A stretch of 64,000 bases of DNA from Sporosarcina pasteurii (GTDB lineage Bacteria > Bacillota > Bacilli > Bacillales_A > Planococcaceae), in the NCBI RefSeq assembly GCF_041295575.1, contig NZ_CP160452.1, forward strand, positions 1,178,001 through 1,242,000, given 5' to 3'. The translations under genes and the position numbers were made by a program. Each line of letters begins with the position of its first letter. Within the stretch, counting starts at the first letter, position 1. Shown here in pieces: positions 1-64,000 of the stretch. Under the pieces are notes generated by a model, which was not told the DNA's origin, ran no database searches, and was given only the letters and a program-made list of their open reading frames with translations.

Positions 1-1423
1 TTGAATAGGGAAGCATGAGTGAAATATAGGTTCCAATACTTGCCTTTTTATCGTATCGCTGCATAAATGCCAATATAATGACCATGTAAGGAAAGAGTGG
101 GGTAATGATATTGGTTGAAGAATCCCCGACTCGATAGGCTACTTGAGTAAACGCAGGATGATAGCCAAGCTGCATAAACATTGGAATGAATATTGGCGCT
201 TCAATGGCCCATTTTGCAGAACCAGATGTGATCAGGAAGTTTAACAGTGATGTAAAGAGTATATAACCTACAATAAGCGGTAACCCTGTAAAGTTGATAC
301 TTTCTAGTAATTCCGCACCGTTTACTGCGACCCATGTCCCTAGATTGGACCAATTAAAATAGGCAGTGAACTGTGCAATGGCAAAAACAAGTACAATATA
401 GCTCGACATGTCCTTAATTGACTCGGTCATATAGAAACTTACGTCTTTACTAGACTTGATTTTCCCGACAGAAATTCCAAAAGTTATTCCGATAATCACG
501 AAAAAGAATAAAATAAGCGGAACGATACCAGCGAGAAATGGGGAGGGAATGAGTCCGCCATCTTCGTTCGTCAATGGACTATTCGGAATGAAAATTGCAC
601 CCGCGATAATTAATATATAAATGAGTCCAGCAAGCATCGAAAAAATAAATGCTCTTTTCGTTTGGGGCAAATTTTCGGTTGTTTCTTCCTCAATCGCATC
701 CCCTTTATACGTGCCGAGTCTAGGCTCAATAAAACGGGTTGTTATAAGTCCACCGACAATCGTAAGAACAAACATAGATACGATGTTGAAAAACCAGTTA
801 TCAACAGGTGTGACCGTCATTGTTTCATCTATAAAACGTGCAGCTTCGGTTGATATACCAGCAAGTAATGCGTCTGTTCCAGCAATAAATAAATTTGCTG
901 TAAATCCTGCACCAGCACCGGCAAATCCTGCTGCTAAACCGGCAAGCGGATGGCGACCAACTTTATAAAAAACGAGTGCTGCTAATGGAGGGATTAAAAC
1001 GATGGCAGCATCAGACGCGAGATTTCCCATAATCCCGACAAATACTACTGTGTATGTCAGCAAGTATGGTGGTGATTTTAGAATTGTTTTCCGTACAGCA
1101 TAATCGAGTAAACCAACTTTTTCTGCTAATCCAACCCCTAACATCATAACCAACACTAATCCTAACGGTGCAAAACCTGTAAAGTTGTCCAACATCGAGG
1201 TCAGGATGAATTGCAAGCCTTCTCCAGAAATTAAGCTTTTAATGGGAAGCGTTTCTCCATTTCCGGGATGGATCACAGAGGCATTAAATAAGCTGAAACA
1301 CCAAGAAATAATTATCATCATCACTGCAAGGCCAACGAATATAGCAAATGGATCAGGAAGTCTATTTCCTACTCGCTCGACAATATCTAGAAACCTTTGA
1401 AACAAGCTTCTTTTTTCTTCCAT
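1..1423 (-). CDS. AbgT-family transporter (3' end outside the window)
   Basis: Roughly 474 codons are visible on the minus strand; the C-terminus lies beyond position 1. The translation is a polytopic membrane protein of the AbgT family, whose members import p-aminobenzoyl-glutamate or act as sulfonamide exporters. Visible marks include GNLASDAAIVLIPPLAA and, late in the protein, a serine-rich segment (FLITSGSAKWA) followed by GDSSTNIITPL, both typical of the family. Two ATG codons are adjacent (1426 and 1423); the second lies 5 nt after AGGTG and is preferred. It lies just downstream of a decayed abgB-like gene on the same strand, which supports a former aminobenzoyl-glutamate utilisation unit. 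Substrate is inferred. Confidence 0.88.
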   Translation of the reverse strand, partial: MEEKRSLFQRFLDIVERVGNRLPDPFAIFVGLAVMMIIISWCFSLFNASVIHPGNGETLPIKSLISGEGLQFILTSMLDNFTGFAPLGLVLVMMLGVGLAEKVGLLDYAVRKTILKSPPYLLTYTVVFVGIMGNLASDAAIVLIPPLAALVFYKVGRHPLAGLAAGFAGAGAGFTANLFIAGTDALLAGISTEAARFIDETMTVTPVDNWFFNIVSMFVLTIVGGLITTRFIEPRLGTYKGDAIEEETTENLPQTKRAFIFSMLAGLIYILIIAGAIFIPNSPLTNEDGGLIPSPFLAGIVPLILFFFVIIGITFGISVGKIKSSKDVSFYMTESIKDMSSYIVLVFAIAQFTAYFNWSNLGTWVAVNGAELLESINFTGLPLIVGYILFTSLLNFLITSGSAKWAIEAPIFIPMFMQLGYHPAFTQVAYRVGDSSTNIITPLFPYMVIILAFMQRYDKKASIGTYISLMLPYS

Positions 1424-1537
1424 CATTTCACCTCATTAGATTGTTTTTCCGTTCAGTGTTGTCGGTCTGATATCTTTTGGAATCGGATTTCTGTAAGGAT
1501 GCGTTTATTGGAATTGGTAAAATACATCTTGCACTTT

Positions 1538-1928
1538 CTATAATTCCCCTTCAGAAGAAAGGAGGGGAATGCCGGTCAATGCCATCGCAGCCGCGGCGCG
1601 TAACATTCCTTTATGCGCGAAACTAGTTTAACCTTGTGCCGTCATTTCCCATGTATGCAGCGGAGTAGCAAGAGCACTTGTTGCAGCTGTTGATTGTGCG
1701 GTAGGCACTACCCAACTAACATCTGCCACGTCAGTAGAACCAAAGAAAATTTCATCAGATTCTTTGAATGCAGATATCGAATCTGCGAGATGTTTTCCAG
1801 AAAACTCACTACCATCGCCGATATGGTCGAATCCACTCATCAAATCGATATAAAAATCTTGCTCGTCTTGTGACTTGGCTGAAATAGTCTTTATTTTTTT
1901 CGATATATTCATTGATGAATTTATACAA
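1538..1928 (-). pseudogene. AbgB-like peptidase remnant (both ends, middle deleted, stop codon)
   Basis: A TTG start at 1928 behind GGAGGAG opens a frame reading YKFINEYIEKNKDYFSQ, which resembles the N-terminus of M20 AbgB-type hydrolases. After about 20 codons the homology jumps, in another frame, to the AbgB C-terminus: SDEIFFGSTDVADVSWVVP, then TPLHTWEMTAQG. There a TAA at 1628-1630 stands where the family usually has lysine (AQGK), and the same frame continues TSFAHKGMLRAAAAMALTG to a second stop at 1538. So roughly 300 central codons are gone, the two halves are out of frame, and there is an internal stop. The family assignment is from memory of conserved motifs. It lies between the M20 hydrolase and abgT on one strand. 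Confidence 0.72.
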
Positions 1929-1967
1929 TTAAACTCCTCCTATATTAGTCTGATAAAGTTGAGTACT

Positions 1968-3233
1968 TCAACAGCTAGGGGCTTCATTACATTTACTAAA
2001 GTAAGCAGCAAGTAATTTAGCGCCATTTAGCAGGGACTGGCTATCAGTGTATTCATCCGGATGGTGGCTAATGCCTTGACGACACGGAATAAATAAAAGA
2101 CCGCTCGGCCAACGTTTAGCCATGTTCATCGCATCATGACCCGCTCCACTGTCCATTATCATCGAAGACAAATTTAATTCTTCACACAGCTCGGCGAGGA
2201 CTCCTTGAATGTTGATATCGAGTTGAATTGGCGGATCGTCAGCAAGCGTTTCGATATGGAAGGTAACGGACCTTTTAACTTCTGTGTGCTGAATAAAAGA
2301 TAGGATAACTTCAACCATTTCTTGTTTTAAATCCGCATTTGTACTGCGAATATCGACCCCGATGACAACTTGTCCAGGAATCATATTCATGGCATTAGGA
2401 CTAGCTTTGATCGTGCTTACGGTTGCCATTACTGGAATCGATTGCCGCTCGTTCATTTGAAGTGCGGCGCTTTCAACGTGGCTAATTAATCCCGCTATTG
2501 CAACCAGTGCATCTTGACGATCATTCATAGGTGTAGTGCCTGTATGGTTTGTCATGCCTTCACAAGTAATCAAAAGCCGTGTCGGTTGTGCGATTGCACG
2601 AACGATGCCGATATCTTTCCGGGTTTTTTCTAACAATCGTCCTTGTTCGATATGGATTTCGATAAATTGTTCGAATGCATCTGTTGCTAGCTCCGCTTCT
2701 TGAATATCTTGCCAATTCAACCCGCTATCATTCACGGCTTCTTGAAGTGTAATGCCATTTGTATCTTTGAGATTCGCAACGCGATCAGTATTTAGTAATC
2801 CGCAAACGGCCTTGCTTCCAATCGTTGACACCCCAAACCGTGCGGATTCTTCACATGCAAATGCAACAATGGCAATGTTTTTAACAGGCTTAAATTGTTT
2901 AGCCTTAAGAATTTTCACTGCTGCGAAGGCGGTTAGTACGCCTGCAACACCGTCATAGCCGCCGCCATTATAAACGGTATCCAAGTGTGATCCAGCGGCA
3001 ATTGTACTTGCGTTTTCATCTACTTTCCATACAGCCCATTGATTGCCTGCAGAATCTTGATGTGTTTCTAAGCCGAGATTTTGAGCAATCACCCGAAACT
3101 GTTCATGTGCGTCTTGTTCTTCTTTTGTATAGCCAAGACGAGAAAAGCCTTTTGGCTGATTCATATCGTTTGTTAGATTTAATTGCAATAAAGTTTCTTG
3201 AATCCAATGTAATAGATTTTCTATTGTGATCAA
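1968..3233 (-). CDS. M20 Zn-dependent amidohydrolase (allantoate/N-carbamoyl-amino-acid hydrolase type)
   Basis: The 421-residue product matches the HyuC/AllC branch of peptidase M20, which hydrolyses N-carbamoyl-L-amino acids, allantoate or ureidoglycolate. Metal-site motifs are visible: GSHLDTVYNGGGYDG (His, Asp), CEESARFG near residue 128, EIHIEQG near 193, and the late His in GISHHPDEYT. The usual lid domain lies between about residues 215 and 330. The start is a TTG at 3233 very close to a GGGA run; the N-terminus MITIENLLHWIQ fits the family, but the spacing is poor, so the exact start is uncertain. It leads a minus-strand group with the abgB remnant and abgT. Which carbamoyl or ureido compound is used cannot be told from sequence. 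Confidence 0.87.
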   Translation of the reverse strand: MITIENLLHWIQETLLQLNLTNDMNQPKGFSRLGYTKEEQDAHEQFRVIAQNLGLETHQDSAGNQWAVWKVDENASTIAAGSHLDTVYNGGGYDGVAGVLTAFAAVKILKAKQFKPVKNIAIVAFACEESARFGVSTIGSKAVCGLLNTDRVANLKDTNGITLQEAVNDSGLNWQDIQEAELATDAFEQFIEIHIEQGRLLEKTRKDIGIVRAIAQPTRLLITCEGMTNHTGTTPMNDRQDALVAIAGLISHVESAALQMNERQSIPVMATVSTIKASPNAMNMIPGQVVIGVDIRSTNADLKQEMVEVILSFIQHTEVKRSVTFHIETLADDPPIQLDINIQGVLAELCEELNLSSMIMDSGAGHDAMNMAKRWPSGLLFIPCRQGISHHPDEYTDSQSLLNGAKLLAAYFSKCNEAPSC

Positions 3234-3482
3234 TCCCTTTCGAAAGTTTTGTTAGTAACTAAGATAGGTATGCACTTATTTTCGGTAGAATGATAGTTTA
3301 TGCAATGAGTTGTTTCAATATTTTAGGTAAATGGTTTATCTATTCTTGTTCAGTTGACAGATTTTTTAGTTTCTTTACACGATACAATAAAACACCCTCG
3401 ATGTCTATAAAAGATGGTATTCTGTTTTAATTGGAAAAGTATGTTAGAGTAGTATTCAATATAAGAATCTGCATATTTGCAG

Positions 3483-3520
3483 GAGAGGTTCGCAATTCCA
3501 TCCCTCGATAAAAAACTAGG
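3483..3520 (+). promoter_or_regulatory. preQ1-I riboswitch aptamer
   Basis: The compact aptamer reads GAGAGGTTCGC, then AATTCC, then ATCCCTCGATAAAAAACTA. The GAGG/CCTC stem, the short loop and the A-rich tail that folds back as an H-type pseudoknot are the hallmarks of class I preQ1 riboswitches. It is followed at once by a terminator and then the queuosine genes, which is the expected arrangement for ligand-induced termination. Confidence 0.9.
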
Positions 3521-3525
3521 AGCGC

Positions 3526-3556
3526 AAAACAACACTCCTTTTGTGTTGTTTTTTTT
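3526..3556 (+). terminator. preQ1 riboswitch expression-platform terminator
   Basis: A perfect 10-bp stem (AAAACAACAC at 3526-3535 with GTGTTGTTTT at 3543-3552) ends in a run of T. It begins six bases after the aptamer, so ligand-dependent folding can control read-through into the que genes. Confidence 0.88.
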
Positions 3557-3606
3557 GATGTGAAGAGGCTCGAATCTCTCAAACTTGTTAGAGAGAGGGA
3601 GATAAA

Positions 3607-3726
3607 ATGAATAACGAAAATGAAATTTTGGTAATTAGTAGAGGTCAGGATAGTACGACGTGCTTATCACTTGAACTTGTTCTTGTAGAAAATGTGTCGA
3701 GAAAAAAGGGGGCTGAAGTAGAATGA
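3607..3726 (+). pseudogene. queC: queC remnant: 39-codon ORF keeping the PP-loop start and the coupling to queD
   Basis: Behind GGGAG, an ATG at 3607 opens MNNENEILVIS, then RGQDSTTCL, which is the ATP-binding PP-loop at the start of QueC (7-cyano-7-deazaguanine synthase; normally S-G-G-Q-D-S-T-T). One glycine is replaced by arginine. The frame then jumps to a short lysine-rich end (RKKGAEVE) and stops in an ATGA overlap with queD, as an intact queC would. QueC is about 220 residues, so about 180 codons, with the zinc site, are missing. The deletion keeps the frame, so translation would still be coupled to queD. A working queC would have to be elsewhere in the genome. Confidence 0.75.
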
Positions 3727-4160
3727 TGCAACAAATTTATCCAGTTGTCCCTCATGACTATGCCTATGAGATTAATAAAGATTTCCATTTTGCAGCGGCT
3801 CATTATGTTCCGAGCACGGATGCTGGTAAATGTCAGCATATACATGGACATACGTATTTTGCTAACATCACAATCGTTGGTGATACGCTTGACCATTCAG
3901 GGTTCCTTGTGAACTTTAAAACAATAAAGGATTTGGTTCACCGTCGTTTTGATCATCGTGTGTTGAATAAAGATGCAGCGTTTTCCGATGAGGATCCTTC
4001 CTATTTTCCAACTTCAGAAGTCATTGCACGGACGATTTATGAAATCGTTCAAGCACACTTGGATACGCTGGACAATCAACCGAAATGTGTTCAAGTATTT
4101 TTAAGGGAAACGCCGACAAGTTACTGTGTTTATCGCCCAAAGGAGGCGTCATCGCAATGA
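3723..4160 (+). CDS. queD: 6-carboxytetrahydropterin synthase QueD
   Basis: QueD converts 7,8-dihydroneopterin triphosphate to 6-carboxy-5,6,7,8-tetrahydropterin, the second step of preQ0/queuosine synthesis. The 145-residue length fits. The zinc-binding and catalytic residues are visible in FHFAAAHYVP and in C-Q-H-I-H-G-H-T-Y around residues 38-46, and a late conserved E in FLRETPTSYCVY. Two ATG codons (3723, 3726) are possible. The gene overlaps the queC remnant by an ATGA and overlaps queE in the same way, so the three are one operon under the preQ1 riboswitch. Confidence 0.93.
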   Translation: MMQQIYPVVPHDYAYEINKDFHFAAAHYVPSTDAGKCQHIHGHTYFANITIVGDTLDHSGFLVNFKTIKDLVHRRFDHRVLNKDAAFSDEDPSYFPTSEVIARTIYEIVQAHLDTLDNQPKCVQVFLRETPTSYCVYRPKEASSQ

Positions 4161-4879
4161 CAATTCCTGTACTTGAGATATTTGGTCCGACCATCCAAGG
4201 GGAAGGGATGGTCATTGGGCAAAAAACAATGTTCGTCCGGACGGCAGGTTGTGATTATTCCTGTTCATGGTGTGATTCCAAATTTACATGGGACGGATCA
4301 GAAAAAAAAAATATTAGAAAAATGAATGCGAAGGAAATCTTGGATGCATTAATAGAAGAAGGCGGCGACCGATTTGGTCATGTCACCATCTCAGGGGGAA
4401 ATCCAGGATTACTTCCGCAATTAAATAGTTTAGTCGACTTGTTGCATGCACAAGGTATAAAAATTGCACTGGAAACACAAGGAAGCAGATGGCAGCCGTG
4501 GTTTACAAAAATCGATGAGCTCACACTTTCACCAAAGCCGCCAAGTTCCGGAATGCAAACAGACTTTTCCGTGCTGGATCAAATCATTGAATCATTGAGT
4601 ATTGAGCAAAAAGGGACATTCAGTTTGAAGATTGTTGTTTTTGATGATGAAGATTTGGGCTATGCAAGGAAGGTGCACCAAAGATATCCTACAGTAGAGT
4701 TATTTATTCAGGTCGGAAATGATGACCTTCAAAAGGCAAATGAAGCGGAGTTACTGGTTCATTTACTAGAAAGATATGAGCGGCTAATTGACCAAGTAAT
4801 GGCTGACAAGGAATTAAAGCATGTACGTGTTCTGCCACAGCTACATACGTATTTGTGGGGGAATAAACGAGGCGTTTAA
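4157..4879 (+). CDS. queE: 7-carboxy-7-deazaguanine synthase QueE (radical SAM)
   Basis: QueE is the radical-SAM enzyme that turns carboxytetrahydropterin into 7-carboxy-7-deazaguanine. The 240-residue product starts EIFGPTIQGEGMVIGQ, the family's N-terminal signature, and has the cluster motif C-D-Y-S-C-S-W-C followed by DSKFTWDG. A glycine-rich SGGNPGLL segment contacts SAM. The frame is open further upstream, but the ATG at 4157 sits 10 nt after AGGAGG and overlaps the queD stop as ATGA, which decides the start. It is the last gene of the que unit; a short GC hairpin follows at 4918. Confidence 0.94.
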   Translation: MTIPVLEIFGPTIQGEGMVIGQKTMFVRTAGCDYSCSWCDSKFTWDGSEKKNIRKMNAKEILDALIEEGGDRFGHVTISGGNPGLLPQLNSLVDLLHAQGIKIALETQGSRWQPWFTKIDELTLSPKPPSSGMQTDFSVLDQIIESLSIEQKGTFSLKIVVFDDEDLGYARKVHQRYPTVELFIQVGNDDLQKANEAELLVHLLERYERLIDQVMADKELKHVRVLPQLHTYLWGNKRGV

Positions 4880-4916
4880 ATGCAATGAAAAAATCTTAGT
4901 AATCAGCGCAAAACTT

Positions 4917-4942
4917 CGGCCCTTGTTGGGCCATTTTATTTT
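4917..4942 (+). terminator. weak terminator-like hairpin after queE
   Basis: GGCCC (4918-4922) pairs with GGGCC (4928-4932) across a 5-nt loop and is followed by ATTTTATTTTA. The stem is only 5-6 bp, so it may end the que transcript inefficiently or simply precede msrA. Confidence 0.45.
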
Positions 4943-4958
4943 AAAAGGGGGAGTATAT

Positions 4959-5429
4959 TTGGAAGTCGTATATTTTGCAGGTGGATGTTTATGGGGCGTA
5001 CAGGCTTTTATAAAAACTTTACCTGGCGTTATGCATACAGAGGCGGGAAGAGCGAATGGAACAAGTCATACCCTTGAGGGTGATTATGATGGATACGCGG
5101 AATGTGTAAAAACAGAATTCGATCCGACGGTTATCACAATCAGGGAATTAATGGCGTATTTCTTTGAAATCATTGATCCCTACAGTTTGAATAAACAAGG
5201 TCAGGACGTTGGCGTGAAATACAGAACAGGCGTATATAGTGAAAATCCGGAACACTTAAAAGAGGCAAAGACATTTATTAGTGAAAGAAAGGATCATGAC
5301 TTGATAGTTGTTGAAGTCTTACCTCTTACAAACTATGTGAGAAGTGCAGAAGAACATCAAGATAGGTTATCTAGATATCCAAATGATTATTGTCATATTC
5401 CAGTAGAACTATTAAGTAAATATAAGTAA
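4959..5429 (+). CDS. msrA: Peptide-methionine (S)-S-oxide reductase MsrA
   Basis: MsrA reduces methionine-S-sulfoxide in proteins and free methionine. The catalytic cysteine lies in FAGGCLWGVQ (the usual form is GCFWG; here Phe is Leu). Other family marks are YDGYAECVKTEFDP, FFEIIDPYSLNKQGQDVG, YRTGVY and AEEHQDRL. A longer frame opens at 4821, but the TTG at 4959 behind AAAAGGGGGAG gives the normal N-terminus and a 156-residue protein. A C-terminal cysteine (NDYCHIP) may serve as resolving residue; that is inference. Confidence 0.9.
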   Translation: MEVVYFAGGCLWGVQAFIKTLPGVMHTEAGRANGTSHTLEGDYDGYAECVKTEFDPTVITIRELMAYFFEIIDPYSLNKQGQDVGVKYRTGVYSENPEHLKEAKTFISERKDHDLIVVEVLPLTNYVRSAEEHQDRLSRYPNDYCHIPVELLSKYK

Positions 5430-5516
5430 GGAAGAGTAATGGTTTGTAGGCTTTTTATTTCCGGAAATATTTTACTACTGTAATCACAATTATTTATTTG
5501 GATAGGGGGAATGCAT

Positions 5517-5876
5517 ATGAGATATTTAATATTATTAACGCCATCAAAAAATTGGATAGAAGGTATTGTTTTGCATAATCAACCTTTTATGCCCGAACAT
5601 GCTGTGTATGTGCAAAATGAATATAACAACGGGAATATTGTTCTAGCTGGTCCATTTGGGGGTTCAACCGGAGGCGCTATCGTGATTGATGCAGATAATG
5701 AGGAATACGTTATAAAATTTGCTGAAAATGACCCGGCCGTTAAAAACGGTGTCTTCAGTTATGAAATTAAGCAATGGGATTATAAAATGAGTAGATTAGA
5801 AAATATAAACCCAAAATTCGGCCAGGAATACATTGAGTACAAGCATAAGATTCAAAAACAATTGGGTATTATATAG
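5517..5876 (+). CDS. YciI/YCII-domain protein
   Basis: A small (119-residue) alpha-beta ferredoxin-like protein of the YCII family. The fold is suggested by the order of elements: MRYLILLTPSKNW, H-x-x-Y region, GNIVLAGPFGGSTGGAIVID, then a helical segment with ENDPAVKNGVFSYEIKQW. Family members are dimeric and mostly of unknown activity. Of two in-frame ATGs (5511, 5517) the second is 6 nt after GGGGGA and is preferred. Function is not assignable. Confidence 0.75.
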   Translation: MRYLILLTPSKNWIEGIVLHNQPFMPEHAVYVQNEYNNGNIVLAGPFGGSTGGAIVIDADNEEYVIKFAENDPAVKNGVFSYEIKQWDYKMSRLENINPKFGQEYIEYKHKIQKQLGII

Positions 5877-5976
5877 GGTTCATTAAACAACCGATAAAAC
5901 CTTGCGTGTCAGCGCATGATGCATACAAATTCCTTAAAAGGTGATGCTGCAACGCGATTATAACTACTAAATATAA

Positions 5977-6017
5977 AAGTAACGAAGCCGTGTTATAAAA
6001 ATACGGCTTTGTTACTT
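5977..6017. terminator. bidirectional terminator between YciI gene and yfcC
   Basis: AAGTAAC (5977-5983) with GTTACTT (6011-6017) and inside it AGCCGT with ACGGCT form a long interrupted stem between two convergent genes; A and T runs flank the outer ends. Confidence 0.7.
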
Positions 6018-6036
6018 GTGTGTACAAATTAATCTG

Positions 6037-7458
6037 TCAAAACGGCCCATAATTCATAAACTGTGCAATGATGAGAAAAGCTGTCGCAAGTGCATACCAA
6101 ATAATGAGTAGGGGGGTAATGAATTTAATCCACTTCTCCCATCGAACGCCGCCTAAAGCGAGTGTCGCCATGAAGTATCCAGATGTCGGATAAAATATAT
6201 TTGAAAAACCGTCGCCGAACAAGAAAGCGAGTACAGCAGTTTGCCTCGTAACATCAGACAAATCCGCTAATCCAGACATAATCGGCATCGTCACCATCGC
6301 TTGTCCGCTTCCAGAAGGAATGAGGAAGTTTAATCCGCCTTGGATAATCATCATCACAATGGCAGTAACTGCTCCAGGTACAGAGTCAATCACCAAACTA
6401 GCCCCGTGGATAATTGTATCCATGATATTTCCATCATTCAGCACAACTGCTACCCCTCTAGCTACTCCTACAATCATTGCACCGAGTAATATTTGTTTAA
6501 AACCATCAATAAATGATTCTGAGATTTCCGATGGTTTTAAACCGGAAATTAACCCCACACCAACCCCAATAATAATATACAATCCAGCTAACTCTTGGAA
6601 ATACCATCCATGCTTTAATAATCCGTAAATTAAAATGATAATCGAAATACCAAGCGCAATAGATGCAATCAATTGTCGAGTTGTTGCTTTTATCGTTGTC
6701 ATTTCTTTCAGCGGCTTCTGGTTTCCTTTATCTTCCTCATACGTAATACTTTTCGTTGGATCGTCATGAATCTTTTTTGCATAACGCCAAACATAATAAA
6801 TCCCAATACTTAGTATGATTGCTAGAATAACAATTCGATAGCCAATGCCAGAATAAAATGGGAGGCCTGCAATTTCTTGTGCAACTCCTAAATTGGCGGG
6901 CGTAGTTAATCCAACAGTAAAGCCGGCAATCGTAGCAACAAGCACTGTGGCGGTGGCGGTAATTTTATCGAAACCCAATCGAATAATAAGGGGTAAAATC
7001 GTTGGTAAATAAATTAGCGATAATTCCACTTGTGCGGTAAACGTTGTAAATAAAGCGAACGGAATCATTAATGTTGGAATGATTAGTAAATTATGGTTCG
7101 CAAACATGTTTCCGAGTTTATTAACACCAAGGCTAATTAATCCTGCTCGCTCTACAACTGCAAACATGCCGCCGATCATTAGGATCCCGAATATAATTTC
7201 AGCAGTTTGTATTAAGCCAGTTGGAACTGCTAACATGAATTCAAAAAGGCTAACCGGACTTGCATCGGTATATGTAAAGGTACCGGGTTGAATAATTTGG
7301 GCACCAGATTCATTCGTAACTCTTTCAAACGTACCTGACGGAATGATGTAACTTAATAATGAAGCTAATGCAATTAACGAAAATAAAATAACAAAAATAT
7401 GAGGGATTTTACTTTTTGTATTTTGTTCTTCCTCATTGTAACTCACTTGTTCATCCAT
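6037..7458 (-). CDS. YfcC-family integral membrane transporter
   Basis: The 473-residue product has 12 or so hydrophobic segments and matches the YfcC family (related to C4-dicarboxylate and arginine/ornithine antiporters of the IT superfamily). Signs are the N-terminal IPHIFVILFSLIALASLLSY followed by IIPSGTFER, the segment TVGLTTPANLGVAQEIAGLP, and NFLIPSGSGQAMVTMPIM near residue 380, which are repeated re-entrant-like motifs. The ATG at 7458 follows AGGAGG. No neighbour shares its strand closely, so it is probably monocistronic. Substrate is unknown. Confidence 0.85.
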   Translation of the reverse strand: MDEQVSYNEEEQNTKSKIPHIFVILFSLIALASLLSYIIPSGTFERVTNESGAQIIQPGTFTYTDASPVSLFEFMLAVPTGLIQTAEIIFGILMIGGMFAVVERAGLISLGVNKLGNMFANHNLLIIPTLMIPFALFTTFTAQVELSLIYLPTILPLIIRLGFDKITATATVLVATIAGFTVGLTTPANLGVAQEIAGLPFYSGIGYRIVILAIILSIGIYYVWRYAKKIHDDPTKSITYEEDKGNQKPLKEMTTIKATTRQLIASIALGISIIILIYGLLKHGWYFQELAGLYIIIGVGVGLISGLKPSEISESFIDGFKQILLGAMIVGVARGVAVVLNDGNIMDTIIHGASLVIDSVPGAVTAIVMMIIQGGLNFLIPSGSGQAMVTMPIMSGLADLSDVTRQTAVLAFLFGDGFSNIFYPTSGYFMATLALGGVRWEKWIKFITPLLIIWYALATAFLIIAQFMNYGPF

Positions 7459-7572
7459 ATAGTTGCTCCTCCTCTTAAATAGAATTTAATTCTATATATC
7501 ATACTAGTGCGAGAAATTAATTTCAATAGTTAATTCAGAACAATCTGAGAGTACTGCTTATGAACAACTATT

Positions 7573-7806
7573 ATGAGGGCTAAAACGAGGAGGGGGCACG
7601 TAACAAGCGCAACAAAGTCGATTGGACTCGTTTATTCAATGCGATTTTGGGATGAAGTGTTTCAGGATATCTCTAAAAACTATGACGGTATAGAGACGCA
7701 ATCCATACATATTGATACATTAAGTGCTTATCTTGTTTCTAAGCCGCATGCATTTGATGTCATCGTCGCAAGTAATTTATTCGGGGATTTATACAACCAA
7801 TCATGA
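7573..7806 (+). pseudogene. Fragment of a tartrate/isopropylmalate dehydrogenase-like gene
   Basis: About 77 codons resemble the middle of NAD-dependent beta-decarboxylating dehydrogenases of the tartrate/D-malate dehydrogenase branch: TSATKSIGLVYSMRFWDEVF, then HIDTLSAYLVSKPHAFDVIV and ASNLFGDLY. Family members are about 350 residues, and the catalytic lysine-aspartate context is only partly present. The frame closes right after NLFGD, where intact enzymes continue ILSDLG. I see no matching sequence before or after, so both ends are lost. Confidence 0.65.
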
Positions 7807-8008
7807 CAGTAAAGTCTCTATACAAAATTGAAATTGTTTGAGAACCTGGCACTTTTACGATTAAAAAAGGAAATTAGGACAGAGAATTCATGTAAACGTA
7901 ACAGTAGCTTTTTCTCAGATCATCTTTTATACTGTTCACTTTGGTTTATGTTTCATTGAAAAAGGCAACATAGTATCTTATGAATATTTTTGGAAAGGAG
8001 TTAGAATC

Positions 8009-8845
8009 GTGAAACTTTTTAGGGATATATTGCTGATTACATTCGGTTCTTTCATATATGCACTTGCATTAACAGGGCTTGCCATCCCAAACAATTTAGC
8101 GGAAGGCGGGGTAGCGGGTGCTTCGATCATCTTACATTATGCCCTCGATTGGTCAGTAGGGATTACGAATTTTCTGCTCACAGGAATTATTTTAGTCGTA
8201 GGTTATCGTTATTTACCAAAGCGGACAATCAGGCTTACTTTAATTACAGCGCCGCTGATTTCATTTTTCCTTTTTATTACTGAAAATATCATGGAACCTC
8301 TAGGAGATCCACTTGTCTCGGCGGTATTCGCTGGTTTTTTTATTGGCATTGGGACGGGGATGATTTTACGTACAGGAAGTTCGATGGGTGGTTCAACGGT
8401 CATCGCGCAAATGTTTCATTATAACCTTGGATGGGATTTGACACGTACAAACCTTGTCATTGACATAGCAATTGTCACGTCGGGGCTACTGATCATCGGC
8501 CCGTTAAACACGATGTATACAATTATTGCTTTATACATTGGTAAAAAATCAACCGACCTTGTGCTCGAAGGGTTAGATTCAAGGAAAGCCGTGAGTGTCA
8601 TTTCTAACAAAGCAATGGAAATTTCTGAAGCTGTAATTAGTGAAATGAGAACAAGCGCAACTGTTTTTGAAGGCTACGGCAGTTATATGCTAGAGGAAAG
8701 AGACATGACGTATATCATTATTAGTAAACACCAACTGATGAAACTGAAACGAGTGATAAATGAAGTTGACGATGAAGCATTCGTTGTTGTACATGATGTG
8801 AGGGAAGCATTTGGCGGTAGTTTTTCTTGGATCACCAGACGGTGA
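8009..8845 (+). CDS. YitT-family membrane protein (DUF161-DUF2179)
   Basis: The 278-residue product has about five or six N-terminal hydrophobic segments (residues 1-180, with GLAIPNNLAEGGVAGASIIL and GMILRTGSSMGGSTVIAQ typical of YitT proteins) and a C-terminal soluble DUF2179 domain (about 195-278, containing ERDMTYIIISKHQLMKLK). Start is a GTG at 8009 after AAAGGAG. B. subtilis carries several paralogues, with no firm general function. A clear terminator follows. Confidence 0.88.
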   Translation: MKLFRDILLITFGSFIYALALTGLAIPNNLAEGGVAGASIILHYALDWSVGITNFLLTGIILVVGYRYLPKRTIRLTLITAPLISFFLFITENIMEPLGDPLVSAVFAGFFIGIGTGMILRTGSSMGGSTVIAQMFHYNLGWDLTRTNLVIDIAIVTSGLLIIGPLNTMYTIIALYIGKKSTDLVLEGLDSRKAVSVISNKAMEISEAVISEMRTSATVFEGYGSYMLEERDMTYIIISKHQLMKLKRVINEVDDEAFVVVHDVREAFGGSFSWITRR

Positions 8846-8880
8846 GTTATAAAGATGCTCAATATGAATAAATATTTTAG

Positions 8881-8913
8881 GGTTGTACCAGTTATATGGG
8901 TACAACTTTTTTT
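8881..8913 (+). terminator. terminator of the YitT gene
   Basis: GTTGTACC (8882-8889) pairs with GGTACAAC (8899-8906), followed by seven T. Confidence 0.88.
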
Positions 8914-9101
8914 CATACAGTTTATTATGTTTCGAAACTTACCAGTTTTTCGAGCGAATCATTTACTTATTCGATTGCCTTGTGTCTGAAAGGCTCATTT
9001 TTATTGCATCAAAATGCGGAAAATCGAGTTGTATGCGTTACCGAATCATATAATTGTCGAAAAAAACTATGTAAAAACAGATAATTCGACAATTTTAAAT
9101 C

Positions 9102-9130
9102 TTTACAATTGTGTGGAGTTGGTGTAATGT
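9102..9130 (+). promoter_or_regulatory. sigma-A promoter of the aminotransferase-hyuAB unit
   Basis: TTTACA (9102-9107), a 17-nt spacer and TAATGT (9125-9130). The stretch TTTAAATCTTTACAA around the -35 box is also present at the promoter ahead of the CoA-transferase gene (16374-16388), so the two promoters look related. Confidence 0.55.
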
Positions 9131-9208
9131 ATAAGCAATGATTCGTGCTGGACCTAAAAACGTTCCTCTCGCACGATTCGCGAAAAATTGAGATGAATAA
9201 TCAAAGAT

Positions 9209-9314
9209 ACTGCCTAACCTGTCAAAAATCGATACCCGGTTTTGTATCGCAGGTAAAAGCCAGACTAATTAGATTTACGGGATGCCGTAGTCTATTTTGA
9301 CCTGGCTTTTTTTT
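9209..9314 (+). promoter_or_regulatory. Leader element L1 (candidate riboswitch/attenuator) before the aminotransferase
   Basis: First of five related leaders. It begins ACTGCCTA (9209), then helix ACCTG (9217-9221)/CAGGT (9250-9254) enclosing the hairpin GATAC/GTATC, then AAAAGCCAG. A terminator follows: AGCCAG (9258-9263) with CTGGCT (9302-9307) and eight T, with an inner hairpin ACGG/CCGT and a GACTA/TAGTC pairing. The CTG at 9210-9212 can pair with CAG at 9261-9263 in the terminator's 5' arm, so leader folding and termination compete, though only weakly in this copy. I do not recognise a named riboswitch class. Confidence 0.72.
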
Positions 9315-9342
9315 AGTGCCTACACAATAAGGAGGAGAGAAT

Positions 9343-10695
9343 ATGAAAGAATTAATCGAATTAGACAAAAAACACTTTATTCACCCAACGACTTCTATTA
9401 TGGAGCAACAGGAAAAAGGACCAAAACTGATTGTTGAAAAAGGCGAAGGTATCTATTTGACAGATAAAGAAGGAAAAGAATACATCGATGCGATGTCATC
9501 TTTATGGAATGTCAACGTCGGACATGGACGGAAAGAGATTGCAGAAGCTGCGAAGGAACAAATGGAGCAACTCGCATTTAGTTCCACTTTTTCTACGTTC
9601 AGTAATGAACCTGCAATCCGTTTAGCTAAAAAAATTGCAGATCTTGCACCGCCGAGTTTAAATGCTGTGTTTTTCACATCGGGTGGCTCTGAATCCAATG
9701 ATTCTGCTATCAAACTAATTCGGCACTATTGGAAAATACAAGGACAGACTGAACGGCATAAAATTATTTCGCTTAGTCGAGGATATCACGGTGTAACTGC
9801 AGGAGCGACAAGTGCAACAGGCATCCCGCAATTTTGGGATATGGCAGGACATATGCTAACTGGTTTTGCCCATGCGAAAACTCCGTATGAAATTGGGACA
9901 AGCGAGTCTATTCAATCGATTAGAGAAGTAATTGAGAAAGAAGGGCCGGAGACGGTGGCGGCATTTATGGCAGAACCAATCCAAGGAGCCGGCGGTGTTT
10001 TAGTTCCGCCAAAAGATTACTTTAAAGAAGTACGTAAGCTTTGCGACGAGTACGGTATTTTGTTTTTGGCCGATGAAGTCATTACTGGTTTCGGACGAAC
10101 AGGAAAGATGTTCGGAATTGAACATTGGGACGTTGAACCGGATTTGATGTGTTTTGCCAAAGGGGTTACGAGCGGATATTTCCCGCTTGGCGGAGTGATT
10201 GTATCGGATAAAATCCATGATGTACTAAAAGAAAAATCGCAGGGAGTTTTATTCCACGGATTTACGTATAGCGGACATGCAACAGGTGCAGCCGTTGCTC
10301 TGAAAAATATTGAAATCATTGAGAATGAGGGACTTGTAGAAAACGCTCGTCTCATGGGTGAGGAATTGTTGAAAGGTCTTCAATCAATCAAAGATGAAAG
10401 TACGATTGTTGGAGGTATCCGCATGGTCGGCTTAATCGGGGCAATTGAGTTTGTCGAGGAGCCTTCAACGAATAAACGTTTTTCACCGGAATTGAAAGTG
10501 ACGCCAAGAATCATCGAAGAGTTACATGAGCGGGGTGTAATCTGCCGTGGGGTTACCTATGACGGGACAGATATTGTTTGTTTCTCTCCGCCGCTCAGCA
10601 TTAATAAAGAAGAGATTGAGATTCTTGTTAATAGATTACGTGAGTCTGTCCTTGCTGTTCAGGGCGAGCTAGAAAGTCAGCTAGAAAAGGCATAA
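9343..10695 (+). CDS. Class III PLP aminotransferase (omega-amino-acid:pyruvate/2-oxoglutarate type)
   Basis: The 450-residue product is a fold-type I class III aminotransferase. Visible: GGSESNDSAIKL (cofactor phosphate site), SRGYHG, the Asp in LFLADEVITGFGRTG that contacts the pyridine nitrogen, and the Schiff-base lysine in CFAKGVTSGYFPLGG near residue 274. The family moves terminal amino groups of beta-alanine, GABA, 5-aminovalerate, 6-aminohexanoate or taurine. It is first in a unit with hyuA, hyuB and a semialdehyde dehydrogenase, so a lactam-derived omega-amino acid giving a semialdehyde (DavT-like role) is the best inference. Start ATG follows GGAGGAGAG. Confidence 0.88.
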   Translation: MKELIELDKKHFIHPTTSIMEQQEKGPKLIVEKGEGIYLTDKEGKEYIDAMSSLWNVNVGHGRKEIAEAAKEQMEQLAFSSTFSTFSNEPAIRLAKKIADLAPPSLNAVFFTSGGSESNDSAIKLIRHYWKIQGQTERHKIISLSRGYHGVTAGATSATGIPQFWDMAGHMLTGFAHAKTPYEIGTSESIQSIREVIEKEGPETVAAFMAEPIQGAGGVLVPPKDYFKEVRKLCDEYGILFLADEVITGFGRTGKMFGIEHWDVEPDLMCFAKGVTSGYFPLGGVIVSDKIHDVLKEKSQGVLFHGFTYSGHATGAAVALKNIEIIENEGLVENARLMGEELLKGLQSIKDESTIVGGIRMVGLIGAIEFVEEPSTNKRFSPELKVTPRIIEELHERGVICRGVTYDGTDIVCFSPPLSINKEEIEILVNRLRESVLAVQGELESQLEKA

Positions 10696-10708
10696 AACGG
10701 TGATCATC

Positions 10709-10746
10709 TATCCTCGGATTTGCAGATAACGGTAAATCCGAGGATA
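10709..10746. repeat. 13-bp perfect inverted repeat between aminotransferase and hyuA
   Basis: TATCCTCGGATTT (10709-10721) and AAATCCGAGGATA (10734-10746) form a strong hairpin without a following T run. It may be an mRNA processing or stability element, or a weak attenuator that sets the ratio of hyuA to the aminotransferase. Confidence 0.6.
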
Positions 10747-10840
10747 AATTAGCAAGAGAAAGTTCATGGAAGTTTTGGCATGTATCATTTTTAGCGCATC
10801 ATCCATGACATTTACCAATCAATGAGGGAGATGAATTGAT

Positions 10841-12880
10841 TTGTCAAATTATCGTTTTGCAGTGGATGTAGGCGGGACATTCACAGATGTATTCGTGTTC
10901 GATGAAAGCAATAAAGAGGTTGCAATTGCAAAGGTATCCTCTACGCCGAAAGAGCCTGAAAGAGGGATTGTCGCAGGTGTTAAAAAGTCAGGATTATCCG
11001 GGAAGGATATCATACACTTTTCTCATGGAACGACAGTCGGAACAAACGCTTTAATTGAAAGGAAATTGCCGAAAACTGCACTTGTAACTACAAAAGGGTT
11101 TCGGGATGTCATTGAAATCCGTGACGGAACAAGACTGGACCTGTGGGATGCTTATAGTGATGTTGCACCACCGTATATTAAGCGCCGCGATCGCTTTGAA
11201 GTGAAGGAGCGGACAGATTACGCTGGGAATGTACTGGAAGAGATTGACGAAGAAGAAGTTCGTGCACTAGGCAAAAAATTGAAAAGACGTGGCGTAGAAT
11301 CTGTCGCCGTCTGCTTTATCAATGCCTATGTTAACGGTGAAAATGAAGCCAAAGTAAAGGAAATTCTCCAAGAGGAACTGGGCGATGTGTATATTTGTGC
11401 TTCCAGTGATATTCTGCCGGAAATTTTCGAGACGGATCGAATGAGTACAGCGATCGTCAATGCGGTGCTTGGACCGACAGTGAGCAATTATATTAAAAGA
11501 CTTGAAGGTGAGATGGAGGCATTAGGATATGAAGGTGACATCCTAGTCTTGCACTCAGGCGGTGGTGTGATGACATCTGAAACGGTACCTCGATATGCTG
11601 CAAGGTTAGCAAGTTCAGGCATCGCTGCGGGAGCAATTGCGAGTAAATATATTGCTGAGTTATGCGGTTATAAAAATGCCATCGGATTCGATATGGGCGG
11701 AACGAGTACAGATATCTCCCTCATGTATGAAGGCGATTTGAGAATTACGAAAGACTGGTACATTGAATACGGCTATCCGATTGGGTTCCCAAGTATTGAA
11801 ATATTAACAATTGGGGCTGGCGGGGGCAGTATTTCATGGATTGATGAAGGCGGCTCTTTACGGAACGGACCGCAGAGTGCCGGGGCTGAACCGGGGCCAG
11901 CTTGTTATGGTCTTGGCGGGACAGAGCCGACAAATACAGATGCGAATATTGTGCTTGGAAGGTTAGATACGAAGTTGCTGGATGGAATGATGACTTTAGA
12001 TAAGGAAGCCTCGATTACTGCGGTTTCCGAAAAAATCGGTAAACCGTTCAATCTTGAAGCTGCGGAAGCCGCTAACTCCATCTTGAAAGTAGCCAACGCG
12101 AACATGTGTGATGCGCTGCGTTTAATCTCTGTTCGAAGAGGTTATGATCCTCGTGATTTTGCACTTGTATCATTTGGCGGGGCAAGCGGAGTGCACTGTG
12201 CCTACTTAGCGAAAGAGATGGGGATTCCAAATGTAATTGTACCGCCTTATTCGGGTGTTGCCGCTGCAATGGGCTGTTTGATGGTTGATGTACAACATGA
12301 TATTACTAAAACATTTCTAGCGGATGCAAAAAGCGTTTCAGTGGAAACGTTGGAAGCAGAATTTTCCACAATGGAAAAGGAAGGAAAAGAATTATTAGAA
12401 GAGGAAGGCATAGAGCCTGAAGACATGAACTTTATCCGTTACGTCGATATGAGATATGCAGGACAATGGCGCTCATTAGCGATTACAGTTGGCCGAGAAT
12501 TAAATTCTATCGAAGATGCACTTTTCCAATTCCACAAAGAGCATGAACGAGAGTTTGCATTTTCCAATGCCGAGCAAAATGTAGAAATCTATGGACTCCG
12601 GGTAGCTGCAGTTGGAATCGTTGAGAAGCCGGAACTACCGAGAAAAATTGTAGAAGGGACATTGGAAGCGGCATTCATAGAAGAACGTCCGGTATATTTC
12701 GAAGAGTCGAACGGTTTTGTGCCAACTTCTGTCTATCAACGTGGGGACTTACCTACTGGCGTAGAATTGGAAGGCCCGGCGATTATTAACCAGCTAGATT
12801 CAACACTTGTCATCCCGCCTCAATTCACGGCAAAAACGGACGAGTATCGAAATATTATCATTCAGTATACGAAATCATAA
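10841..12880 (+). CDS. hyuA: Hydantoinase/5-oxoprolinase subunit A (HyuA)
   Basis: The 679-residue product is the ATP-binding subunit of the ATP-dependent hydantoinase/oxoprolinase/caprolactamase family. The N-terminal actin-like ATPase part shows DVGGTFTDVFVFDE, SHGTTVGTNALIERK and IGFDMGGTSTDIS; the middle shows IGAGGGSISWID and GAEPGPACYG; the C-terminal domain begins around residue 520. These enzymes open cyclic amides with ATP hydrolysis. TTG at 10841 is 10 nt after GAGGGAG; the nearby ATG at 10831 is out of frame and closes at once. hyuB follows after 17 nt. The substrate could be a hydantoin, 5-oxoproline or a lactam; the downstream glutarate enzymes favour a five-carbon lactam or imide, which is inference. 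Confidence 0.9.
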   Translation: MSNYRFAVDVGGTFTDVFVFDESNKEVAIAKVSSTPKEPERGIVAGVKKSGLSGKDIIHFSHGTTVGTNALIERKLPKTALVTTKGFRDVIEIRDGTRLDLWDAYSDVAPPYIKRRDRFEVKERTDYAGNVLEEIDEEEVRALGKKLKRRGVESVAVCFINAYVNGENEAKVKEILQEELGDVYICASSDILPEIFETDRMSTAIVNAVLGPTVSNYIKRLEGEMEALGYEGDILVLHSGGGVMTSETVPRYAARLASSGIAAGAIASKYIAELCGYKNAIGFDMGGTSTDISLMYEGDLRITKDWYIEYGYPIGFPSIEILTIGAGGGSISWIDEGGSLRNGPQSAGAEPGPACYGLGGTEPTNTDANIVLGRLDTKLLDGMMTLDKEASITAVSEKIGKPFNLEAAEAANSILKVANANMCDALRLISVRRGYDPRDFALVSFGGASGVHCAYLAKEMGIPNVIVPPYSGVAAAMGCLMVDVQHDITKTFLADAKSVSVETLEAEFSTMEKEGKELLEEEGIEPEDMNFIRYVDMRYAGQWRSLAITVGRELNSIEDALFQFHKEHEREFAFSNAEQNVEIYGLRVAAVGIVEKPELPRKIVEGTLEAAFIEERPVYFEESNGFVPTSVYQRGDLPTGVELEGPAIINQLDSTLVIPPQFTAKTDEYRNIIIQYTKS

Positions 12881-12897
12881 GGGGGTAATGAATCGGT

Positions 12898-14880
12898 ATG
12901 TTATCAACTACAACTGAAAATCAAGAAATATTTCAAAGCAAACTGGACCCGGTAACATTTGAAGTGTTGAAAAATGCATTTGTAAATTTGGTTGACCAAA
13001 TGGCAGAACAAATCATGAGAACGTGTTATTCGTTTGTTATTTATAATCGTGACTTCAGTTCGGCCATCTGTGATGCAGAAGGAAATACGGTTATGCAAGG
13101 CACACAAGATATTTCCGTACATGTCGGAACATTGCATTTAACTGCGAAAGCGATTATTGAAGATTTTAAAGACGATATCCACCCTGGCGATGTCTTTCTT
13201 ATCAATGATCCTTATCGGGGAGGTACTCACTTCAGTGATACAAGAGTTGTAAAACCTGTCTTTCATGAAGGAAAAGTGATTGCTTTCATGCAAGTGAATG
13301 GACACTGGGCAGATATGGGCGGCTCCGTTCCGGGATCATTTGATATTAAGTCGAAAGATCATTTTGGAGAAGGCCTGCGTATTCCTCCGCTTCGAATTTA
13401 TAGTAAAGGTGTTTATTTGGAAGACGTAGCCAATATGCTCGTGTCGAATATGCGTGTACCAGAAGAGCGTCTCGGGGATCTTCGTTCACAAGTTGAAGCG
13501 ACTAAAGTGGGAGAGAAGCAGCTGGGAGCTTTAATTGCGAAATACGGAGTCGAAACAATTGTAACCGCTTTCGAAGAGGTTCAAGAGTATGTAGAGCGTC
13601 TAACGAGATCACATATTAAAGAACTTCCAAATGGTTCATGGGAAACGACGGATTATATTGACATGGATCCGGAGGTTGGAGATGGATTAATTCCCATCCA
13701 TGTGAAAATGACAATTCATGATGATGAAGTGTTTTATGATTTAAGCGGTTCACATCCTTATATTGGCTGCTTTTTAAATGCAGGTTTCGGGGCATCGCTG
13801 TCGGCAGCATACGCGGGTACTAAAACATTTTTCCCGGATATTCCGCTGAATTCTGGATTTTACCGGGTCGTTCACGTTCACTTGCCTGAAGACTCGGTCG
13901 TCAATGCGCCTTATCCAATCGCAGTGACAGGTTTTTGTTCGGGGGCTTATGAGAAAATTATGAACGCATGTTTTGAATTATGGTCAAAAATTATTCCAGA
14001 AAGAGCACTGGCTTGCTCGTTTAATTTGGAGTATTTGCTCATTGGCGGTTGGGATCAGCGAGAAAAAGAAAAAGAATATTTCATGTGGTATGACTGGATG
14101 GCAGGAGGGCATGGAGGACGTAATAAACGGGATGGCGCAAATGCGATGTCTCCAGTGTTCGGAGTAGGGCTTAGCATTCAGCCTTGCGAAGGGCAAGAAA
14201 GGTTATCCCCTGTTATTACAACAAAACACGAAATTATCACTGACTCAGGCGGGCCAGGAGAATACCGGGGAGGCTGTGGTGTCGAAAAAGGTGGGAAGTT
14301 GACAGATATATCGGATACAATTATGTCCTATTGCTGTGATCGATCAAGATCGGTTACGTGGGGAATCTCAGGCGGGTTGCCTTCATCTCCGCATGGCGCT
14401 TGGTTGAATCCAGGAACGGAAAATGAAGAATTCCTTGGCGCAATCTTTTCGAATGTTCAAGTGAAACCAGGAGATTCTTTCGTTAGGCCTTCTGCAGGAG
14501 GCGGCGGACTCGGAGATCCTCTAGAAAGAGATCCTGAAGCGGTCCTTGAAGACGTTATTGATGAGTATGTCTCTGTAGAGAGAGCTGAAAAAGATTATGG
14601 TGTGGTCATCAAAGAAATTGACCGGGACATTGATCTATTTGAAATCGATTGGGATGCAACAATCGTTGCCCGTGCCGTAATTCGTAACAACCGGAAAAAG
14701 TGGTTACGCGAAGATGTTAAAAAGATAGAAAACAAGTTCTTAAATGGAGAAATTGATACGTACGATTTAATCCGGAGATATGGCGTTGTATTTGATTTTG
14801 AACAAAATAAAGTGTTGCCGAAATCGACGCAGCAATATCGTGATATGTTGGAAGAAAGAATGGTTCCTTACTGGAGTTAA
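12898..14880 (+). CDS. hyuB: Hydantoinase/5-oxoprolinase subunit B (HyuB)
   Basis: This 660-residue subunit carries the catalytic part of the ATP-dependent amide-opening enzyme and works with HyuA. Family motifs: DPVTFEVLKNAF near the N-terminus, GDVFLINDPYRGGTHFSD near residue 100, NGHWADMGGSVPGSF near 140, and the glycine-rich GGPGEYRGGCG and PSAGGGGLGDPLERDP towards the end. It is somewhat longer than many HyuB proteins, with an extra C-terminal part after residue 560. Start ATG 12898 follows AGGGGG; hyuA ends 17 nt upstream and the dehydrogenase starts 29 nt downstream, so all are one transcript. Confidence 0.9.
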   Translation: MLSTTTENQEIFQSKLDPVTFEVLKNAFVNLVDQMAEQIMRTCYSFVIYNRDFSSAICDAEGNTVMQGTQDISVHVGTLHLTAKAIIEDFKDDIHPGDVFLINDPYRGGTHFSDTRVVKPVFHEGKVIAFMQVNGHWADMGGSVPGSFDIKSKDHFGEGLRIPPLRIYSKGVYLEDVANMLVSNMRVPEERLGDLRSQVEATKVGEKQLGALIAKYGVETIVTAFEEVQEYVERLTRSHIKELPNGSWETTDYIDMDPEVGDGLIPIHVKMTIHDDEVFYDLSGSHPYIGCFLNAGFGASLSAAYAGTKTFFPDIPLNSGFYRVVHVHLPEDSVVNAPYPIAVTGFCSGAYEKIMNACFELWSKIIPERALACSFNLEYLLIGGWDQREKEKEYFMWYDWMAGGHGGRNKRDGANAMSPVFGVGLSIQPCEGQERLSPVITTKHEIITDSGGPGEYRGGCGVEKGGKLTDISDTIMSYCCDRSRSVTWGISGGLPSSPHGAWLNPGTENEEFLGAIFSNVQVKPGDSFVRPSAGGGGLGDPLERDPEAVLEDVIDEYVSVERAEKDYGVVIKEIDRDIDLFEIDWDATIVARAVIRNNRKKWLREDVKKIENKFLNGEIDTYDLIRRYGVVFDFEQNKVLPKSTQQYRDMLEERMVPYWS

Positions 14881-14909
14881 TTAAAGAGAAAAGCGGAGGT
14901 ATCACTATT

Positions 14910-16358
14910 ATGAATGTTGAGTTGAAAACGAAACAATCTCGTATCTATATAAATGGTGAATGGGTTGGGGAGGATCTTGGCGAATTGCAAGTGCTCAATC
15001 CGGCAAACAGCAAAGTAGTCGGAAGTGTGCCAAACGGCGGTGAAAAAGAAACAAATGAAGCAATTGAAGCTGCTCATGAAGCGTTTAAAACTTGGTCAAA
15101 AACAACGGCTTACGAAAGAGCCGGCTACCTGGAGAAGCTCCATGCACTCATGTTAGAAAACCAAGAGGAATTGGCCCAAATTATGACGTTAGAAATGGGA
15201 AAACCAATTCAAGAGTCCAGAGGTGAAGTATTGTCCGCTGCTTCTTATTTGGAATGGTTTGCGGAAGAAGGAAAACGTGTTTATGGTGAAACGATTCCTA
15301 CTCATGCAGCGGGTAAACGACTGCAAGTATGGAAAAAGCCAGTAGGCGTCGTGGCGGCGATTACACCGTGGAACTTCCCAGTAGCGATGCTGACGAGAAA
15401 GTTAGGTCCGGCATTAGCAGCTGGCTGTACAATTGTCATTAAGCCATCAGGTGAAAGTCCTTTGTCGGCTGTCAAGTTGGTCGAGCTATGTGAAAAAGCG
15501 GGGATTCCACGGGGTGTTGTAAACTTAGTTACCGGATCTTCCTCCAAAATAGGCAATGCAATTATGGAGAATGAAAAAGTACGCAAAGTAACGTTTACCG
15601 GTTCAACTGGGGTCGGTAAAATGCTCATCGAACAAAGTGCGAAACAAGTGAAACGTTTATCTCTTGAACTAGGCGGTCATGCACCGTTCATTATATTAGA
15701 TGACGCCAACTTAGATGCGGCAGTAGAAGGTGTTGTTGCTTCAGCTTTCAGAAATGCGGGGCAGACATGCATTTGTACGAATCGGATTTACGTCCAGTCC
15801 GGAGTTCATGATGCGTTTGTGGAAAAATTTGCTGCTGCTGTTGAAGCGTTGAAAGTTGGTAACGGCATCGATGAAACGGTTCAAATCGGACCGGTGATCA
15901 ACCAAGCCAGTTTAGAAAAAGTAGCGCATCACGTTGAAGATGCATTATCGAAAGGAGCTGCTCTCGTAACGGGAGGCTCGCCAGTAGAAGACTCAAAAGG
16001 AACTTTCTATACGCCGACTGTATTGGCTAACGTGAGCCCGGAGATGGTTGTGATGAATGAAGAAACATTTGGCCCACTCGCGCCGATTCAAAAAATAGAA
16101 ACAGTCGAAGAGGCGATTAAACTTGCGAATGATACATCTTACGGATTGGCTGCATATGTTTTTACAGATAGTGTCTCAACAGGTACGAAGTTAGTTGAAG
16201 AGCTCGAATATGGAATTGTCGGTTGGAATGACGGGACCCCAACGGCAACTCAAGCCCCTTTCGGCGGAATGAAAGAAAGCGGAATGGGAAGAGAAGGCGG
16301 CCGTCAAGGGATTGAAGACTATCTTGAAACCCAATTTGTTTCAATTGGCGTGAATTAA
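14910..16358 (+). CDS. NAD(P)-dependent semialdehyde dehydrogenase (succinate/glutarate semialdehyde type)
   Basis: The 482-residue aldehyde dehydrogenase has the full set of motifs: AAITPWNFPVAM (cofactor), FTGSTGVGK, the general base in LELGGHAPFII, the nucleophile in GQTCICTNRIYV, and EETFGPLAPI with PFGGMKESGMGREGG at the end. These features and the length match the GabD/DavD branch, which oxidises succinate or glutarate semialdehyde. As last gene after the aminotransferase and hyuAB it would oxidise the semialdehyde made by the aminotransferase. ATG at 14910 follows GGAGGT. Specific chain length is inferred. Confidence 0.9.
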   Translation: MNVELKTKQSRIYINGEWVGEDLGELQVLNPANSKVVGSVPNGGEKETNEAIEAAHEAFKTWSKTTAYERAGYLEKLHALMLENQEELAQIMTLEMGKPIQESRGEVLSAASYLEWFAEEGKRVYGETIPTHAAGKRLQVWKKPVGVVAAITPWNFPVAMLTRKLGPALAAGCTIVIKPSGESPLSAVKLVELCEKAGIPRGVVNLVTGSSSKIGNAIMENEKVRKVTFTGSTGVGKMLIEQSAKQVKRLSLELGGHAPFIILDDANLDAAVEGVVASAFRNAGQTCICTNRIYVQSGVHDAFVEKFAAAVEALKVGNGIDETVQIGPVINQASLEKVAHHVEDALSKGAALVTGGSPVEDSKGTFYTPTVLANVSPEMVVMNEETFGPLAPIQKIETVEEAIKLANDTSYGLAAYVFTDSVSTGTKLVEELEYGIVGWNDGTPTATQAPFGGMKESGMGREGGRQGIEDYLETQFVSIGVN

Positions 16359-16380
16359 AAACAAATATAATGTTTAAATC

Positions 16381-16409
16381 TTTACAAAAGTTAGTTAATT
16401 TGGTAGTAT
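16381..16409 (+). promoter_or_regulatory. sigma-A promoter of the CoA transferase unit
   Basis: TTTACA (16381-16386), a 17-nt spacer and TAGTAT (16404-16409). The -35 neighbourhood repeats that of the promoter at 9102. Confidence 0.55.
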
Positions 16410-16488
16410 GATAGATAAGAAATCATGCTAAGACGCTTAAACGTTTAACACGTATGATTAAATGCAACAAGGGATATGAAAAGCTAAT

Positions 16489-16594
16489 AACTGCCTAATC
16501 TGTCCGAAACCTTACAAGGTTCAAAAACACAGATAAAAGCCAGTTCAAATTTGACCGACAGGAATGCCTGTAGTCTTTTTGAATTGGCTTTTTG
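16489..16594 (+). promoter_or_regulatory. Leader element L2 before the CoA transferase
   Basis: Same plan as the leader at 9209. ACTGCCTAA begins at 16490; the helix ATCTGT (16498-16503)/ACAGAT (16529-16534) encloses a hairpin GAAACCT...AAGGTTC, then AAAAGCCAG. The terminator AGCCAGTTCAA (16538-16548)/TTGAATTGGCT (16579-16589) has five T after it and holds an inner hairpin ACAGG/CCTGT. AACTG (16489-16493) can pair with CAGTT (16541-16545), which is part of the terminator's 5' arm. The helix sequence differs from the first leader but the pairing is kept. A further hairpin (AATCATGC/GTATGATT) lies upstream near 16421-16460. Confidence 0.74.
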
Positions 16595-16618
16595 TTTTAT
16601 AAAAAGAGGGGGGAGAAA

Positions 16619-17773
16619 GTGTCGGGAGCATTGGAAAACATTAGGGTCCTTGACTTATCTCGTGTACTTGCGGGACCGTATTGCTCAATGATTTTAGGTG
16701 ATTTAGGTGCGGAAGTCATCAAAGTGGAGGCGCCGGGAGGAAGCGATGACACACGTAAATGGGGACCGCCATTTAAAGAAGGCGTCAGTGCTTACTTTTT
16801 ATGTGCAAACCGGAACAAAAAAGCAATCACCGTCGATTTGAAATCGACTGAAGGCGTCGACATCATTAAAAGACTCGTCAGCGAAAGCGATGTCGTCATC
16901 AATAATTTCAAAACGGGGACGATGGAGCGTTTTGGTTTGGATTATGAAACGCTCGCAGCTATCAATCCTGGTATTGTATACTGTTCGATTACGGGATTCG
17001 GGGAAACAGGGCCGGATCGGCATATGCCGGGATATGATTTTATTATTCAAGCGATGAGCGGATTGATGAGCATTACAGGAACCGATCAATCGGGACCTCA
17101 AAAATCAGGCGTTGCGATTACGGATGTATTGACGGGATTATACGCTTGTATCGGAATTCAAGCTGCGTTAGTGGAACGTAGTCAATCCGGAAAGGGCCAG
17201 AAAATCGATATATCGCTGTATGATTCTGCAGTGAGTGCGCTTATAAATATCGGCAGCAATTACTTAATGGAAGAAGAAATTCCGACAGCACTTGGGAATG
17301 AGCATGCGAACATCGTGCCCTATCAGACATTCAAAACGGCTAACGGCGAAATGGTCATTGCAGTTGGTAATGATCATCAGTTCAAAGCGTTATGTACAGT
17401 GTTGAATGTACCTCAATATGCAGACGATAAACGTTTCGAAACAAATCCGGATCGTGTCTTGCATAGGAAGGAATTGGTTTCTTTATTGCAAACGGAGTTT
17501 TTAAAAGAATCGACTGCCTTTTGGTATGAAAAATGCCGTAAATATAACATACCGGCAGGGCCGATTCAAAACCTGGAAGAAGTTGTGAATGATGCCCAGC
17601 TTCAATCACGCAATATGTTTGTCGAACATGAACACCCGACAGCAGGAACAATCAAAATGATTGGAAGCCCATTAAAGCTGTCGCGGACACCGGTGGCCAT
17701 AAAACGTCATCCGCCGGAACCAGGAGAGCATAATGATGAAATAATCGGCAGCTTATTTAATAAAACTAGATAA
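16619..17773 (+). CDS. CaiB/BaiF-type CoA transferase (probable glutarate CoA transferase)
   Basis: The 384-residue product is a class III CoA transferase: VLDLSRVLAGPYCSMILGDL, then GAEVIKVEAPGGSDD, FLCANRNKKAITVDLKS, and the catalytic Asp region in MPGYDFIIQAMSGLM. Such enzymes move CoA between carboxylic acids; the human relative SUGCT uses glutarate and succinyl-CoA. The next gene, 15 nt on, is a glutaryl-CoA-dehydrogenase-like enzyme, so glutarate activation is the favoured role. The frame is open from 16592 inside the leader terminator, but GTG at 16619, just behind AGAGGGGGGAG, gives the normal N-terminus. Confidence 0.88.
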   Translation: MSGALENIRVLDLSRVLAGPYCSMILGDLGAEVIKVEAPGGSDDTRKWGPPFKEGVSAYFLCANRNKKAITVDLKSTEGVDIIKRLVSESDVVINNFKTGTMERFGLDYETLAAINPGIVYCSITGFGETGPDRHMPGYDFIIQAMSGLMSITGTDQSGPQKSGVAITDVLTGLYACIGIQAALVERSQSGKGQKIDISLYDSAVSALINIGSNYLMEEEIPTALGNEHANIVPYQTFKTANGEMVIAVGNDHQFKALCTVLNVPQYADDKRFETNPDRVLHRKELVSLLQTEFLKESTAFWYEKCRKYNIPAGPIQNLEEVVNDAQLQSRNMFVEHEHPTAGTIKMIGSPLKLSRTPVAIKRHPPEPGEHNDEIIGSLFNKTR

Positions 17774-17788
17774 TAGGAGTGGGTTAAG

Positions 17789-18991
17789 ATGAATTTCGAA
17801 TTTACAGCAGAACAGCAGCTATTAAAGAGTACGGTTAGACAGTTTGTGGATGCTGAAATTATTCCACATATTCAACAATGGGATGCAGAAGGTGGTTTTG
17901 ATCCGGCGATTTGGAAGAAACTTGCGGATCTCGGTTTCATGGGTGTGTGTGTACCTGAGCAATACGGCGGAAGTGGGATGGATTATAATTCGCTTGCGAT
18001 TCTCTGTGAAGAATTGGAGCGCGGAGATACCGCATTCCGAACTGCGGTATCTGTCCATATTGGATTGAACTCGATGACGCTGATGCAATGGGGGAATGAA
18101 GAACAAAAGCAGAAATATCTTGTCCCACAGGCGAAAGGCGAGAAAATTGGCGCTTTCGGCTTGACGGAGCCAGGCGCAGGATCTGATGTGGCTGCAATGG
18201 CAACGACAGCAGTCCGTGACGGGGACCATTATGTCTTGAACGGTCAGAAAACATGGATTTCACTCTGTGATGTCGCGGATAATTTCCTTGTTTTCGCTTA
18301 TACAGACAAATCGAAAAAACACCACGGGATAAGCGCATTTATCGTTGACCGAACAACGCCGGGCTTCTCTTCAAAAGCGATTAAAGGGAAATACGGGATT
18401 CGTGCGGGTAACACGGGTGAAATATTCTTTGAAGATATGCGTATTCCAGCTGAAAATCTGTTAGGGCAAGAAGGAGAAGGATTCAAAATTGCGATGTCCG
18501 CCCTCGATAATGGCCGCTTTACAGTAGCTGCTGGAGCAGTAGGGTTAATCATGGCGTGTATTGAGGAAAGTGTGAAGTACTGTCATCAGCGTGAAACATT
18601 CGGCAAGGCAATCGGAAAACACCAGCTCGTCCAGCAAATGATTGCAAATATGGAAGCTGGCTATCAGATGAGCCGACTGCTTGTATACCGTGCAGGAGAA
18701 ATGAAAAACAAAGGCTTGCGCAACACGCGCGAGACGTCCCTTGCAAAGTGGCAAGCATGTGATTTTGCGAACAAAGCAGCAGACGATGCCGTTCAAATTC
18801 ATGGTGCATACGGTTATTCAGACGAGTATCCAGTTGGACGTTTTCTACGAAACTCGAAAGCACCTGTCATTTATGAGGGGACGCGTGAAATTCATACAAT
18901 TATGCAAGCGGAATATGTCCTTGGGTATCGGGAAGACAAGCAATTAAGCAATATGCTGCCGGCTTGGGAAGAAGAATTGCAGCATAGTTGA
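17789..18991 (+). CDS. Acyl-CoA dehydrogenase, glutaryl-CoA dehydrogenase-like
   Basis: A 400-residue FAD acyl-CoA dehydrogenase: GAFGLTEPGAGSDVAAM and WISLCDVADNFLVFAYT for FAD/substrate binding, GRFTVAAGAVGL, QIHGAYGYSDEYPVGRFLR and the catalytic Glu in VIYEGTREIH. The segment DTAFRTAVSVHIGL aligns with the glutaryl-CoA dehydrogenase stretch in which an Arg holds the substrate's distal carboxylate; most other members lack that Arg. Glutaryl-CoA would be oxidised and decarboxylated to crotonyl-CoA. It is co-transcribed with the CoA transferase and followed by a terminator. Assignment as glutaryl-CoA enzyme is inference from that Arg and context. Confidence 0.85.
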   Translation: MNFEFTAEQQLLKSTVRQFVDAEIIPHIQQWDAEGGFDPAIWKKLADLGFMGVCVPEQYGGSGMDYNSLAILCEELERGDTAFRTAVSVHIGLNSMTLMQWGNEEQKQKYLVPQAKGEKIGAFGLTEPGAGSDVAAMATTAVRDGDHYVLNGQKTWISLCDVADNFLVFAYTDKSKKHHGISAFIVDRTTPGFSSKAIKGKYGIRAGNTGEIFFEDMRIPAENLLGQEGEGFKIAMSALDNGRFTVAAGAVGLIMACIEESVKYCHQRETFGKAIGKHQLVQQMIANMEAGYQMSRLLVYRAGEMKNKGLRNTRETSLAKWQACDFANKAADDAVQIHGAYGYSDEYPVGRFLRNSKAPVIYEGTREIHTIMQAEYVLGYREDKQLSNMLPAWEEELQHS

Positions 18992-19008
18992 AAGATATAA
19001 ATGAATAA

Positions 19009-19049
19009 AAAAGGAGCTGTCACAGAAGAAATTCTGGACAGCTCCTTTT
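19009..19049 (+). terminator. terminator of the CoA transferase-dehydrogenase unit
   Basis: AAAAGGAGCTGTC (19009-19021) pairs with GACAGCTCCTTTT (19037-19049). A run of A on the 5' side and T on the 3' side completes it. Confidence 0.88.
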
Positions 19050-19244
19050 ACATGGAAAATTCAGTACAAATTGAAGTGTTAGTTGTCCGCACTAATCATA
19101 GGAAGGCGCGTTTGAGCAGTACATGTGCCCATTTATTCCTTTTCATCTACTAATAATAAATCGCTTAAAAAGCAGTGGAAGTATGGGACGAACTTTAATG
19201 ATAAGATGTATAAACGAAGCGTCAGATAATCTCATTTCCTCATC

Positions 19245-19256
19245 TTTGGATACAAT
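19245..19256 (+). promoter_or_regulatory. GntR-type operator candidate O1 (TTTGGATACAAT)
   Basis: One of five copies of a TTGGATACAA motif in the region, here upstream of the permease-amidase unit. The word is one base away from the palindrome ATTGTATACAAT, a form common for GntR/FCD regulators; a GntR/FCD gene lies at 24121. Confidence 0.6.
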
Positions 19257-19306
19257 AGTCGAAAAATATCGAATTGACGTTAAATAAAACCTGTGATACA
19301 GTTTAG

Positions 19307-19318
19307 ATTGGATACAAA
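19307..19318 (+). promoter_or_regulatory. GntR-type operator candidate O2 (ATTGGATACAAA)
   Basis: Second copy before the permease gene, 62 bases after O1 and about 130 bases before the start codon. Paired sites of this kind suit a dimer or tetramer of a FadR-like repressor. Confidence 0.6.
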
Positions 19319-19445
19319 ATGGTCTTTTGATAATTTCGAGCTAGAATTATCAGAAGAATTAAATTATCGCAAGCTGTATACCAAAAGGACAACGTGTATT
19401 ATGTGTAGGATAATGTCTTACAAAGATTAAAAGGGGGATTGTGGG

Positions 19446-20747
19446 ATGGGAATAAAAGGGGAGAAGTTAAATATTGAGTCTATTGTCATAGAAAAAGAAC
19501 AATCGGATCCTATCATTACGCAAAGCACACAAAACGAAGGTTTTAAGGAGTCATCCTTACGCATTGAAAATATAAATTTTTGGGACGGGGTGGCAATTAT
19601 TGTTGGCTCAAGTATCGGGGCTGGGATACTGAGTCTAGCATATGGAACTAAAAACGCCGGATTTCCTGTTCTTGTATTTTGGGTAATCTTAACAGGTCTA
19701 TTTACCACTATATCAATGTTATATGTCGCTGAAACAACATTGCGTACGAAAAAACCGTTCCAACTAAGTGGACTAGCAGAAACTTATATTGGTAAAGTTG
19801 GTGCCTGGTTAATGTTTATTGCCGTTTTCGGTAACTCGTTAGGAGCTTTAATTGCTTATACGACAGGAAGCGGAAGAGTACTATCAGAAATCTTAAATGT
19901 ACCACCTATCATTGGGAGTATACTCTTTTTCATACCGGCAGTAGTTGTTGTCTGGTTTGGTTTAAAAGCTGTAGGGGCTGCAGAAAAAGTGATTACTGCC
20001 TGTATGGTGATTATGGTTTTAATTTTAATACTTGCGACGGTGATTGGACCTGGTTTAAAGGGTGAATACCTTACTTATATGAACGTTAGCGTTTCGATTC
20101 CTATTTTTACGCTTGTTATATTTACTTTTATCGGTCAATACGCGGTTCCCGAGTTAACTCGCGGGTTTGTCAATGGAGATATTAAACGCTTGCCAAGATC
20201 AATTATCACTGGTAATACAATTGTTGCAATACTACTAATTCTCGTCCCCATGTCAGCACTTGGCTTAAATGGACCGGAGAAAGTAACTGAAATTGTAACA
20301 ATTGCATGGGCAGAAGCATTAGGGCAATGGGCGTTCTTTACTGCTAATATATTTACCCTTTTCGCTTTTCTGACTTCATTTTGGGCGATTGGACAAAGTT
20401 TATTAACGAATATTGTTGATAAATTAAAGTTCCCATCAGAATGGGATTTGAAATTCCGTTTAATTGCGTTAAGTATTGTTGCAATACCTCCATTTGTGAT
20501 TGCTTATACTGGATTAATTGGCTTTGTAGACGTTTTATCTTTAACAGGTTCTTTTTCGGGTGTAATCATGGGGATTTTACCTGTATTGATGCTAAATAGA
20601 GCTAGGAAAATCGGCACCCGAGAACCTGAATGGACTTGTGGTAGGCTCGCCCATCCTGCTGTGCAGGCTTTAATTGTACTCACCTTTGTAAGCGCTTCAG
20701 TATATACAATTATGAAAACGTTTAACATTCTCCCAAGTGGGTGGTGA
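19446..20747 (+). CDS. Amino-acid permease of the aromatic/hydroxy amino acid type (APC superfamily)
   Basis: The 433-residue product has a hydrophilic start of about 40 residues and then 11 membrane segments. The first one reads DGVAIIVGSSIGAGILSLAYG, the unwound GSSIGAG helix typical of Trp/Tyr permease-like transporters; later GLKAVGAAEK and GQYAVPELTRGF. It probably imports an amino acid or amide feeding this locus; the specific substrate is not visible. ATG at 19446 follows AAAGGGGG. Two TTGGATACAA operator candidates lie upstream, and the amidase follows after 87 nt. Confidence 0.82.
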   Translation: MGIKGEKLNIESIVIEKEQSDPIITQSTQNEGFKESSLRIENINFWDGVAIIVGSSIGAGILSLAYGTKNAGFPVLVFWVILTGLFTTISMLYVAETTLRTKKPFQLSGLAETYIGKVGAWLMFIAVFGNSLGALIAYTTGSGRVLSEILNVPPIIGSILFFIPAVVVVWFGLKAVGAAEKVITACMVIMVLILILATVIGPGLKGEYLTYMNVSVSIPIFTLVIFTFIGQYAVPELTRGFVNGDIKRLPRSIITGNTIVAILLILVPMSALGLNGPEKVTEIVTIAWAEALGQWAFFTANIFTLFAFLTSFWAIGQSLLTNIVDKLKFPSEWDLKFRLIALSIVAIPPFVIAYTGLIGFVDVLSLTGSFSGVIMGILPVLMLNRARKIGTREPEWTCGRLAHPAVQALIVLTFVSASVYTIMKTFNILPSGW

Positions 20748-20834
20748 AAATCCAAACGTGGAAGGGATGATCCTACAATCGCCTTGGAAAAGGGGCAATC
20801 GTATTTGAACTAATTTAAAAGGGGGATGGTGGAA

Positions 20835-22232
20835 ATGATTGAACTTGATGAGAAAGTTATTAATTGGGATATCGACAAACTATCCGAAGCAATTCGGAGT
20901 AGAAACATATCTCCGATAGAAGTTACAAAGAAAGTTTTGAACCGAATTCATGTAGTTAACGCAAAACTGAATGCGTATATCACAGTTCTAGATGAACATG
21001 CGCTGGCTGCCGCTAAGAAAGCAGAATCGGAAATTATGCGAGGGGAAATCAGGGGTCCATTGCATGGCATCCCAATAGGATTAAAAGATTTTATATTCAC
21101 AAAAGATATAAGAACAACAATGGGTTCTTCAATTTATAAAGATTTTTATCCAAGCTACGATGCTTCTGTTGTGACTCGCTTACATCAAGCAGGGGCAATC
21201 ATGATAGGGAAACTTAATACACATGAATTTGCCTATGGTACTACCGGCGATTCTTCTTACTTTGGACCGGTAAGAAACCCCCATAACCTGGCGAAAATTA
21301 CTGGAGGTTCGAGCAGCGGATCCGGGGCGGCGGTAGCATCTCAATTATGCTATGCCTCACTAGGGACAGACACTGGAGGATCAATTCGGATTCCATCTGC
21401 TTTTTGCGGAATTGTTGGGATGAAACCAACATATGGAAGGGTCAGTAAATGGGGGGGATATCCACTATGCCAGTCACTTGACCATATAGGGCCGATGACT
21501 AGAACGGTTAAAGATAATGCAATCGTTTTAAATGCCATTGCGGGTTATGATGCAAAAGACGAATCTTCGGTGAATAGGAAAAATGAAAGTTTTACAGAAG
21601 CGATGAATGATGGTGTAAAGGGGACTGTAATTGGAATTCCTACCTCATTTTATTTTGATGATCTACAAGATGGCATCAGGGAAGAAATCGAAAAGGTGAT
21701 TCAACTATATAAAGAACTCGGCGCTGAAATTCGCTATATAAATATTGAAGGTATGGAAGACATATCACAAGCATTTCAAACTGTACTAAGAAGTGAAGCT
21801 TATGCAACGCACAAGCTACATATTAAAAATCATTCGCATGAGTGGAATGGCGAAGTGAAAAGTCGTCTGCAGCAAGGTGAAAGTGTTAAAGCGCATGACT
21901 ATATCCAGGCATTGGAAATTAAAAAACAAGCTATTCTCCAGTTTAATCAGATTTTTGAAGAAGTCGATGCGATTATGACCCCGGTTACATCTATTTATCC
22001 AACGAATCTTCATGAAAGAGAAATAGAAGTAAATGGCGCTAAGAAACATATATTTTCGATATTAAATAGGCTGACAGGCCCTACAAATCTAACCGGTTTG
22101 CCAAGTATATCCGTTCCATTTAAAGCTTCTGGCGGTGAACTGCCAAATGGATTTCAACTCATCGGGAAGGCTTTTGGAGAAAGTGATCTTTACCGAATTG
22201 CCTATGCTTATGAGCAAGAAATCGGAATATAA
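20835..22232 (+). CDS. Amidase-signature family amidase (GatA-like)
   Basis: A 465-residue amidase with the Ser-cisSer-Lys triad visible: lysine in PIGLKDFIF, serine in GGSSSGSGAAVAS and the nucleophile serine in DTGGSIRIPS. It hydrolyses a carboxylic amide to acid and ammonia. There are two in-frame ATGs; the one at 20826 directly touches the AAAGGGGG site while that at 20835 is 9 nt away and is preferred. Together with the permease upstream it forms one unit. No GatB or GatC is next to it, so a catabolic amide is more likely than Gln-tRNA amidation. A second amidase of the same family lies at 34311. Confidence 0.87.
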   Translation: MIELDEKVINWDIDKLSEAIRSRNISPIEVTKKVLNRIHVVNAKLNAYITVLDEHALAAAKKAESEIMRGEIRGPLHGIPIGLKDFIFTKDIRTTMGSSIYKDFYPSYDASVVTRLHQAGAIMIGKLNTHEFAYGTTGDSSYFGPVRNPHNLAKITGGSSSGSGAAVASQLCYASLGTDTGGSIRIPSAFCGIVGMKPTYGRVSKWGGYPLCQSLDHIGPMTRTVKDNAIVLNAIAGYDAKDESSVNRKNESFTEAMNDGVKGTVIGIPTSFYFDDLQDGIREEIEKVIQLYKELGAEIRYINIEGMEDISQAFQTVLRSEAYATHKLHIKNHSHEWNGEVKSRLQQGESVKAHDYIQALEIKKQAILQFNQIFEEVDAIMTPVTSIYPTNLHEREIEVNGAKKHIFSILNRLTGPTNLTGLPSISVPFKASGGELPNGFQLIGKAFGESDLYRIAYAYEQEIGI

Positions 22233-22296
22233 ATACGGCCCATTGGGAGGGTTTAATCTGTTCCGCATAATTTTTTATGCTACGGTCAAAAAACAG

Positions 22297-22323
22297 TAGA
22301 CAAAATATTTTAAATAGTATAAT
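22297..22323 (+). promoter_or_regulatory. promoter candidate before the third leader
   Basis: TAGACA (22297-22302) and TATAAT (22318-22323) are separated by 15 nt, shorter than ideal, but the -10 box is perfect. Confidence 0.4.
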
Positions 22324-22417
22324 ATATCGTTAAGGCGTACAAAATTTACTTTCCGATAAAATAGCCTTTACCGGTTCTTGTAAAATAGTACGCATAAAAA
22401 TGAACTGTTAAATTAAG

Positions 22418-22514
22418 AAGACTGTTGAAATCTGTTCCACCGCGGGAGACCGTTGGAATTACGCAGAAGCCCAGTCTTGTGTTTACTGAGGTAAATGCAG
22501 GATTGGGTTTTTTT
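22418..22514 (+). promoter_or_regulatory. Leader element L3 (divergent copy) before a cysteine-rich small ORF
   Basis: AAGACTG (22418-22424) pairs fully with CAGTCTT (22472-22478), the strongest form of the proposed antiterminator helix in the five leaders. Inside lie TCTG (22431-22434)/CAGA (22464-22467) and the hairpin TTCCA/TGGAA with CGG/CCG within. The alternative is the terminator CCCAGTC (22470-22476)/GATTGGG (22501-22507) followed by seven T, with inner TTTAC/GTAAA. The start ACTGTTGAA departs from ACTGCCTAA but the layout is identical. Confidence 0.62.
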
Positions 22515-22563
22515 ATGCCCGGTTTCTGATTTAACAGATGATTTTATAAGGAGGGAAAGAAAC

Positions 22564-22644
22564 ATGTGTCGTGCGAATTTGGGCTGTAAGCAATGCGGTG
22601 GTTGCAAAGTCTTGAAAGAAACGGAAAATGAAAAGAAAAAGTAA
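22564..22644 (+). CDS. 26-residue cysteine-rich peptide
   Basis: An ORF of 26 codons begins with ATG at 22564, 9-10 nt after AAGGAGGG, an excellent ribosome binding site. The peptide has four cysteines in the first 14 residues (C2, C8, C11, C14; the core is C-K-Q-C-G-G-C) and a charged lysine/glutamate tail. The spacing could bind a metal. It is the first possible gene behind the leader at 22418, so it may be the regulated product, or a leader peptide. I do not recognise a family. Confidence 0.5.
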   Translation: MCRANLGCKQCGGCKVLKETENEKKK

Positions 22645-22658
22645 TGATTCAAGTAAAG

Positions 22659-22697
22659 TGAACAATGGATCCAATGTAGAGTTGGATCCATTGTTCA
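22659..22697. repeat. 16-bp perfect inverted repeat after the cysteine-rich ORF
   Basis: TGAACAATGGATCCAA (22659-22674) and TTGGATCCATTGTTCA (22682-22697) flank a 7-nt loop. No T run follows, so it is either a rho-independent terminator of weak type or a stability hairpin separating the small ORF from the cyclase gene. Confidence 0.6.
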
Positions 22698-22751
22698 TTC
22701 TAGCTATGGGGTTTATAAAGGTTGTTGTCAAATACAAGTATTGTGCATATT

Positions 22752-22763
22752 ATTGTATCCAAT
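22752..22763 (-). promoter_or_regulatory. GntR-type operator candidate O3 (ATTGTATCCAAT)
   Basis: Third copy of the TTGGATACAA motif, in reverse orientation, 64 bases before the cyclase start codon. Confidence 0.6.
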
Positions 22764-22827
22764 TAGATGTAATACTTTCATAAAGTAGATTACCTTAAAT
22801 TAAAGGGGCTATGAGGGGGAAATAAAA

Positions 22828-23781
22828 ATGTGTGAATTTGTAATGGATATGGAAAAACTTAAACATAAAAGAACATTAATGGCTAGTAAAAGTCCGTGGG
22901 GGCCTGACGATGAAATAGGTCGATTAAATTGGATTACTTCAGAGTCAAGAGAACAAGTTATGAAAAGCATAGACATTACTAGAACTTTTGATTTAACTGT
23001 TGAATACTTTAATGGAATGCCTTCGTGGTCAGGTGCAGGGGATCCGCCTTTCCAAATATGGATGACTCACACACCGACTGGAAATGAAAATGATGATCTA
23101 ATGAATGTTAGTCAAGCAGGCAAGGAGTTAATCAGTTACTCTGGGGATGCGATTTCAATGTATACACATTGCGGAACTCATATCGATACATTGAATCACT
23201 TCGGCTATAGAGGTGAAATATGGAATGAATTCAATGAAAAGGAACACTTAGGTAGCCGTCATTGGAATAAATGCGGTCCAGAAAAATTCCCAGTCATTAT
23301 TGCAAGGGCGATCCTATTGGATGTAGCAGCTGTAAAAGGCGTAGATATGTTGCCAGATTCATATGGAATCGGAAAAGAAGATCTTGAAGAAACGATTCAA
23401 AAACAAGGCGTTGACATACGAAAAGGCGATATTATTATGATCCGCACTGGTAGAATGACGGTTTGGCCGAATCGAGATCAGTATTTAAATAATTCACCAG
23501 GACTAAACATTGAAGGTGCCGAATATTTAGCGGGATTAGGAGCAATGATTATCGGTGCTGATAATATTGCACTTGAACAAGGACCTTCTGTAGAGCCAGA
23601 TAATTACTTTCCTGTGCATACCTACTTGTTTGCCGAAGTTGGGATACCAATTATTGAACTCTTAAATTTGGAAGAGCTGGCAAAAGAAAAGGTATACGAG
23701 TCTGGATTTATTGCGAAGGCTATGCCGATTAAAGGTGCTACAGGTGCTCCACTTCAACCAATTGTTTTTCCGTATAAATAG
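22828..23781 (+). CDS. Cyclase-family metal-dependent hydrolase (KynB/isatin-hydrolase-like)
   Basis: The 317-residue product has the PF04199 metal motif H-C-G-T-H-I-D-T-L-N-H around residues 108-118 and the second-half GDIIMIRTGRM and GADNIALEQGPS. Members include kynurenine formamidase, isatin hydrolase and dehydratases; they cleave an amide or a lactam-like bond with Mn or Zn. ATG at 22828 follows GAGGGGGA. The gene stands alone with its own operator candidate upstream. A ring-opening or formamidase step in the neighbouring pathway is possible, but the substrate is not visible. Confidence 0.85.
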   Translation: MCEFVMDMEKLKHKRTLMASKSPWGPDDEIGRLNWITSESREQVMKSIDITRTFDLTVEYFNGMPSWSGAGDPPFQIWMTHTPTGNENDDLMNVSQAGKELISYSGDAISMYTHCGTHIDTLNHFGYRGEIWNEFNEKEHLGSRHWNKCGPEKFPVIIARAILLDVAAVKGVDMLPDSYGIGKEDLEETIQKQGVDIRKGDIIMIRTGRMTVWPNRDQYLNNSPGLNIEGAEYLAGLGAMIIGADNIALEQGPSVEPDNYFPVHTYLFAEVGIPIIELLNLEELAKEKVYESGFIAKAMPIKGATGAPLQPIVFPYK

Positions 23782-23831
23782 ATTTGCTGGAGAAATCATG
23801 GACTTTACGCCTGTTTTTTTATCCCGCATTA

Positions 23832-23972
23832 ACGGGCAGTAAAACTCTCAACTGCCCGTAAAAGCCCGATTGGTTCGGGCCAACAGGAGTGTGTCACACA
23901 AGCGTTGTCACAGGGCGTGACGCTTTTAGCTTTTGTTCATCAGTTGGGGATGAGGACCCCCAATGATTGAAG
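23832..23972 (+). mobile_element. Probable IS200/IS605-type end (omega-RNA-like multi-hairpin remnant)
   Basis: A gene-free stretch folds into four clean hairpins: ACGGGCAGT (23832)/ACTGCCCGT (23851), GCCCGA (23864)/TCGGGC (23875), GTCAC/GTGAC near 23900-23920, and TTGGGG (23944)/CCCCAA (23958), then TGATTGAAG. This series resembles from memory the 3' end of tnpB genes with their omega-RNA and right-end hairpin. No tnpB or tnpA coding sequence is present, so it would be a solo remnant or miniature element. The family link is not proven. Confidence 0.4.
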
Positions 23973-24031
23973 TTCCACTTTATTTGAACAGTATACAGAT
24001 AAGTGTTCGCATTTCATTCGCGAGTACCAGG

Positions 24032-24043
24032 ATTGGATACAAA
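24032..24043 (+). promoter_or_regulatory. GntR-type operator candidate O4 (ATTGGATACAAA)
   Basis: Fourth copy, 78 bases before the GntR start codon. Confidence 0.62.
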
Positions 24044-24094
24044 GTTGATTGTGTATATTGATTATTATCAGAATATATGATAAAGTTAAATGTA

Positions 24095-24106
24095 ATTGTA
24101 TCCAAA
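24095..24106 (-). promoter_or_regulatory. GntR-type operator candidate O5 (ATTGTATCCAAA)
   Basis: Fifth copy, reverse orientation, ending 14 bases before the regulator's ATG and overlapping its leader. Together with O4 it suggests autoregulation. Confidence 0.62.
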
Positions 24107-24120
24107 GAGAAGGTGGAAGA

Positions 24121-24771
24121 ATGGAAATGATAAATGATAAGTCTACGATTGTCAGTTCAGTTGTCAAAGAATTAAGACAAGCAATTCTGGATGGTATGCT
24201 TAAAGGCGGAGACAGAATTATTCAAGAAGAATGGGCTGATAAGTTAAAGGTTAGCCGGATGCCGATTAGGGAGGCTTTAACTCAGCTTGAAGCGATAGGA
24301 CTTGTAAAAGTTATTCCACATAAAGGTGCAATTGTTAATTCGTTTACGAAAGAAGATATTGAAGAAGTCTATACGATGAGAATGATGTTAGAAGGATTAG
24401 TCGTAGAAAAAGCACTTCCTTATATTAGTGAAGTAGATAAGAGATTACTCGAAGAAACTTTAATAGAAATGGAAAATTTAGAAATAAATGAGGAAACGAA
24501 TGAACTTTATATCCAACTGAACAATGAATACCACAAATTATTACGACAGAAAAGTCCTTGGGTCAGGTTAATGAAGACTGTCGATAATCTAGGAATATCT
24601 CCAGTGGCACCAAGTTTATTACACGAATACTATCAACAAACCCAACGTGAGCACAGGCTTATCTATGAAGCGGTATGCCGAGGAAGTGCCTCTGAAGTAC
24701 GTTCTGCGGTAGAGTACCATGTCTTGAGAACGAAAAACAACTTGTTAGAATACATGGAAATGATCGATTAA
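24121..24771 (+). CDS. GntR/FadR-family (FCD) transcriptional regulator
   Basis: The 216-residue product has a winged-helix domain at residues 8-75 (QAILDGMLKGGDRIIQEEWA, then LKVSRMPIREALTQLEAIGL) and an alpha-helical FCD ligand domain (from EEVYTMRMMLEGLVVEKAL). FCD proteins usually sense organic acids and repress catabolic genes. The frame is open from 24049, but ATG at 24121 behind GAAGGTGG is the natural start. lhgO follows after 17 nt. Operator candidates lie directly upstream and at two other units of the region, so local control including itself is likely. An L-2-hydroxyglutarate or glutarate effector is inference. Confidence 0.9.
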   Translation: MEMINDKSTIVSSVVKELRQAILDGMLKGGDRIIQEEWADKLKVSRMPIREALTQLEAIGLVKVIPHKGAIVNSFTKEDIEEVYTMRMMLEGLVVEKALPYISEVDKRLLEETLIEMENLEINEETNELYIQLNNEYHKLLRQKSPWVRLMKTVDNLGISPVAPSLLHEYYQQTQREHRLIYEAVCRGSASEVRSAVEYHVLRTKNNLLEYMEMID

Positions 24772-24788
24772 TAAGGGGGATATTAACG

Positions 24789-26024
24789 ATGTATGACTTT
24801 TTAATAGTTGGAGGAGGAATCGTTGGACTTTCAACTGGGATGGCTTTATATGATCGATTTCCAAATGCCAAAGTAGTCGTATTGGAAAAGGAAGCGGAGA
24901 TTGCAACACATCAGACAGGGCATAATAGTGGGGTGATTCATTCTGGTATTTATTATAAACCTGGAAGTTTTAAAGCGGAATTTGCAAGAAAAGGCAGCAG
25001 AACGATGACGGAATTTTGTGAGAAGCATGAAATTGAACATGATATTTGTGGTAAAGTAATCGTGGCTACGACAAAAGAAGAACTTCCTTTATTAGATAAT
25101 TTATACAAAAGAGGGCTTGAAAATAAACTAGATATCCAAAAAATCGGCGTAGATGAATTAAAAGAAATAGAGCCTCATGTTAGTGGGTTAGGTGCGATTC
25201 AGGTACCTCAAGCTGGCATCGTTAACTATAAGCAGGTTAGTCAGAAATTTGCAGAAATTATCGTAGCCAATGGCGGGGAAATTAAGCTGAATGCCAAGGT
25301 TGAGAATATCAATGAAGAAAATGATTATGTGATTATTGAAACGAAAAACGAGACATTTAAGGCAAGGACAGTCATTAACTGTGCCGGTTTACATAGTGAT
25401 CGTGTAGCACAAGCCGCAGGATATCAAACAAATATGCAAATTGTTCCATTCAGGGGAGAGTACTATAATTTAGTTCCCGAAAAAAGACATTTGGTTAAAC
25501 ATTTAATTTATCCTGTACCTAATCCCAAATTCCCGTTTCTAGGTGTTCATTTTACAAGAATGATTGGCGGAGAAGTGGATGCTGGACCGAATGCTGTATT
25601 AAGCTTTAAACGTGAAGGGTATAAGAAAACTGATTTTAGTGCAAAAGACCTTGCCGAAGTGCTGAGGTTCAAAGGATTTTGGCTGCTTGCCAATAAATTT
25701 ATGAAAGAAGGAATGGAGGAATACGCACGTTCTTTCAGCAAAAAAAGATTTACGAAGAGTTTACAACAGCTCATTCCAGAAATAAAGGAAGAAGATTTAA
25801 TACCGGCGCCTGCAGGAGTTAGAGCACAAGCATTAAGTGCAGATGGGACGATGGTGGATGATTTTCATATTATTATGGGGAAAAATACAATTCATGTGTG
25901 CAATGCACCATCACCTGCAGCTACCGCTTCAATTGAAATAGGTAAGGAAATTGTTCGAAGAATTTCCGGAGCTTCACATCTATTGGAAAGAGAGACCGGA
26001 ATTAAGGAGGAAGTTTATGTTTAA
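24789..26024 (+). CDS. lhgO: L-2-hydroxyglutarate oxidase LhgO
   Basis: The 411-residue FAD oxidoreductase (DAO fold) starts DFLIVGGGIVGLSTGMAL, the dinucleotide-binding motif, followed by QTGHNSGVIHSGIYYKPGS, a signature of the LhgO/L2HGDH family. It oxidises L-2-hydroxyglutarate to 2-oxoglutarate with electron transfer to the membrane quinone pool. In proteobacteria it is paired with CsiD; here csiD is 0.6 kb downstream. ATG at 24789 follows AAGGGGGA. Its last 8 bases overlap the DUF3870 gene. Confidence 0.9.
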   Translation: MYDFLIVGGGIVGLSTGMALYDRFPNAKVVVLEKEAEIATHQTGHNSGVIHSGIYYKPGSFKAEFARKGSRTMTEFCEKHEIEHDICGKVIVATTKEELPLLDNLYKRGLENKLDIQKIGVDELKEIEPHVSGLGAIQVPQAGIVNYKQVSQKFAEIIVANGGEIKLNAKVENINEENDYVIIETKNETFKARTVINCAGLHSDRVAQAAGYQTNMQIVPFRGEYYNLVPEKRHLVKHLIYPVPNPKFPFLGVHFTRMIGGEVDAGPNAVLSFKREGYKKTDFSAKDLAEVLRFKGFWLLANKFMKEGMEEYARSFSKKRFTKSLQQLIPEIKEEDLIPAPAGVRAQALSADGTMVDDFHIIMGKNTIHVCNAPSPAATASIEIGKEIVRRISGASHLLERETGIKEEVYV

Positions 26025-26331
26025 CGGAAAAACTATGTTTATAGCAGGTCACGCGAGATTACCGCAAGGAATGGCGGCTAAAAATGTATTTGACAGTTTA
26101 ACGATTACTGCAGAAGTAGATATCAAGTACGGTGTCATTATAGAAGCTTCTTGCACATTAGCTACAGACCAAGGAAGAGATTTTATTGGGGAATTGCTGA
26201 AGGGATTTAGTTTAAATGAAGGGGTAGCTGAGGCCTCCGAGTGCATTCAAAATTACTACAAAGGAAAAGCTACTAAAACACTTGTCGCCGCTTTAAAAGA
26301 TTTAGAGCAACACTATCAGCAATTGAAATAA
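26017..26331 (+). CDS. DUF3870 protein
   Basis: A 104-residue protein beginning MFNGKTMFIAGHARLPQGM, matching DUF3870. The core ITAEVDIKYGVIIEASCTLA, then DFIGELLKGFSL, suggests a small alpha-beta fold with a conserved cysteine. ATG at 26017 is 6 nt after AAGGAGG and overlaps the end of lhgO (ATGTTTAA), so the two are translationally linked. The frame is open further upstream inside lhgO but that lacks a binding site. No function is known to me; a role linked to L-2-hydroxyglutarate metabolism is suggested only by coupling. Confidence 0.82.
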   Translation: MFNGKTMFIAGHARLPQGMAAKNVFDSLTITAEVDIKYGVIIEASCTLATDQGRDFIGELLKGFSLNEGVAEASECIQNYYKGKATKTLVAALKDLEQHYQQLK

Positions 26332-26345
26332 TACTTTAATTATAG

Positions 26346-26374
26346 TTGAACTCTTTCAAATTTTGTGATAAGAT
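26346..26374 (+). promoter_or_regulatory. sigma-A promoter of csiD
   Basis: TTGAAC (26346-26351), 17-nt spacer, TAAGAT (26369-26374). Confidence 0.6.
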
Positions 26375-26392
26375 AGATTTGTAATCAGAATT

Positions 26393-26439
26393 AGACATAT
26401 TTATCGTATGAACATTCCATTCAGAAACATAAATAGTCT
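26393..26439 (+). promoter_or_regulatory. upstream hairpin of the csiD leader
   Basis: AGACATATTTAT (26393-26404) pairs with ATAAATAGTCT (26429-26439), one A bulged. Its loop contains GAACATTCC. Comparable hairpins before the leaders at 9209 and 16489 carry AAAACGTTCC and TTAAACGTTT in the loop, so this may be a further domain of the same RNA. Confidence 0.45.
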
Positions 26440-26460
26440 GTGAAACTTTTATTATAAATT

Positions 26461-26568
26461 ACTGTCGAATTTACTTTGACTCTGTTAAAGCAGAGCAGAT
26501 AGGTAAATTGGAGCCAGTTGGTAAATAAAACCCAAGACGTCTGGGTATTTATTTTCAACTGGTTTTTC
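26461..26568 (+). promoter_or_regulatory. Leader element L4 before csiD
   Basis: ACTG (26461-26464), then helix AATTTAC (26468-26474)/GTAAATT (26503-26509), a complete base-pair replacement of the ACCTG/CAGGT helix in the other copies. Inside is CTCTG/CAGAG. After GGAGCCAG comes the terminator AGCCAGTTG (26512-26520)/CAACTGGTT (26556-26564) with inner CCCA/TGGG and a T run. ACTG can pair with CAGT (26515-26518). The total replacement with pairing kept is the best evidence that this is a real RNA structure. Confidence 0.7.
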
Positions 26569-26601
26569 TATTTTTAATAATTATTTTAGGAGGAATTGGA
26601 A

Positions 26602-27540
26602 ATGAAAATTGTAGAAAAAGCGAGTAAGTCATTCGAAACTAAAACAGATAAATATGAAGTGAACGTACATCCTCAATCAGATCGGCTTTATCATATTACG
26701 ATTGAAAAAGAGGCAATCATCAACTTTTTAGACAGAATCCGCCAGGACGATCAATCAGTCCAAAGGCTAGAGTATACGCCGCTTGAAAGGCGCATTGTTG
26801 CGGCATATCTTTTAGAAGAATTGGGTGAAGAGTTTGGCGACATTTTAACTGGAATTATCCATGACAGAGAGACCGGCGGCTTCACTGTTGGTTTAGAAGG
26901 CGTAACGAAGGATACTGATGAATATGTCATTTTCTCAACAGCTATCTCCCATATTTTAGGAACACCAAATTTCGATGCAATGTCAGGAAAATACTACGCA
27001 CGTTTCGTTGTGAAAGATACTGACGATAGTGATTCATACTTACGTCAAGCATATCGTCTATTCACAATGCATACAGATGGAACGTTTGTTGATGAGCCGA
27101 CGGATTGGTTAATCATGCAAAAAATGTTTGAGGAAAATGCAGTTGGCGGAGAATCACGTTTATTGCATTTAGATGATTGGGCTGAATTAGAGACTTACGC
27201 CAACCATCCGCTTGCGAGCTACAAATTCCAGTATAAGGCACCGAGCAGTAAAAATGTTGACCAAGAAGTGCACCGTGCGACATTCTTTAAGCAAAATGAT
27301 AAGCCTTGTATTTGCTTCATCGACCAATTCGTATACCCTGAAACAATTGAACAAGCACAATATTTAAGAGGATTATCAGAATCAATGGAGAACGACAGTA
27401 GCGTGTTGGAGCTTACATTACCGGTAGGTGATTTAGTAGCATTGAACAACTTATTCTGGTTGCACGGCAGAGCGGCATTCGAAAAAAATAAAGATCTAAA
27501 TCGTGAATTGCTTCGCCAGAGAGGATTTTTTAACGAATAA
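26602..27540 (+). CDS. glaH: Glutarate 2-hydroxylase CsiD/GlaH (Fe(II)/2-oxoglutarate dioxygenase)
   Basis: The 312-residue product matches CsiD, the oxygenase that hydroxylates glutarate to L-2-hydroxyglutarate with 2-oxoglutarate and O2. The iron ligands are visible as H-T-D in TMHTDGTFVDEP (near residue 155) and the late His in NNLFWLHGRAAFEKN; the Arg after it would bind the co-substrate. ENAVGGESRLLHLDDW is a family stretch. ATG at 26602 is 8 nt after TAGGAGG. It is monocistronic, between a leader element and a strong terminator. Its product is the substrate of the neighbouring LhgO. Confidence 0.92.
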   Translation: MKIVEKASKSFETKTDKYEVNVHPQSDRLYHITIEKEAIINFLDRIRQDDQSVQRLEYTPLERRIVAAYLLEELGEEFGDILTGIIHDRETGGFTVGLEGVTKDTDEYVIFSTAISHILGTPNFDAMSGKYYARFVVKDTDDSDSYLRQAYRLFTMHTDGTFVDEPTDWLIMQKMFEENAVGGESRLLHLDDWAELETYANHPLASYKFQYKAPSSKNVDQEVHRATFFKQNDKPCICFIDQFVYPETIEQAQYLRGLSESMENDSSVLELTLPVGDLVALNNLFWLHGRAAFEKNKDLNRELLRQRGFFNE

Positions 27541-27566
27541 GAAAAAGAATATACACTCAGTTTGAT

Positions 27567-27604
27567 AAAAGGACATCGCCAAGAATCGGTGATGTCCTTT
27601 TTTT
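27567..27604 (+). terminator. terminator of csiD
   Basis: AAAAGGACATCGCC (from 27567) pairs with GGTGATGTCCTTTT, followed by more T. Confidence 0.9.
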
Positions 27605-27786
27605 ATCGTAAGAAAAATCTAAAGAGGGAAGCTACTGAAAAAATCAGCTAAAACACTGCTGATTTAAACAGGGTTTGTTAGAATAATGAAGAATTCAGTG
27701 GCTCGCAATCTCTTAATAAGCACTCTTCATTCCAACAGCTCCTTCAAGTTAAAGAAGAAATTGCTTTAAAATAATTATTTAGAACA

Positions 27787-27815
27787 TTTACAATAGTCAT
27801 TCCCTTGTGTATAAT
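27787..27815 (+). promoter_or_regulatory. sigma-A promoter of the second permease
   Basis: TTTACA (27787-27792), 17-nt spacer, TATAAT (27810-27815). Confidence 0.68.
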
Positions 27816-27845
27816 AGGCAGTAACCATTCAAATGAAATAAAAAT

Positions 27846-27951
27846 ACTGCCTAGCCTGTTTAAAGCCTAAGTCAGGTTTTTCTTCGCAGGTACAAGCCAG
27901 TTCAATTTGACTTACAGTCTCCATCGAGGTCTTTTTGAATTGGCTTTTTCT
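27846..27951 (+). promoter_or_regulatory. Leader element L5 before the second permease
   Basis: ACTGCCTA at 27846, helix GCCTG (27854-27858)/CAGGT (27887-27891) around the hairpin AAAGCCT/AGGTTTT, then ACAAGCCAG. The terminator AAGCCAGTTCAA (27895-27905)/TTGAATTGGCTT (27935-27946) ends in five T; its inner pairing is GACTT/AGGTC. ACTG can pair with CAGT at 27898-27901. The predicted transcript start is only about 25 nt upstream, so this copy has no upstream hairpin; the core is enough. Confidence 0.74.
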
Positions 27952-28034
27952 ATTGGCATAGCAAGGAGGAAGGCATGAAATAACTGATGTAAGCGTTTTA
28001 TATAATTAAAAGCTAAACATAAGGGGGTATGAAA

Positions 28035-29522
28035 ATGGAAGATCAAAAGCTGTTAAAAATATTAGGGAATAAGGATGTTCTGGCACTTGCATTTGGTGCT
28101 ATGATTGGCTGGGGATGGGTTGTTACTGCAGGTCTTTGGATTTCAGAGGCTGGTTCGCTTGGGGCAATTATTGCATTTCTAATTGGGGGATTGCTCGTTG
28201 TTTTTGTTGGATTAACTTATGCAGAATTAGCGTCTGCCTTGCCACTAGCGGGGGGAGAAATGTATTACGGCTTTGCTGCAATGGGAAGGTTGGCTTCTTT
28301 TATTACAACCTGGGCAATCATTCTTGGGTATGTTTCTGTTATAGCATTCGAAGCTGTTGCGCTCCCAACCGTTTTCGATTATCTCATCCCTGGATACGGA
28401 GTCGGTCATATGTATACAATTGCGGGCTGGGATGTAACGCTTACATGGGCCGCCGTTGGGATTGTTGGCTCGATTCTTATTTCTTGGATTAATTATCGCG
28501 GGATGAAATTGACGAGTGTCATTATGGGGATTTTAACGCTCTTAATTGCGATTGCCGGCGTTTTATTAATTACAGGGAGCTCATTGGCCGGAAATGTTGA
28601 GAATATGAAACCTTTATTTGGCAATGGCATGAGTGGGCTTTTAATTGTACTTATTATGACACCTTTCATGTTTGTTGGATTTGATGTCATTCCTCAAGCA
28701 GCGGAGGAAATTAATTTACCTCGTAAGCGGATTGGCCAGTTACTCATCTTTTCGGTTATCCTCGCGATTACTTGGTATCTATTAATTATTTTCGGTGTTT
28801 CACGGGTTTTGACGCCGTCAGAAATTGCTGGTTCTTCTTTGGTAACGGCCGATGCGATGGCACAGGCTTTCGGGGGCAGCAAAATGATGGGCAATGTGCT
28901 TGTGCTTGGCGGAATTGGTGGGATCTTAACAAGTTGGATTGGTTTTTATGTTGGTGGAAGCCGTGCCATCTACGCATTAGCAAAAGCAGGCATGCTACCG
29001 AAATTTTTAGCAGAACTTCATCCGAAGTATAAGACGCCACACAATGCAATTCTTTTAATCGCAGTTTTAACAACCGCAGCGCCTTTATTTGGAAGACCAG
29101 CACTCGTTTGGCTCGTTAATGCAGGCGGTCTCGCTTTAGTCGTTGCTTGGCTTATGGTATCACTTTCCTTCATTATTCTAAGGAAACAGCGTCCGGAAAT
29201 GAAACGACCATTCCGCGTTCAAGGTGGCACGTCTATTGGATGGATTGCTTTGTTTATGTCTATCGGCATTGCAATTTTATATATGCCAGGCATGCCATCT
29301 GCACTGTTATGGCCGTATGAATGGATTATCATTCTCGTCTGGAGTTTACTAGGATTCATTTTTTATAAATGGTCGATCTCTAAGTATGGGGCTACAAATG
29401 CAGATGTATTAATGCAGCAAGAAGTGAATCGGATTCTTCATGAAGAAGAGCAATCTGAAGTTCAATCAGTGGAAAAAGAATTCCCTGAAGGAGAACAAAT
29501 TGAGAAGGGGATATACAATTAA
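28035..29522 (+). CDS. APC-family amino acid permease
   Basis: A 495-residue transporter with 12 membrane segments. The first helix reads LALAFGAMIGWGWVVTAG, the unwound substrate-site helix of APC transporters; GLTYAELASALPLAGGEMYY and PRKRIGQLLIF follow as expected. The C-terminal 45 residues are hydrophilic. Of two ATGs, 28035 is 7 nt after AAGGGGG and is preferred over 28029. Being under the fifth leader suggests it imports a substrate of this pathway, such as an omega-amino acid; that is inference. Confidence 0.85.
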   Translation: MEDQKLLKILGNKDVLALAFGAMIGWGWVVTAGLWISEAGSLGAIIAFLIGGLLVVFVGLTYAELASALPLAGGEMYYGFAAMGRLASFITTWAIILGYVSVIAFEAVALPTVFDYLIPGYGVGHMYTIAGWDVTLTWAAVGIVGSILISWINYRGMKLTSVIMGILTLLIAIAGVLLITGSSLAGNVENMKPLFGNGMSGLLIVLIMTPFMFVGFDVIPQAAEEINLPRKRIGQLLIFSVILAITWYLLIIFGVSRVLTPSEIAGSSLVTADAMAQAFGGSKMMGNVLVLGGIGGILTSWIGFYVGGSRAIYALAKAGMLPKFLAELHPKYKTPHNAILLIAVLTTAAPLFGRPALVWLVNAGGLALVVAWLMVSLSFIILRKQRPEMKRPFRVQGGTSIGWIALFMSIGIAILYMPGMPSALLWPYEWIIILVWSLLGFIFYKWSISKYGATNADVLMQQEVNRILHEEEQSEVQSVEKEFPEGEQIEKGIYN

Positions 29523-29561
29523 TGGTAGCATGAAGTATTAAATTGCCGAATTTTATAGATA

Positions 29562-29604
29562 GGCCGACAACTCTCATGACGTCCGTTGTGGGATGAATCG
29601 GCTT
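29562..29604 (+). terminator. probable terminator of the permease
   Basis: GCCGACAAC and GTTG...TCGGC form an interrupted stem followed by TTTAGTTTTGG; moderate strength. Confidence 0.45.
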
Positions 29605-29761
29605 TAGTTTTGGTTATTTAATCAACCGATATTAGTTATCATTCAATACAGTTTGGTCTTTCACCATCTATCTGTAAGTGAAAATCAAGCAGTCAGGTAG
29701 ATGGGTGAGAGTTCGACGTACGTATAATTTTTAGTTTACACAAATCAGATAAAACATTCAA

Positions 29762-30556
29762 TTATTGATTTGAAACGATTCTTTCCGGGTGTGTATACAC
29801 ATTAAACGACTCATTCCGAAGAAACCCAACCGTCGTAATCCCAAGTTCTTCCGCAAGTTCCAACGCAAGTTCCGTAGGCGCCGATTTTGAAAGAACAATT
29901 TCACAGCCGATTTTTGCGACTTTCAATAAAATCTCTGAAGAAATACGGCCGCTGAACACAATGACTTTGTCGTGTACGGAGATGTTATTTCTTAAACAGT
30001 ATCCATAAATTTTATCTAATGCGTTATGCCGGCCGATATCCATTCTTGCCAGCACAACGCCTTTTTGGTTACATAAAGCGGCATTATGGACACCGCCTGT
30101 ATGATGAAAAACATCTGCTGTTTTCTCCATTTCTTTCATTAAATAAAAGCATTCTTTAGGCGTTAATGTCACATTCGTCTTGGTCATTTGTTTGGCAGTT
30201 AACGCATCGTTCGCAAACACAAATCCTTGACGGCTCATGCCACAGCAAGAGGTGATGTATCTTTTGCTATGCAATTGTTCGTAATATGGAAACACCTTAC
30301 TCGTTTCGATATGGACAAAACCTAAGTCCTTTTGCACCCAAATCTTTTGTATATCCTCATATTTGCCAATGACTTTTTCAGATGCTAAAAAACCAACAAC
30401 CATGTCTTCAATATACTCAGGGGTGCAGACGATTGTGATAAATTCTTTGCCGTTAATTTTTATTGTGATTGGGTATTCAACCGCAATGATATCTTCAATT
30501 TGCTTGAAATGGCCGTTTGAAAAACGGTGAACTTTTCGTTTATTGACTTGTTTCAT
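29762..30556 (-). CDS. fdhD: Formate dehydrogenase accessory sulfurtransferase FdhD
   Basis: FdhD passes sulfur from IscS/NifS to the molybdenum cofactor and is needed for active formate dehydrogenase. The 264-residue product shows the catalytic cysteine pair in TSCCGMSRQ, FHHTGGVHNAALCN, MDIGRHNALDKIYGY and SKSAPTELALELAEELGIT. The frame is open to 30601, but ATG at 30556 is 8-9 nt behind GGAGGGAG. It is divergent from fdhA, with which it must work. Confidence 0.92.
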   Translation of the reverse strand: MKQVNKRKVHRFSNGHFKQIEDIIAVEYPITIKINGKEFITIVCTPEYIEDMVVGFLASEKVIGKYEDIQKIWVQKDLGFVHIETSKVFPYYEQLHSKRYITSCCGMSRQGFVFANDALTAKQMTKTNVTLTPKECFYLMKEMEKTADVFHHTGGVHNAALCNQKGVVLARMDIGRHNALDKIYGYCLRNNISVHDKVIVFSGRISSEILLKVAKIGCEIVLSKSAPTELALELAEELGITTVGFLRNESFNVYTHPERIVSNQ

Positions 30557-30643
30557 ATAAACTCCCTCCAAACAAATCTCATATATTATGTTCGACATCA
30601 TATCATACTAGTTAGAGTTCTTTCAGATAATTATAATAATACA

Positions 30644-30672
30644 TTGTTTCAATCTATTCTATCAACTATAAT
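30644..30672 (+). promoter_or_regulatory. sigma-A promoter of fdhA
   Basis: TTGTTT (30644-30649), 17-nt spacer, TATAAT (30667-30672), leaving a leader of about 150 nt before fdhA. Confidence 0.6.
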
Positions 30673-30751
30673 AGAATGAAAGAAGATATATGAAAATGTT
30701 TTGACTTCAATTAGATTGAATCGTAATCTAGTAGGCTTTGCAAGAAAACTT

Positions 30752-30806
30752 CCACCATGATGAAAGCGCACCATTAGGCTATAGGCGTATTCATGGTGGT
30801 TTTTTA
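30752..30806 (+). terminator. Attenuator-like terminator in the fdhA leader
   Basis: CCACCATGA (30752-30760) pairs with TCATGGTGG (30791-30799), followed by TTTTTTATT, only 21 nt before the fdhA start. An intrinsic terminator inside the leader of a gene implies conditional read-through. No known aptamer (including the molybdenum-cofactor type) is recognisable in the 75 nt between promoter and hairpin. Confidence 0.72.
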
Positions 30807-30826
30807 TTGGAAAAGGAGGCGCTTCC

Positions 30827-33760
30827 ATGTCAATCAAGCTAAATGAATCAAATTATGAATTTCAAGACGGCATGACGATACTACAAGTAATCAATGAGCA
30901 TAACATTGAACATCCGCAAATTTGTTATTTGCCGGAAGTAGATCCCATCGAAACTTGTGATACATGTATTGTTGAAGTGGATGGGGAGCTAGTGCGCGCT
31001 TGTTCAACGAAAGCAGTCAAAGGAATGACCGTCTCTCTTTCATCTGCGCGTGCCAAGGAAGCGCAGACGGAAGCAATGGATCGAATTCTTGAAAACCATT
31101 TGCTGTACTGTACGGTCTGTGACAATAACAATGGGAACTGTAAAATTCATAATACTGTACATATGATGGAAGTTGAACATCAAAAATATCCATATGAGCC
31201 AAAATGTACTGAAGACAGTGTTGATTTTACGCACCCATTTTATCGCTATGATCCAAACCAATGTATTGCTTGCGGGCAATGTGTGGAGGTTTGTCAGAAC
31301 TTACAAGTAAATGAGACGTTGACGATGGATTGGGAGAGGGATCGTCCGATTGTTTTGTGGGATGGTGGCGCAAAGATTAATGATTCGTCATGTGTCGGCT
31401 GCGGGCATTGTGTGACCGTCTGTCCATGTAATGCATTAATGGAAAAATCGATGCTTGGTGAAGCCGGATTTATGACGGGCATGAAAGAAGACATACTCAC
31501 GCCGATGATTGATTTAGTGAAAGAGATTGAACCTAGCTACAGCGGGATTATGGCGGTGTCTGAGGCGGAAGCAACCATGCGTGAAACGAGAACGAAAAAG
31601 ACGAAAACGGTTTGTACGTTTTGTGGTGTTGGCTGTTCATTTGAAGTGTGGACGAAAGACCGTAAGATTTTGAAAATCCAACCGGTTTCTGAGGCACCAG
31701 TTAATGCCATTTCAACTTGTGTGAAAGGAAAGTTTGGCTGGGATTTTGTGAATAGTGAAAAGCGGATTACAACGCCACTTATCCGAAAAGATGATGAATT
31801 CGTTGAAGCATCTTGGGATGAAGCGCTGGACCTCGTTGCCAAGAATCTTGGGGACATTCATAAGAGACACGGTGAAGATTCAGTCGGCATTATTTCTTCC
31901 TCAAAGATTACGAACGAAGAAAACTATGTCATTCAAAAGCTTGCACGACAAGTGTTTGAAACAAATAACGTAGATAATTGTTCCCGATACTGTCAGTCTC
32001 CAGCTACTGACGGACTCTTTCGAACAGTCGGCATGGGGGGAGACGCCGGAACGATTAAAGATATTGCTGAAGCTGGACTTGTCATCATCGTAGGCGCAAA
32101 CCCTGCTGAAGGACATCCTGTTCTTGCAACACGTGTGAAGCGTGCGCATAAATTGCACGGTCAAAAATTGATTGTTGCTGATCTTAGAAAACATGAAATG
32201 GCAGAGCGTGCGGATTTATTTATGAGACCGAAACAGGGCACTGACCAAGTATGGTTAATGGCCGTAACGAAATATATGATAGACAATGGTTGGCATGATG
32301 AACGATTTATTAAAGAGAATATTCATTCATTTGATGAATTTAAAGAAATCCTTGAAAAGTATACGTTGGACTATGCTGAAAAAATAACTGGTGTATCGAA
32401 AGCAATGCTTATTCAAACAGCGGAAACGATTCGTGATGCGGATGGTACATGTATTCTTTGGGGCATGGGTGTCACGCAAAATACAGGTGGTTCGGATACT
32501 TCTGCCGCCATTTCTAACTTGCTTCTTACGACAGGGAACTATCGCCGTCCGGGTGCGGGGGCCTATCCATTACGCGGACATAATAATGTACAAGGCGCCT
32601 GTGATATGGGAACGCTGCCGGGTTGGTTGCCGGGGTATCAGCATGTGACGGATGACGAAGCAAGACAGAAGTTTGAAAAAGCGTACGGTGTGAAAATTGA
32701 CAATAAACCTGGACTTGACAATATCCAAATGCTAGAAGCAGTTAACGATGACATTATGAAAGCGATGTACATCATCGGTGAAGATATGGCACTTGTTGAT
32801 TCCAACGCCAACTATGTCCACGATATGTTATCTAAGCTGGATTTTCTCGTCGTTCAAGATATTTTCTTTTCAAGAACTGCAAGGTATGCGGATGTCATTT
32901 TACCAGCTGTTCCGTCACTCGAAAAGGATGGAACCTTTACGAATACGGAAAGACGTGTGCAGCGTTTATACAAAGCGCTTCCAGAATTAGGGCAAGGAAA
33001 AGCAGATTGGTGGATTGTACAAGAAGTTGCCAATCGACTCGGTGCAAATTGGAATTACACACATCCTAGCGAAATATTCGCGGAAATGGCAAGTTTATCT
33101 CCATTATTCAGTCAAGCTGATTACAGTGTATTAGAAGGCTGGAATAGCTTTTTATGGGGAAGTTTGGACGGGTCAAGTACACCGTTATTATATACAGAAG
33201 GATTTAATTTTCCAGATAAAAAAGCACGGTTTGCTTTATCTCATTGGGTGGAGCCTGTGAAGTTTTCGGAGGAGTTTGATTTACACATTAATAACGGCCG
33301 AATCCTTGAACATTTCCATGAAGGCAACTTAACGAATAAATCAGATGGCATTCAATCGAAAGTGCCAGAGATTTTTGTTGAAGTATCACCGGAACTGGCC
33401 AAAGAACGAGGCGTCATGAGCGGTTCTATCGTTCGGCTTACGTCTCCTTATGGTTCCCTAAGACTCCCCGCACTCGTCACGGACCGTGTGCAAGGGAATG
33501 AACTATTTCTTCCGATGAATTCAGTGGAGAAAAAGTCAGCCATTAACTTCCTAACAGGACCAGCAGTTGACGAGCGAACGAATACACCCGCATTTAAACA
33601 AACGATGGTTCGAATGGAAGTGCTCCAGAAAGACGGCGAGAATCCGTTGCCGAAGTCGAACCATCGCAATAAAAAGCGCAATCCAACAACGGGGATTGAG
33701 GTTGAGCGTAAATGGAGACGCCCGGGATATGTACATTTAACGACGGAAAAGGGAAGGTGA
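30827..33760 (+). CDS. fdhA: Formate dehydrogenase alpha subunit (Mo/W-bisPGD, multi-Fe-S)
   Basis: A 977-residue cytoplasmic-type formate dehydrogenase. In order: 2Fe-2S domain (residues 1-80, with CDTCIVEVDG), NuoG-like His-Cys 4Fe-4S domain (HLLYCTVC and NGNCKIH), two ferredoxin clusters (CIACGQCVEVC near 145; CVGCGHCVTVC near 188), then the molybdopterin domain from about 260 with CTFCGVGCSFEV. The active-site residue is the second Cys in NCSRYCQSPATDG, not selenocysteine. It resembles B. subtilis YjgC/YrhE. Start ATG follows AAAGGAGG. The DUF1641 gene follows after 6 nt; fdhD is divergent. Confidence 0.94.
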   Translation: MSIKLNESNYEFQDGMTILQVINEHNIEHPQICYLPEVDPIETCDTCIVEVDGELVRACSTKAVKGMTVSLSSARAKEAQTEAMDRILENHLLYCTVCDNNNGNCKIHNTVHMMEVEHQKYPYEPKCTEDSVDFTHPFYRYDPNQCIACGQCVEVCQNLQVNETLTMDWERDRPIVLWDGGAKINDSSCVGCGHCVTVCPCNALMEKSMLGEAGFMTGMKEDILTPMIDLVKEIEPSYSGIMAVSEAEATMRETRTKKTKTVCTFCGVGCSFEVWTKDRKILKIQPVSEAPVNAISTCVKGKFGWDFVNSEKRITTPLIRKDDEFVEASWDEALDLVAKNLGDIHKRHGEDSVGIISSSKITNEENYVIQKLARQVFETNNVDNCSRYCQSPATDGLFRTVGMGGDAGTIKDIAEAGLVIIVGANPAEGHPVLATRVKRAHKLHGQKLIVADLRKHEMAERADLFMRPKQGTDQVWLMAVTKYMIDNGWHDERFIKENIHSFDEFKEILEKYTLDYAEKITGVSKAMLIQTAETIRDADGTCILWGMGVTQNTGGSDTSAAISNLLLTTGNYRRPGAGAYPLRGHNNVQGACDMGTLPGWLPGYQHVTDDEARQKFEKAYGVKIDNKPGLDNIQMLEAVNDDIMKAMYIIGEDMALVDSNANYVHDMLSKLDFLVVQDIFFSRTARYADVILPAVPSLEKDGTFTNTERRVQRLYKALPELGQGKADWWIVQEVANRLGANWNYTHPSEIFAEMASLSPLFSQADYSVLEGWNSFLWGSLDGSSTPLLYTEGFNFPDKKARFALSHWVEPVKFSEEFDLHINNGRILEHFHEGNLTNKSDGIQSKVPEIFVEVSPELAKERGVMSGSIVRLTSPYGSLRLPALVTDRVQGNELFLPMNSVEKKSAINFLTGPAVDERTNTPAFKQTMVRMEVLQKDGENPLPKSNHRNKKRNPTTGIEVERKWRRPGYVHLTTEKGR

Positions 33761-33766
33761 TGGTTT

Positions 33767-34243
33767 ATGGCGAAACCGATTACTTCTATTAAAGAGCACA
33801 AACAAACGCCAGAAGAAATTCAGCAAGAGAAACTAGTAGAACTTCAGTCATTACTCACCGAACAGGACGAGGCAATTAATAAAATACTTGAAATTACCGG
33901 AGAAATAAACGATGCAGGAATACTCGATGCGGTACAGGCAATGGTGAAAGCAAAAGATCAAATCGCTGGTATTGCGGTTAATCAAGTGTCTCGCGAGCCC
34001 GTGACAAACTTGATCAAACATGTCATGAATGCATCAGCAGGGCTTTCGGCGATTGATCCGGAAGTCTCTGCAAAACTCTTGAAAAGTTTACAGAGCGGAC
34101 TGGATGAAGCAGAACTTTACAATGGAAATAACGATTCGATTAGTGCATTTGACGTAATCAGATCATTAAATGATCCAGATGTTAACCGTGCAGTTAAATT
34201 TGGTTTGAATTTCTTGAAGGGCATGGGGAAGGGATTGGAATAG
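33767..34243 (+). CDS. DUF1641 protein (YjgD-like partner of formate dehydrogenase)
   Basis: The 158-residue helical protein follows fdhA after 6 nt, as yjgD follows yjgC in B. subtilis. The DUF1641 core is NDAGILDAVQAMVKAKDQIA, then LIKHVMNASAGLSAI and FDVIRSLNDPDVNRAVKFG. The family is always tied to formate dehydrogenase-like proteins, but its biochemical role is not settled; a stabilising or electron-transfer-coupling subunit is plausible. Confidence 0.88.
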   Translation: MAKPITSIKEHKQTPEEIQQEKLVELQSLLTEQDEAINKILEITGEINDAGILDAVQAMVKAKDQIAGIAVNQVSREPVTNLIKHVMNASAGLSAIDPEVSAKLLKSLQSGLDEAELYNGNNDSISAFDVIRSLNDPDVNRAVKFGLNFLKGMGKGLE

Positions 34244-34260
34244 GTTCGCATGTCATAATA

Positions 34261-34292
34261 AAAAGCCGCGTTCATGAAGAATCGCGGCTTTT
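34261..34292. terminator. terminator between convergent DUF1641 and amidase genes
   Basis: AAAAGCCGCG (34261-34270) pairs with CGCGGCTTTT (34283-34292). The T run is better on the minus strand, serving the amidase. Confidence 0.85.
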
Positions 34293-34310
34293 CAAGTTGA
34301 CGAATGTTGA

Positions 34311-35729
34311 TTAAGCTCTAATTAGTAAATTAGGCTTTTTACCTTGCAATGGATTCGTCTGCTCGAGTGCGTATCCAGTATTTAACAGTAAAGCTTCACT
34401 GAATGCTGGTCCCATGATTTGTAAGCCAATTGGCAAGTTACCTTTGAAACCGCACGGCACAGATAGACCAGGAATACCTGTTAAGTTTGCAGGTCCTGTG
34501 AAGCGAATGATGTTATCAATTAAGTCTACTTGCTTGCCGTTTAAGTCTACAAGATCTTCTCCGATTGTATTCGGCGCAACTGGTAAAGTAGGGGAGATAA
34601 GCACGTCTACTTTTTCAAATGCCTTTTGGAAGTCTTGCTTTAACTGCCTTCTGACTTGTTGGGCTTGTAAGTAATCCACAGCAGATGGAAGTTGTCCTAA
34701 TTCGAAAAGCATGCGAATGTCATCGCCGAAGTCCTCAGGGCGTTTCTTTAAATCGGTGTCATGAATTGCAGAGGCTTCTGATAAGGAAGTGACGAGCTCG
34801 GCCCACTCAGCATATTGCAATGTTGGGATTTTCACAGTCTCAACTTTTGCACCTTGATCAACAAGACTTTGAATGCCAGCGCGAACAAGTTTATCAATAT
34901 CAGAGTCTACTTCGTTAAAGAAGAAGTCTTCATTCACACCAATAACTAAATCTTTTACGTCACCAGTGATTTTCGAGAGATAATTCTCTTTAGGAACGTT
35001 CGCTGAAGTAGGGTCATTTTTATCGTACCCTGCAATGACTTCTAGTAAACCAGCGGCATCCTTAACCGTTTTCGTCATTGGACCGATATGATCTAATGAC
35101 CAAGCAAGCGGATAACAGCCATATTTACTTACGAGTCCATGTGTAGGTTTTAATCCGACAATCCCGCAAGCAGATGCTGGAATGCGGATGGATCCGGCTG
35201 TATCTGTTCCGAGGGACGCGACACTGGAACCTGCTGCAACTGCCGCTCCAGAACCACCGCTTGAACCGCCTGGAATTTTATCGAGATCCCAAGGGTTTCG
35301 TACAGCTCCGTAATGTGGATTATTATTCGTGATGCCCCATGCGTATTCATGCATGCTTAGTTTACCGGTAAATACGGCGCCCGCTTCTCTCAGTTTTGCA
35401 ACAACAGTGGCATCGTAGTTGGATACGAAATCCTTATGAATTTTAGAAGACATTGTTGTGACTTTGTCTTTGAAATATAAGTTATCTTTTAAAGCCATTG
35501 GAATTCCGTGGTACATGCCGCGATACTTGCCGTTTAAAATCTCTTTTTCAGCTTCTTTTGCAGATTTCTCAGCATCTTCACGGTAAATGTCCATATAGGC
35601 ATTAATTTGAGGTTCAGTGTGATCTGCATGCTCTATAACTTCTTTTGTTAATTCCACAGGGGAAATGGATTTATTCTCTAATAATGGTGCAAGTTCTTCA
35701 ACAGCTAGGTCAATTAAGTTTTTACTCAA
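34311..35729 (-). CDS. Amidase-signature family amidase (second copy)
   Basis: The 472-residue amidase has lysine in PMALKDNLYF, serine in GGSSGGSGAAVAA and the nucleophile in DTAGSIRIPA. The frame is open to 35771, but TTG at 35729, 8-9 nt behind AGGAGG, overlaps the stop of the small upstream gene (TTGAGTAA) and is the better start. The small partner upstream is AtzG-like, so an AtzE/AtzG-type hydrolase is possible. It is a clear relative of the amidase at 20835; both share the GPMT(R/K)TVKD segment. Confidence 0.88.
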   Translation of the reverse strand: MSKNLIDLAVEELAPLLENKSISPVELTKEVIEHADHTEPQINAYMDIYREDAEKSAKEAEKEILNGKYRGMYHGIPMALKDNLYFKDKVTTMSSKIHKDFVSNYDATVVAKLREAGAVFTGKLSMHEYAWGITNNNPHYGAVRNPWDLDKIPGGSSGGSGAAVAAGSSVASLGTDTAGSIRIPASACGIVGLKPTHGLVSKYGCYPLAWSLDHIGPMTKTVKDAAGLLEVIAGYDKNDPTSANVPKENYLSKITGDVKDLVIGVNEDFFFNEVDSDIDKLVRAGIQSLVDQGAKVETVKIPTLQYAEWAELVTSLSEASAIHDTDLKKRPEDFGDDIRMLFELGQLPSAVDYLQAQQVRRQLKQDFQKAFEKVDVLISPTLPVAPNTIGEDLVDLNGKQVDLIDNIIRFTGPANLTGIPGLSVPCGFKGNLPIGLQIMGPAFSEALLLNTGYALEQTNPLQGKKPNLLIRA

Positions 35730-35904
35730 TGTGGTCGCCTCCTGGAATATTACGTACGCCAATATCAGCATCGTCTATTTTCACATGCTCCAAATTTCCA
35801 CGTAAAGCTTGCATGCCTGTCCAACGTGCTTCAAGAACATCCAAATGTGCTTCTTTCACTTCAATTCCTTTGTTCTTCAACAACTCCTGAATCGATAAGC
35901 TCAA
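35722..35904 (-). CDS. Small AtzG-like (DUF4089-type) subunit before the amidase
   Basis: About 60 residues, mostly helical, ending GVRNIPGGDHIE; the layout (short helical protein overlapping an amidase start) resembles AtzG/DUF4089 proteins that complex with amidases. TTG at 35904 lies 9 nt after GGGAGAG; an in-frame GTG at 35913 is closer to that site. The stop overlaps the amidase start, so translation is coupled. Family assignment is from size, context and the N-terminal SIQELLKNKGIEVKEAHLD. Confidence 0.65.
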   Translation of the reverse strand: MSLSIQELLKNKGIEVKEAHLDVLEARWTGMQALRGNLEHVKIDDADIGVRNIPGGDHIE

Positions 35905-35913
35905 CGAAAACAC

Positions 35914-36283
35914 TCTCCCTTAGAAATGATATATATCTTAATAAGCAAAATGCTTAATAAGAACGTAGCTACGATCTGTAGTTCTATGATGAGAATGAAT
36001 AATAACTGATTTTAGCTGAGACACACAAAAAAAGAGGCCATTATAGACGCTCTAACATACTTATTCTACATAGATTTCAAAAACCCTTTATTTAATTTTG
36101 AATAGTTTAATTTATTGGAATTGCGTGTTTTAGTAATTGATATGAAGATATAAATGACATGGAATATATAATGCCTCTTGAAATGAAGTTGAAAATAAAC
36201 CGCCTCAAGTGAAAGGGTATCTATACTAAGAAAATGGTTGAAATATACAATTTATATTTCAGCCTTCAAATGATAGGTGAGTA
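35914..36283. other. 370-bp gene-free stretch
   Basis: AT-rich, with the divergent side of the amidase promoter at one end. I see no ORF with a ribosome binding site, no terminator and no RNA motif. Confidence 0.5.
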
Positions 36284-36739
36284 CTATAGGGAGTAATTGC
36301 TGAATGTTCCCCAACTTTCTCGTTTACAAATTTGAGGATAAATAGACATAAAGTTTACGATGATGATTACATCATCTAGTTTAGGGTATAGATCAAATAG
36401 AAATCTATCTCCGTATCGAATAGCTGTTAATGCAAGGGGTAGCTCTCTTCGGAAAATTTCATTCCGACTGATTGCTGCATTTAAGTCATGCTCTTTATTA
36501 TCTATATAGAGATATACATTGTAGTACAAGAAATTTCCACACATTTTCCATTCGCCTATGACTTCGTCTCTCAAGTCACTATTAACTTTGTCCCAAGCAA
36601 CTTGTGTTCCAATTGTTAGGAATAGTTCTCCAGTGAAATCAGAGTGAGTTAATGTATGTTTTCTTGGAATGATTGGTTCTGTAGCTGTTACCCCATTCCT
36701 GTATTCAACAGCGAGTCTATCTGGATTAAACTTCCTCAT
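36284..36739 (-). CDS. Staygreen-family protein
   Basis: A 151-residue protein with the staygreen (SGR) domain: FNPDRLAVEY at the start, HTLTHSDFTGELFLTIG near residue 30, LRDEVIGEWK, and EIFRRELPLALTAIRYGD near 95. In plants this family removes Mg from chlorophyll; bacterial members occur in non-photosynthetic Firmicutes, with unknown natural substrate. ATG at 36739 is the visible start. It is alone on its strand. Confidence 0.78.
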   Translation of the reverse strand: MRKFNPDRLAVEYRNGVTATEPIIPRKHTLTHSDFTGELFLTIGTQVAWDKVNSDLRDEVIGEWKMCGNFLYYNVYLYIDNKEHDLNAAISRNEIFRRELPLALTAIRYGDRFLFDLYPKLDDVIIIVNFMSIYPQICKRESWGTFSNYSL

Positions 36740-36922
36740 CGATCCACTCCAATCGTTTATATATCAATATGCTACTTATTTAAGATTGGTTATCGGCATA
36801 GACGAAAAAAATTCTTTGGGGGGCATTTCAAACTTGACATGCTCTTTATTTAAAAGAACTACTACATTCACTTCGATTCACATAAACTGATTAGGGAGTT
36901 AAATTGAGAGAGAGGTGCCCGC

Positions 36923-37576
36923 TTGAGAAGAGTTTTCGAATTTGATTGTTTTCAACCTTATATCAGTCCTAATCCAATCACACCATCTAATCCTGTAAGA
37001 TATTATCCTACCATTGATGAAAGCGCATATGTAAGTCCATTTTCGAGTGTGATTGGGAATGTTTACATTCATGATAATGTTTTTAGTGCGCCGAATGTAA
37101 GTGTTCGTGCAGATGAAGGAACGCCTTTTTACATTGGTTCGAATGTGAATCTTCAAGATGGTGTCATTCTTCATGGATTATTAGATAAACGCTTTTCTGT
37201 TGGGGGAGGAAGTTATTCAATCTACCTTGGAAACGATGTAACAATTGCTCATGGCGCGCTCATCCACGGCCCTGTTTATATTGGAGATGATGTCTTCGTT
37301 GGATTTAAAGCGATTGTCTATAATGCCATTGTTGAAGAAGGGGCATTTATTTCAAACAATGCCGTCGTGACAAATGGCGTGCACATTGCAGCGGATCGAT
37401 TCGTACCGCCAGGCGCCCATGTTGACACGCAGGAGAAGGCAGATTCACTGTCATTTGTGCCAAAAGATAGCGAAGAATTTGCCGTTGAAGTACAGCGAGT
37501 CAATCAAGAGTTTCCTGCTTCTTATCATCTATTATTAGGGGAGAATCGTTGTTCTTGTGGAATTGCATATAGCTAA
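36923..37576 (+). CDS. Gamma-carbonic-anhydrase-like hexapeptide-repeat protein
   Basis: A 217-residue left-handed beta-helix protein. Repeats of the hexapeptide type run from about residue 35 to 150 (for example SVIGNVYIHDNVF and GPVYIGDDVFVGFKA). Three histidines that could bind metal appear in GVILHG and TIAHGALIHG, as in gamma carbonic anhydrases such as CamH. TTG at 36923 follows AGAGGTG. Carbonic anhydrase activity is plausible but not certain; acyltransferases share the fold. Confidence 0.75.
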   Translation: MRRVFEFDCFQPYISPNPITPSNPVRYYPTIDESAYVSPFSSVIGNVYIHDNVFSAPNVSVRADEGTPFYIGSNVNLQDGVILHGLLDKRFSVGGGSYSIYLGNDVTIAHGALIHGPVYIGDDVFVGFKAIVYNAIVEEGAFISNNAVVTNGVHIAADRFVPPGAHVDTQEKADSLSFVPKDSEEFAVEVQRVNQEFPASYHLLLGENRCSCGIAYS

Positions 37577-37703
37577 CTTAATTCAAGTCACCTATGTAGC
37601 GGTTTAACATAGGCGGCTTTTATTTTTAAATTGACGGATTTTACTGCACAAGGCAAAACCCTACAAAGGAAACGTCCGCCATCATTCAATTCTACGATAA
37701 AAA

Positions 37704-37731
37704 AACAGCCCAAATTATAATTTGGGCTGTT
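37704..37731. terminator. terminator between the CA-like gene and phaC
   Basis: AACAGCCCAAATT (37704-37716) and AATTTGGGCTGTT (37719-37731), with seven T on the minus strand after the stem; it ends the pha transcript. Confidence 0.88.
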
Positions 37732-37746
37732 ACATTCATTCAATCA

Positions 37747-38835
37747 TTATTTCGAGTTTTCTACTAGCCATTCGTTTATTAATGGATAGGTTTCATTGAT
37801 TGCTGTCCGTCCGACTGTTACGGACACATGGCCAGTTTCAAGCAGGTGGAATGTTTTGTTTTTGCTCGAAATTTTATCGTTAAGCGCTTCGACTTGATGC
37901 GGTAACGCAATATTATCGCGACTTCCTGCAATGTTTAAGACGTTTGCTTTAATATCGCCCAGTTTAACTTGACGACCGCGCACGTAGAGTTCATCATTAA
38001 TCAGTTTGTTTTCCTGGTAGAATTCACCGATCCATTGACGATAGGATTCGCCAGGGAATGGAATGCCATCTTTCAGCCATTTTTGCATGAGTTTCCAGCC
38101 TTCCACAAAAGTTTCATTATCCGCACGATCAGCCAGACTAACGTACGGGCCGTAGAAGTTTTGAATTGGGTTAAGCAATTTGTTTCCAAAATCAATGAAT
38201 TCAGGTGTAATATTGCCCATTGTATCTACTAATTTGTCTAAATTGAAATACCTTTTGTCTAACCAATTCGTATAGTGACCAGCATCTGCGAAATCAAATG
38301 GACTCGTCATAAAAATCAAGTTACGAATTGGCAGCTCTGGATGGAGTGCTGCAAAGATTGACGTCATCGTCCCGCCCATGCAGTAGCCAAGCACGCTTAA
38401 TTCCTTCGCATTTGAAGTTTGTAACACTTTTTTTGTGGCACGTGGAATGTAATCCATGATGTAATCTTCTAGTTTCATGTGACGGTCTTCATAGCCCGCA
38501 GTACCCCAATCCAATAAATAGACGTCATGTCCTTGGTTTGTCAAATACTCGATAAGGCTATTGCCTGGTGCTAAATCCAAAATATATGGCTTATTGATCA
38601 AGGCGTAAACCATAAGGATTGGCACTTTATTCGTTTTCTTAATCGCAGGTTGATAACGATACAGCTTCGATTTATTTTTTGTCCAAATGACTTCTTTAGG
38701 CGTTTGTCCAACAAGTGGCTCCGGTTCAGTAGTTAATACTTCCGAAAATCGTTTCAGGCGGTTATAGTTGCTTTTATATTCATCAGGTAATTTGTCGACC
38801 CAGTTTTCTAAATCCTTCATACTTGTATAAATCAT
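37747..38835 (-). CDS. phaC: Poly(3-hydroxyalkanoate) synthase PhaC, class IV
   Basis: A 362-residue alpha/beta-hydrolase synthase that polymerises hydroxyacyl-CoA. The lipase-like box with catalytic cysteine is GYCMGGTMTS; aspartate in GSRDNIALPHQ and histidine in LETGHVSVTVG complete the triad. Length and the partner phaR upstream make it class IV (PhaRC), as in B. megaterium and B. cereus. The unit on the minus strand is phaR, phaB, phaC. Confidence 0.94.
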   Translation of the reverse strand: MIYTSMKDLENWVDKLPDEYKSNYNRLKRFSEVLTTEPEPLVGQTPKEVIWTKNKSKLYRYQPAIKKTNKVPILMVYALINKPYILDLAPGNSLIEYLTNQGHDVYLLDWGTAGYEDRHMKLEDYIMDYIPRATKKVLQTSNAKELSVLGYCMGGTMTSIFAALHPELPIRNLIFMTSPFDFADAGHYTNWLDKRYFNLDKLVDTMGNITPEFIDFGNKLLNPIQNFYGPYVSLADRADNETFVEGWKLMQKWLKDGIPFPGESYRQWIGEFYQENKLINDELYVRGRQVKLGDIKANVLNIAGSRDNIALPHQVEALNDKISSKNKTFHLLETGHVSVTVGRTAINETYPLINEWLVENSK

Positions 38836-38923
38836 TTCTCACGAATCCCCCTCTTTAAACTTTGCATAACGAAACATGGCGCTCCCAATGCTGGAAGCAC
38901 CTTGCTACAATGTATGGTGATGA

Positions 38924-39706
38924 TTACATGTATAGACCGCCGTTTACATTGATTGTCTGACCTGTAATATAGTCCGCTTGCGCTAGAAATACTACAGCTT
39001 CAGCAATTTCTTCCGGTGTTCCAAGACGTTGCATTGGCACCTTGGCAACTACTTTTGACAATACGTCTTCCGGCATTGCTTGAACCATCTCAGTGCCAAT
39101 GAAGCCTGGGCAAACTGCGTTTACTGTAATGCCATTCCGTGCAGTTTCCAATGCTAGTGATTTAGTAAAACCAATCATTCCCGCTTTCGCAGCAGCGTAG
39201 TTCGTTTGTCCGAAACCGCCAGCCTGGCCGATGATGGAGCTGATGTTAATGACTCGTCCCGATTTTTGCTCAAGCATATGATTAATCACTGCAGAAGTTG
39301 TATTGTAAACGCTGTTTAAGTTTACATTAATCACTTCATTCCACTCTTCTTCTGAAAGTCTGCGGAATGTACGATCTCTTGTAATCCCAGCGTTATTTAC
39401 GAGAATATCAATTTTACCGTATTTGTTTTTCACTTCTTCAATAAGATCCGCGATATCTTGTGAGTTTGAAACGTCTGCTTTTACTGCAATAGCAGAGCCT
39501 TCATTTTCTTCGATATCTTTGATCACTTCATCTGCTGCATCTGAACGGGATTGATAATTAATTGCTACGTGTGCGCCCTTATCTGCTAATTCTCTTGCAA
39601 TCGCTGCGCCGATTCCACGAGAACCGCCTGTCACAATTGCAACTTTTCCTTCTAATGGTTTAACAATTGTTTTATTCTCCGCTGCTACTACGTCTAGAAC
39701 TGTCAT
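38924..39706 (-). CDS. phaB: Acetoacetyl-CoA reductase PhaB (SDR)
   Basis: A 260-residue short-chain dehydrogenase with TGGSRGIG (cofactor), NNAGITRD and catalytic YAAAKAG. Its place between phaR and phaC makes NADPH-dependent acetoacetyl-CoA reduction to (R)-3-hydroxybutyryl-CoA the clear role. An ATG at 39718 touches the AGGGGTGG site; the in-frame ATG at 39706 is 9 nt away and preferred. Confidence 0.9.
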   Translation of the reverse strand: MTVLDVVAAENKTIVKPLEGKVAIVTGGSRGIGAAIARELADKGAHVAINYQSRSDAADEVIKDIEENEGSAIAVKADVSNSQDIADLIEEVKNKYGKIDILVNNAGITRDRTFRRLSEEEWNEVINVNLNSVYNTTSAVINHMLEQKSGRVINISSIIGQAGGFGQTNYAAAKAGMIGFTKSLALETARNGITVNAVCPGFIGTEMVQAMPEDVLSKVVAKVPMQRLGTPEEIAEAVVFLAQADYITGQTINVNGGLYM

Positions 39707-39940
39707 TATGTCATCCACCCCTATGTTGTTTTAAAGTGCTTGATTGCTGTACAGGAAACTAAAAGATCCTGGACTGTTGCAGTCGTTGCCAATCGAATAG
39801 CGTAGGGCTCGATTTGCCTTAATTTCTTTGAACTTTACAGAAACTAAGGTACCAATAGAACGTGGCGGCTTTAGACTGCTATCTCCCCCTAAGATTAAGG
39901 CACTTACGCTTTTGTTTCTGAAAAAAGTTATCTCTTACTT

Positions 39941-40363
39941 TTATTTCTTTTTAGCAGGAGTCCCAGTTTTTTCATTTTTCTCAACTTCAGCAAGAATACG
40001 ATCGAGTTTTTTGTCTAAATTGGAAATCGTTCTTTTAAGAGAATTGATTTCTTTTTTGTTTTCTTCCACAAGCTCCTCAAGCTGGTCCTCTAGATTATCA
40101 ATTTTGTTTTCCGTATTTATCACAAGTGATGCGACATTTGCGACTTCATCGCGCGAAGGCATATTGAATTGTGTCAAATAGGACTCTGCTGTTTTCGTAA
40201 TAAACTCCTGATATTGTAAGTAGCTATTTAAAGTCTGTCCCAATCCTTCGGAAAAAGACTCTTTACCAAGTGACTCTTGAATTGCATCATTCCAAGCGTT
40301 TTCCGTTTTATCATAAATATCTTTCCAAATCTTAAACGGATCGATAGGTAATGTTTGCGACAT
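39941..40363 (-). CDS. phaR: PHA synthase subunit PhaR (class IV)
   Basis: The 140-residue product starts PIDPFKIWKDIYDKTENAW and has a long coiled coil from about residue 70 to 125 (ENKIDNLEDQLEELVEENKK), ending in a lysine-rich tail. This is PhaR, the non-catalytic subunit required by class IV PhaC. Divergent from phaQ. It is shorter than some PhaR proteins (about 160-200 residues). Confidence 0.87.
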   Translation of the reverse strand: MSQTLPIDPFKIWKDIYDKTENAWNDAIQESLGKESFSEGLGQTLNSYLQYQEFITKTAESYLTQFNMPSRDEVANVASLVINTENKIDNLEDQLEELVEENKKEINSLKRTISNLDKKLDRILAEVEKNEKTGTPAKKK

Positions 40364-40589
40364 GAAACTTCATCTCCTTTCCTAGCATAAGCATCAACAT
40401 TAATTGTAACGCTAACTATGAAAATTTGGAATACTTAAAAAGGGCTAACAATTCATCAAATAAGCATATATATCTACAAAATTCGACAATTCGACCGTTT
40501 TTGAAATGTTTTATAATAGTTGACATTAAAACCATATAGGTGTAAATTACATATAGATGAATTAAACGGTCATTGAGGTGGTGAATAAA

Positions 40590-41009
40590 TTGAGTTCAAA
40601 AAAAGATGAAACGAAAAAAGAGAAGCAGCAAAATTTAGGAACGCCGAGAAACTTTCTGATTCCGATTACGCTGCTGCACTTACGTGACTGGAATACACAT
40701 GGCTATGAGTTAATGGAGAAGATTACACAGTTTGGCATTCAATCTATCGATCAAGGGAATTTTTATCGTATTTTAAGACAGCTTGAAAAAGATAATTTAG
40801 TTTCATCTACTTGGGACACAACGTCAAGTGGACCAGCAAAGCGAATTTATTCGATTACAGAAGCAGGGGAACAATATTTAGATATATGGGCGAAGTCATT
40901 AGGCCAGTATCAAAAAATGCTTGATCAGTTTTTTTCGCTATACAATCCGTTTCTCTCGCCGTATAGTCTTTTTTCAAAAGGGGAAAAGGAAGACCAGGAA
41001 GACAAATAG
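40590..41009 (+). CDS. phaQ: PadR-family repressor PhaQ
   Basis: PhaQ is a PHA-responsive PadR-like regulator of the phasin operon in Bacillus. The winged-helix domain spans residues 25-105 (LRDWNTHGYELMEKITQFGI, then GNFYRILRQLEKDNLVSS and RIYSITEAGEQYLDIWA). GTG codons at 40578 and 40581 are within the GAGGTGG site; TTG at 40590 is better spaced and preferred. phaP follows after 75 nt. Confidence 0.85.
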   Translation: MSSKKDETKKEKQQNLGTPRNFLIPITLLHLRDWNTHGYELMEKITQFGIQSIDQGNFYRILRQLEKDNLVSSTWDTTSSGPAKRIYSITEAGEQYLDIWAKSLGQYQKMLDQFFSLYNPFLSPYSLFSKGEKEDQEDK

Positions 41010-41084
41010 TTTTGGGTGATATGCAATTTTTGCATTCAACATAAATTCCATGTCTCATGGAAAACGATAAAGGGAGGATTTCAC

Positions 41085-41600
41085 ATGACGAAAAAAGTAG
41101 TGGAGAACACACAGCAACAAGCAGTAAACGGGGTAGAAGCGATTTGGGATAGCTGGTTAAACAGCTTTAAATCACTTCAGGGCATTCAAAATGATATTGA
41201 GAAAAAATCATTGGAAGTATTAGCTTATCAAAGAGATTTGTTAGAAGCTGCACGTAAATCTTTGTACACTGCAGAAAGTGAGTCTAAAAAGATGGCAGAG
41301 GAGTGGAATGAAAAGCTCGAAGGTACCGTAAAATCAGCAGAAAAGAACCAAAGTGAATTATCATCTAGCTGGCTATCGGCTGTAAAGGAAATTAATGAAA
41401 AAGCGTTGGCGCTTTCTTGGAATCCTAGCCATTCATTATTAGAACTGTTTTCAGAGACGCAAGACCAGTTAGAAGCAACTATAAAAGAGGCGAAGCAACA
41501 ACAAGACAAAGGCCGTGATGAAGCCATTAAGCAAATTGAGGGGCTGGCTGAACAAGTAAAAAAGACACATAAAGGGATTTTGGAGACTGTGTCTGTTTGA
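41085..41600 (+). CDS. phaP: Phasin PhaP
   Basis: A 171-residue, almost fully helical, charged protein (ENTQQQAVNGVEAIWDSWLN, then NDIEKKSLEVLAYQRDLLEA) that coats PHA granules. ATG at 41085 follows AGGGAGG; the frame is open from 41016 but without a site. It is co-oriented with phaQ and followed by a strong terminator. Confidence 0.87.
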   Translation: MTKKVVENTQQQAVNGVEAIWDSWLNSFKSLQGIQNDIEKKSLEVLAYQRDLLEAARKSLYTAESESKKMAEEWNEKLEGTVKSAEKNQSELSSSWLSAVKEINEKALALSWNPSHSLLELFSETQDQLEATIKEAKQQQDKGRDEAIKQIEGLAEQVKKTHKGILETVSV

Positions 41601-41613
41601 AGAAAAGCAAGAT

Positions 41614-41645
41614 ACCGTGCAATCGAATGGATTGCACGGTTTTTG
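41614..41645 (+). terminator. terminator of phaQ-phaP
   Basis: ACCGTGCAAT (41614-41623) and ATTGCACGGT (41631-41640), then TTTTTG. Confidence 0.92.
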
Positions 41646-41682
41646 TTAGGTGAATTTCTTCTTGAATAAAGATTGGAATCAT

Positions 41683-42471
41683 TCACTTATCCAGCTTGTA
41701 AAATTCAAACGTATTATTATGCAAGGTACGATATGTTTCTGCAAGATAGACTTCTTTTATCTGCGAAATCATAGATACGGAGGCGTGAATCATCTTTGGA
41801 TGTGTCATTTGTCCATCAAACTTTCCTTTGAACTGCCAGGGTCCGTCCGTTTCTACCATCATTTGTTCTAGCGGGCATTGCCTCACGAGTGTTTGAATTT
41901 CCGTTTCATATAAAACGTCTGGGGTAACAGAGATGTAATAACCGTTATCCATGATACGTTGAGTTGTAGCTGTATTCCCTTTAAACCAATGGAAGTGTGC
42001 TTTTTCAATCGAGTGCATTTCAAGTAGGTTACAGACAATTGGCGCATCATCATAGATGGCATGGAGAATAATGGGTTTATCCCATTTTTTAGCATACTTG
42101 ATAAATTGTTCAAGTACTTCAATATATCCTTCAATCGGAAATCGCGCGTCATTGTTCATTTCACTTCTTAAATAATAGGGAAGTCCAACTTCGCCAATCG
42201 CAACCATCTCTTTATGTTGGTCTGCAATCCATGAAAATAAGGTTTCAATCTCAGTGTCAGACGGAAGTTCCTGTTCAGGGTGTAAACCAAACGCTGGCTT
42301 TACCTGTTCAAACTTTTGGGAAAGTGCTAAATTGGTGCGGCAAGAATCCAAGTGAGAGGAAACGGAAATAACATTTGTACATTGGATCCGGTCCAAATCA
42401 GTGATGATCCTTCTTATATCCAGATCAGAATACTGATCTAAATGCATATGCGCATCGATGATTTTTCTCAA
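41683..42471 (-). CDS. TatD-family metal-dependent deoxyribonuclease/hydrolase
   Basis: The 262-residue TIM-barrel protein has the metal ligands expected: IIDAHMHLDQY at the N-terminus, Glu in IGEVGLPYYL, His in ILHAIYDD and HFHWFKG, and Asp in VETDGPW. The frame is open to 42531, but TTG at 42471, 8 nt after AAAGGTGG, gives the normal short N-terminus. TatD proteins are 3'-5' exonucleases or quality-control hydrolases; the exact role here is not visible. Confidence 0.85.
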   Translation of the reverse strand: MRKIIDAHMHLDQYSDLDIRRIITDLDRIQCTNVISVSSHLDSCRTNLALSQKFEQVKPAFGLHPEQELPSDTEIETLFSWIADQHKEMVAIGEVGLPYYLRSEMNNDARFPIEGYIEVLEQFIKYAKKWDKPIILHAIYDDAPIVCNLLEMHSIEKAHFHWFKGNTATTQRIMDNGYYISVTPDVLYETEIQTLVRQCPLEQMMVETDGPWQFKGKFDGQMTHPKMIHASVSMISQIKEVYLAETYRTLHNNTFEFYKLDK

Positions 42472-42687
42472 TATATTCGCCACCTTTAATTGAGTAATTA
42501 GTTTTGTGTTATCAAAACCTGGGTATCTCATTTAATTATAGCGCATAAAGAACCTTATAAATTTAGGTATTGATTCTCAAGGTTAGTATTATACTAATTA
42601 GTAGAGCGAAACTTACGAACAGTCTCTTCTGAAGTGGAAGGGCAACCAAAGGGATGGAATACAAAAAACAAAAGGAGTTGAGAACGA

Positions 42688-43431
42688 ATGGGGAATAGGA
42701 GATTGGAAAGTCAAGTGGCGATTATTACCGGTGGAGCAAATGGAATTGGAAAAGCGACGGTTAAACGGTTTTTAGAAGAAGGAGCAAAAGTCGTCATTGG
42801 CGATTTTGATGAAAAGGCCGGCGCTGAGCTTGTGAACGAGTTAAATTCAGAGAATGTTCTCTTTGTGCAAGTAGATGTAAGTGATCAGGAAAGTGTTCAG
42901 CAAATGGTTGAAAAGGTGATTAATCAGTTCGGAACAGTAGATATTTTAATTAACAACGCGGGAATTACGAGAGATGCAACGCTCACGAAAATGACAGAAG
43001 CAAATTTCCAAGATGTATTAAATGTGAATATAAATGGCGTTTTCAATTGTACACAAGAAGTCGCTGCCCATATGATTGAAAAGGGTAAAGGCAAAATCAT
43101 TACCAGTTCATCTGTAAGCGGAATTTATGGAAACTTCGGTCAAACGAATTATGCGGCTTCAAAAGCGGCTGTTGTCGGCATGACAAAAACTTGGGCAAAA
43201 GAATTAGGGCGGAAAGGCATTAATGTGAATGCTGTCGCACCAGGTTTCACGCTCACTGCGATGGTTGAGGCCATGCCTGAAAACGTTGTTGAAAAGATGA
43301 ATGCAATGGTTCCTCTACAAAGATTAGGAACACCTGATGACATTGCAAATGCTTATTTGTTTTTAGCTTCTGACGAGGCGTCGTATGTTCATGGTCATGT
43401 CCTGCATGTAGACGGCGCGATTACAATGTAA
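42688..43431 (+). CDS. Short-chain dehydrogenase, acetoacetyl-CoA/3-oxoacyl-ACP reductase type
   Basis: A 247-residue SDR with TGGANGIG, NNAGITRDATL and YAASKAA. It is close to the FabG/PhaB group and shares many positions with the phaB product at 38924 (for example GTPDDIANA versus GTPEEIAEA). Location near the pha genes suggests it may also supply (R)-3-hydroxyacyl-CoA. ATG at 42688 follows AAAAGGAG. Confidence 0.85.
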   Translation: MGNRRLESQVAIITGGANGIGKATVKRFLEEGAKVVIGDFDEKAGAELVNELNSENVLFVQVDVSDQESVQQMVEKVINQFGTVDILINNAGITRDATLTKMTEANFQDVLNVNINGVFNCTQEVAAHMIEKGKGKIITSSSVSGIYGNFGQTNYAASKAAVVGMTKTWAKELGRKGINVNAVAPGFTLTAMVEAMPENVVEKMNAMVPLQRLGTPDDIANAYLFLASDEASYVHGHVLHVDGAITM

Positions 43432-43452
43432 ATCTATATGGATTAGATTGAA

Positions 43453-43487
43453 AGGCTCATTCTACTAGGCATGAATGGGCTTTTTTG
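43453..43487 (+). terminator. terminator of the SDR gene
   Basis: GCTCATTC and GAATGGGC pair (one G-U), followed by six T. Confidence 0.82.
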
Positions 43488-43578
43488 TGCGAAGATACTC
43501 TCGAAGGACATACAAACAGTCAATTTAGCATTCATGGTATAATAGAAAAGAATAGACAGGGAAGAGGGGGAAAGATAG

Positions 43579-44088
43579 ATGGATGTGAAATTTCCAATCG
43601 GGACATTACAAGTTCCAGAAAAAGTAACAGTAGAAAATGTTCAAGAGTGGCTGGAGGAAATCCAATCTTACACGTCTCGATTAAGAGACATTGTTGATTC
43701 ATTAAATGAAGAGGAATTGAATAAAACTTATCGTGCCGGCAGCTGGACCGTTCGTCAACTGGTTCATCACATTGCAGATTCCCAGTTGAACATGTATCAA
43801 CGATTGAAAATGGCTCTAACAGATGAGAATCCAACTGTACCAGATTTTGATCAAGATCAGTGGGCGGTTCAGCCAGATACCAAACTACCTGTAGAAAGCT
43901 CTATTAGAATGCTTGAAGGTATAAATGAGCGCGTCGTATCTTTAGGAAATCATTTATCTGAGGAGCAATTAAATCGATATTTTACTCACCAGAAAAATGG
44001 TAAGATCACCGTTGCAACAAAAGTTGCAAAATTAGCTTGGCACGAAGAGCACCACTTAGCGCATATAAAAATTGCATTATCCAAGTAA
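43579..44088 (+). CDS. DinB/YfiT-type protein (probable bacillithiol transferase)
   Basis: A 169-residue four-helix protein of the DinB-like YfiT group. The metal-binding histidines are in VRQLVHHIADSQLN (near residue 57) and AWHEEHHLAHI (near 156). B. subtilis YfiT/BstA relatives transfer bacillithiol to electrophiles. ATG at 43579 is 7 nt after GGGGGA. Which substrate it acts on is unknown. Confidence 0.83.
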   Translation: MDVKFPIGTLQVPEKVTVENVQEWLEEIQSYTSRLRDIVDSLNEEELNKTYRAGSWTVRQLVHHIADSQLNMYQRLKMALTDENPTVPDFDQDQWAVQPDTKLPVESSIRMLEGINERVVSLGNHLSEEQLNRYFTHQKNGKITVATKVAKLAWHEEHHLAHIKIALSK

Positions 44089-44101
44089 ATCTATTATAAA
44101 T

Positions 44102-44158
44102 TGGTGCCAGGTTTCAAAACGATGTTAACATTGTTTTAAAGCCTGGCGATTTTTGGTT
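44102..44158 (+). terminator. terminator after the DinB/YfiT gene
   Basis: GCCAGG...CCTGGC outside and AAAAC...GTTTT inside form a long stem followed by GATTTTTGG. Confidence 0.7.
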
Positions 44159-44342
44159 TGCTTATGTTTAGCACCTGTATTTCATCGATTATTTACCGAG
44201 ACGCAATAAATCCTTTCCTTTATATGTATCCGCATGAATAGGATTGTGCAAATGTGTACAAAACTAATCCTCAGTGCTAGTTTTAAAACAGTTCAAAGTG
44301 GAATAGGAACCTTGTGTCGATAATTTTGAAAGGGTGAATAAA

Positions 44343-44717
44343 ATGCAGGTGACAGAGGCACTCATAGAAGCATTTTTAAATGGTAATGACGAAATAAAGT
44401 ACATGTTTAATCAGAAAACAAAGGAAATTCTTATCTCAGAGGAGTCGGAAATCGGTAGGGATGATAACGATACAGGAGAATTCTTAGTGCCAATTCCACA
44501 AATGACTTCGTCTGAAGCATATGACTTAATGGTTGATTTCGCCAAAAAGCAAGAGCCAGAAGTTACCCAACGCTTAATAGATGCGCTTAATGGGAAAAAG
44601 CCTTTCCGTTCATTTAAGGATCAAATTAGAGGACAGGAAATTGAACAGGCATGGTACGACTATGAGAATGATTATGCCAAAAGAAAAATGTCGACGTGGT
44701 TAGAGCATTCTTTATGA
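44343..44717 (+). CDS. UPF0158 family protein
   Basis: A 124-residue acidic protein matching UPF0158: VPIPQMTSSEAYDLMVDFA in the middle and KPFRSFKDQIRG with EQAWYDYEND near the end. GTG at 44334 is possible but ATG at 44343, 8 nt after AAAGGG, is preferred. No function is known for the family. Confidence 0.8.
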   Translation: MQVTEALIEAFLNGNDEIKYMFNQKTKEILISEESEIGRDDNDTGEFLVPIPQMTSSEAYDLMVDFAKKQEPEVTQRLIDALNGKKPFRSFKDQIRGQEIEQAWYDYENDYAKRKMSTWLEHSL

Positions 44718-44811
44718 GTGCCTGGCGCTGGTCATTCAGAGCAAGCTGAGACTGGATACGCTTTCTTTGACGAAAAGTTATGATATACTGGAATCAACTA
44801 AATAATAGACT

Positions 44812-44916
44812 CTTTTCTTATTAGGAGAGACGGAGGGAATTGGCCCGACGAAGTCTCAGCAACCTGCTAGCTGGTAAGGTGCTACATCCAACAGGCGAAC
44901 CTGAATGATGAGAAGA
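44812..44916 (+). promoter_or_regulatory. SAM-I (S-box) riboswitch
   Basis: The core is plain: GAGAGACGGAGGGA, then TTGGCCCGACGAAGTC, CAGCAACC, a GCTAGCTGG hairpin, AAGGTGCTACATCC and a closing GATGAGAAG. This is the S-box layout, with the GA(C/U)GAA and GGTGCTA(A/C)(A/T)TCC motifs. GAGAAG can pair further with CTTCTC at 44935, part of the switch platform. It normally controls methionine or cysteine genes, but here a small unknown ORF follows. Confidence 0.9.
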
Positions 44917-44987
44917 AATTTTGCAAATGCACTCTTCTCTTAATCGGGAATAGTTTTTTATTTGGGAAAATTTCGGGAGGAATTACA

Positions 44988-45269
44988 ATGACAAAGTTAA
45001 AACAGCTTTATGCAGAGCAATAACAATTGAAGGAGCAAGAGGTAACGGGGGCAGCATCTTCCATCCAAAGACACCATAAACTTGCGCAGTTGCAGAAGGA
45101 AATTGATTATTATGAACTGGGAGATACGATTTCACGGAAAGACATTCAGGTCAAACTGGCTGAAATCGAGGGAATTCAGGAAGAGATTAATCGTTTAACG
45201 GCAGTTGTAGAGGAGAAAAGACGTACGTTACTTACACATGTCTTCGGAGAACAAACAATCATTCAATGA
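44988..45269 (+). pseudogene. Coiled-coil small ORF behind the SAM riboswitch, with an in-frame TAA
   Basis: ATG at 44988, 8 nt after GGGAGG, reads MTKLKQLYAEQ and then meets TAA at 45021-45023. The same frame continues without interruption QLKEQEVTGAASSIQRHHK to 45269, a highly charged, coiled-coil-like protein (about 93 codons in all). Either a nonsense mutation broke one ORF, or a TTG at 45027 (no good binding site) starts the second part, or the 11-codon start is a leader peptide. I do not recognise the family, and no methionine gene follows. Confidence 0.55.
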
Positions 45270-45318
45270 TAGAGCCATTGACGAGATGATTGTGGAGGAT
45301 AATGCTAACTAAAAATAA

Positions 45319-45358
45319 AGAGCCTATCTCCTGTTTTTTACATGGAAATAGGCTTTTA
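45319..45358. terminator. bidirectional terminator between the coiled-coil ORF and DUF2200 gene
   Basis: AGCCTAT (45321-45327) pairs with ATAGGCT (45348-45354); A and T runs flank on both sides between convergent genes. Confidence 0.7.
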
Positions 45359-45368
45359 ATTTACCATA

Positions 45369-45722
45369 TTATGATTTCCTCAAGATCTTCTCCATCGCTT
45401 TACCTTTTGCTAATTCATCAATGAGTTTGTCCAAAAAGCGAATTTCCTGCATCAATGGTTCTTCGATATTTTCCACTCGGATGCCGCAGACCACTCCTTT
45501 GATTAGCGTCCGTGAAGGATTCAATTGGGGCGCTTCTGCAAAAAAGGTCTCAAAGTCTATCTTTTTTTCGATTTGTGCTTCTAATTCTGCTTGGGAATAT
45601 CCTGTCAACCAACGTATAATTTCATCAACTTCTGACTTTGTACGTTCTTTTCTCTCTGCCTTCGTAACATAATGGGGATAGACGCTAGAGAAGCTCATTG
45701 AATAAATTTTATGTTTGGTCAT
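45369..45722 (-). CDS. DUF2200 family protein
   Basis: The 117-residue product matches DUF2200: [20 protein letters not shown] at the start, [15 protein letters not shown] in the middle and [20 protein letters not shown] later. The family is small and uncharacterised. ATG at 45722 is preceded by AAAGGAG. It has its own terminator in common with the convergent gene. Confidence 0.82.
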
Positions 45723-45956
45723 GAGATTGGCTCCTTTATATTTCTACTTATGGATAAATCATTTTATTGAGCATCAATAAAGATTGTAACAAGTATAACA
45801 TTTTTTTATATAATGTTTTAAGGTATTATTGAAGCGTAAATATATTAACTATCAGTTAATCCTCCTCAAAATGAAAAAGGATTTTTTTATTTCTTTTTAC
45901 GTGCGCAATATCCGCTGTTACAAAATGAATCGTCGATATGGATAATTCATGACCAC

Positions 45957-45989
45957 CAAAAAACATCGGCTAAGCCCGATGTTTTTTGG
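45957..45989. terminator. terminator of the sigma-54 activator gene
   Basis: CCAAAAAACATCGG and CCGATGTTTTTTGG form a long stem with A/T tracts, working on either strand. The remaining part of the 365-bp gap between 45723 and 46088 shows no ORF. Confidence 0.82.
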
Positions 45990-46088
45990 AACTGCATAGG
46001 ACATAGTTATACAGTTACTGCCGAATAATTTGAATGAGGTTGCCGCTCTTTATATTGGATTAAAATCTTATATTGTATCAATTCATTA

Positions 46089-47945
46089 CTAATTTTTCAG
46101 TGAAAAACTGTCTAGTTTTCTGTAAAGGGTATTTCGACCAATTCCAAGAATACGCGCTGATTCAGCAACATTTCCGCCTGTTTTATTCATAGTTTCTAAA
46201 ATCACTTTACGCTCCGTGTCTTGCAGTAAAGAGCCTGTCGTCTCTCGTTTTTGAAAATCCGATAAAATATAGTTTGGAAAAGATTGAATATCAATCGTAT
46301 CGCCTGTAGATAAAAAGGCAGCTTCACGTATCGCACTACTCATTTGACGAACATTCCCAGGCCATGAATAATCTTCAATGAACTGCTCTGCAACAGGAGA
46401 GAAAGTAAGTGGGTATCTATGAGTCTCTCCCTGAATTTTAGATAATAATTTATAGGCAAATTGTAAGCGGTCTTCACGCTTTCGAAGTGGGGGCAGTACG
46501 ATAGATATGCCTTGTAAACGGTAATATAAATCGGCACGAAAACTGCCTTCTTGCACTTTTTCCCAAAGGTCGGTATGTGTAGCAGTAATAAGTCGAACAT
46601 CCACTTGAACAGACTTTACGCCACCGATTCTTTTCACTTTGAAATCTTGAAGGACCCGTAATAATGTGGTTTGTATATCAATAGGAAGTTCGGCAATTTC
46701 GTCTAGGAAAAGGGTGCCTCCATGTGCCTGTTCGAAGACGCCGGGTTGTCCCGATTGCTTTGCTCCTGTATATGCCCCAGCTTCATAGCCAAATAATTCA
46801 CTTTCAGCCAGGCTTTTGGTAATGCCACCACAGTTGAGAGCGACGAATGGTTTTGTTGAACGTGTACTGGCTTGATGAATGGCTTGGCTTACCATTTCCT
46901 TTCCAGTGCCACTTTCCCCAGTAATTACAATTGTATAATCTGTTTTAGCGGCTTTTTTTGCTGTGGAAAGTGCTGACTTAAGTGTTTTATCCGCCCCATA
47001 AATGTCATTAAATGAATAGGAAGACGTGCTTTTTCTATCTGTAGTGAACTGTTTTGTAGCAGTTTTTATTTTTTCTGTATATGCAAAATTTTGGGGACGA
47101 GAATCATATACAATTGAAGCGAAAAAACATTTTTGTTCAGTACCTTTTGTGTAAAGCCGGATCAAAGAAGTGGAGCTGGTCTTCATGGTTCTAGATAGCA
47201 ACTCGTCTGTGTTTGAGAACAATTCTTCTAGGTAAATCGGAGTGACTAACAAGTTATCTATCCGACATAGGCGATGTGCTTCACGATTCATCCCAATAAC
47301 TTGTCCGTGTAAATCGACTGCAAATAAAGCTTCATAGTATTTTTTTGATTCTGGATAAAGGGAAAGGACAAGTTGTGGCTTAGGTTGACGGACGAGCATC
47401 CAGTTCTCTATGCTACGAGAAATGTTATCTACCATCCCAAGCATCGCAGGATGGTAGGCGCTAAAATGTCCACTTATATTCAAAACTGCATCCAATTCTC
47501 CAATAGAATTAAAAATAGGGGAACCAGCACAAAATAGCGTACGATGGGATGGTAAATAATGCTCACTACCAATAACAGTCAATGGTTTTTGCTCAATGGC
47601 AACAGTGCCCGCTGAATTCGTACCACGCATCTGCTCGGACCAACAAGCCCCGTTTTGTAAATTATTTTTTTCTGCTTCATCTAGAAATGAAAGATTACCT
47701 ATGCTATTGAGTAAATAACCTGAGGAGTTAGAAATGGCAACAATTGTGTTGGAAGACTTTAAAGAATATGCCAAGCTTTCAATTGTCGGATGCATGCTAT
47801 TCAATAAATCTCTTTTTTTCTCTTGTTGAAGTTTAAGTTCATATTCTTGGAGCATAGCTTCTTGCGTTTTAGCCAAGTTAGCACCGTGTTTTTTGCTCCG
47901 CTCCCAAGATTTTATCAAGTCTTTATTTGCCAAGACTGTATTCAT
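46089..47945 (-). CDS. Sigma-54-dependent activator (AcoR-like: GAF, AAA+, Fis HTH)
   Basis: The 618-residue enhancer-binding protein has an N-terminal GAF-type sensor (about residues 60-200), a PAS-like middle, and an AAA+ domain from about 315: Walker A in GESGTGKEMVSQAIH, the sigma-54 contact loop as GAYTGA (usual form GAFTGA), and Walker B in GGTLFLDEIAELP. The Fis-type helix-turn-helix closes it (NVAESARILGIGRNTLYRKL). Such proteins activate -24/-12 promoters of catabolic genes, often aldehyde, acetoin or amino-acid routes. A broken aldehyde dehydrogenase gene lies divergent next to it, so its former target may be lost. Confidence 0.9.
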   Translation of the reverse strand: MNTVLANKDLIKSWERSKKHGANLAKTQEAMLQEYELKLQQEKKRDLLNSMHPTIESLAYSLKSSNTIVAISNSSGYLLNSIGNLSFLDEAEKNNLQNGACWSEQMRGTNSAGTVAIEQKPLTVIGSEHYLPSHRTLFCAGSPIFNSIGELDAVLNISGHFSAYHPAMLGMVDNISRSIENWMLVRQPKPQLVLSLYPESKKYYEALFAVDLHGQVIGMNREAHRLCRIDNLLVTPIYLEELFSNTDELLSRTMKTSSTSLIRLYTKGTEQKCFFASIVYDSRPQNFAYTEKIKTATKQFTTDRKSTSSYSFNDIYGADKTLKSALSTAKKAAKTDYTIVITGESGTGKEMVSQAIHQASTRSTKPFVALNCGGITKSLAESELFGYEAGAYTGAKQSGQPGVFEQAHGGTLFLDEIAELPIDIQTTLLRVLQDFKVKRIGGVKSVQVDVRLITATHTDLWEKVQEGSFRADLYYRLQGISIVLPPLRKREDRLQFAYKLLSKIQGETHRYPLTFSPVAEQFIEDYSWPGNVRQMSSAIREAAFLSTGDTIDIQSFPNYILSDFQKRETTGSLLQDTERKVILETMNKTGGNVAESARILGIGRNTLYRKLDSFSLKN

Positions 47946-48164
47946 TCTTCAACCTCCCTCGCAACAATTAACAGTAAATTCTAAATACATTAACAGGTTA
48001 TCACAGTTTGAAGGTACAATCAATCGCGTTAAATCGGGACGAATTGACCCATCATCGAATAAGCATCAAAGATGGAGCCACGAAATCACCTTAAGTACAG
48101 TTGCAATATTCATACTAGTTACAAACCCTATTGAGCTAAATCTTTAAAAAACGGGAAGATAAGT

Positions 48165-48339
48165 ATGTCAAAAACATTAATTGTAGAAAAGGAGATACAG
48201 CTAGATGGTCGTGTAAAGGATTTTTTACGTGGAAGTCCCAAGAAGCTATTTATTTGGTGGAGAGTTTGTCGAGTCTGTCTCTGGGGAAACATTTGAAACC
48301 GTGAATCCAGCAAGTAAAATCAGTTTGGGTAAATCTTGA
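48165..48339 (+). pseudogene. Aldehyde dehydrogenase N-terminal stump with frameshift
   Basis: ATG at 48165 behind GGGAAG reads MSKTLIVEKEIQLDGRVKDF, then GSPKKLFI, which is the N-terminus of DhaS/AcoD-like aldehyde dehydrogenases. At about 48254 the frame shifts by one base: GGEFVESVSGETFETVNPAS continues in another frame and stops at 48339. Only about 57 of some 500 codons remain. It is divergent from the sigma-54 activator, whose usual partner is such a gene. Confidence 0.72.
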
Positions 48340-48375
48340 ATAATTATTGATTACTTATTAAAAATCAACAAAAAT

Positions 48376-48413
48376 AATGACCGTCTCCTTAAAAAGGTAG
48401 GCGGTCATTTTTG
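48376..48413 (+). terminator. terminator after the aldehyde dehydrogenase stump
   Basis: AATGACCG (48376-48383) pairs with CGGTCATT (48402-48409), with CTCCTT/AAGG inside, then TTTTGGG. Confidence 0.78.
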
Positions 48414-48533
48414 GGTTTGAGATTATTACAAAGTCAACGAAATTCAATGTTAATCCTAGGTGAAGAAATTAGACTTCTAAATTAGAACCCCTTAACCAGT
48501 TAAAGGGAAGGTCTAGTGACAATAAAAGTACTA

Positions 48534-49976
48534 TTAAACTAAGGCCTTTTGCTCCTGCACTTGCGCGGCTAGTTTATCTAAATGGTCTAAGGCATAATCC
48601 AGTGCATCAATTGCTTTATCAATATCTTCTTTAGAAATGTCTAAGGATGTACCTATACGTAAAGTGTTAGGGACAAAACCGCCAATTAATACGCCTTTTT
48701 CAAGCGCTTTTGAATTGATGATGTTAATTGGATACGTGCTTGGATCAGCCTCGTGACTTGTATTTCTATCAAGTTTTATAAAAGGAGTGTTTTTCTCATC
48801 TTTAACAAGTTCTACAATCCAGAGAACTCCAGCTCCAGCAACCAGACCCACAGTAGGGTGTTTGTCCTTTAACTCCAATAATTTCTTTTCGAAATATTTA
48901 CCCGTTTCTTTTGCTTTTTCAACTAGGTTTTCTTCTATCATATATTCTATATTTGCACATACAGCAGCCATTGCGATGGGGTGGCCTGAATAAGTGGACA
49001 CTGTTTCCCAACGGAATTGGTCCATAAATTCGGCGATTTCCTTATTAACTACCACGGCACCAGCTGGAATTGTTGAACTTGAAAGGCCCTTCGCCATTGT
49101 GACGATGTCCGGTGTAACGCCATAGTGCTGGTAATTAAACCATTTTCCTGTACGGCCAAAGCCTGTTAATACCTCGTCCACAATCCAAAGAATATCAAGG
49201 TCTTTCGTCAACTTTCGAATTTGCGGAATGTATTCTTTTGGCGGCATAATAGAACCAGCGCCCTGTGTGATTTCAGTTACCATAGCCGCTACTTGTTCAG
49301 GACCTTGGTTTTCAATCATTCGTCTCGTATAGGTTACACAAGCTAACTCTCCAGTCTCATCATGACATGACCCGTAGGTATGGCTAAGCGGGCAGCGCAA
49401 GCAGTTTGGAGAAGGTGCAACGGCAACTACACCATCTTGCTGACCAGGTATATGTCTTTGTTCTGAGTCAGGATTTGTCTCTGTAATTCCACTCCGGACC
49501 CCTTTTATTCGAGTTAGAGAAGATGCGCCTCTTGTCCATCCATGGAAAGCATGTTCTCTTGTTATGACATTCGGACGATTTTTATAAAGTCTAGCAATGA
49601 AGAGTGCTGTCTCGTTTGCTTCACTTCCAGTTGAAACAAATCTGATTTTTCCAGGCCAGCTTTCTTTTCCAAGAATATCTTCCATAATTAATTTTGCTGC
49701 TTTTGCCTTATAGTCTGAAGTATAAGCATCCCAGACAAATCCATATCGATCAAGTGCATCTTTGATTGCATCATTTATCTTTTTATTTTTTTGACCAGTA
49801 TTTACGCAGTACAGTTGATTAAATAAATCCAATAAGCGTGTTCCGTCCGGCATGATTAGGTAATCACCTTCAGTGGACTCAATTGGGACTGTTTGGTATT
49901 CATCCTGTGTAGCGAATGTCCTTAGTATATATTTATTATCCCATTCTTCAACCTTTTTCCAATCAATATTCGTCAT
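48534..49976 (-). CDS. Class III PLP aminotransferase
   Basis: The 480-residue product has FVSTGSEANETALFIARL, AFHGWTRGAS, the PLP-contact Asp in LWIVDEVLTGFGRTGKW and the Schiff-base lysine in IVTMAKGLSSSTIPAGA. Unusual for the family is a four-cysteine insert near residues 190-215 (CLRCPLSHTYGSCHDETGE, then AC), which could bind a metal or form disulfides. It is a distant relative of the aminotransferase at 9343. ATG at 49976 follows AAAGGAGG. The substrate is unknown; an amine or omega-amino acid controlled by the sigma-54 activator is possible. Confidence 0.87.
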   Translation of the reverse strand: MTNIDWKKVEEWDNKYILRTFATQDEYQTVPIESTEGDYLIMPDGTRLLDLFNQLYCVNTGQKNKKINDAIKDALDRYGFVWDAYTSDYKAKAAKLIMEDILGKESWPGKIRFVSTGSEANETALFIARLYKNRPNVITREHAFHGWTRGASSLTRIKGVRSGITETNPDSEQRHIPGQQDGVVAVAPSPNCLRCPLSHTYGSCHDETGELACVTYTRRMIENQGPEQVAAMVTEITQGAGSIMPPKEYIPQIRKLTKDLDILWIVDEVLTGFGRTGKWFNYQHYGVTPDIVTMAKGLSSSTIPAGAVVVNKEIAEFMDQFRWETVSTYSGHPIAMAAVCANIEYMIEENLVEKAKETGKYFEKKLLELKDKHPTVGLVAGAGVLWIVELVKDEKNTPFIKLDRNTSHEADPSTYPINIINSKALEKGVLIGGFVPNTLRIGTSLDISKEDIDKAIDALDYALDHLDKLAAQVQEQKALV

Positions 49977-50687
49977 TATTATGTCCTCCTTTAAATTAAC
50001 GAGTAGTACTGCGCTAAAAGCTTACTTAAGGCAATAAAATTCCGCGAATAATCTGTAGAAAAAAATGGTACGCCACAAAAGTATTCCTACCTTATCAAGG
50101 AAATGTCGGACTTCTAAACTGAACCGGTAACTTTATCAATATCATTCTTAATTTCTTTAAATAGTAGCCTCCTTTATTTTGTTAATCATACAATTTTCTG
50201 AAACTATCGGCACCTCTTTTGTCGCGCCGCTATTAAATTATAGTTGCAATTAGCATGCCAATTAGAAATCCCCCTTTGTTGCACGATTCATGTCATAAGA
50301 GGTGTTTGATTTTGGAGCATCGGAGTTCTTTTTTAGAACATAAGCGATTAAAGTGGGCAACCAATTAATGTATGCCACATTTCATCCGTACTCTTGCAAG
50401 AGTTGGAGTTTTTGAATGTTTATTGTTCTTATTATAGAGAGGTTGTAAAAAACCTCAGCTGTAGTAGTAAAATTATGATATACCTCTATTTCCAGTGGAA
50501 CATAAAGATTGTCTAAATTTAAACGATTCTCTTGCATTCAATAGATAGAAAAAATAGAGTATACTAAAAGTCTAATTACTAAAACAGTTAGGGGCAGGAA
50601 GAGTTGCAGCGATATATGGGTGTATAAGGATAAATTTTCTTACCGAGGACACTTTTTTCAGCAAATCAAATTAGAAAGGATGATAAA
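49977..50687. other. 710-bp gene-free stretch
   Basis: It holds the promoter side of the aminotransferase and of the UvrA paralogue. Short frames on the minus strand near 50220-50320 read like the end of a membrane protein (GGFLIGMLIATII before a stop), but too little remains to name it. A GC-poor region near 50460-50640 precedes the next gene. No RNA motif seen. Confidence 0.4.
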
Positions 50688-52967
50688 GTGCCCAAAATTA
50701 GAGACGAAATCATTTTAAAAGGATTAAAAGAAAATAATCTGAAAAATATAGATATTAATATACCAAAAGGAAAAATTATCGTATTCACAGGGCTTTCTGG
50801 CTCTGGAAAAAGCTCGGTTGTTTTTGATACATTGGCGAAAGAAAGCCGAAGACAAATGACGATGAACTATCCGCATTATGTCAGAAATCAAATGCCAAGA
50901 TATGAAAGACCGCATGCTGATTTGATGCAGAACTTAAGTCCGGTTGTCGTCGTAGAGCAGAGACAAACCAGCGGCAATTCTCGTTCAACAGTTGGTACGT
51001 ATATGGATATTCATCCATTGATTAGACTTTTATTCTCACGTATAGGCACACCTCCAATACCTTCTGCGACCGATTTTTCGAGCCAAAGTTCTTTTGGTAG
51101 ATGTCCGGAATGTAGTGGATTTGGTAAGGTCATTGCGCCAGATGTAAATAAAATGATCGATTTCGATAAGTCGCTTCGGGCGTATGCAGTTAAATTTAAG
51201 CCTTTATCGCCATCGGGGTGGCAAGGGAGATGGATGATGACTGGGGGATTGTTTGATCCTGATAAACCGATAAAGGACTATTCAGAAGAAAAACGCCACC
51301 TATTCTTATATGGCCCCCCGAAAGGTGAAAAAGTCTTTGCGCCATTTCATACAAAACACGGACCCCAAGACCACGAGTGGGACGGGTTATTGCCTAGATT
51401 TACGCGCCTCTATATCAATCGAGATATCTCAAAATTGAAGCAAGTTTCTCAAGACGACGTTTTTGCAGTAGCTACACAATGCTTATGCCAAACATGTCTA
51501 GGTTCTGGTCTAAACCCAAAAGTATTGGCATGTAAAATAAATGGACTTAATATTGCGGAATATGATCAATTAGAACTGACAGAATTACTTCAGGAACTCA
51601 CAAAAATCAATGATCCTTTGGGGAAATCTATTGCATTGCAAGCCATTCCGCAAATACAACAACTCGTTGAATTAGGATTGAGCTATTTAACTTTATCGAG
51701 AACAATGGGAACGCTTTCTGGCGGCGAAGCACAAAGGGTGAAAATTGCGCGTCATTTAGGGAGCAGCTTAAATAATCTCACATATATTTTCGACGAACCG
51801 AGCGCGGGACTTCATCCGGAGGAAGTGGATTTGTTAATTCGGATGCTCAAAAGGATTAAAGAGCATCATAATACGGTCATCGTGATCGAACATGACTTAT
51901 CAGTAATCCAAGCAGCAGATGCAATCATAGAGATGGGGCCGGGGGCGGGTGCAGCTGGAGGAGAGGTCGTTTATCAAGAGAAATTAGAGGGATTGAAAAA
52001 CTCTAGAGCGGCAACGTCATTAAACCAACAGATAAATATCAACCAGCGTCCAAGGGCTAGTAAAAGTTATTTTACAATCAAAGGAGCCAATCATAATAAC
52101 TTAAAAAATATAAGCGTAAAGATTCCTCAACATGCACTTGTTTCAATATGTGGCGTTTCAGGTTCTGGTAAGAGTTCCTTAATGATGGAGGCATTTCCAG
52201 AAAGCTATCCAGAAACAATCATGGTTGGACAAGGCAGCATAGGCATCTCTAGTCGGTCTACACTTGCGACATATATGGGCATCATGGATGACATTCGTGC
52301 AATCCTTTCAAAAGAAACAGGTCAACCCGCGGGCTTGTTCACCTTTAACTCATTAGGCGCTTGTCCGATGTGCAAGGGGAAAGGAGTGACAACCCCAGAC
52401 GTAGCGTTTGCAGATCCTGTCACAATTCCGTGCGAAGCCTGTCAAGGAATGAGATATTCAGATGAAGCATTGTCATACAAGTATCTAGATAAAAATATTG
52501 CAGAGATTTTAAGTTTGACGATCGATGAGGCGATGCACTATTTTAATTCACCAAGAATCATTAATAGAGTGAATACGCTAAAAAATGTTGGTTTAGGGTA
52601 TCTCACGTTAGGGCAGACGACGAGCTCCTTAAGTGGAGGAGAAGTCCAACGTCTAAAACTTGCAAGCCATTTACAAAAAGAAGGACAAATCTACTTATTA
52701 GATGAACCTTCATTAGGGCTGCACAGAAAAGACAATGATAAACTTTTGAATGTCTTTCAAAATCTTGTCAACAAAGGGAATTCCGTAATCATTATCGAAC
52801 ACAATTTAGATTTTATTGCGGCGTGTGACTGGGTAATTGAATTAGGTCCAGGTGGGGGGAAAGAAGGTGGACAGATTCTATTTGAAGGCACCCCAGAAGA
52901 GATGTTAAATGCAGAATCGTTGACTGCGAAATGGTTGAAAAATGGATGTGAAGAAAAGTTGATTTAA
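50688..52967 (+). CDS. Short UvrA-like ABC ATPase (UvrA2/DrrC type)
   Basis: The 759-residue product is a UvrA paralogue lacking the UvrB-interaction domain of full UvrA (about 950 residues). Both ABC modules are intact: Walker A FTGLSGSGKSSVVFDT and CGVSGSGKSSLMMEA, signatures LSGGEAQRVKIA and LSGGEVQRLKLA, and four-Cys zinc modules (CPECSGFG with CLCQTCLGSG; CPMCKGKG with CEACQGM). Relatives give tolerance to DNA-binding antibiotics or other damage. GTG at 50688 follows AAAGGATG. It stands alone. Confidence 0.87.
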   Translation: MPKIRDEIILKGLKENNLKNIDINIPKGKIIVFTGLSGSGKSSVVFDTLAKESRRQMTMNYPHYVRNQMPRYERPHADLMQNLSPVVVVEQRQTSGNSRSTVGTYMDIHPLIRLLFSRIGTPPIPSATDFSSQSSFGRCPECSGFGKVIAPDVNKMIDFDKSLRAYAVKFKPLSPSGWQGRWMMTGGLFDPDKPIKDYSEEKRHLFLYGPPKGEKVFAPFHTKHGPQDHEWDGLLPRFTRLYINRDISKLKQVSQDDVFAVATQCLCQTCLGSGLNPKVLACKINGLNIAEYDQLELTELLQELTKINDPLGKSIALQAIPQIQQLVELGLSYLTLSRTMGTLSGGEAQRVKIARHLGSSLNNLTYIFDEPSAGLHPEEVDLLIRMLKRIKEHHNTVIVIEHDLSVIQAADAIIEMGPGAGAAGGEVVYQEKLEGLKNSRAATSLNQQININQRPRASKSYFTIKGANHNNLKNISVKIPQHALVSICGVSGSGKSSLMMEAFPESYPETIMVGQGSIGISSRSTLATYMGIMDDIRAILSKETGQPAGLFTFNSLGACPMCKGKGVTTPDVAFADPVTIPCEACQGMRYSDEALSYKYLDKNIAEILSLTIDEAMHYFNSPRIINRVNTLKNVGLGYLTLGQTTSSLSGGEVQRLKLASHLQKEGQIYLLDEPSLGLHRKDNDKLLNVFQNLVNKGNSVIIIEHNLDFIAACDWVIELGPGGGKEGGQILFEGTPEEMLNAESLTAKWLKNGCEEKLI

Positions 52968-53107
52968 AAGTTATTATCCAGAAAAGAACGGGTATTTCAT
53001 TTAATGTGAAAATTTGTTAAAGTGGTTATAGCCATTTCTATTTATCGACATTTTCAGAGCGTTTCAGGCGTTGGGAATGGCGAATAGTTAACTAAGGGGG
53101 ACTTCAA

Positions 53108-53509
53108 TTGACAAAAGATCGTTATCAACAAGGCTTAGATAAATTAATGGAACTTACTACACCAGACAGTAACAACCCAACTGGCCATATGGATATTGGT
53201 GAGGGGTTTAAAGACATTGCACCTGATTTAAGCAAATTTGTTGTTGAATTTGCCTTTGGAGATATTTATGCACGTCCAGGACTTGATAATAAACAAAAAG
53301 TCCTTACAACAATTTCAGCCCTTGTTGCACAAGGAACACCGCAGATTGAGATGCATGTAAAAACCGGGCTGACAGTAGGGTTAACACCGGAAGAGATGGT
53401 TGGTTGTATTATGCATCTTATCCCGTATGTAGGATTTCCGCGTGCACTCAATGCTTTAAAAGCTGCTCAAAAAGTGTTTGAAGAAAATGGTGTCACAGTC
53501 AACAGTTAA
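53108..53509 (+). CDS. Carboxymuconolactone decarboxylase (CMD) family protein
   Basis: A 133-residue helical protein with the CMD core: VVEFAFGDIYARPGLDNKQK in the first half, then TGLTVGLTPEEMVGCIMHLI and YVGFPRALNALKAAQ. It contains one cysteine only, so it is not an AhpD-type CxxC peroxidase. TTG at 53108 lies behind AAGGGGG. Metabolic role not assignable. Confidence 0.85.
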   Translation: MTKDRYQQGLDKLMELTTPDSNNPTGHMDIGEGFKDIAPDLSKFVVEFAFGDIYARPGLDNKQKVLTTISALVAQGTPQIEMHVKTGLTVGLTPEEMVGCIMHLIPYVGFPRALNALKAAQKVFEENGVTVNS

Positions 53510-53539
53510 TCATTGAATCAGTTTTTGTTAGAAAAATGA

Positions 53540-53587
53540 AATGGTTTTAATCACAGTTTATTAAGTGATTAGAGCCATTTTTTGTCC
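53540..53587 (+). terminator. terminator of the CMD gene
   Basis: AATGG...AATCAC pairs with GTGATT...CCATT, followed by six T. The gap to 53838 (328 bp in all) otherwise holds a likely promoter only. Confidence 0.75.
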
Positions 53588-53838
53588 TTAATAATGGCCT
53601 TTTAATTATGAAAACAATCTATTATACGACAAGCAAACAACTCTTGTCAATCGCAAAATTTGCAACATTTCAGAATATGTGATAATATATAGTTATAACA
53701 GTTATGGAGACGCCATTCGATCATCGTGCACAACTTCTTACGGACAGAATTTGAGTGCGATTTTTTGGTTTTTAAACTTCTTTTCATTTCATTCGGTCGA
53801 AATAAACAGCTAATTATTGATATAAGGAGAGTGGGTTA

Positions 53839-54702
53839 GTGAATTTAATTAATGAGGAAATTACTCATAAAGTGTTTGGTGAAGGAAATATCGTGGAACA
53901 TGAAGGATCTATCATCACGGTTGATTTTAATGAGGGGATAAAAAAATTCGTTTATCCTGATGCATTTAGAGAGTTTATCACACTTAATGACCGAGATACT
54001 GCAAAATCTTTGAAGGAAATCTTTTTGAAAAAAGAAAAGAAGAAAAAAGCGCTCGAAAGGGAACGTGCAGAAGAACAAGAGAGACTGGCGCTTGAACGAC
54101 AATTTAGGGAGAAATTAAAGAACAATCGGATCCATGAAAGCGCACAAATTGTTTTCTGGCTGGACGAAGAAGAACAACAAAATGTATTTACCGACTGGCA
54201 AGTAAGTACCGGCATGATTCAAAGCGGCGTAAATAAAGGCCAGCCAAATAGAGCGGCTCGTTTGCGTCCGAACAGTGCAGGTCTTCTGACTGCAAGAGAA
54301 GCGGAACAAGCAGAAACAGAAAGACGGATCCTCGGTCTCTATATGGTGAATGAAACATTTTCCGGCAACAGTAGTAATGATGGAATGGTCCCGTCCCACG
54401 CAGAATTTAGAATCAAACTGACAGACGAAGAAGCAGAGAAAATGCTTTTCTGGAATTACTATATCAATCAGAATCATCCTCATCGAACTTCATGGAATTC
54501 TGGTAAATATCGTTATTTCGATAATGTTTGGACTGCCCAAATTTTAAAAGATATCATTGCGTTAAAAACAGATGAAGAGCAAATTAAAGAAGTTGAACGC
54601 TTTCTGGAATATTTCTGTAAAATGAATGCACTTGACATAAATAACATTCCGGAAGCAAACGGAGCTTTGAAACAATCAGAATCAATCGACACAGTAGGTT
54701 GA
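53839..54702 (+). CDS. Hypothetical protein with coiled coil
   Basis: The 287-residue product has an N-terminal 50-residue module (HKVFGEGNIVEHEGSIITVD, then GIKKFVYPDAFREF) that looks like the small barrel found at the ends of some Bacillus DNA-related proteins, a charged coiled coil at about 55-95, and a C-terminal region of about 180 residues with VFWLDEEEQQNVFTDWQ and FWNYYINQNHPHR that I do not recognise. GTG at 53839 follows AAGGAGAG. No function assigned. Confidence 0.72.
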   Translation: MNLINEEITHKVFGEGNIVEHEGSIITVDFNEGIKKFVYPDAFREFITLNDRDTAKSLKEIFLKKEKKKKALERERAEEQERLALERQFREKLKNNRIHESAQIVFWLDEEEQQNVFTDWQVSTGMIQSGVNKGQPNRAARLRPNSAGLLTAREAEQAETERRILGLYMVNETFSGNSSNDGMVPSHAEFRIKLTDEEAEKMLFWNYYINQNHPHRTSWNSGKYRYFDNVWTAQILKDIIALKTDEEQIKEVERFLEYFCKMNALDINNIPEANGALKQSESIDTVG

Positions 54703-54738
54703 TTCACATAACCCGAACCAATGACATTAGGTAAATAG

Positions 54739-54782
54739 AGTAATCCTGCCCAAAGGATGTGTTTGGGCAGGATTACTTTTTG
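54739..54782 (+). terminator. terminator after the hypothetical gene
   Basis: GTAATCCTGCCCAAA and TTTGGGCAGGATTAC form a 15-bp stem followed by TTTTT. Confidence 0.93.
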
Positions 54783-54967
54783 TTATGTCTTCAAAAGCGG
54801 GAATCATCATAAAACGCAATTACTTTGATTATTGTCATAAAAACGTCGAATGTAAGCGCTTTAGTTTCGAATGATTTGTGAAGGTGTACACATTGTCCTT
54901 TTTTTCTGTTATAAAACACAGTATACTAAAGGTGCAATGAAAAGTAACTAATAAAGGAGAATGTCAA

Positions 54968-55090
54968 ATGTGGGTAGTCACAGTATTTGAGCAACATTCC
55001 TTCAGAATTTTCGAATATACAAATCAAAGTGAAGCGAAAAAAGCACTAGCACATTTTTCAAAAAACGCACGTCTTTCATATGTAGCTTAA
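54968..55090 (+). CDS. 40-residue small protein
   Basis: ATG at 54968, 8 nt after AAAGGAGA, opens MWVVTVFEQHSFRIFEYTNQ and continues SEAKKALAHFSKNARLSYVA to TAA. A beta-rich first half and a basic helix follow. The good binding site and the terminator 15 nt behind it argue for a real gene. Family not recognised with certainty. Confidence 0.7.
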   Translation: MWVVTVFEQHSFRIFEYTNQSEAKKALAHFSKNARLSYVA

Positions 55091-55105
55091 TCATATTGAT
55101 CAATC

Positions 55106-55134
55106 AACCCTTTCCAATTTGGGAAGGGTTTTTT
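55106..55134 (+). terminator. terminator of the 40-residue gene
   Basis: AACCCTTTCC and GGGAAGGGTT pair (one G-U) around a 5-nt loop, followed by TTTTT. Confidence 0.87.
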
Positions 55135-55314
55135 GTTGGGCCTATTTATGAAACGGTTTTTGGTTTTTAAAATGAAAAATCTTGAATGCGAAATTGCCGC
55201 TAATTGAATATGATCATTACACTTTAAACTGCTTTCGTAGAATTCATCCTTGCATTTTTTATCAAAAAGAAGTATAGTCATAGTAATTAAAGATTTCTCT
55301 TATTTCAAAAGTTT

Positions 55315-55495
55315 TGAAGTAAGGATAGAGGCGCAAAAACCATTAGTACACAACCTGAGGATAATGAGGTCCGATGATGATTGTGGAAAGGGGGATTTGC
55401 CGAAGTGGAGAGAGACTCATTTTTCTCGAAGCTGGTTCTGGGTTGAATAAGCTCAGGATTGTCATATAGGAGACTATATGGAGGGCTATCTTTTT
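55315..55495 (+). promoter_or_regulatory. Lysine riboswitch (L-box)
   Basis: Recognisable pieces: P1 GATAG (55324-55328)/CTATC (55486-55490), GAGGCGCAAAAACCATTAGTA, AAAGGGGGATTTGCCGAAGT near 55387, and GGAGACTATATGGAGGGC at the end. This is the L-box order. It lies directly before a terminator and dapA, so lysine would stop transcription of the first lysine-branch enzyme. Confidence 0.9.
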
Positions 55496-55522
55496 GCAAA
55501 GAAATAATTTATTATTTCAGCT

Positions 55523-55550
55523 GCAACAACGAACCCTCGTTGTTGCTTTT
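55523..55550 (+). terminator. lysine riboswitch terminator
   Basis: GCAACAACGA (55523-55532) and TCGTTGTTGC (55536-55545) form a 10-bp stem followed by TTTTT. Confidence 0.88.
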
Positions 55551-55620
55551 TGCGTTTAATAATTAGTTGCCCTACTCCCTCTATTTATTTTCCAAAAATA
55601 AATGATAGGAAGTGGAGTTA

Positions 55621-56505
55621 ATGAATTTTGGACAAATTGTAACAGCAATGGTGACACCTTTTGATGAACAGGGTGAGATTGATTTCCCAGCGACGAGTAA
55701 CTTGATTGAGTACTTAATTGCCAACGGATCAGATAGTTTAGTGATTGCAGGGACTACTGGAGAATCTCCGACACTGACTGATGATGAAAAGGTTGAATTA
55801 TTTAAGTATACGGTGGAAGTAGTACAGGGAAGAGTTCCGGTGATTGCGGGAACAGGTTCAAACAACACGAAAGCGTCGATTGAACTGACAATGCGTGCGG
55901 AAGAAGTAGGGGTTAATGGGATTATGCTTGTTTCGCCTTACTATAATAAACCATGTCAAGAAGGGTTATATGAACATTTCAAGACAATTGCAGCTTCCAC
56001 GTCTTTACCGATTATGCTCTATAACATTCCTGGGCGCAGCGCCGTCAATATGGAAGTGGAGACGACTGTTCGACTTGCCAATATTTCTAATATCGTTGCG
56101 ATTAAAGAGGCGAGCGCTGATTTAGATGCGATGGCTAAAATTATTGAGCAAACGCCTGACGAGTTTTCATTGTATAGCGGAGATGATAGTTTAGCGCTTC
56201 CTGTTTTGGCAATTGGTGGGGTGGGTGTCGTATCTGTGTCATCTCATATTATCGGAAATAATATGCAAACCATGCTTGAAAACTTTACTAATGGCGATGT
56301 ACAACAAGCAGCGAGAGATCATCGTAGATTGCTACCTGTTATGAAAGCAATGTTTGCAACGCCAAATCCAACCGCAGTCAAAGCCGCATTGAATATTAAA
56401 GGAGTCGATGTCGGCGGTGTCCGTCTACCAATGATTCCGTTAAATGAAGAACAACTTCATGAGCTTCAAGAGGTTTTATTAACACACGATCGTATGGCTA
56501 TTTGA
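55621..56505 (+). CDS. dapA: 4-hydroxy-tetrahydrodipicolinate synthase DapA
   Basis: DapA condenses pyruvate with aspartate semialdehyde at the start of lysine/diaminopimelate synthesis. The 294-residue product has GTTGESPTL, Tyr in LYNIPGRSAVNM and the Schiff-base lysine in IVAIKEASADL near residue 163. GTG at 55612 is also in frame; ATG at 55621 gives the usual start MNFGQIVTAMVTPFD. It is under the lysine riboswitch and followed by a strong terminator, so monocistronic. A DHDPS-like aldolase of another substrate is unlikely given the L-box. Confidence 0.94.
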   Translation: MNFGQIVTAMVTPFDEQGEIDFPATSNLIEYLIANGSDSLVIAGTTGESPTLTDDEKVELFKYTVEVVQGRVPVIAGTGSNNTKASIELTMRAEEVGVNGIMLVSPYYNKPCQEGLYEHFKTIAASTSLPIMLYNIPGRSAVNMEVETTVRLANISNIVAIKEASADLDAMAKIIEQTPDEFSLYSGDDSLALPVLAIGGVGVVSVSSHIIGNNMQTMLENFTNGDVQQAARDHRRLLPVMKAMFATPNPTAVKAALNIKGVDVGGVRLPMIPLNEEQLHELQEVLLTHDRMAI

Positions 56506-56591
56506 ATAGCTGAGCGGAAAAAGTTCACATAACAAACCATAAAATAATACAATAAAAAGCGGTAGCTCAATAACATATACTTGTATGAACA

Positions 56592-56630
56592 AAAAAGAGG
56601 AAGATAAAAACATTTATCTTCCTCTTTTTA
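56592..56630. terminator. bidirectional terminator between dapA and the ABC importer
   Basis: AAAAAGAGGAAGATAAA (56592-56608) and TTTATCTTCCTCTTTTT (56613-56629), a 17-bp perfect stem between convergent genes. Confidence 0.95.
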
Positions 56631-56638
56631 TATTTAAT

Positions 56639-57631
56639 TTATTCGAGAGACTCTAATAGTTCTAATCGGAACAAACCATCGATATCAGCGCTTTTTGCAT
56701 AACCAGCTTCTTCACTGATTGTCGCCATTTCTTGAATCACTTGTTCATTCACCAATGTTGTCACTTGGAGTCGACTAAAGGCAACTTCTACTTCTTCCTT
56801 GTCAATCTCTTTTCCTGTTAATTCTTTAATATGATGAATGACAAGTTCTTGGCTTTCTTCTGGATGTTGTTCAATAAATTGAACGGCTTTCATATGCGCT
56901 GTTAAATAAGCTTTCGTAAGCTCATCGTTTTCTAGAAAACCTTCTCTAGCAACGACGACTGTATTTGTAGAGTCTTTTCCCCATGCAAATGACTCCCAAT
57001 CCAATAGCAAATTACCGTCTGCCTGTGATTCTAAAATATATCCCCACGGTTCTTGGGTTGCAGTTGCATCAACTGACTTTTGAATGAATAGTGTTGCTGT
57101 GTCAGCGGGGGCTGCCGCAAATAGTTCGACTGTTCCACCATTTGTCGTCGGTTTCAAATCTACCTCTTGAAGTGCTTTTCTTAACATAACATCTTGCGTA
57201 CTTCCTATCACTGGAATCGCAACTTTTTTGCCGTCTAAATCTTTTAGTGATGATATATTACTATGATCACTTGTAACGAGTACGGCACCGCCATTTACAG
57301 CACCGGAAATAATATGATATCTCGGATCTTTCACAAAGATGTTCAGAAGTGGTCCCGGCCCAACTGTACCTACGTCAATCGATTTAGTTGCCATCGCTTC
57401 CATAAATAATCCGCCATTGCTCACTGTTTTTGTCTTAATTTCAATGTCATCGCTAAAAGCTTCCTTGAAATAACCGTTTTCCAATGCGACAATCGTTGTA
57501 ATATGCGTTAAGTTTGGAAAATACCCGATGTTCACTTCTTTAATGTCGGCCTCGCTTTCTTTTCCACATGCCGCTAAAATACTGAGCAAAAATACTGTTA
57601 ACAGCATAAGTACAGGTAATTTTCTTCTCAT
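56639..57631 (-). CDS. ABC importer substrate-binding lipoprotein (SsuA/TauA/NitT type)
   Basis: A 330-residue lipoprotein; signal peptide MRRKLPVLMLLTVFLLSIL with lipobox LAAC at about residue 20. The mature part matches the SsuA/NMT1-like fold: EVNIGYFPNLTHITTIVALE, then SVDATATQEPWGYIL. Family members bind aliphatic sulfonates, taurine or nitrate and similar anions. ATG at 57631 is behind AGAGGAGTG. It is last in the minus-strand unit ATPase, permease, binding protein. Confidence 0.9.
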   Translation of the reverse strand: MRRKLPVLMLLTVFLLSILAACGKESEADIKEVNIGYFPNLTHITTIVALENGYFKEAFSDDIEIKTKTVSNGGLFMEAMATKSIDVGTVGPGPLLNIFVKDPRYHIISGAVNGGAVLVTSDHSNISSLKDLDGKKVAIPVIGSTQDVMLRKALQEVDLKPTTNGGTVELFAAAPADTATLFIQKSVDATATQEPWGYILESQADGNLLLDWESFAWGKDSTNTVVVAREGFLENDELTKAYLTAHMKAVQFIEQHPEESQELVIHHIKELTGKEIDKEEVEVAFSRLQVTTLVNEQVIQEMATISEEAGYAKSADIDGLFRLELLESLE

Positions 57632-57688
57632 ACAAATCACTCCTCTAATTTCGTCTTATTTTTAATGCTTTTAGCTAATAAATCTCAC

Positions 57689-58441
57689 CTAACTAACTCC
57701 CCATTTCTTCTGGACGTTGCGTTCTAGTCGTAAAAAGACGACGTTATCCATAATCGTACCGATGACGCCGATAATAATCATGACAGAAATGACCAAATCC
57801 ATCTGTCCTAATGATCTGCCCGTCTCAAGAAGTTGCCCTAAGCCGTTTCCAGCGCCGAGCAATTCTCCTGCCATTAATGCACGCCATGAAAATGCCCATG
57901 CAATTCGTAACCCCGAAATGAGTTGGGGAACAGAGGAGGGGAGGATAACGGTTCGCAAAAAGTGAAATCCGTTTGACCCAAATGTTTTGCCTACTCGTTG
58001 GTAAAGCGTCGGAACATTTTTAAAGCCACTCGTCGCGTTAATTGTCATCGTCCAAGTTGCCCCGATGGTCACGATAAATAAAATCGCAATATCATTCAAA
58101 CCAAACCAAATAATTGCAAGTGGGAACCAAACAATACTTGGAATAGACTGAAGGGCAGTTACGAGGAATCCAAGTGTATCTTCCACCAGCTTAAATCGCC
58201 AAATTAAATAACCTAATAGCAAACCAAGTATGATTGCAATCGAAAAGCCAAGGAGAAGCCGACCTAAACTGCTCGTAATTGCGGAAATCATTTGTCCGCT
58301 AATCAAACCTGACAGTAATGTTTGAATGACCTGAGTAAAACTAGGAAACATAAAAGTGGGTAAATCTGATAATCTAGATGTGACTTCCCATATCCCCGCT
58401 AGCATCGCGATGAAGATCACGCGTCTTAAAACTGTAGTCAT
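57689..58441 (-). CDS. ABC importer permease (SsuC/TauC type)
   Basis: The 250-residue membrane protein has about six helices and the ABC-contact EAA loop (WRALMAGELLGAGNGLGQLL). ATG at 58441 is 8 nt after AAGGAGG. It overlaps the end of the ATPase gene by 68 bases in another frame, longer than usual for coupled genes. Confidence 0.9.
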   Translation of the reverse strand: MTTVLRRVIFIAMLAGIWEVTSRLSDLPTFMFPSFTQVIQTLLSGLISGQMISAITSSLGRLLLGFSIAIILGLLLGYLIWRFKLVEDTLGFLVTALQSIPSIVWFPLAIIWFGLNDIAILFIVTIGATWTMTINATSGFKNVPTLYQRVGKTFGSNGFHFLRTVILPSSVPQLISGLRIAWAFSWRALMAGELLGAGNGLGQLLETGRSLGQMDLVISVMIIIGVIGTIMDNVVFLRLERNVQKKWGVS

Positions 58442-59216
58442 CGCCCATTTCCTCCTTTACTACTTTCTCAATTTCAGCTTCTAAAGCTGTTAAAATTTGT
58501 TTCTCTAATTGAAGCGTAATATCATTTGGTGTGATACCATCCTTCGTTGTTTCGACTGTAAAGGTTGCTTTGATTTTTCCTGGACGTGTTTCAAAAACAA
58601 TGATTTTTTCCGATAAAAGCACAGCCTCCCGAATGTTATGGGTAATAAAGAAAATCGTCACTTTTGTCTTTTTCCAAATTTCCAGGAGTTCATTATGTAA
58701 AACCATTCTCGTTTGCTCATCCAAAGCGGCAAAGGGTTCATCCATTAATAAAATATCCGGTTCCATGACAAGTGCACGTGCAATTGATGCACGTTGCTTC
58801 ATGCCGCCCGATAATTGGTGCGGATAGGCATCCGCATAATTACTTAAATGAACCATCTTCAACATCTCTCGTGCTTTATCTTCAGCTTCTTTTTTAGTAA
58901 TTTTCTTCAAACGCAATCCGTAGGTAACATTATCTAGAATCGTTAACCATGGAAATAATCCATCTTCTTGAAAGACAACTACTCGGTCTGGCCCCGCGCT
59001 TGTTACTTTCTTTCCGGCAATCCGAATTTCTCCTGCGTCTGGTTGTTCAAGTCCTGCGATTAAATATAGTAATGTTGATTTCCCGCAGCCAGAGGGGCCT
59101 ACAATGGACACGAATTGGCCTTGCTCAACTTCTAAATCAATGGCATCTAACACTTTCACTTGCCCATTTTCTTTATGAGGAAAACTTTTTTCAATCCCAT
59201 CAATCGTCAAATACAT
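58374..59216 (-). CDS. ABC importer ATPase (SsuB/TauB type)
   Basis: The 280-residue ATPase shows Walker A GPSGCGKSTLL, signature LSGGMKQRASIARAL, Walker B DILLMDEPFAALDEQTR and the switch His in FFITHNIREAVLL. The C-terminus EEMGDDYSFKTRDLHRD is longer than needed and reads into the permease gene, perhaps through a lost stop. It is the first gene of the importer unit. Confidence 0.9.
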   Translation of the reverse strand: MYLTIDGIEKSFPHKENGQVKVLDAIDLEVEQGQFVSIVGPSGCGKSTLLYLIAGLEQPDAGEIRIAGKKVTSAGPDRVVVFQEDGLFPWLTILDNVTYGLRLKKITKKEAEDKAREMLKMVHLSNYADAYPHQLSGGMKQRASIARALVMEPDILLMDEPFAALDEQTRMVLHNELLEIWKKTKVTIFFITHNIREAVLLSEKIIVFETRPGKIKATFTVETTKDGITPNDITLQLEKQILTALEAEIEKVVKEEMGDDYSFKTRDLHRDASGDMGSHI

Positions 59217-59323
59217 ATTGAATTTCCTCCTTCATTCATAAATCCTATTAAATCAATATGAATAAATGTATTACATATAATCTACTATACTACTCGGAAT
59301 TGTCAACTATGTATAGTTAAAAA

Positions 59324-59355
59324 AACCTTCCACCTAATCTCATAGGCAAAAGGTT
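59324..59355 (-). terminator. terminator of cysK
   Basis: On the minus strand AACCTTTTGCCT pairs with AGGTGGAAGGTT, followed by seven T. Confidence 0.78.
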
Positions 59356-59360
59356 GAATT

Positions 59361-60290
59361 TTAAAATTGAAATAAGTCGCTCGATAAATAACGTTCACCT
59401 GAATCTGGTGCGATACAGACGACAGTATCATTTGGTGTTAAACGCTTGGCAACCTCTAGTGCTGCAAAAACCGATGCACCACCAGAAGGTCCAAGTAGGA
59501 TACCTTCATTAGCAGCTAATTGTCTCACGATATAATAGGCCTCATCATCTTCTATTTTGAAAATTTCATCATACACATTTGTATTGAGTACATGCGGAAT
59601 AAAACCTGGGCTTGTTCCAACAAGCTTATGTTTTCCGGGCTTGCCGCCGGACAACACCGGAGATCCAGCTGGCTCAGCCACATGGACAGTAATTGAAGGG
59701 TCATACTCTTTGAGTGCTTCTCCAGTTCCTGTAACGGTTCCACCTGTTCCGGCAGTACAAACAAAAGCAGTAAGTTTTCTGTCAATCGCTGCCATTGCAT
59801 CAATGATTTCAACGGCAGTCGTTGTTCGATGAATATTAGGATTCGCCTCATTATCAAATTGCATTGGAATAAAACTGTTTTCAATTGCGGAGGCAAGTTC
59901 GTTCGCTTTAGCGATTGCGCCAGGCATTCTCTCTTCACTCGGTGTAAGAATAATTTCTGCACCATATGCCTTTAATAGATTAATGCGCTCAGCAGTTGCA
60001 TTATCGGGCATAACCATAATTGCCCGATAACCTTTAGCTGCAGCATTCATGGCAAGTCCGATCCCAGTATTTCCAGACGTCGGTTCAATAATCGTTGCAC
60101 CAACTTGTAATTGTCCGCTTGCTTCCGCCGCTACAATCATATTGTAAGCAGCGCGGTCTTTGACACTTCGGCTAGGATTAAAAAATTCAAGTTTCACATA
60201 GACTGCCGCACCATTTTCCGGAGATAATGACCGCAGCTTGACAAGCGGCGTATTTCCAATCAGATCGGCAATATTATTAACAACTCGCAT
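59361..60290 (-). CDS. cysK: O-acetylserine sulfhydrylase / cysteine synthase
   Basis: The 309-residue PLP enzyme has the lysine in PSRSVKDRAAYNMI, the substrate loop EPTSGNTGIGLAMNAAA, the phosphate loop AGTGGTVTGTGEAL and GPSGGASVFAAL. It makes cysteine from O-acetylserine and sulfide; cystathionine-beta-synthase-like paralogues (MccA) share the fold. The in-frame TTG at 60311 is upstream; ATG at 60290 behind GGAAAGGAAG is preferred. The divergent or adjacent sulfonate-type importer would fit sulfur supply. Confidence 0.9.
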   Translation of the reverse strand: MRVVNNIADLIGNTPLVKLRSLSPENGAAVYVKLEFFNPSRSVKDRAAYNMIVAAEASGQLQVGATIIEPTSGNTGIGLAMNAAAKGYRAIMVMPDNATAERINLLKAYGAEIILTPSEERMPGAIAKANELASAIENSFIPMQFDNEANPNIHRTTTAVEIIDAMAAIDRKLTAFVCTAGTGGTVTGTGEALKEYDPSITVHVAEPAGSPVLSGGKPGKHKLVGTSPGFIPHVLNTNVYDEIFKIEDDEAYYIVRQLAANEGILLGPSGGASVFAALEVAKRLTPNDTVVCIAPDSGERYLSSDLFQF

Positions 60291-60433
60291 AGTAATCTTC
60301 CTTTCCAACAATTCTCTGCTTCTAATTTATCATAACAAAATAATCTATATTAATCCTCCTTATTTACAAGGGATTAAAATAGGGGGGAGAACTATTGGTG
60401 AAATTGGGGAAGAGTGTCTACACGGTTAACAAA

Positions 60434-60480
60434 AAAAATCAACCATAGAAACCCTCTTAGGAGAATCTATGGTTGATTTA
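60434..60480 (-). terminator. terminator of the antiporter gene
   Basis: AAATCAACCATAGA and TCTATGGTTGATTT form a 14-bp stem; the A run at 60431-60438 supplies T on the minus strand. Confidence 0.9.
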
Positions 60481-60489
60481 ACTTAGTTT

Positions 60490-62511
60490 TTATTCACGTG
60501 ATCCACGAATATCTGTTTCTTTCATTTCCGTTGGATAAAACACGATGAAGTTGCCGCGATTTAAAGCAGCAAGTTGCTTCGGCATATCTTCTAATTCAGG
60601 ATTCCATGCCACTGTACCTCTTCTGGCACTTAATAAAATGACTAGGTCAGTTGATTTAATTTCGTTCAAATCATTTTCATAAAGTGAATCCCAACTATCC
60701 TTTGAATGGAAGTCAATTTTAATATTAGGGCGTACCCGTCCAGAAACTTTTTCATAGACATCTAAGTCATCACGAAGAACAAGGCCTTTAATGGATGTGC
60801 TTAACTGGGAAGCAATATCCTTAATAATAGAAATCGCATCTTCAAACCCCGGTTTATAGACAACGTTATTTGGCAGAATCAAAATAATACGATCCATTGT
60901 ATTGAGCGGTTGTCTCACTTTCGTAATCAGTGAGCGCTGATACGTATGTTCAAGGAAGTTGTCAATGACCGTTCCATAAGTCTTTTCATCTCGTTGCCTG
61001 ACACCATCCCAGCCTGCGATAATCGTTGTAATTTGTTCTTCGGTAGAAGCACGTTCAATTCCCCATCCAACATTTTGGTCCACTCTTGTTAGGAGTTTGA
61101 CAGGAACTTCTGCACCTGAGGCATACATCACCGCATGCTCGAGCATTCTTTCTGCCTGAGATACCTCATCGCTCGCCTGTTTTAAATCTTTTTGAACAAC
61201 TGTCAATGGATAGAGCGGCGCATTTGAATTTAACGCCTTTTTCACAACAAACCCCATATCCATTAAAGATTCCATTGTATCTGGGTTCGAAAGTGGGATT
61301 AAGATTCGTTCAGGAAGTGATTCATCCCGGCCGCCCTTATCCTGTGAAATAGCCAGTTTTTTGGCATATTTTTCAGAGAAGTAGGGACCAATAATACAAG
61401 TTACCAAGATGATCACAATCACCGCGTTTACGATTTGCTGATCAATTAACCCAAGTCGAAATCCTACAAGCGTCGCTGCTAATGTTGCAGCCGCCTGTGA
61501 TATAGAAAGACCAAAAATTAGTTTTGTTTCTACTTTTGAATAACCGTATACCTTACCCGTAATCCAGCTTGAGATCAACTTACCGACAATTCCGGCAACT
61601 AAGATTAATGCTGTTATTAACAACGCATCGGGATTAGAGATCAATACGCGAAGATCCATTAACATCCCAACAGATAATAAGAAGAATGGAATAAACAATG
61701 CATTCGCCGTAAAGCGAATTCTATTCATCAATGGACCGTGATCATAAATGTACCGGTTTAGTGCAAGACCGGCTAAGAATGCACCGATAATTGGTTCTAA
61801 ACCTACAAATAATGAAATTGCCCCGGCTACGAATAGAACAGCCATGACAAAGTTAAACTCCAAAGCGGCTTCATTTTTTGAGCGTTTAAAAAACCACTTT
61901 GTTAGATATGGTGTAATGATAAGAACGCCAGCAGCAAAAACTGCTGTTGAAATTAACAAATACATCCAAAACCCGAAAGTTAAGTTTCCAGCGGATGCAC
62001 CTGTTACGATAGCAAGCACGAGCATTGCCAAACTATCCGTTAATAAAGTACCACCAATTGCTGTAGTGACTGCTTTATTTTTCGTCACCCCAAATGTACT
62101 TACGGCCGGATAACCAAGTAACGTATGGGAAGAAAGAATCGTACCGAATAAAATAGCTGAAAGTACACCAAGATCAAGCCATAATCCTACGATAATTCCA
62201 AGAATAAAAGGAAATCCGAAAGAAAGTAATCCAAAAAGGATACTTCGATTTCGATATTTTTTAAACCCGTCAAAGTCAAGTTCAAGACCTGCAATAAACA
62301 TAATAAATAATAAACCGACTGTTCCGAGTAACTCAATGGTCGAATCGCGAGCTAGTATGCCTAGCCCATTGGGTCCGACGATAATTCCCGCCAAAATTGG
62401 TCCGATAATCGCAGGCATTCTTAATTTCCCCATCAATATAGGGAAGAATAAAAACATTAACACTGCCAAACCGAATATGAGAACGGGTCCCTCTAGTGGG
62501 AAACTCATCAT
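60490..62511 (-). CDS. CPA2-family cation:proton antiporter with C-terminal USP-like region
   Basis: A 673-residue protein with about 12 membrane helices in residues 1-390 (GPILAGIIVGPNGLGIL, LGTILSSHTLLGYPAVSTFG, GLEPIIGAFLAGLALNRYI) and a soluble tail of about 280 residues, which shows no TrkA-N nucleotide motif but resembles universal-stress-type domains. It exchanges Na+ or K+ for protons. An open frame upstream reaches 62604; ATG at 62511 behind GGCGAGG is preferred. Confidence 0.85.
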   Translation of the reverse strand: MMSFPLEGPVLIFGLAVLMFLFFPILMGKLRMPAIIGPILAGIIVGPNGLGILARDSTIELLGTVGLLFIMFIAGLELDFDGFKKYRNRSILFGLLSFGFPFILGIIVGLWLDLGVLSAILFGTILSSHTLLGYPAVSTFGVTKNKAVTTAIGGTLLTDSLAMLVLAIVTGASAGNLTFGFWMYLLISTAVFAAGVLIITPYLTKWFFKRSKNEAALEFNFVMAVLFVAGAISLFVGLEPIIGAFLAGLALNRYIYDHGPLMNRIRFTANALFIPFFLLSVGMLMDLRVLISNPDALLITALILVAGIVGKLISSWITGKVYGYSKVETKLIFGLSISQAAATLAATLVGFRLGLIDQQIVNAVIVIILVTCIIGPYFSEKYAKKLAISQDKGGRDESLPERILIPLSNPDTMESLMDMGFVVKKALNSNAPLYPLTVVQKDLKQASDEVSQAERMLEHAVMYASGAEVPVKLLTRVDQNVGWGIERASTEEQITTIIAGWDGVRQRDEKTYGTVIDNFLEHTYQRSLITKVRQPLNTMDRIILILPNNVVYKPGFEDAISIIKDIASQLSTSIKGLVLRDDLDVYEKVSGRVRPNIKIDFHSKDSWDSLYENDLNEIKSTDLVILLSARRGTVAWNPELEDMPKQLAALNRGNFIVFYPTEMKETDIRGSRE

Positions 62512-62604
62512 TATTTCAACCTCGCCTTCCAGTAACAAAAAAACATTATCATTGTATATTGATTTTCTTTTTATGAATAAACAATGTACTATATTTGATT
62601 TCAA

Positions 62605-62956
62605 AATTCTAGTCTAAAAAGGTAATTTAAATCATTAGACAGTTTAGATAAAGAAGCAGTTTGGCGATAGAGCCCACTATAAGCGGATAATACGCTGTAG
62701 GATGGTTGTCGGAAATCATTCAGATATTAGTTGAATTTAAAACATTTAAGCATTTAGAGCCAAGACCATCGTTGCAACTTGTATATAGTGAAGAGGAATG
62801 TCTAAAGGGGGAATCGTCATGAATTTGTGTGCATTGCTTTAGGTGCATTTTTGAATTGCAACAGCAATTGGAGATATTGGAGCAAAGCAGGTGAAAAGCG
62901 TATGATGTAAGAAACGCTCACGACTGCTAATCGTCGTGAGCATGTATTCAAATCGT
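62605..62956. other. 350-bp stretch without a recognisable gene
   Basis: ATG at 62820, behind AAAGGGGGA, begins only seven codons (MNLCALL) before TAG. Another frame there reads about 28 codons (EFVCIALGAFLNCNSN) with no family I recognise. A perfect stem GCTCACGAC (62916-62924)/GTCGTGAGC (62933-62941) lies at the end and may terminate the SDR gene. Confidence 0.4.
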
Positions 62957-63649
62957 TCAATGATTTTTAATGACCACTTGCTCCACATTTAAGTTTTTTC
63001 TTTCTACTGCGTTATGGTAAATGATATCGGCAATATCATCAGGGTCCATTAATCCTGCTGTTTGAGACACATCGAAAATGCCATCCCAAAATTCTGTTTT
63101 CATACCGCCCATATACGCGCCGAATACGTGAATGTCTGTTTCTTGTAGCTCGACTACTAGACTTTCGTGGAAACCTCGCATACCAAACTTACTTGCACAG
63201 TACACGGATTCTGTCTTCTTGCCTTCTAATCCGGCCGTGGAAACGACGTTTACAATGCTTCCGGTATTTTTCGCTTTCATATCGGTTAGTACTTCTTGCG
63301 TACAGAAAATTGTCCCTTTCAAGTTGATGTCAATCATTTGGTGTACAGCTTCTTCTGATAAGTTTTCCGCTGCATCAAACATGCCGACACCTGCATTATT
63401 TACAAGGACATCTACGCTACCTAAGTTTTCTTTGATGTTTGTAAAAACATCGGATACTTCACGTTTAGACGATACGTCTACTGAGAAAATCGAATGTGCT
63501 TTATTAGGTAAGCTTTTCGCAGTTCGCACTAATTTATCTTCTGTTCTACCAAGTAAACAAACGTGATAACCATCTTCCGCATATTTTTTTGCCAGGGAAG
63601 CACCTAATCCACTTCCGGCTCCAGTAATGACAGCTATTTTTTTAACCAT
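62957..63649 (-). CDS. Short-chain dehydrogenase/reductase
   Basis: A 230-residue SDR with TGAGSGLG, NNAGVGMFDAAENL and YCASKFGMRG. These give cofactor and catalytic residues only; substrate is unknown. The final VERKNLNVEQVVIKNH is typical of the YqjQ/DltE-like branch of small SDRs. ATG at 63649 lies 11 nt after AGAAAGGA; the ATG at 63657 is out of frame. Confidence 0.83.
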   Translation of the reverse strand: MVKKIAVITGAGSGLGASLAKKYAEDGYHVCLLGRTEDKLVRTAKSLPNKAHSIFSVDVSSKREVSDVFTNIKENLGSVDVLVNNAGVGMFDAAENLSEEAVHQMIDINLKGTIFCTQEVLTDMKAKNTGSIVNVVSTAGLEGKKTESVYCASKFGMRGFHESLVVELQETDIHVFGAYMGGMKTEFWDGIFDVSQTAGLMDPDDIADIIYHNAVERKNLNVEQVVIKNH

Positions 63650-63765
63650 GTATCCATCAATCCTTTCTGTTTTGTGCAATGATTAGATAATTATACATAT
63701 TATAGGTGCATCGACTCCTGTTGTGTCAATCTAAGTCGAATAGAATTGAGCTAAACTCTAAAAAA

Positions 63766-63812
63766 TAGGCTGCCGAACCCCGGCGATCATTCGGGTTTCC
63801 AACAGCCTAAAT
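63766..63812 (-). terminator. terminator of the partial transporter gene
   Basis: TAGGCTG and CAGCCTA outside, GAACCC and GGGTTTC inside; on the minus strand followed by TATTTTTTAG. Confidence 0.85.
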
Positions 63813-63844
63813 CTCGTTTTATTTATGCTTGTTTATAAAATAAA

Positions 63845-64000
63845 TTAACGAATGCCCTTCATAAATCGCTGAATCACTGGTGAGATGAAAAACAGCAAGA
63901 TACTGAGGACAATTGCAGAACCGCCAATTGTACCAAAATAAATAATTTCAGTTTCTGCCGAATAAAACTTAACGAGTTGCGCATTTAATGCTTGCGCGGC
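63845..64000 (-). CDS. C-terminal end of a membrane transporter (probable POT peptide transporter)
   Basis: The last 51 codons read AAQALNAQLVKFYSAETEII, then YFGTIGGSAIVLSILLFF and end MKGIR. The AQALNAQLVKFYSAETEIIYFG region followed by a single membrane helix is what DtpT-like POT/PTR2 transporters have at their end. Too little is present for certainty. Confidence 0.55.
   Translation of the reverse strand, partial: AAQALNAQLVKFYSAETEIIYFGTIGGSAIVLSILLFFISPVIQRFMKGIR

Follow-up and report, generated by a model that had tools for sequence, protein, structure and literature searches.

The window, the whole stretch of 64,000 nucleotides of Sporosarcina pasteurii DNA analysed here, carries a preQ1 riboswitch followed by an open reading frame of 39 codons and by queD and queE (Table 1). 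The original prediction read this frame as a queC cut down to 39 codons, whereby the last preQ0-forming enzyme would be lost, and offered a second queC, uptake of preQ0 or preQ1, or retention of the frame for translational coupling as explanations. The locus raises the question of what this short frame is and how its shortening is tolerated.

Table 1. Features of the queuosine locus and other RNA elements of the window (window coordinates)
Feature	Positions	Strand	Basis
preQ1-I riboswitch aptamer	3479-3525	+	RF00522, 37.5 bits, E 2.8e-6
Competing hairpin AGGAG/CTCCT	3518-3539	+	palindrome scan (reported on the minus strand)
Intrinsic terminator hairpin, then T run	3526-3552	+	10-pair stem and T tail
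Shine-Dalgarno-like AGGGAG before the short frame	3596-3601	+	read from the sequence
queC remnant, 39 codons	3607-3726	+	residues 1-20 match the N-terminal part of QueC, SRG replacing SGG
queD	3723-4160	+	TIGR03367, 91.5 bits (cut-off 89.25); PF01242; start inside the stop of the remnant
queE	4157-4879	+	TIGR03365, 372.8 bits (over cut-off); overlaps queD by ATGA
Bacillaceae-1 RNA	23880-23945		
SAM riboswitch	44815-44914		
Lysine riboswitch	55318-55496		

The frame starts with ATG and is translated as MNNENEILVISRGQDSTTCLSLELVLVENVSRKKGAEVE (39 residues). As predicted, it runs into queD, its stop and the queD start sharing ATGA at 3723-3726; the same overlap was found in four of the five full queC genes examined. 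Shuffle tests (500 shuffles each) compared the remnant of the window and that of genome G067, the closest of 66 relatives by rpoB (98.4% over 692 residues), with five full QueC proteins. Alignment of residues 1-20 to the QueC N-terminus scored 56-78, and in none of the ten tests did any of the 500 shuffles reach the score, the highest shuffle scores being 30-41. The whole frame has a weak match to the NCBIfam QueC model (E 0.038, residues 6-24) and no Pfam match at 0.01. For residues 20-39 taken alone, 66-238 of 500 shuffles scored equally well against QueC (12-108 for the G067 remnant), and these tests do not support the C-terminal half of the window remnant as a QueC homologue; for this reason, the exact ends of the deletion are left unstated. 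The reduction of queC to 39 codons is therefore borne out for the roughly 20 N-terminal QueC codons kept. The claim that the middle was removed in frame agrees with the position and frame of the remaining half, which match the old end of queC and suggest its origin, but these residues are unrecognisable by themselves.

The predicted PP-loop word survives in part: QDSTTC is kept, but the word reads SRGQDSTTC and not SGGQDSTTC, the second residue of the P-loop being arginine in both species. This SRGQDS departs from the canonical SGGxDS of QueC, one of the motifs defined in the consulted sections of PMC13329287. The motifs YxQxHxxE, VPxRN, YPDC and C(x)8CxxCxxC were not seen in the 39 translated residues. 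The product would be a peptide of no more than 39 residues, lacking an intact P-loop, the substrate motifs and the zinc site.

The riboswitch before the remnant is present, as had been stated, together with a terminator and a competing hairpin. The score of its aptamer lies just below the RF00522 gathering score of 39, and the element is unlisted at the gathering threshold; its assignment to the preQ1-I family is, from sequence, hardly in doubt, since the orthologous element of G067 reaches 46.9 bits. The hairpin AGGAG/CTCCT is likely an antiterminator excluding the terminator. The segment 3525-3562 folded alone gives -10.6 kcal/mol (z -2.65).

The genome of the window (G000), a single contig of 3.30 Mb, contains one full-length queC at G000:C1:1018098-1018712 (PF06508, 273 bits), on the same chromosome and 163 kb from the remnant. 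Three further PF06508 matches are partial (profile positions 1-70 at most, 21-23 bits) and are taken for other ATPases. The full gene heads a cassette queC-yhhQ-queF (PF06508, PF02592, PF14489; TIGR00364, TIGR03139). Its product (L005:6075-6734) scores 273.4 bits with PF06508 and 269.2 with TIGR00364, passing the cut-offs of 22 and 150.3, and 303.8 bits with another QueC model, NF008317, under the cut-off of 378. By family scores, P-loop, YPDC and zinc motif, the cassette copy is a canonical QueC; SGGxDS, YPDC and C(x)8CxxCxxC are intact in all 18 cassette-type copies. These copies also have VEGRN at the VPxRN position (18 of 18), and YxQxHxxE occurs in 11 of 18. Since VPxRN is also missing from 22 of 75 operon QueCs, a special substrate of the cassette QueC was set aside.

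Genes for TGT and QueT are also encoded, the QueT gene being preceded by a strong preQ1 element (55.9 bits). Directly before the cassette queC lies a preQ1-I-like element that runs into a GGAGG Shine-Dalgarno sequence (25.5 bits, E 0.0019; below the Rfam gathering score of 39 and absent from the whole-genome search listing). In 11 of the 16 other cassette genomes (G006, G011, G025, G029, G030, G031, G042, G051, G062, G063, G064), an element in the corresponding place reaches E 0.001, in each case scoring below the gathering threshold; none was found at E 0.001 in G027, G050, G056, G059 and G067. From the leaders, preQ1 thus appears to control both halves of the pathway, acting on one through termination and on the other probably through translation. 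The genome search for queC, queF and a transporter, suggested together with the prediction, accordingly returned cassette queC, queF, YhhQ and QueT. Of the explanations offered, a second queC proved right; the loss of the last preQ0-forming enzyme is true of the operon locus only, and loss of the preQ0 step from the cell is ruled out by the second gene.

The operon itself probably differs in origin from the genome around it. The window QueD is 97% identical to that of G067, and the next best among 261 genomes of the family (78 matched, own genome included) is 61%. Among named genomes, the value is 83% for Oceanobacillus rekensis and 81% for a Pseudogracilibacillus MAG, and further Oceanobacillus and Lederbergia-like loci lie at 71-76%. 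For QueE, identity to the MAG is 87%, compared with 55-60% for genus-mates. In a QueE tree of 22 genus rows and loci L012-L060 (49 of 80 named loci), G000 and G067 group with the MAG (100/99) and then with two Oceanobacillus (81/81); constraining the 22 genus QueEs to one clade is rejected (p-AU 0.0005). Since QueD does not exceed 61% in the family outside G067 and QueE groups with the MAG and Oceanobacillus, the queD-queE operon is, judged by these relationships, foreign to the genus and family and probably horizontally acquired. In the same tree, the QueEs of L015 (titled Bacillus subtilis DE0224) and L037 (Sporosarcina globispora DSM 4) cluster with those of Lederbergia and Cytobacillus, which may reflect wrong names or transferred genes.

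Among the 80 named loci around related queE, 75 have a queC match, four have none (L012, L013, L017 and L019) and one, L081, is cut by a contig end. The Pseudogracilibacillus MAG (L012) has an ORF of 20 codons, beginning with MNNQKAM and ending in ATGA. In L013 and L017, the riboswitch leads directly to queD with no queC ORF, and in L019 about 550 bases without recognisable queC (L019:3011-3561) separate the two; by eye, this segment resembles a repeat insertion. Loss of queC is thus graded in related operons, with 39, 20 and 0 codons kept, the last in three Oceanobacillus. The genomes of L012, L013, L017 and L019 each contain one full queC match (E 1e-10), in all four cases beside yhhQ, and five control genomes with operon queC have one match each, at the operon. 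Within the genus, queD and queE occur together in 22 of 68 genomes, with an operon queC in 20, including G042, which also has the cassette, and a remnant in two. All 31 queDE genomes searched (22 of the genus and nine named) contain a queC. Outside the genus, queC stands before queD in 25 of 28 family loci; the three without a queC match there, L285, L286 and L291, belong to another genus, and by eye have a preQ1-like leader and terminator leading straight into queD. In the genus genome G036 (G036:C67:232974-234924), queD and queE lie about 850 bases apart, with a TAG inside the QueD match.

The QueEs of the six queC-less operons, one of them (L012) from a MAG, form a clade with support of 85/85. 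A single ancestral loss of queC would fit this clade, but moving L019 to the queC-bearing group is not rejected (p-AU 0.22), and different parts of queC are retained in the 39- and 20-codon ORFs, so that the present state may reflect one loss or several. The Pseudogracilibacillus MAG (L012, L158) has the same cassette type as the window genome, 84-88% identical, in addition to the shortened queC, which suggests exchange in either direction, or a binning error.

The fate of the remnant was followed by comparison with G067, in which a 39-codon ORF occupies the same site (L092:948-1067) between the same flanks, and the same cassette is present (L146). Among the loci read, this is the one further species with the 39-codon ORF, and its genome likewise has a full queC; the short frame is not a feature of many relatives that lack the full gene. 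Its presence in two separate genomes, 14% diverged, also leads to rejection of the idea that a genuine queC lost its middle part through faulty assembly or sequencing, a reading for which nothing speaks except the shortness of the ORF and whose probability is negligible. Over 1947-4883 of the window, DNA identity to G067 is 94%. The 166 bases of leader before the remnant differ by three substitutions and one indel, the remnant by 16 of 117 bases (14%), queD by 23 of 435 and queE by 39 of 720. No difference was found between the divergence of the remnant and that at the synonymous sites of queD plus queE (41 of 246, p 0.54), and whole queD (p 0.004) and queE (p 0.002) have diverged less than the remnant; at nonsynonymous sites, the remnant is far more diverged than queD (p 0.0003) and queE (p 0.001). 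Since the leader barely differs while the rate of change in the remnant is close to that of synonymous sites, the leader appears to be held while the remnant drifts, which looks like decay.

The same data bear on the proposal that the short ORF persists because it is translated as a leader, with ribosomes terminating at ATGA and reinitiating on queD, so that queDE would be translationally coupled. The frame open in two species with the ATGA junction kept, the ATGA at the end of the 20-codon version in the MAG and a remnant dN/dS of 0.40 (10/92 versus 6/25 sites; p 0.11 against 1) agree with it, and a weak constraint on the remnant may accordingly exist. However, in simulated neutral histories, the frame stays open by chance with a probability of 0.29-0.37, about one third, and the ORF changes no differently from synonymous sites, faster than queD or queE. 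A run of GGGGG lies upstream of queD itself, and coupling is not needed in those relatives in which queD follows the riboswitch without a queC ORF (L013 and L017, and by eye L285, L286 and L291). Positive support for coupling was not found, and it is an unlikely account of the short frame. Dependence on preQ0 or preQ1 uptake, with the operon a dying relic, is still less probable. The transporter genes yhhQ, beside the cassette queC, and QueT were indeed found, and 28 of 68 genus genomes are without queC at E 1e-20, yet TGT is over cut-off in 66 of 68. However, full queC and queF are also encoded in the window genome, and its queD and queE, the latter the sole TIGR03365 match in the genome, are intact, dN/dS in the comparison with G067 being low (0.08 and 0.16). 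Very probably, therefore, the remnant is the decaying queC at the head of an acquired operon of preQ1 riboswitch, (queC), queD and queE, and the cell tolerates its loss thanks to the QueC encoded in the separate queC-yhhQ-queF cassette.

From the sequences and gene content, we infer the following scheme for the operon and the cassette. When preQ1 is scarce, the leader would fold as the antiterminator, and the transcript would pass through the remnant into queD and queE, whose products would make CDG. The cassette QueC would convert CDG to preQ0 and QueF would convert preQ0 to preQ1, which TGT would insert in tRNA. With ample preQ1, the aptamer would close and the terminator would stop the queDE transcript, while the preQ1-I-like element of the cassette, ending in the Shine-Dalgarno sequence, would lower cassette translation.

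In leader type, queD-queE order and ATGA overlaps, the locus agrees with the Bacillus-type operon of preQ1-I riboswitch, queC, queD, queE and, in some cases, queF, in which queC lies upstream of queD; it differs in the 39-codon queC and in the location of queF, which is in the cassette and not in the operon. Remnants of genes displaced by a homologue elsewhere in the genome are of a known kind, and the present case resembles them in that the redundant operon queC is eroded and the homologous cassette copy is intact. Unlike them, the queC remnant heads an intact operon still under its leader, and shortening or loss of queC recurs in related operons. No literature treating preQ1 riboswitch, queC and pseudogene together was found.

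In the genus, queC is present in 40 of 68 genomes, in 17 of them in the cassette. Fourteen cassette genomes are without queD (E 0.001) and without queE over cut-off: G056, G027, G064, G011, G030, G031, G062, G025, G050, G029, G059, G063, G006 and G051 (loci L255-L262, L264, L265, L267 and L269-L271), among which G027 has a weak radical-SAM match (7e-4) and G059 has a completeness of 83% and a contamination of 9%. Genomes G003, G016, G046 and G058 also have queC without queD and without queE over cut-off (weak sub-cut-off matches in G046 and G058), with no yhhQ or queF match within about 1.5 kb of queC. In these four, a preQ1 element lies just before the lone queC (L139, L135, L140 and L127, respectively). 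The 14 cassette-only genomes resemble the 'Ac' variant, which the consulted sections of PMC6593275 describe as QueC, QueF, TGT, QueA and QueG/QueH without QueD/QueE, with a predicted salvage of CDG. The idea of CDG salvage is thus not new, being given in those sections already; in the literature searched, CDG uptake was found as that prediction, with no test of it. The window genome has the same cassette but, with queD and queE, falls outside the definition of 'Ac' (QueC, QueF and TGT present, QueD and QueE absent); in it and in G067, the foreign queDE would complete de novo synthesis.

The order of events may be read from two trees. In the rpoB tree (one tree, midpoint-rooted, 67 genomes; G057, in which rpoB was not found, left out), G056, with the cassette only, and G045, with neither, form the sister group of G000 and G067. 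In the QueC tree (89 rows, operon copies from L012-L060 only), the cassette QueC of G056 is sister to those of G000 and G067 (100/87). The simplest history would be cassette first and foreign queDE later, and by the queDE transfer the lineage of the window may have regained de novo synthesis; alternatively, queDE may have been lost in G056 and G045. A fuller scenario is put forward tentatively, with somewhat less than even confidence. In it, queD and queE would have disappeared from the ancestor of G000 and G067, which would have relied on imported CDG by way of the YhhQ-QueC-QueF cassette; this ancestor would then have taken queDE from a donor like Oceanobacillus or Pseudogracilibacillus, regaining de novo queuosine synthesis, and the donor queC, redundant on arrival or already shortened, would have been left as a stub.

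As what is left of a redundant gene, the short frame is ordinary; its interest comes from its history. The absence of a gene from its operon does not by itself imply that the step is absent, as QueC is here encoded at a distance behind a second preQ1-I-like leader, and the series of 39, 20 and 0 codons shows how a redundant gene disappears from the front of an operon with a riboswitch leader. With genotypes that include de novo, cassette-only, both and neither, the genus would lend itself well to tests of CDG uptake. If the tentative scenario is true, the stub would be the trace of an auxotrophy that was overcome when transferred genes joined a salvage pathway.
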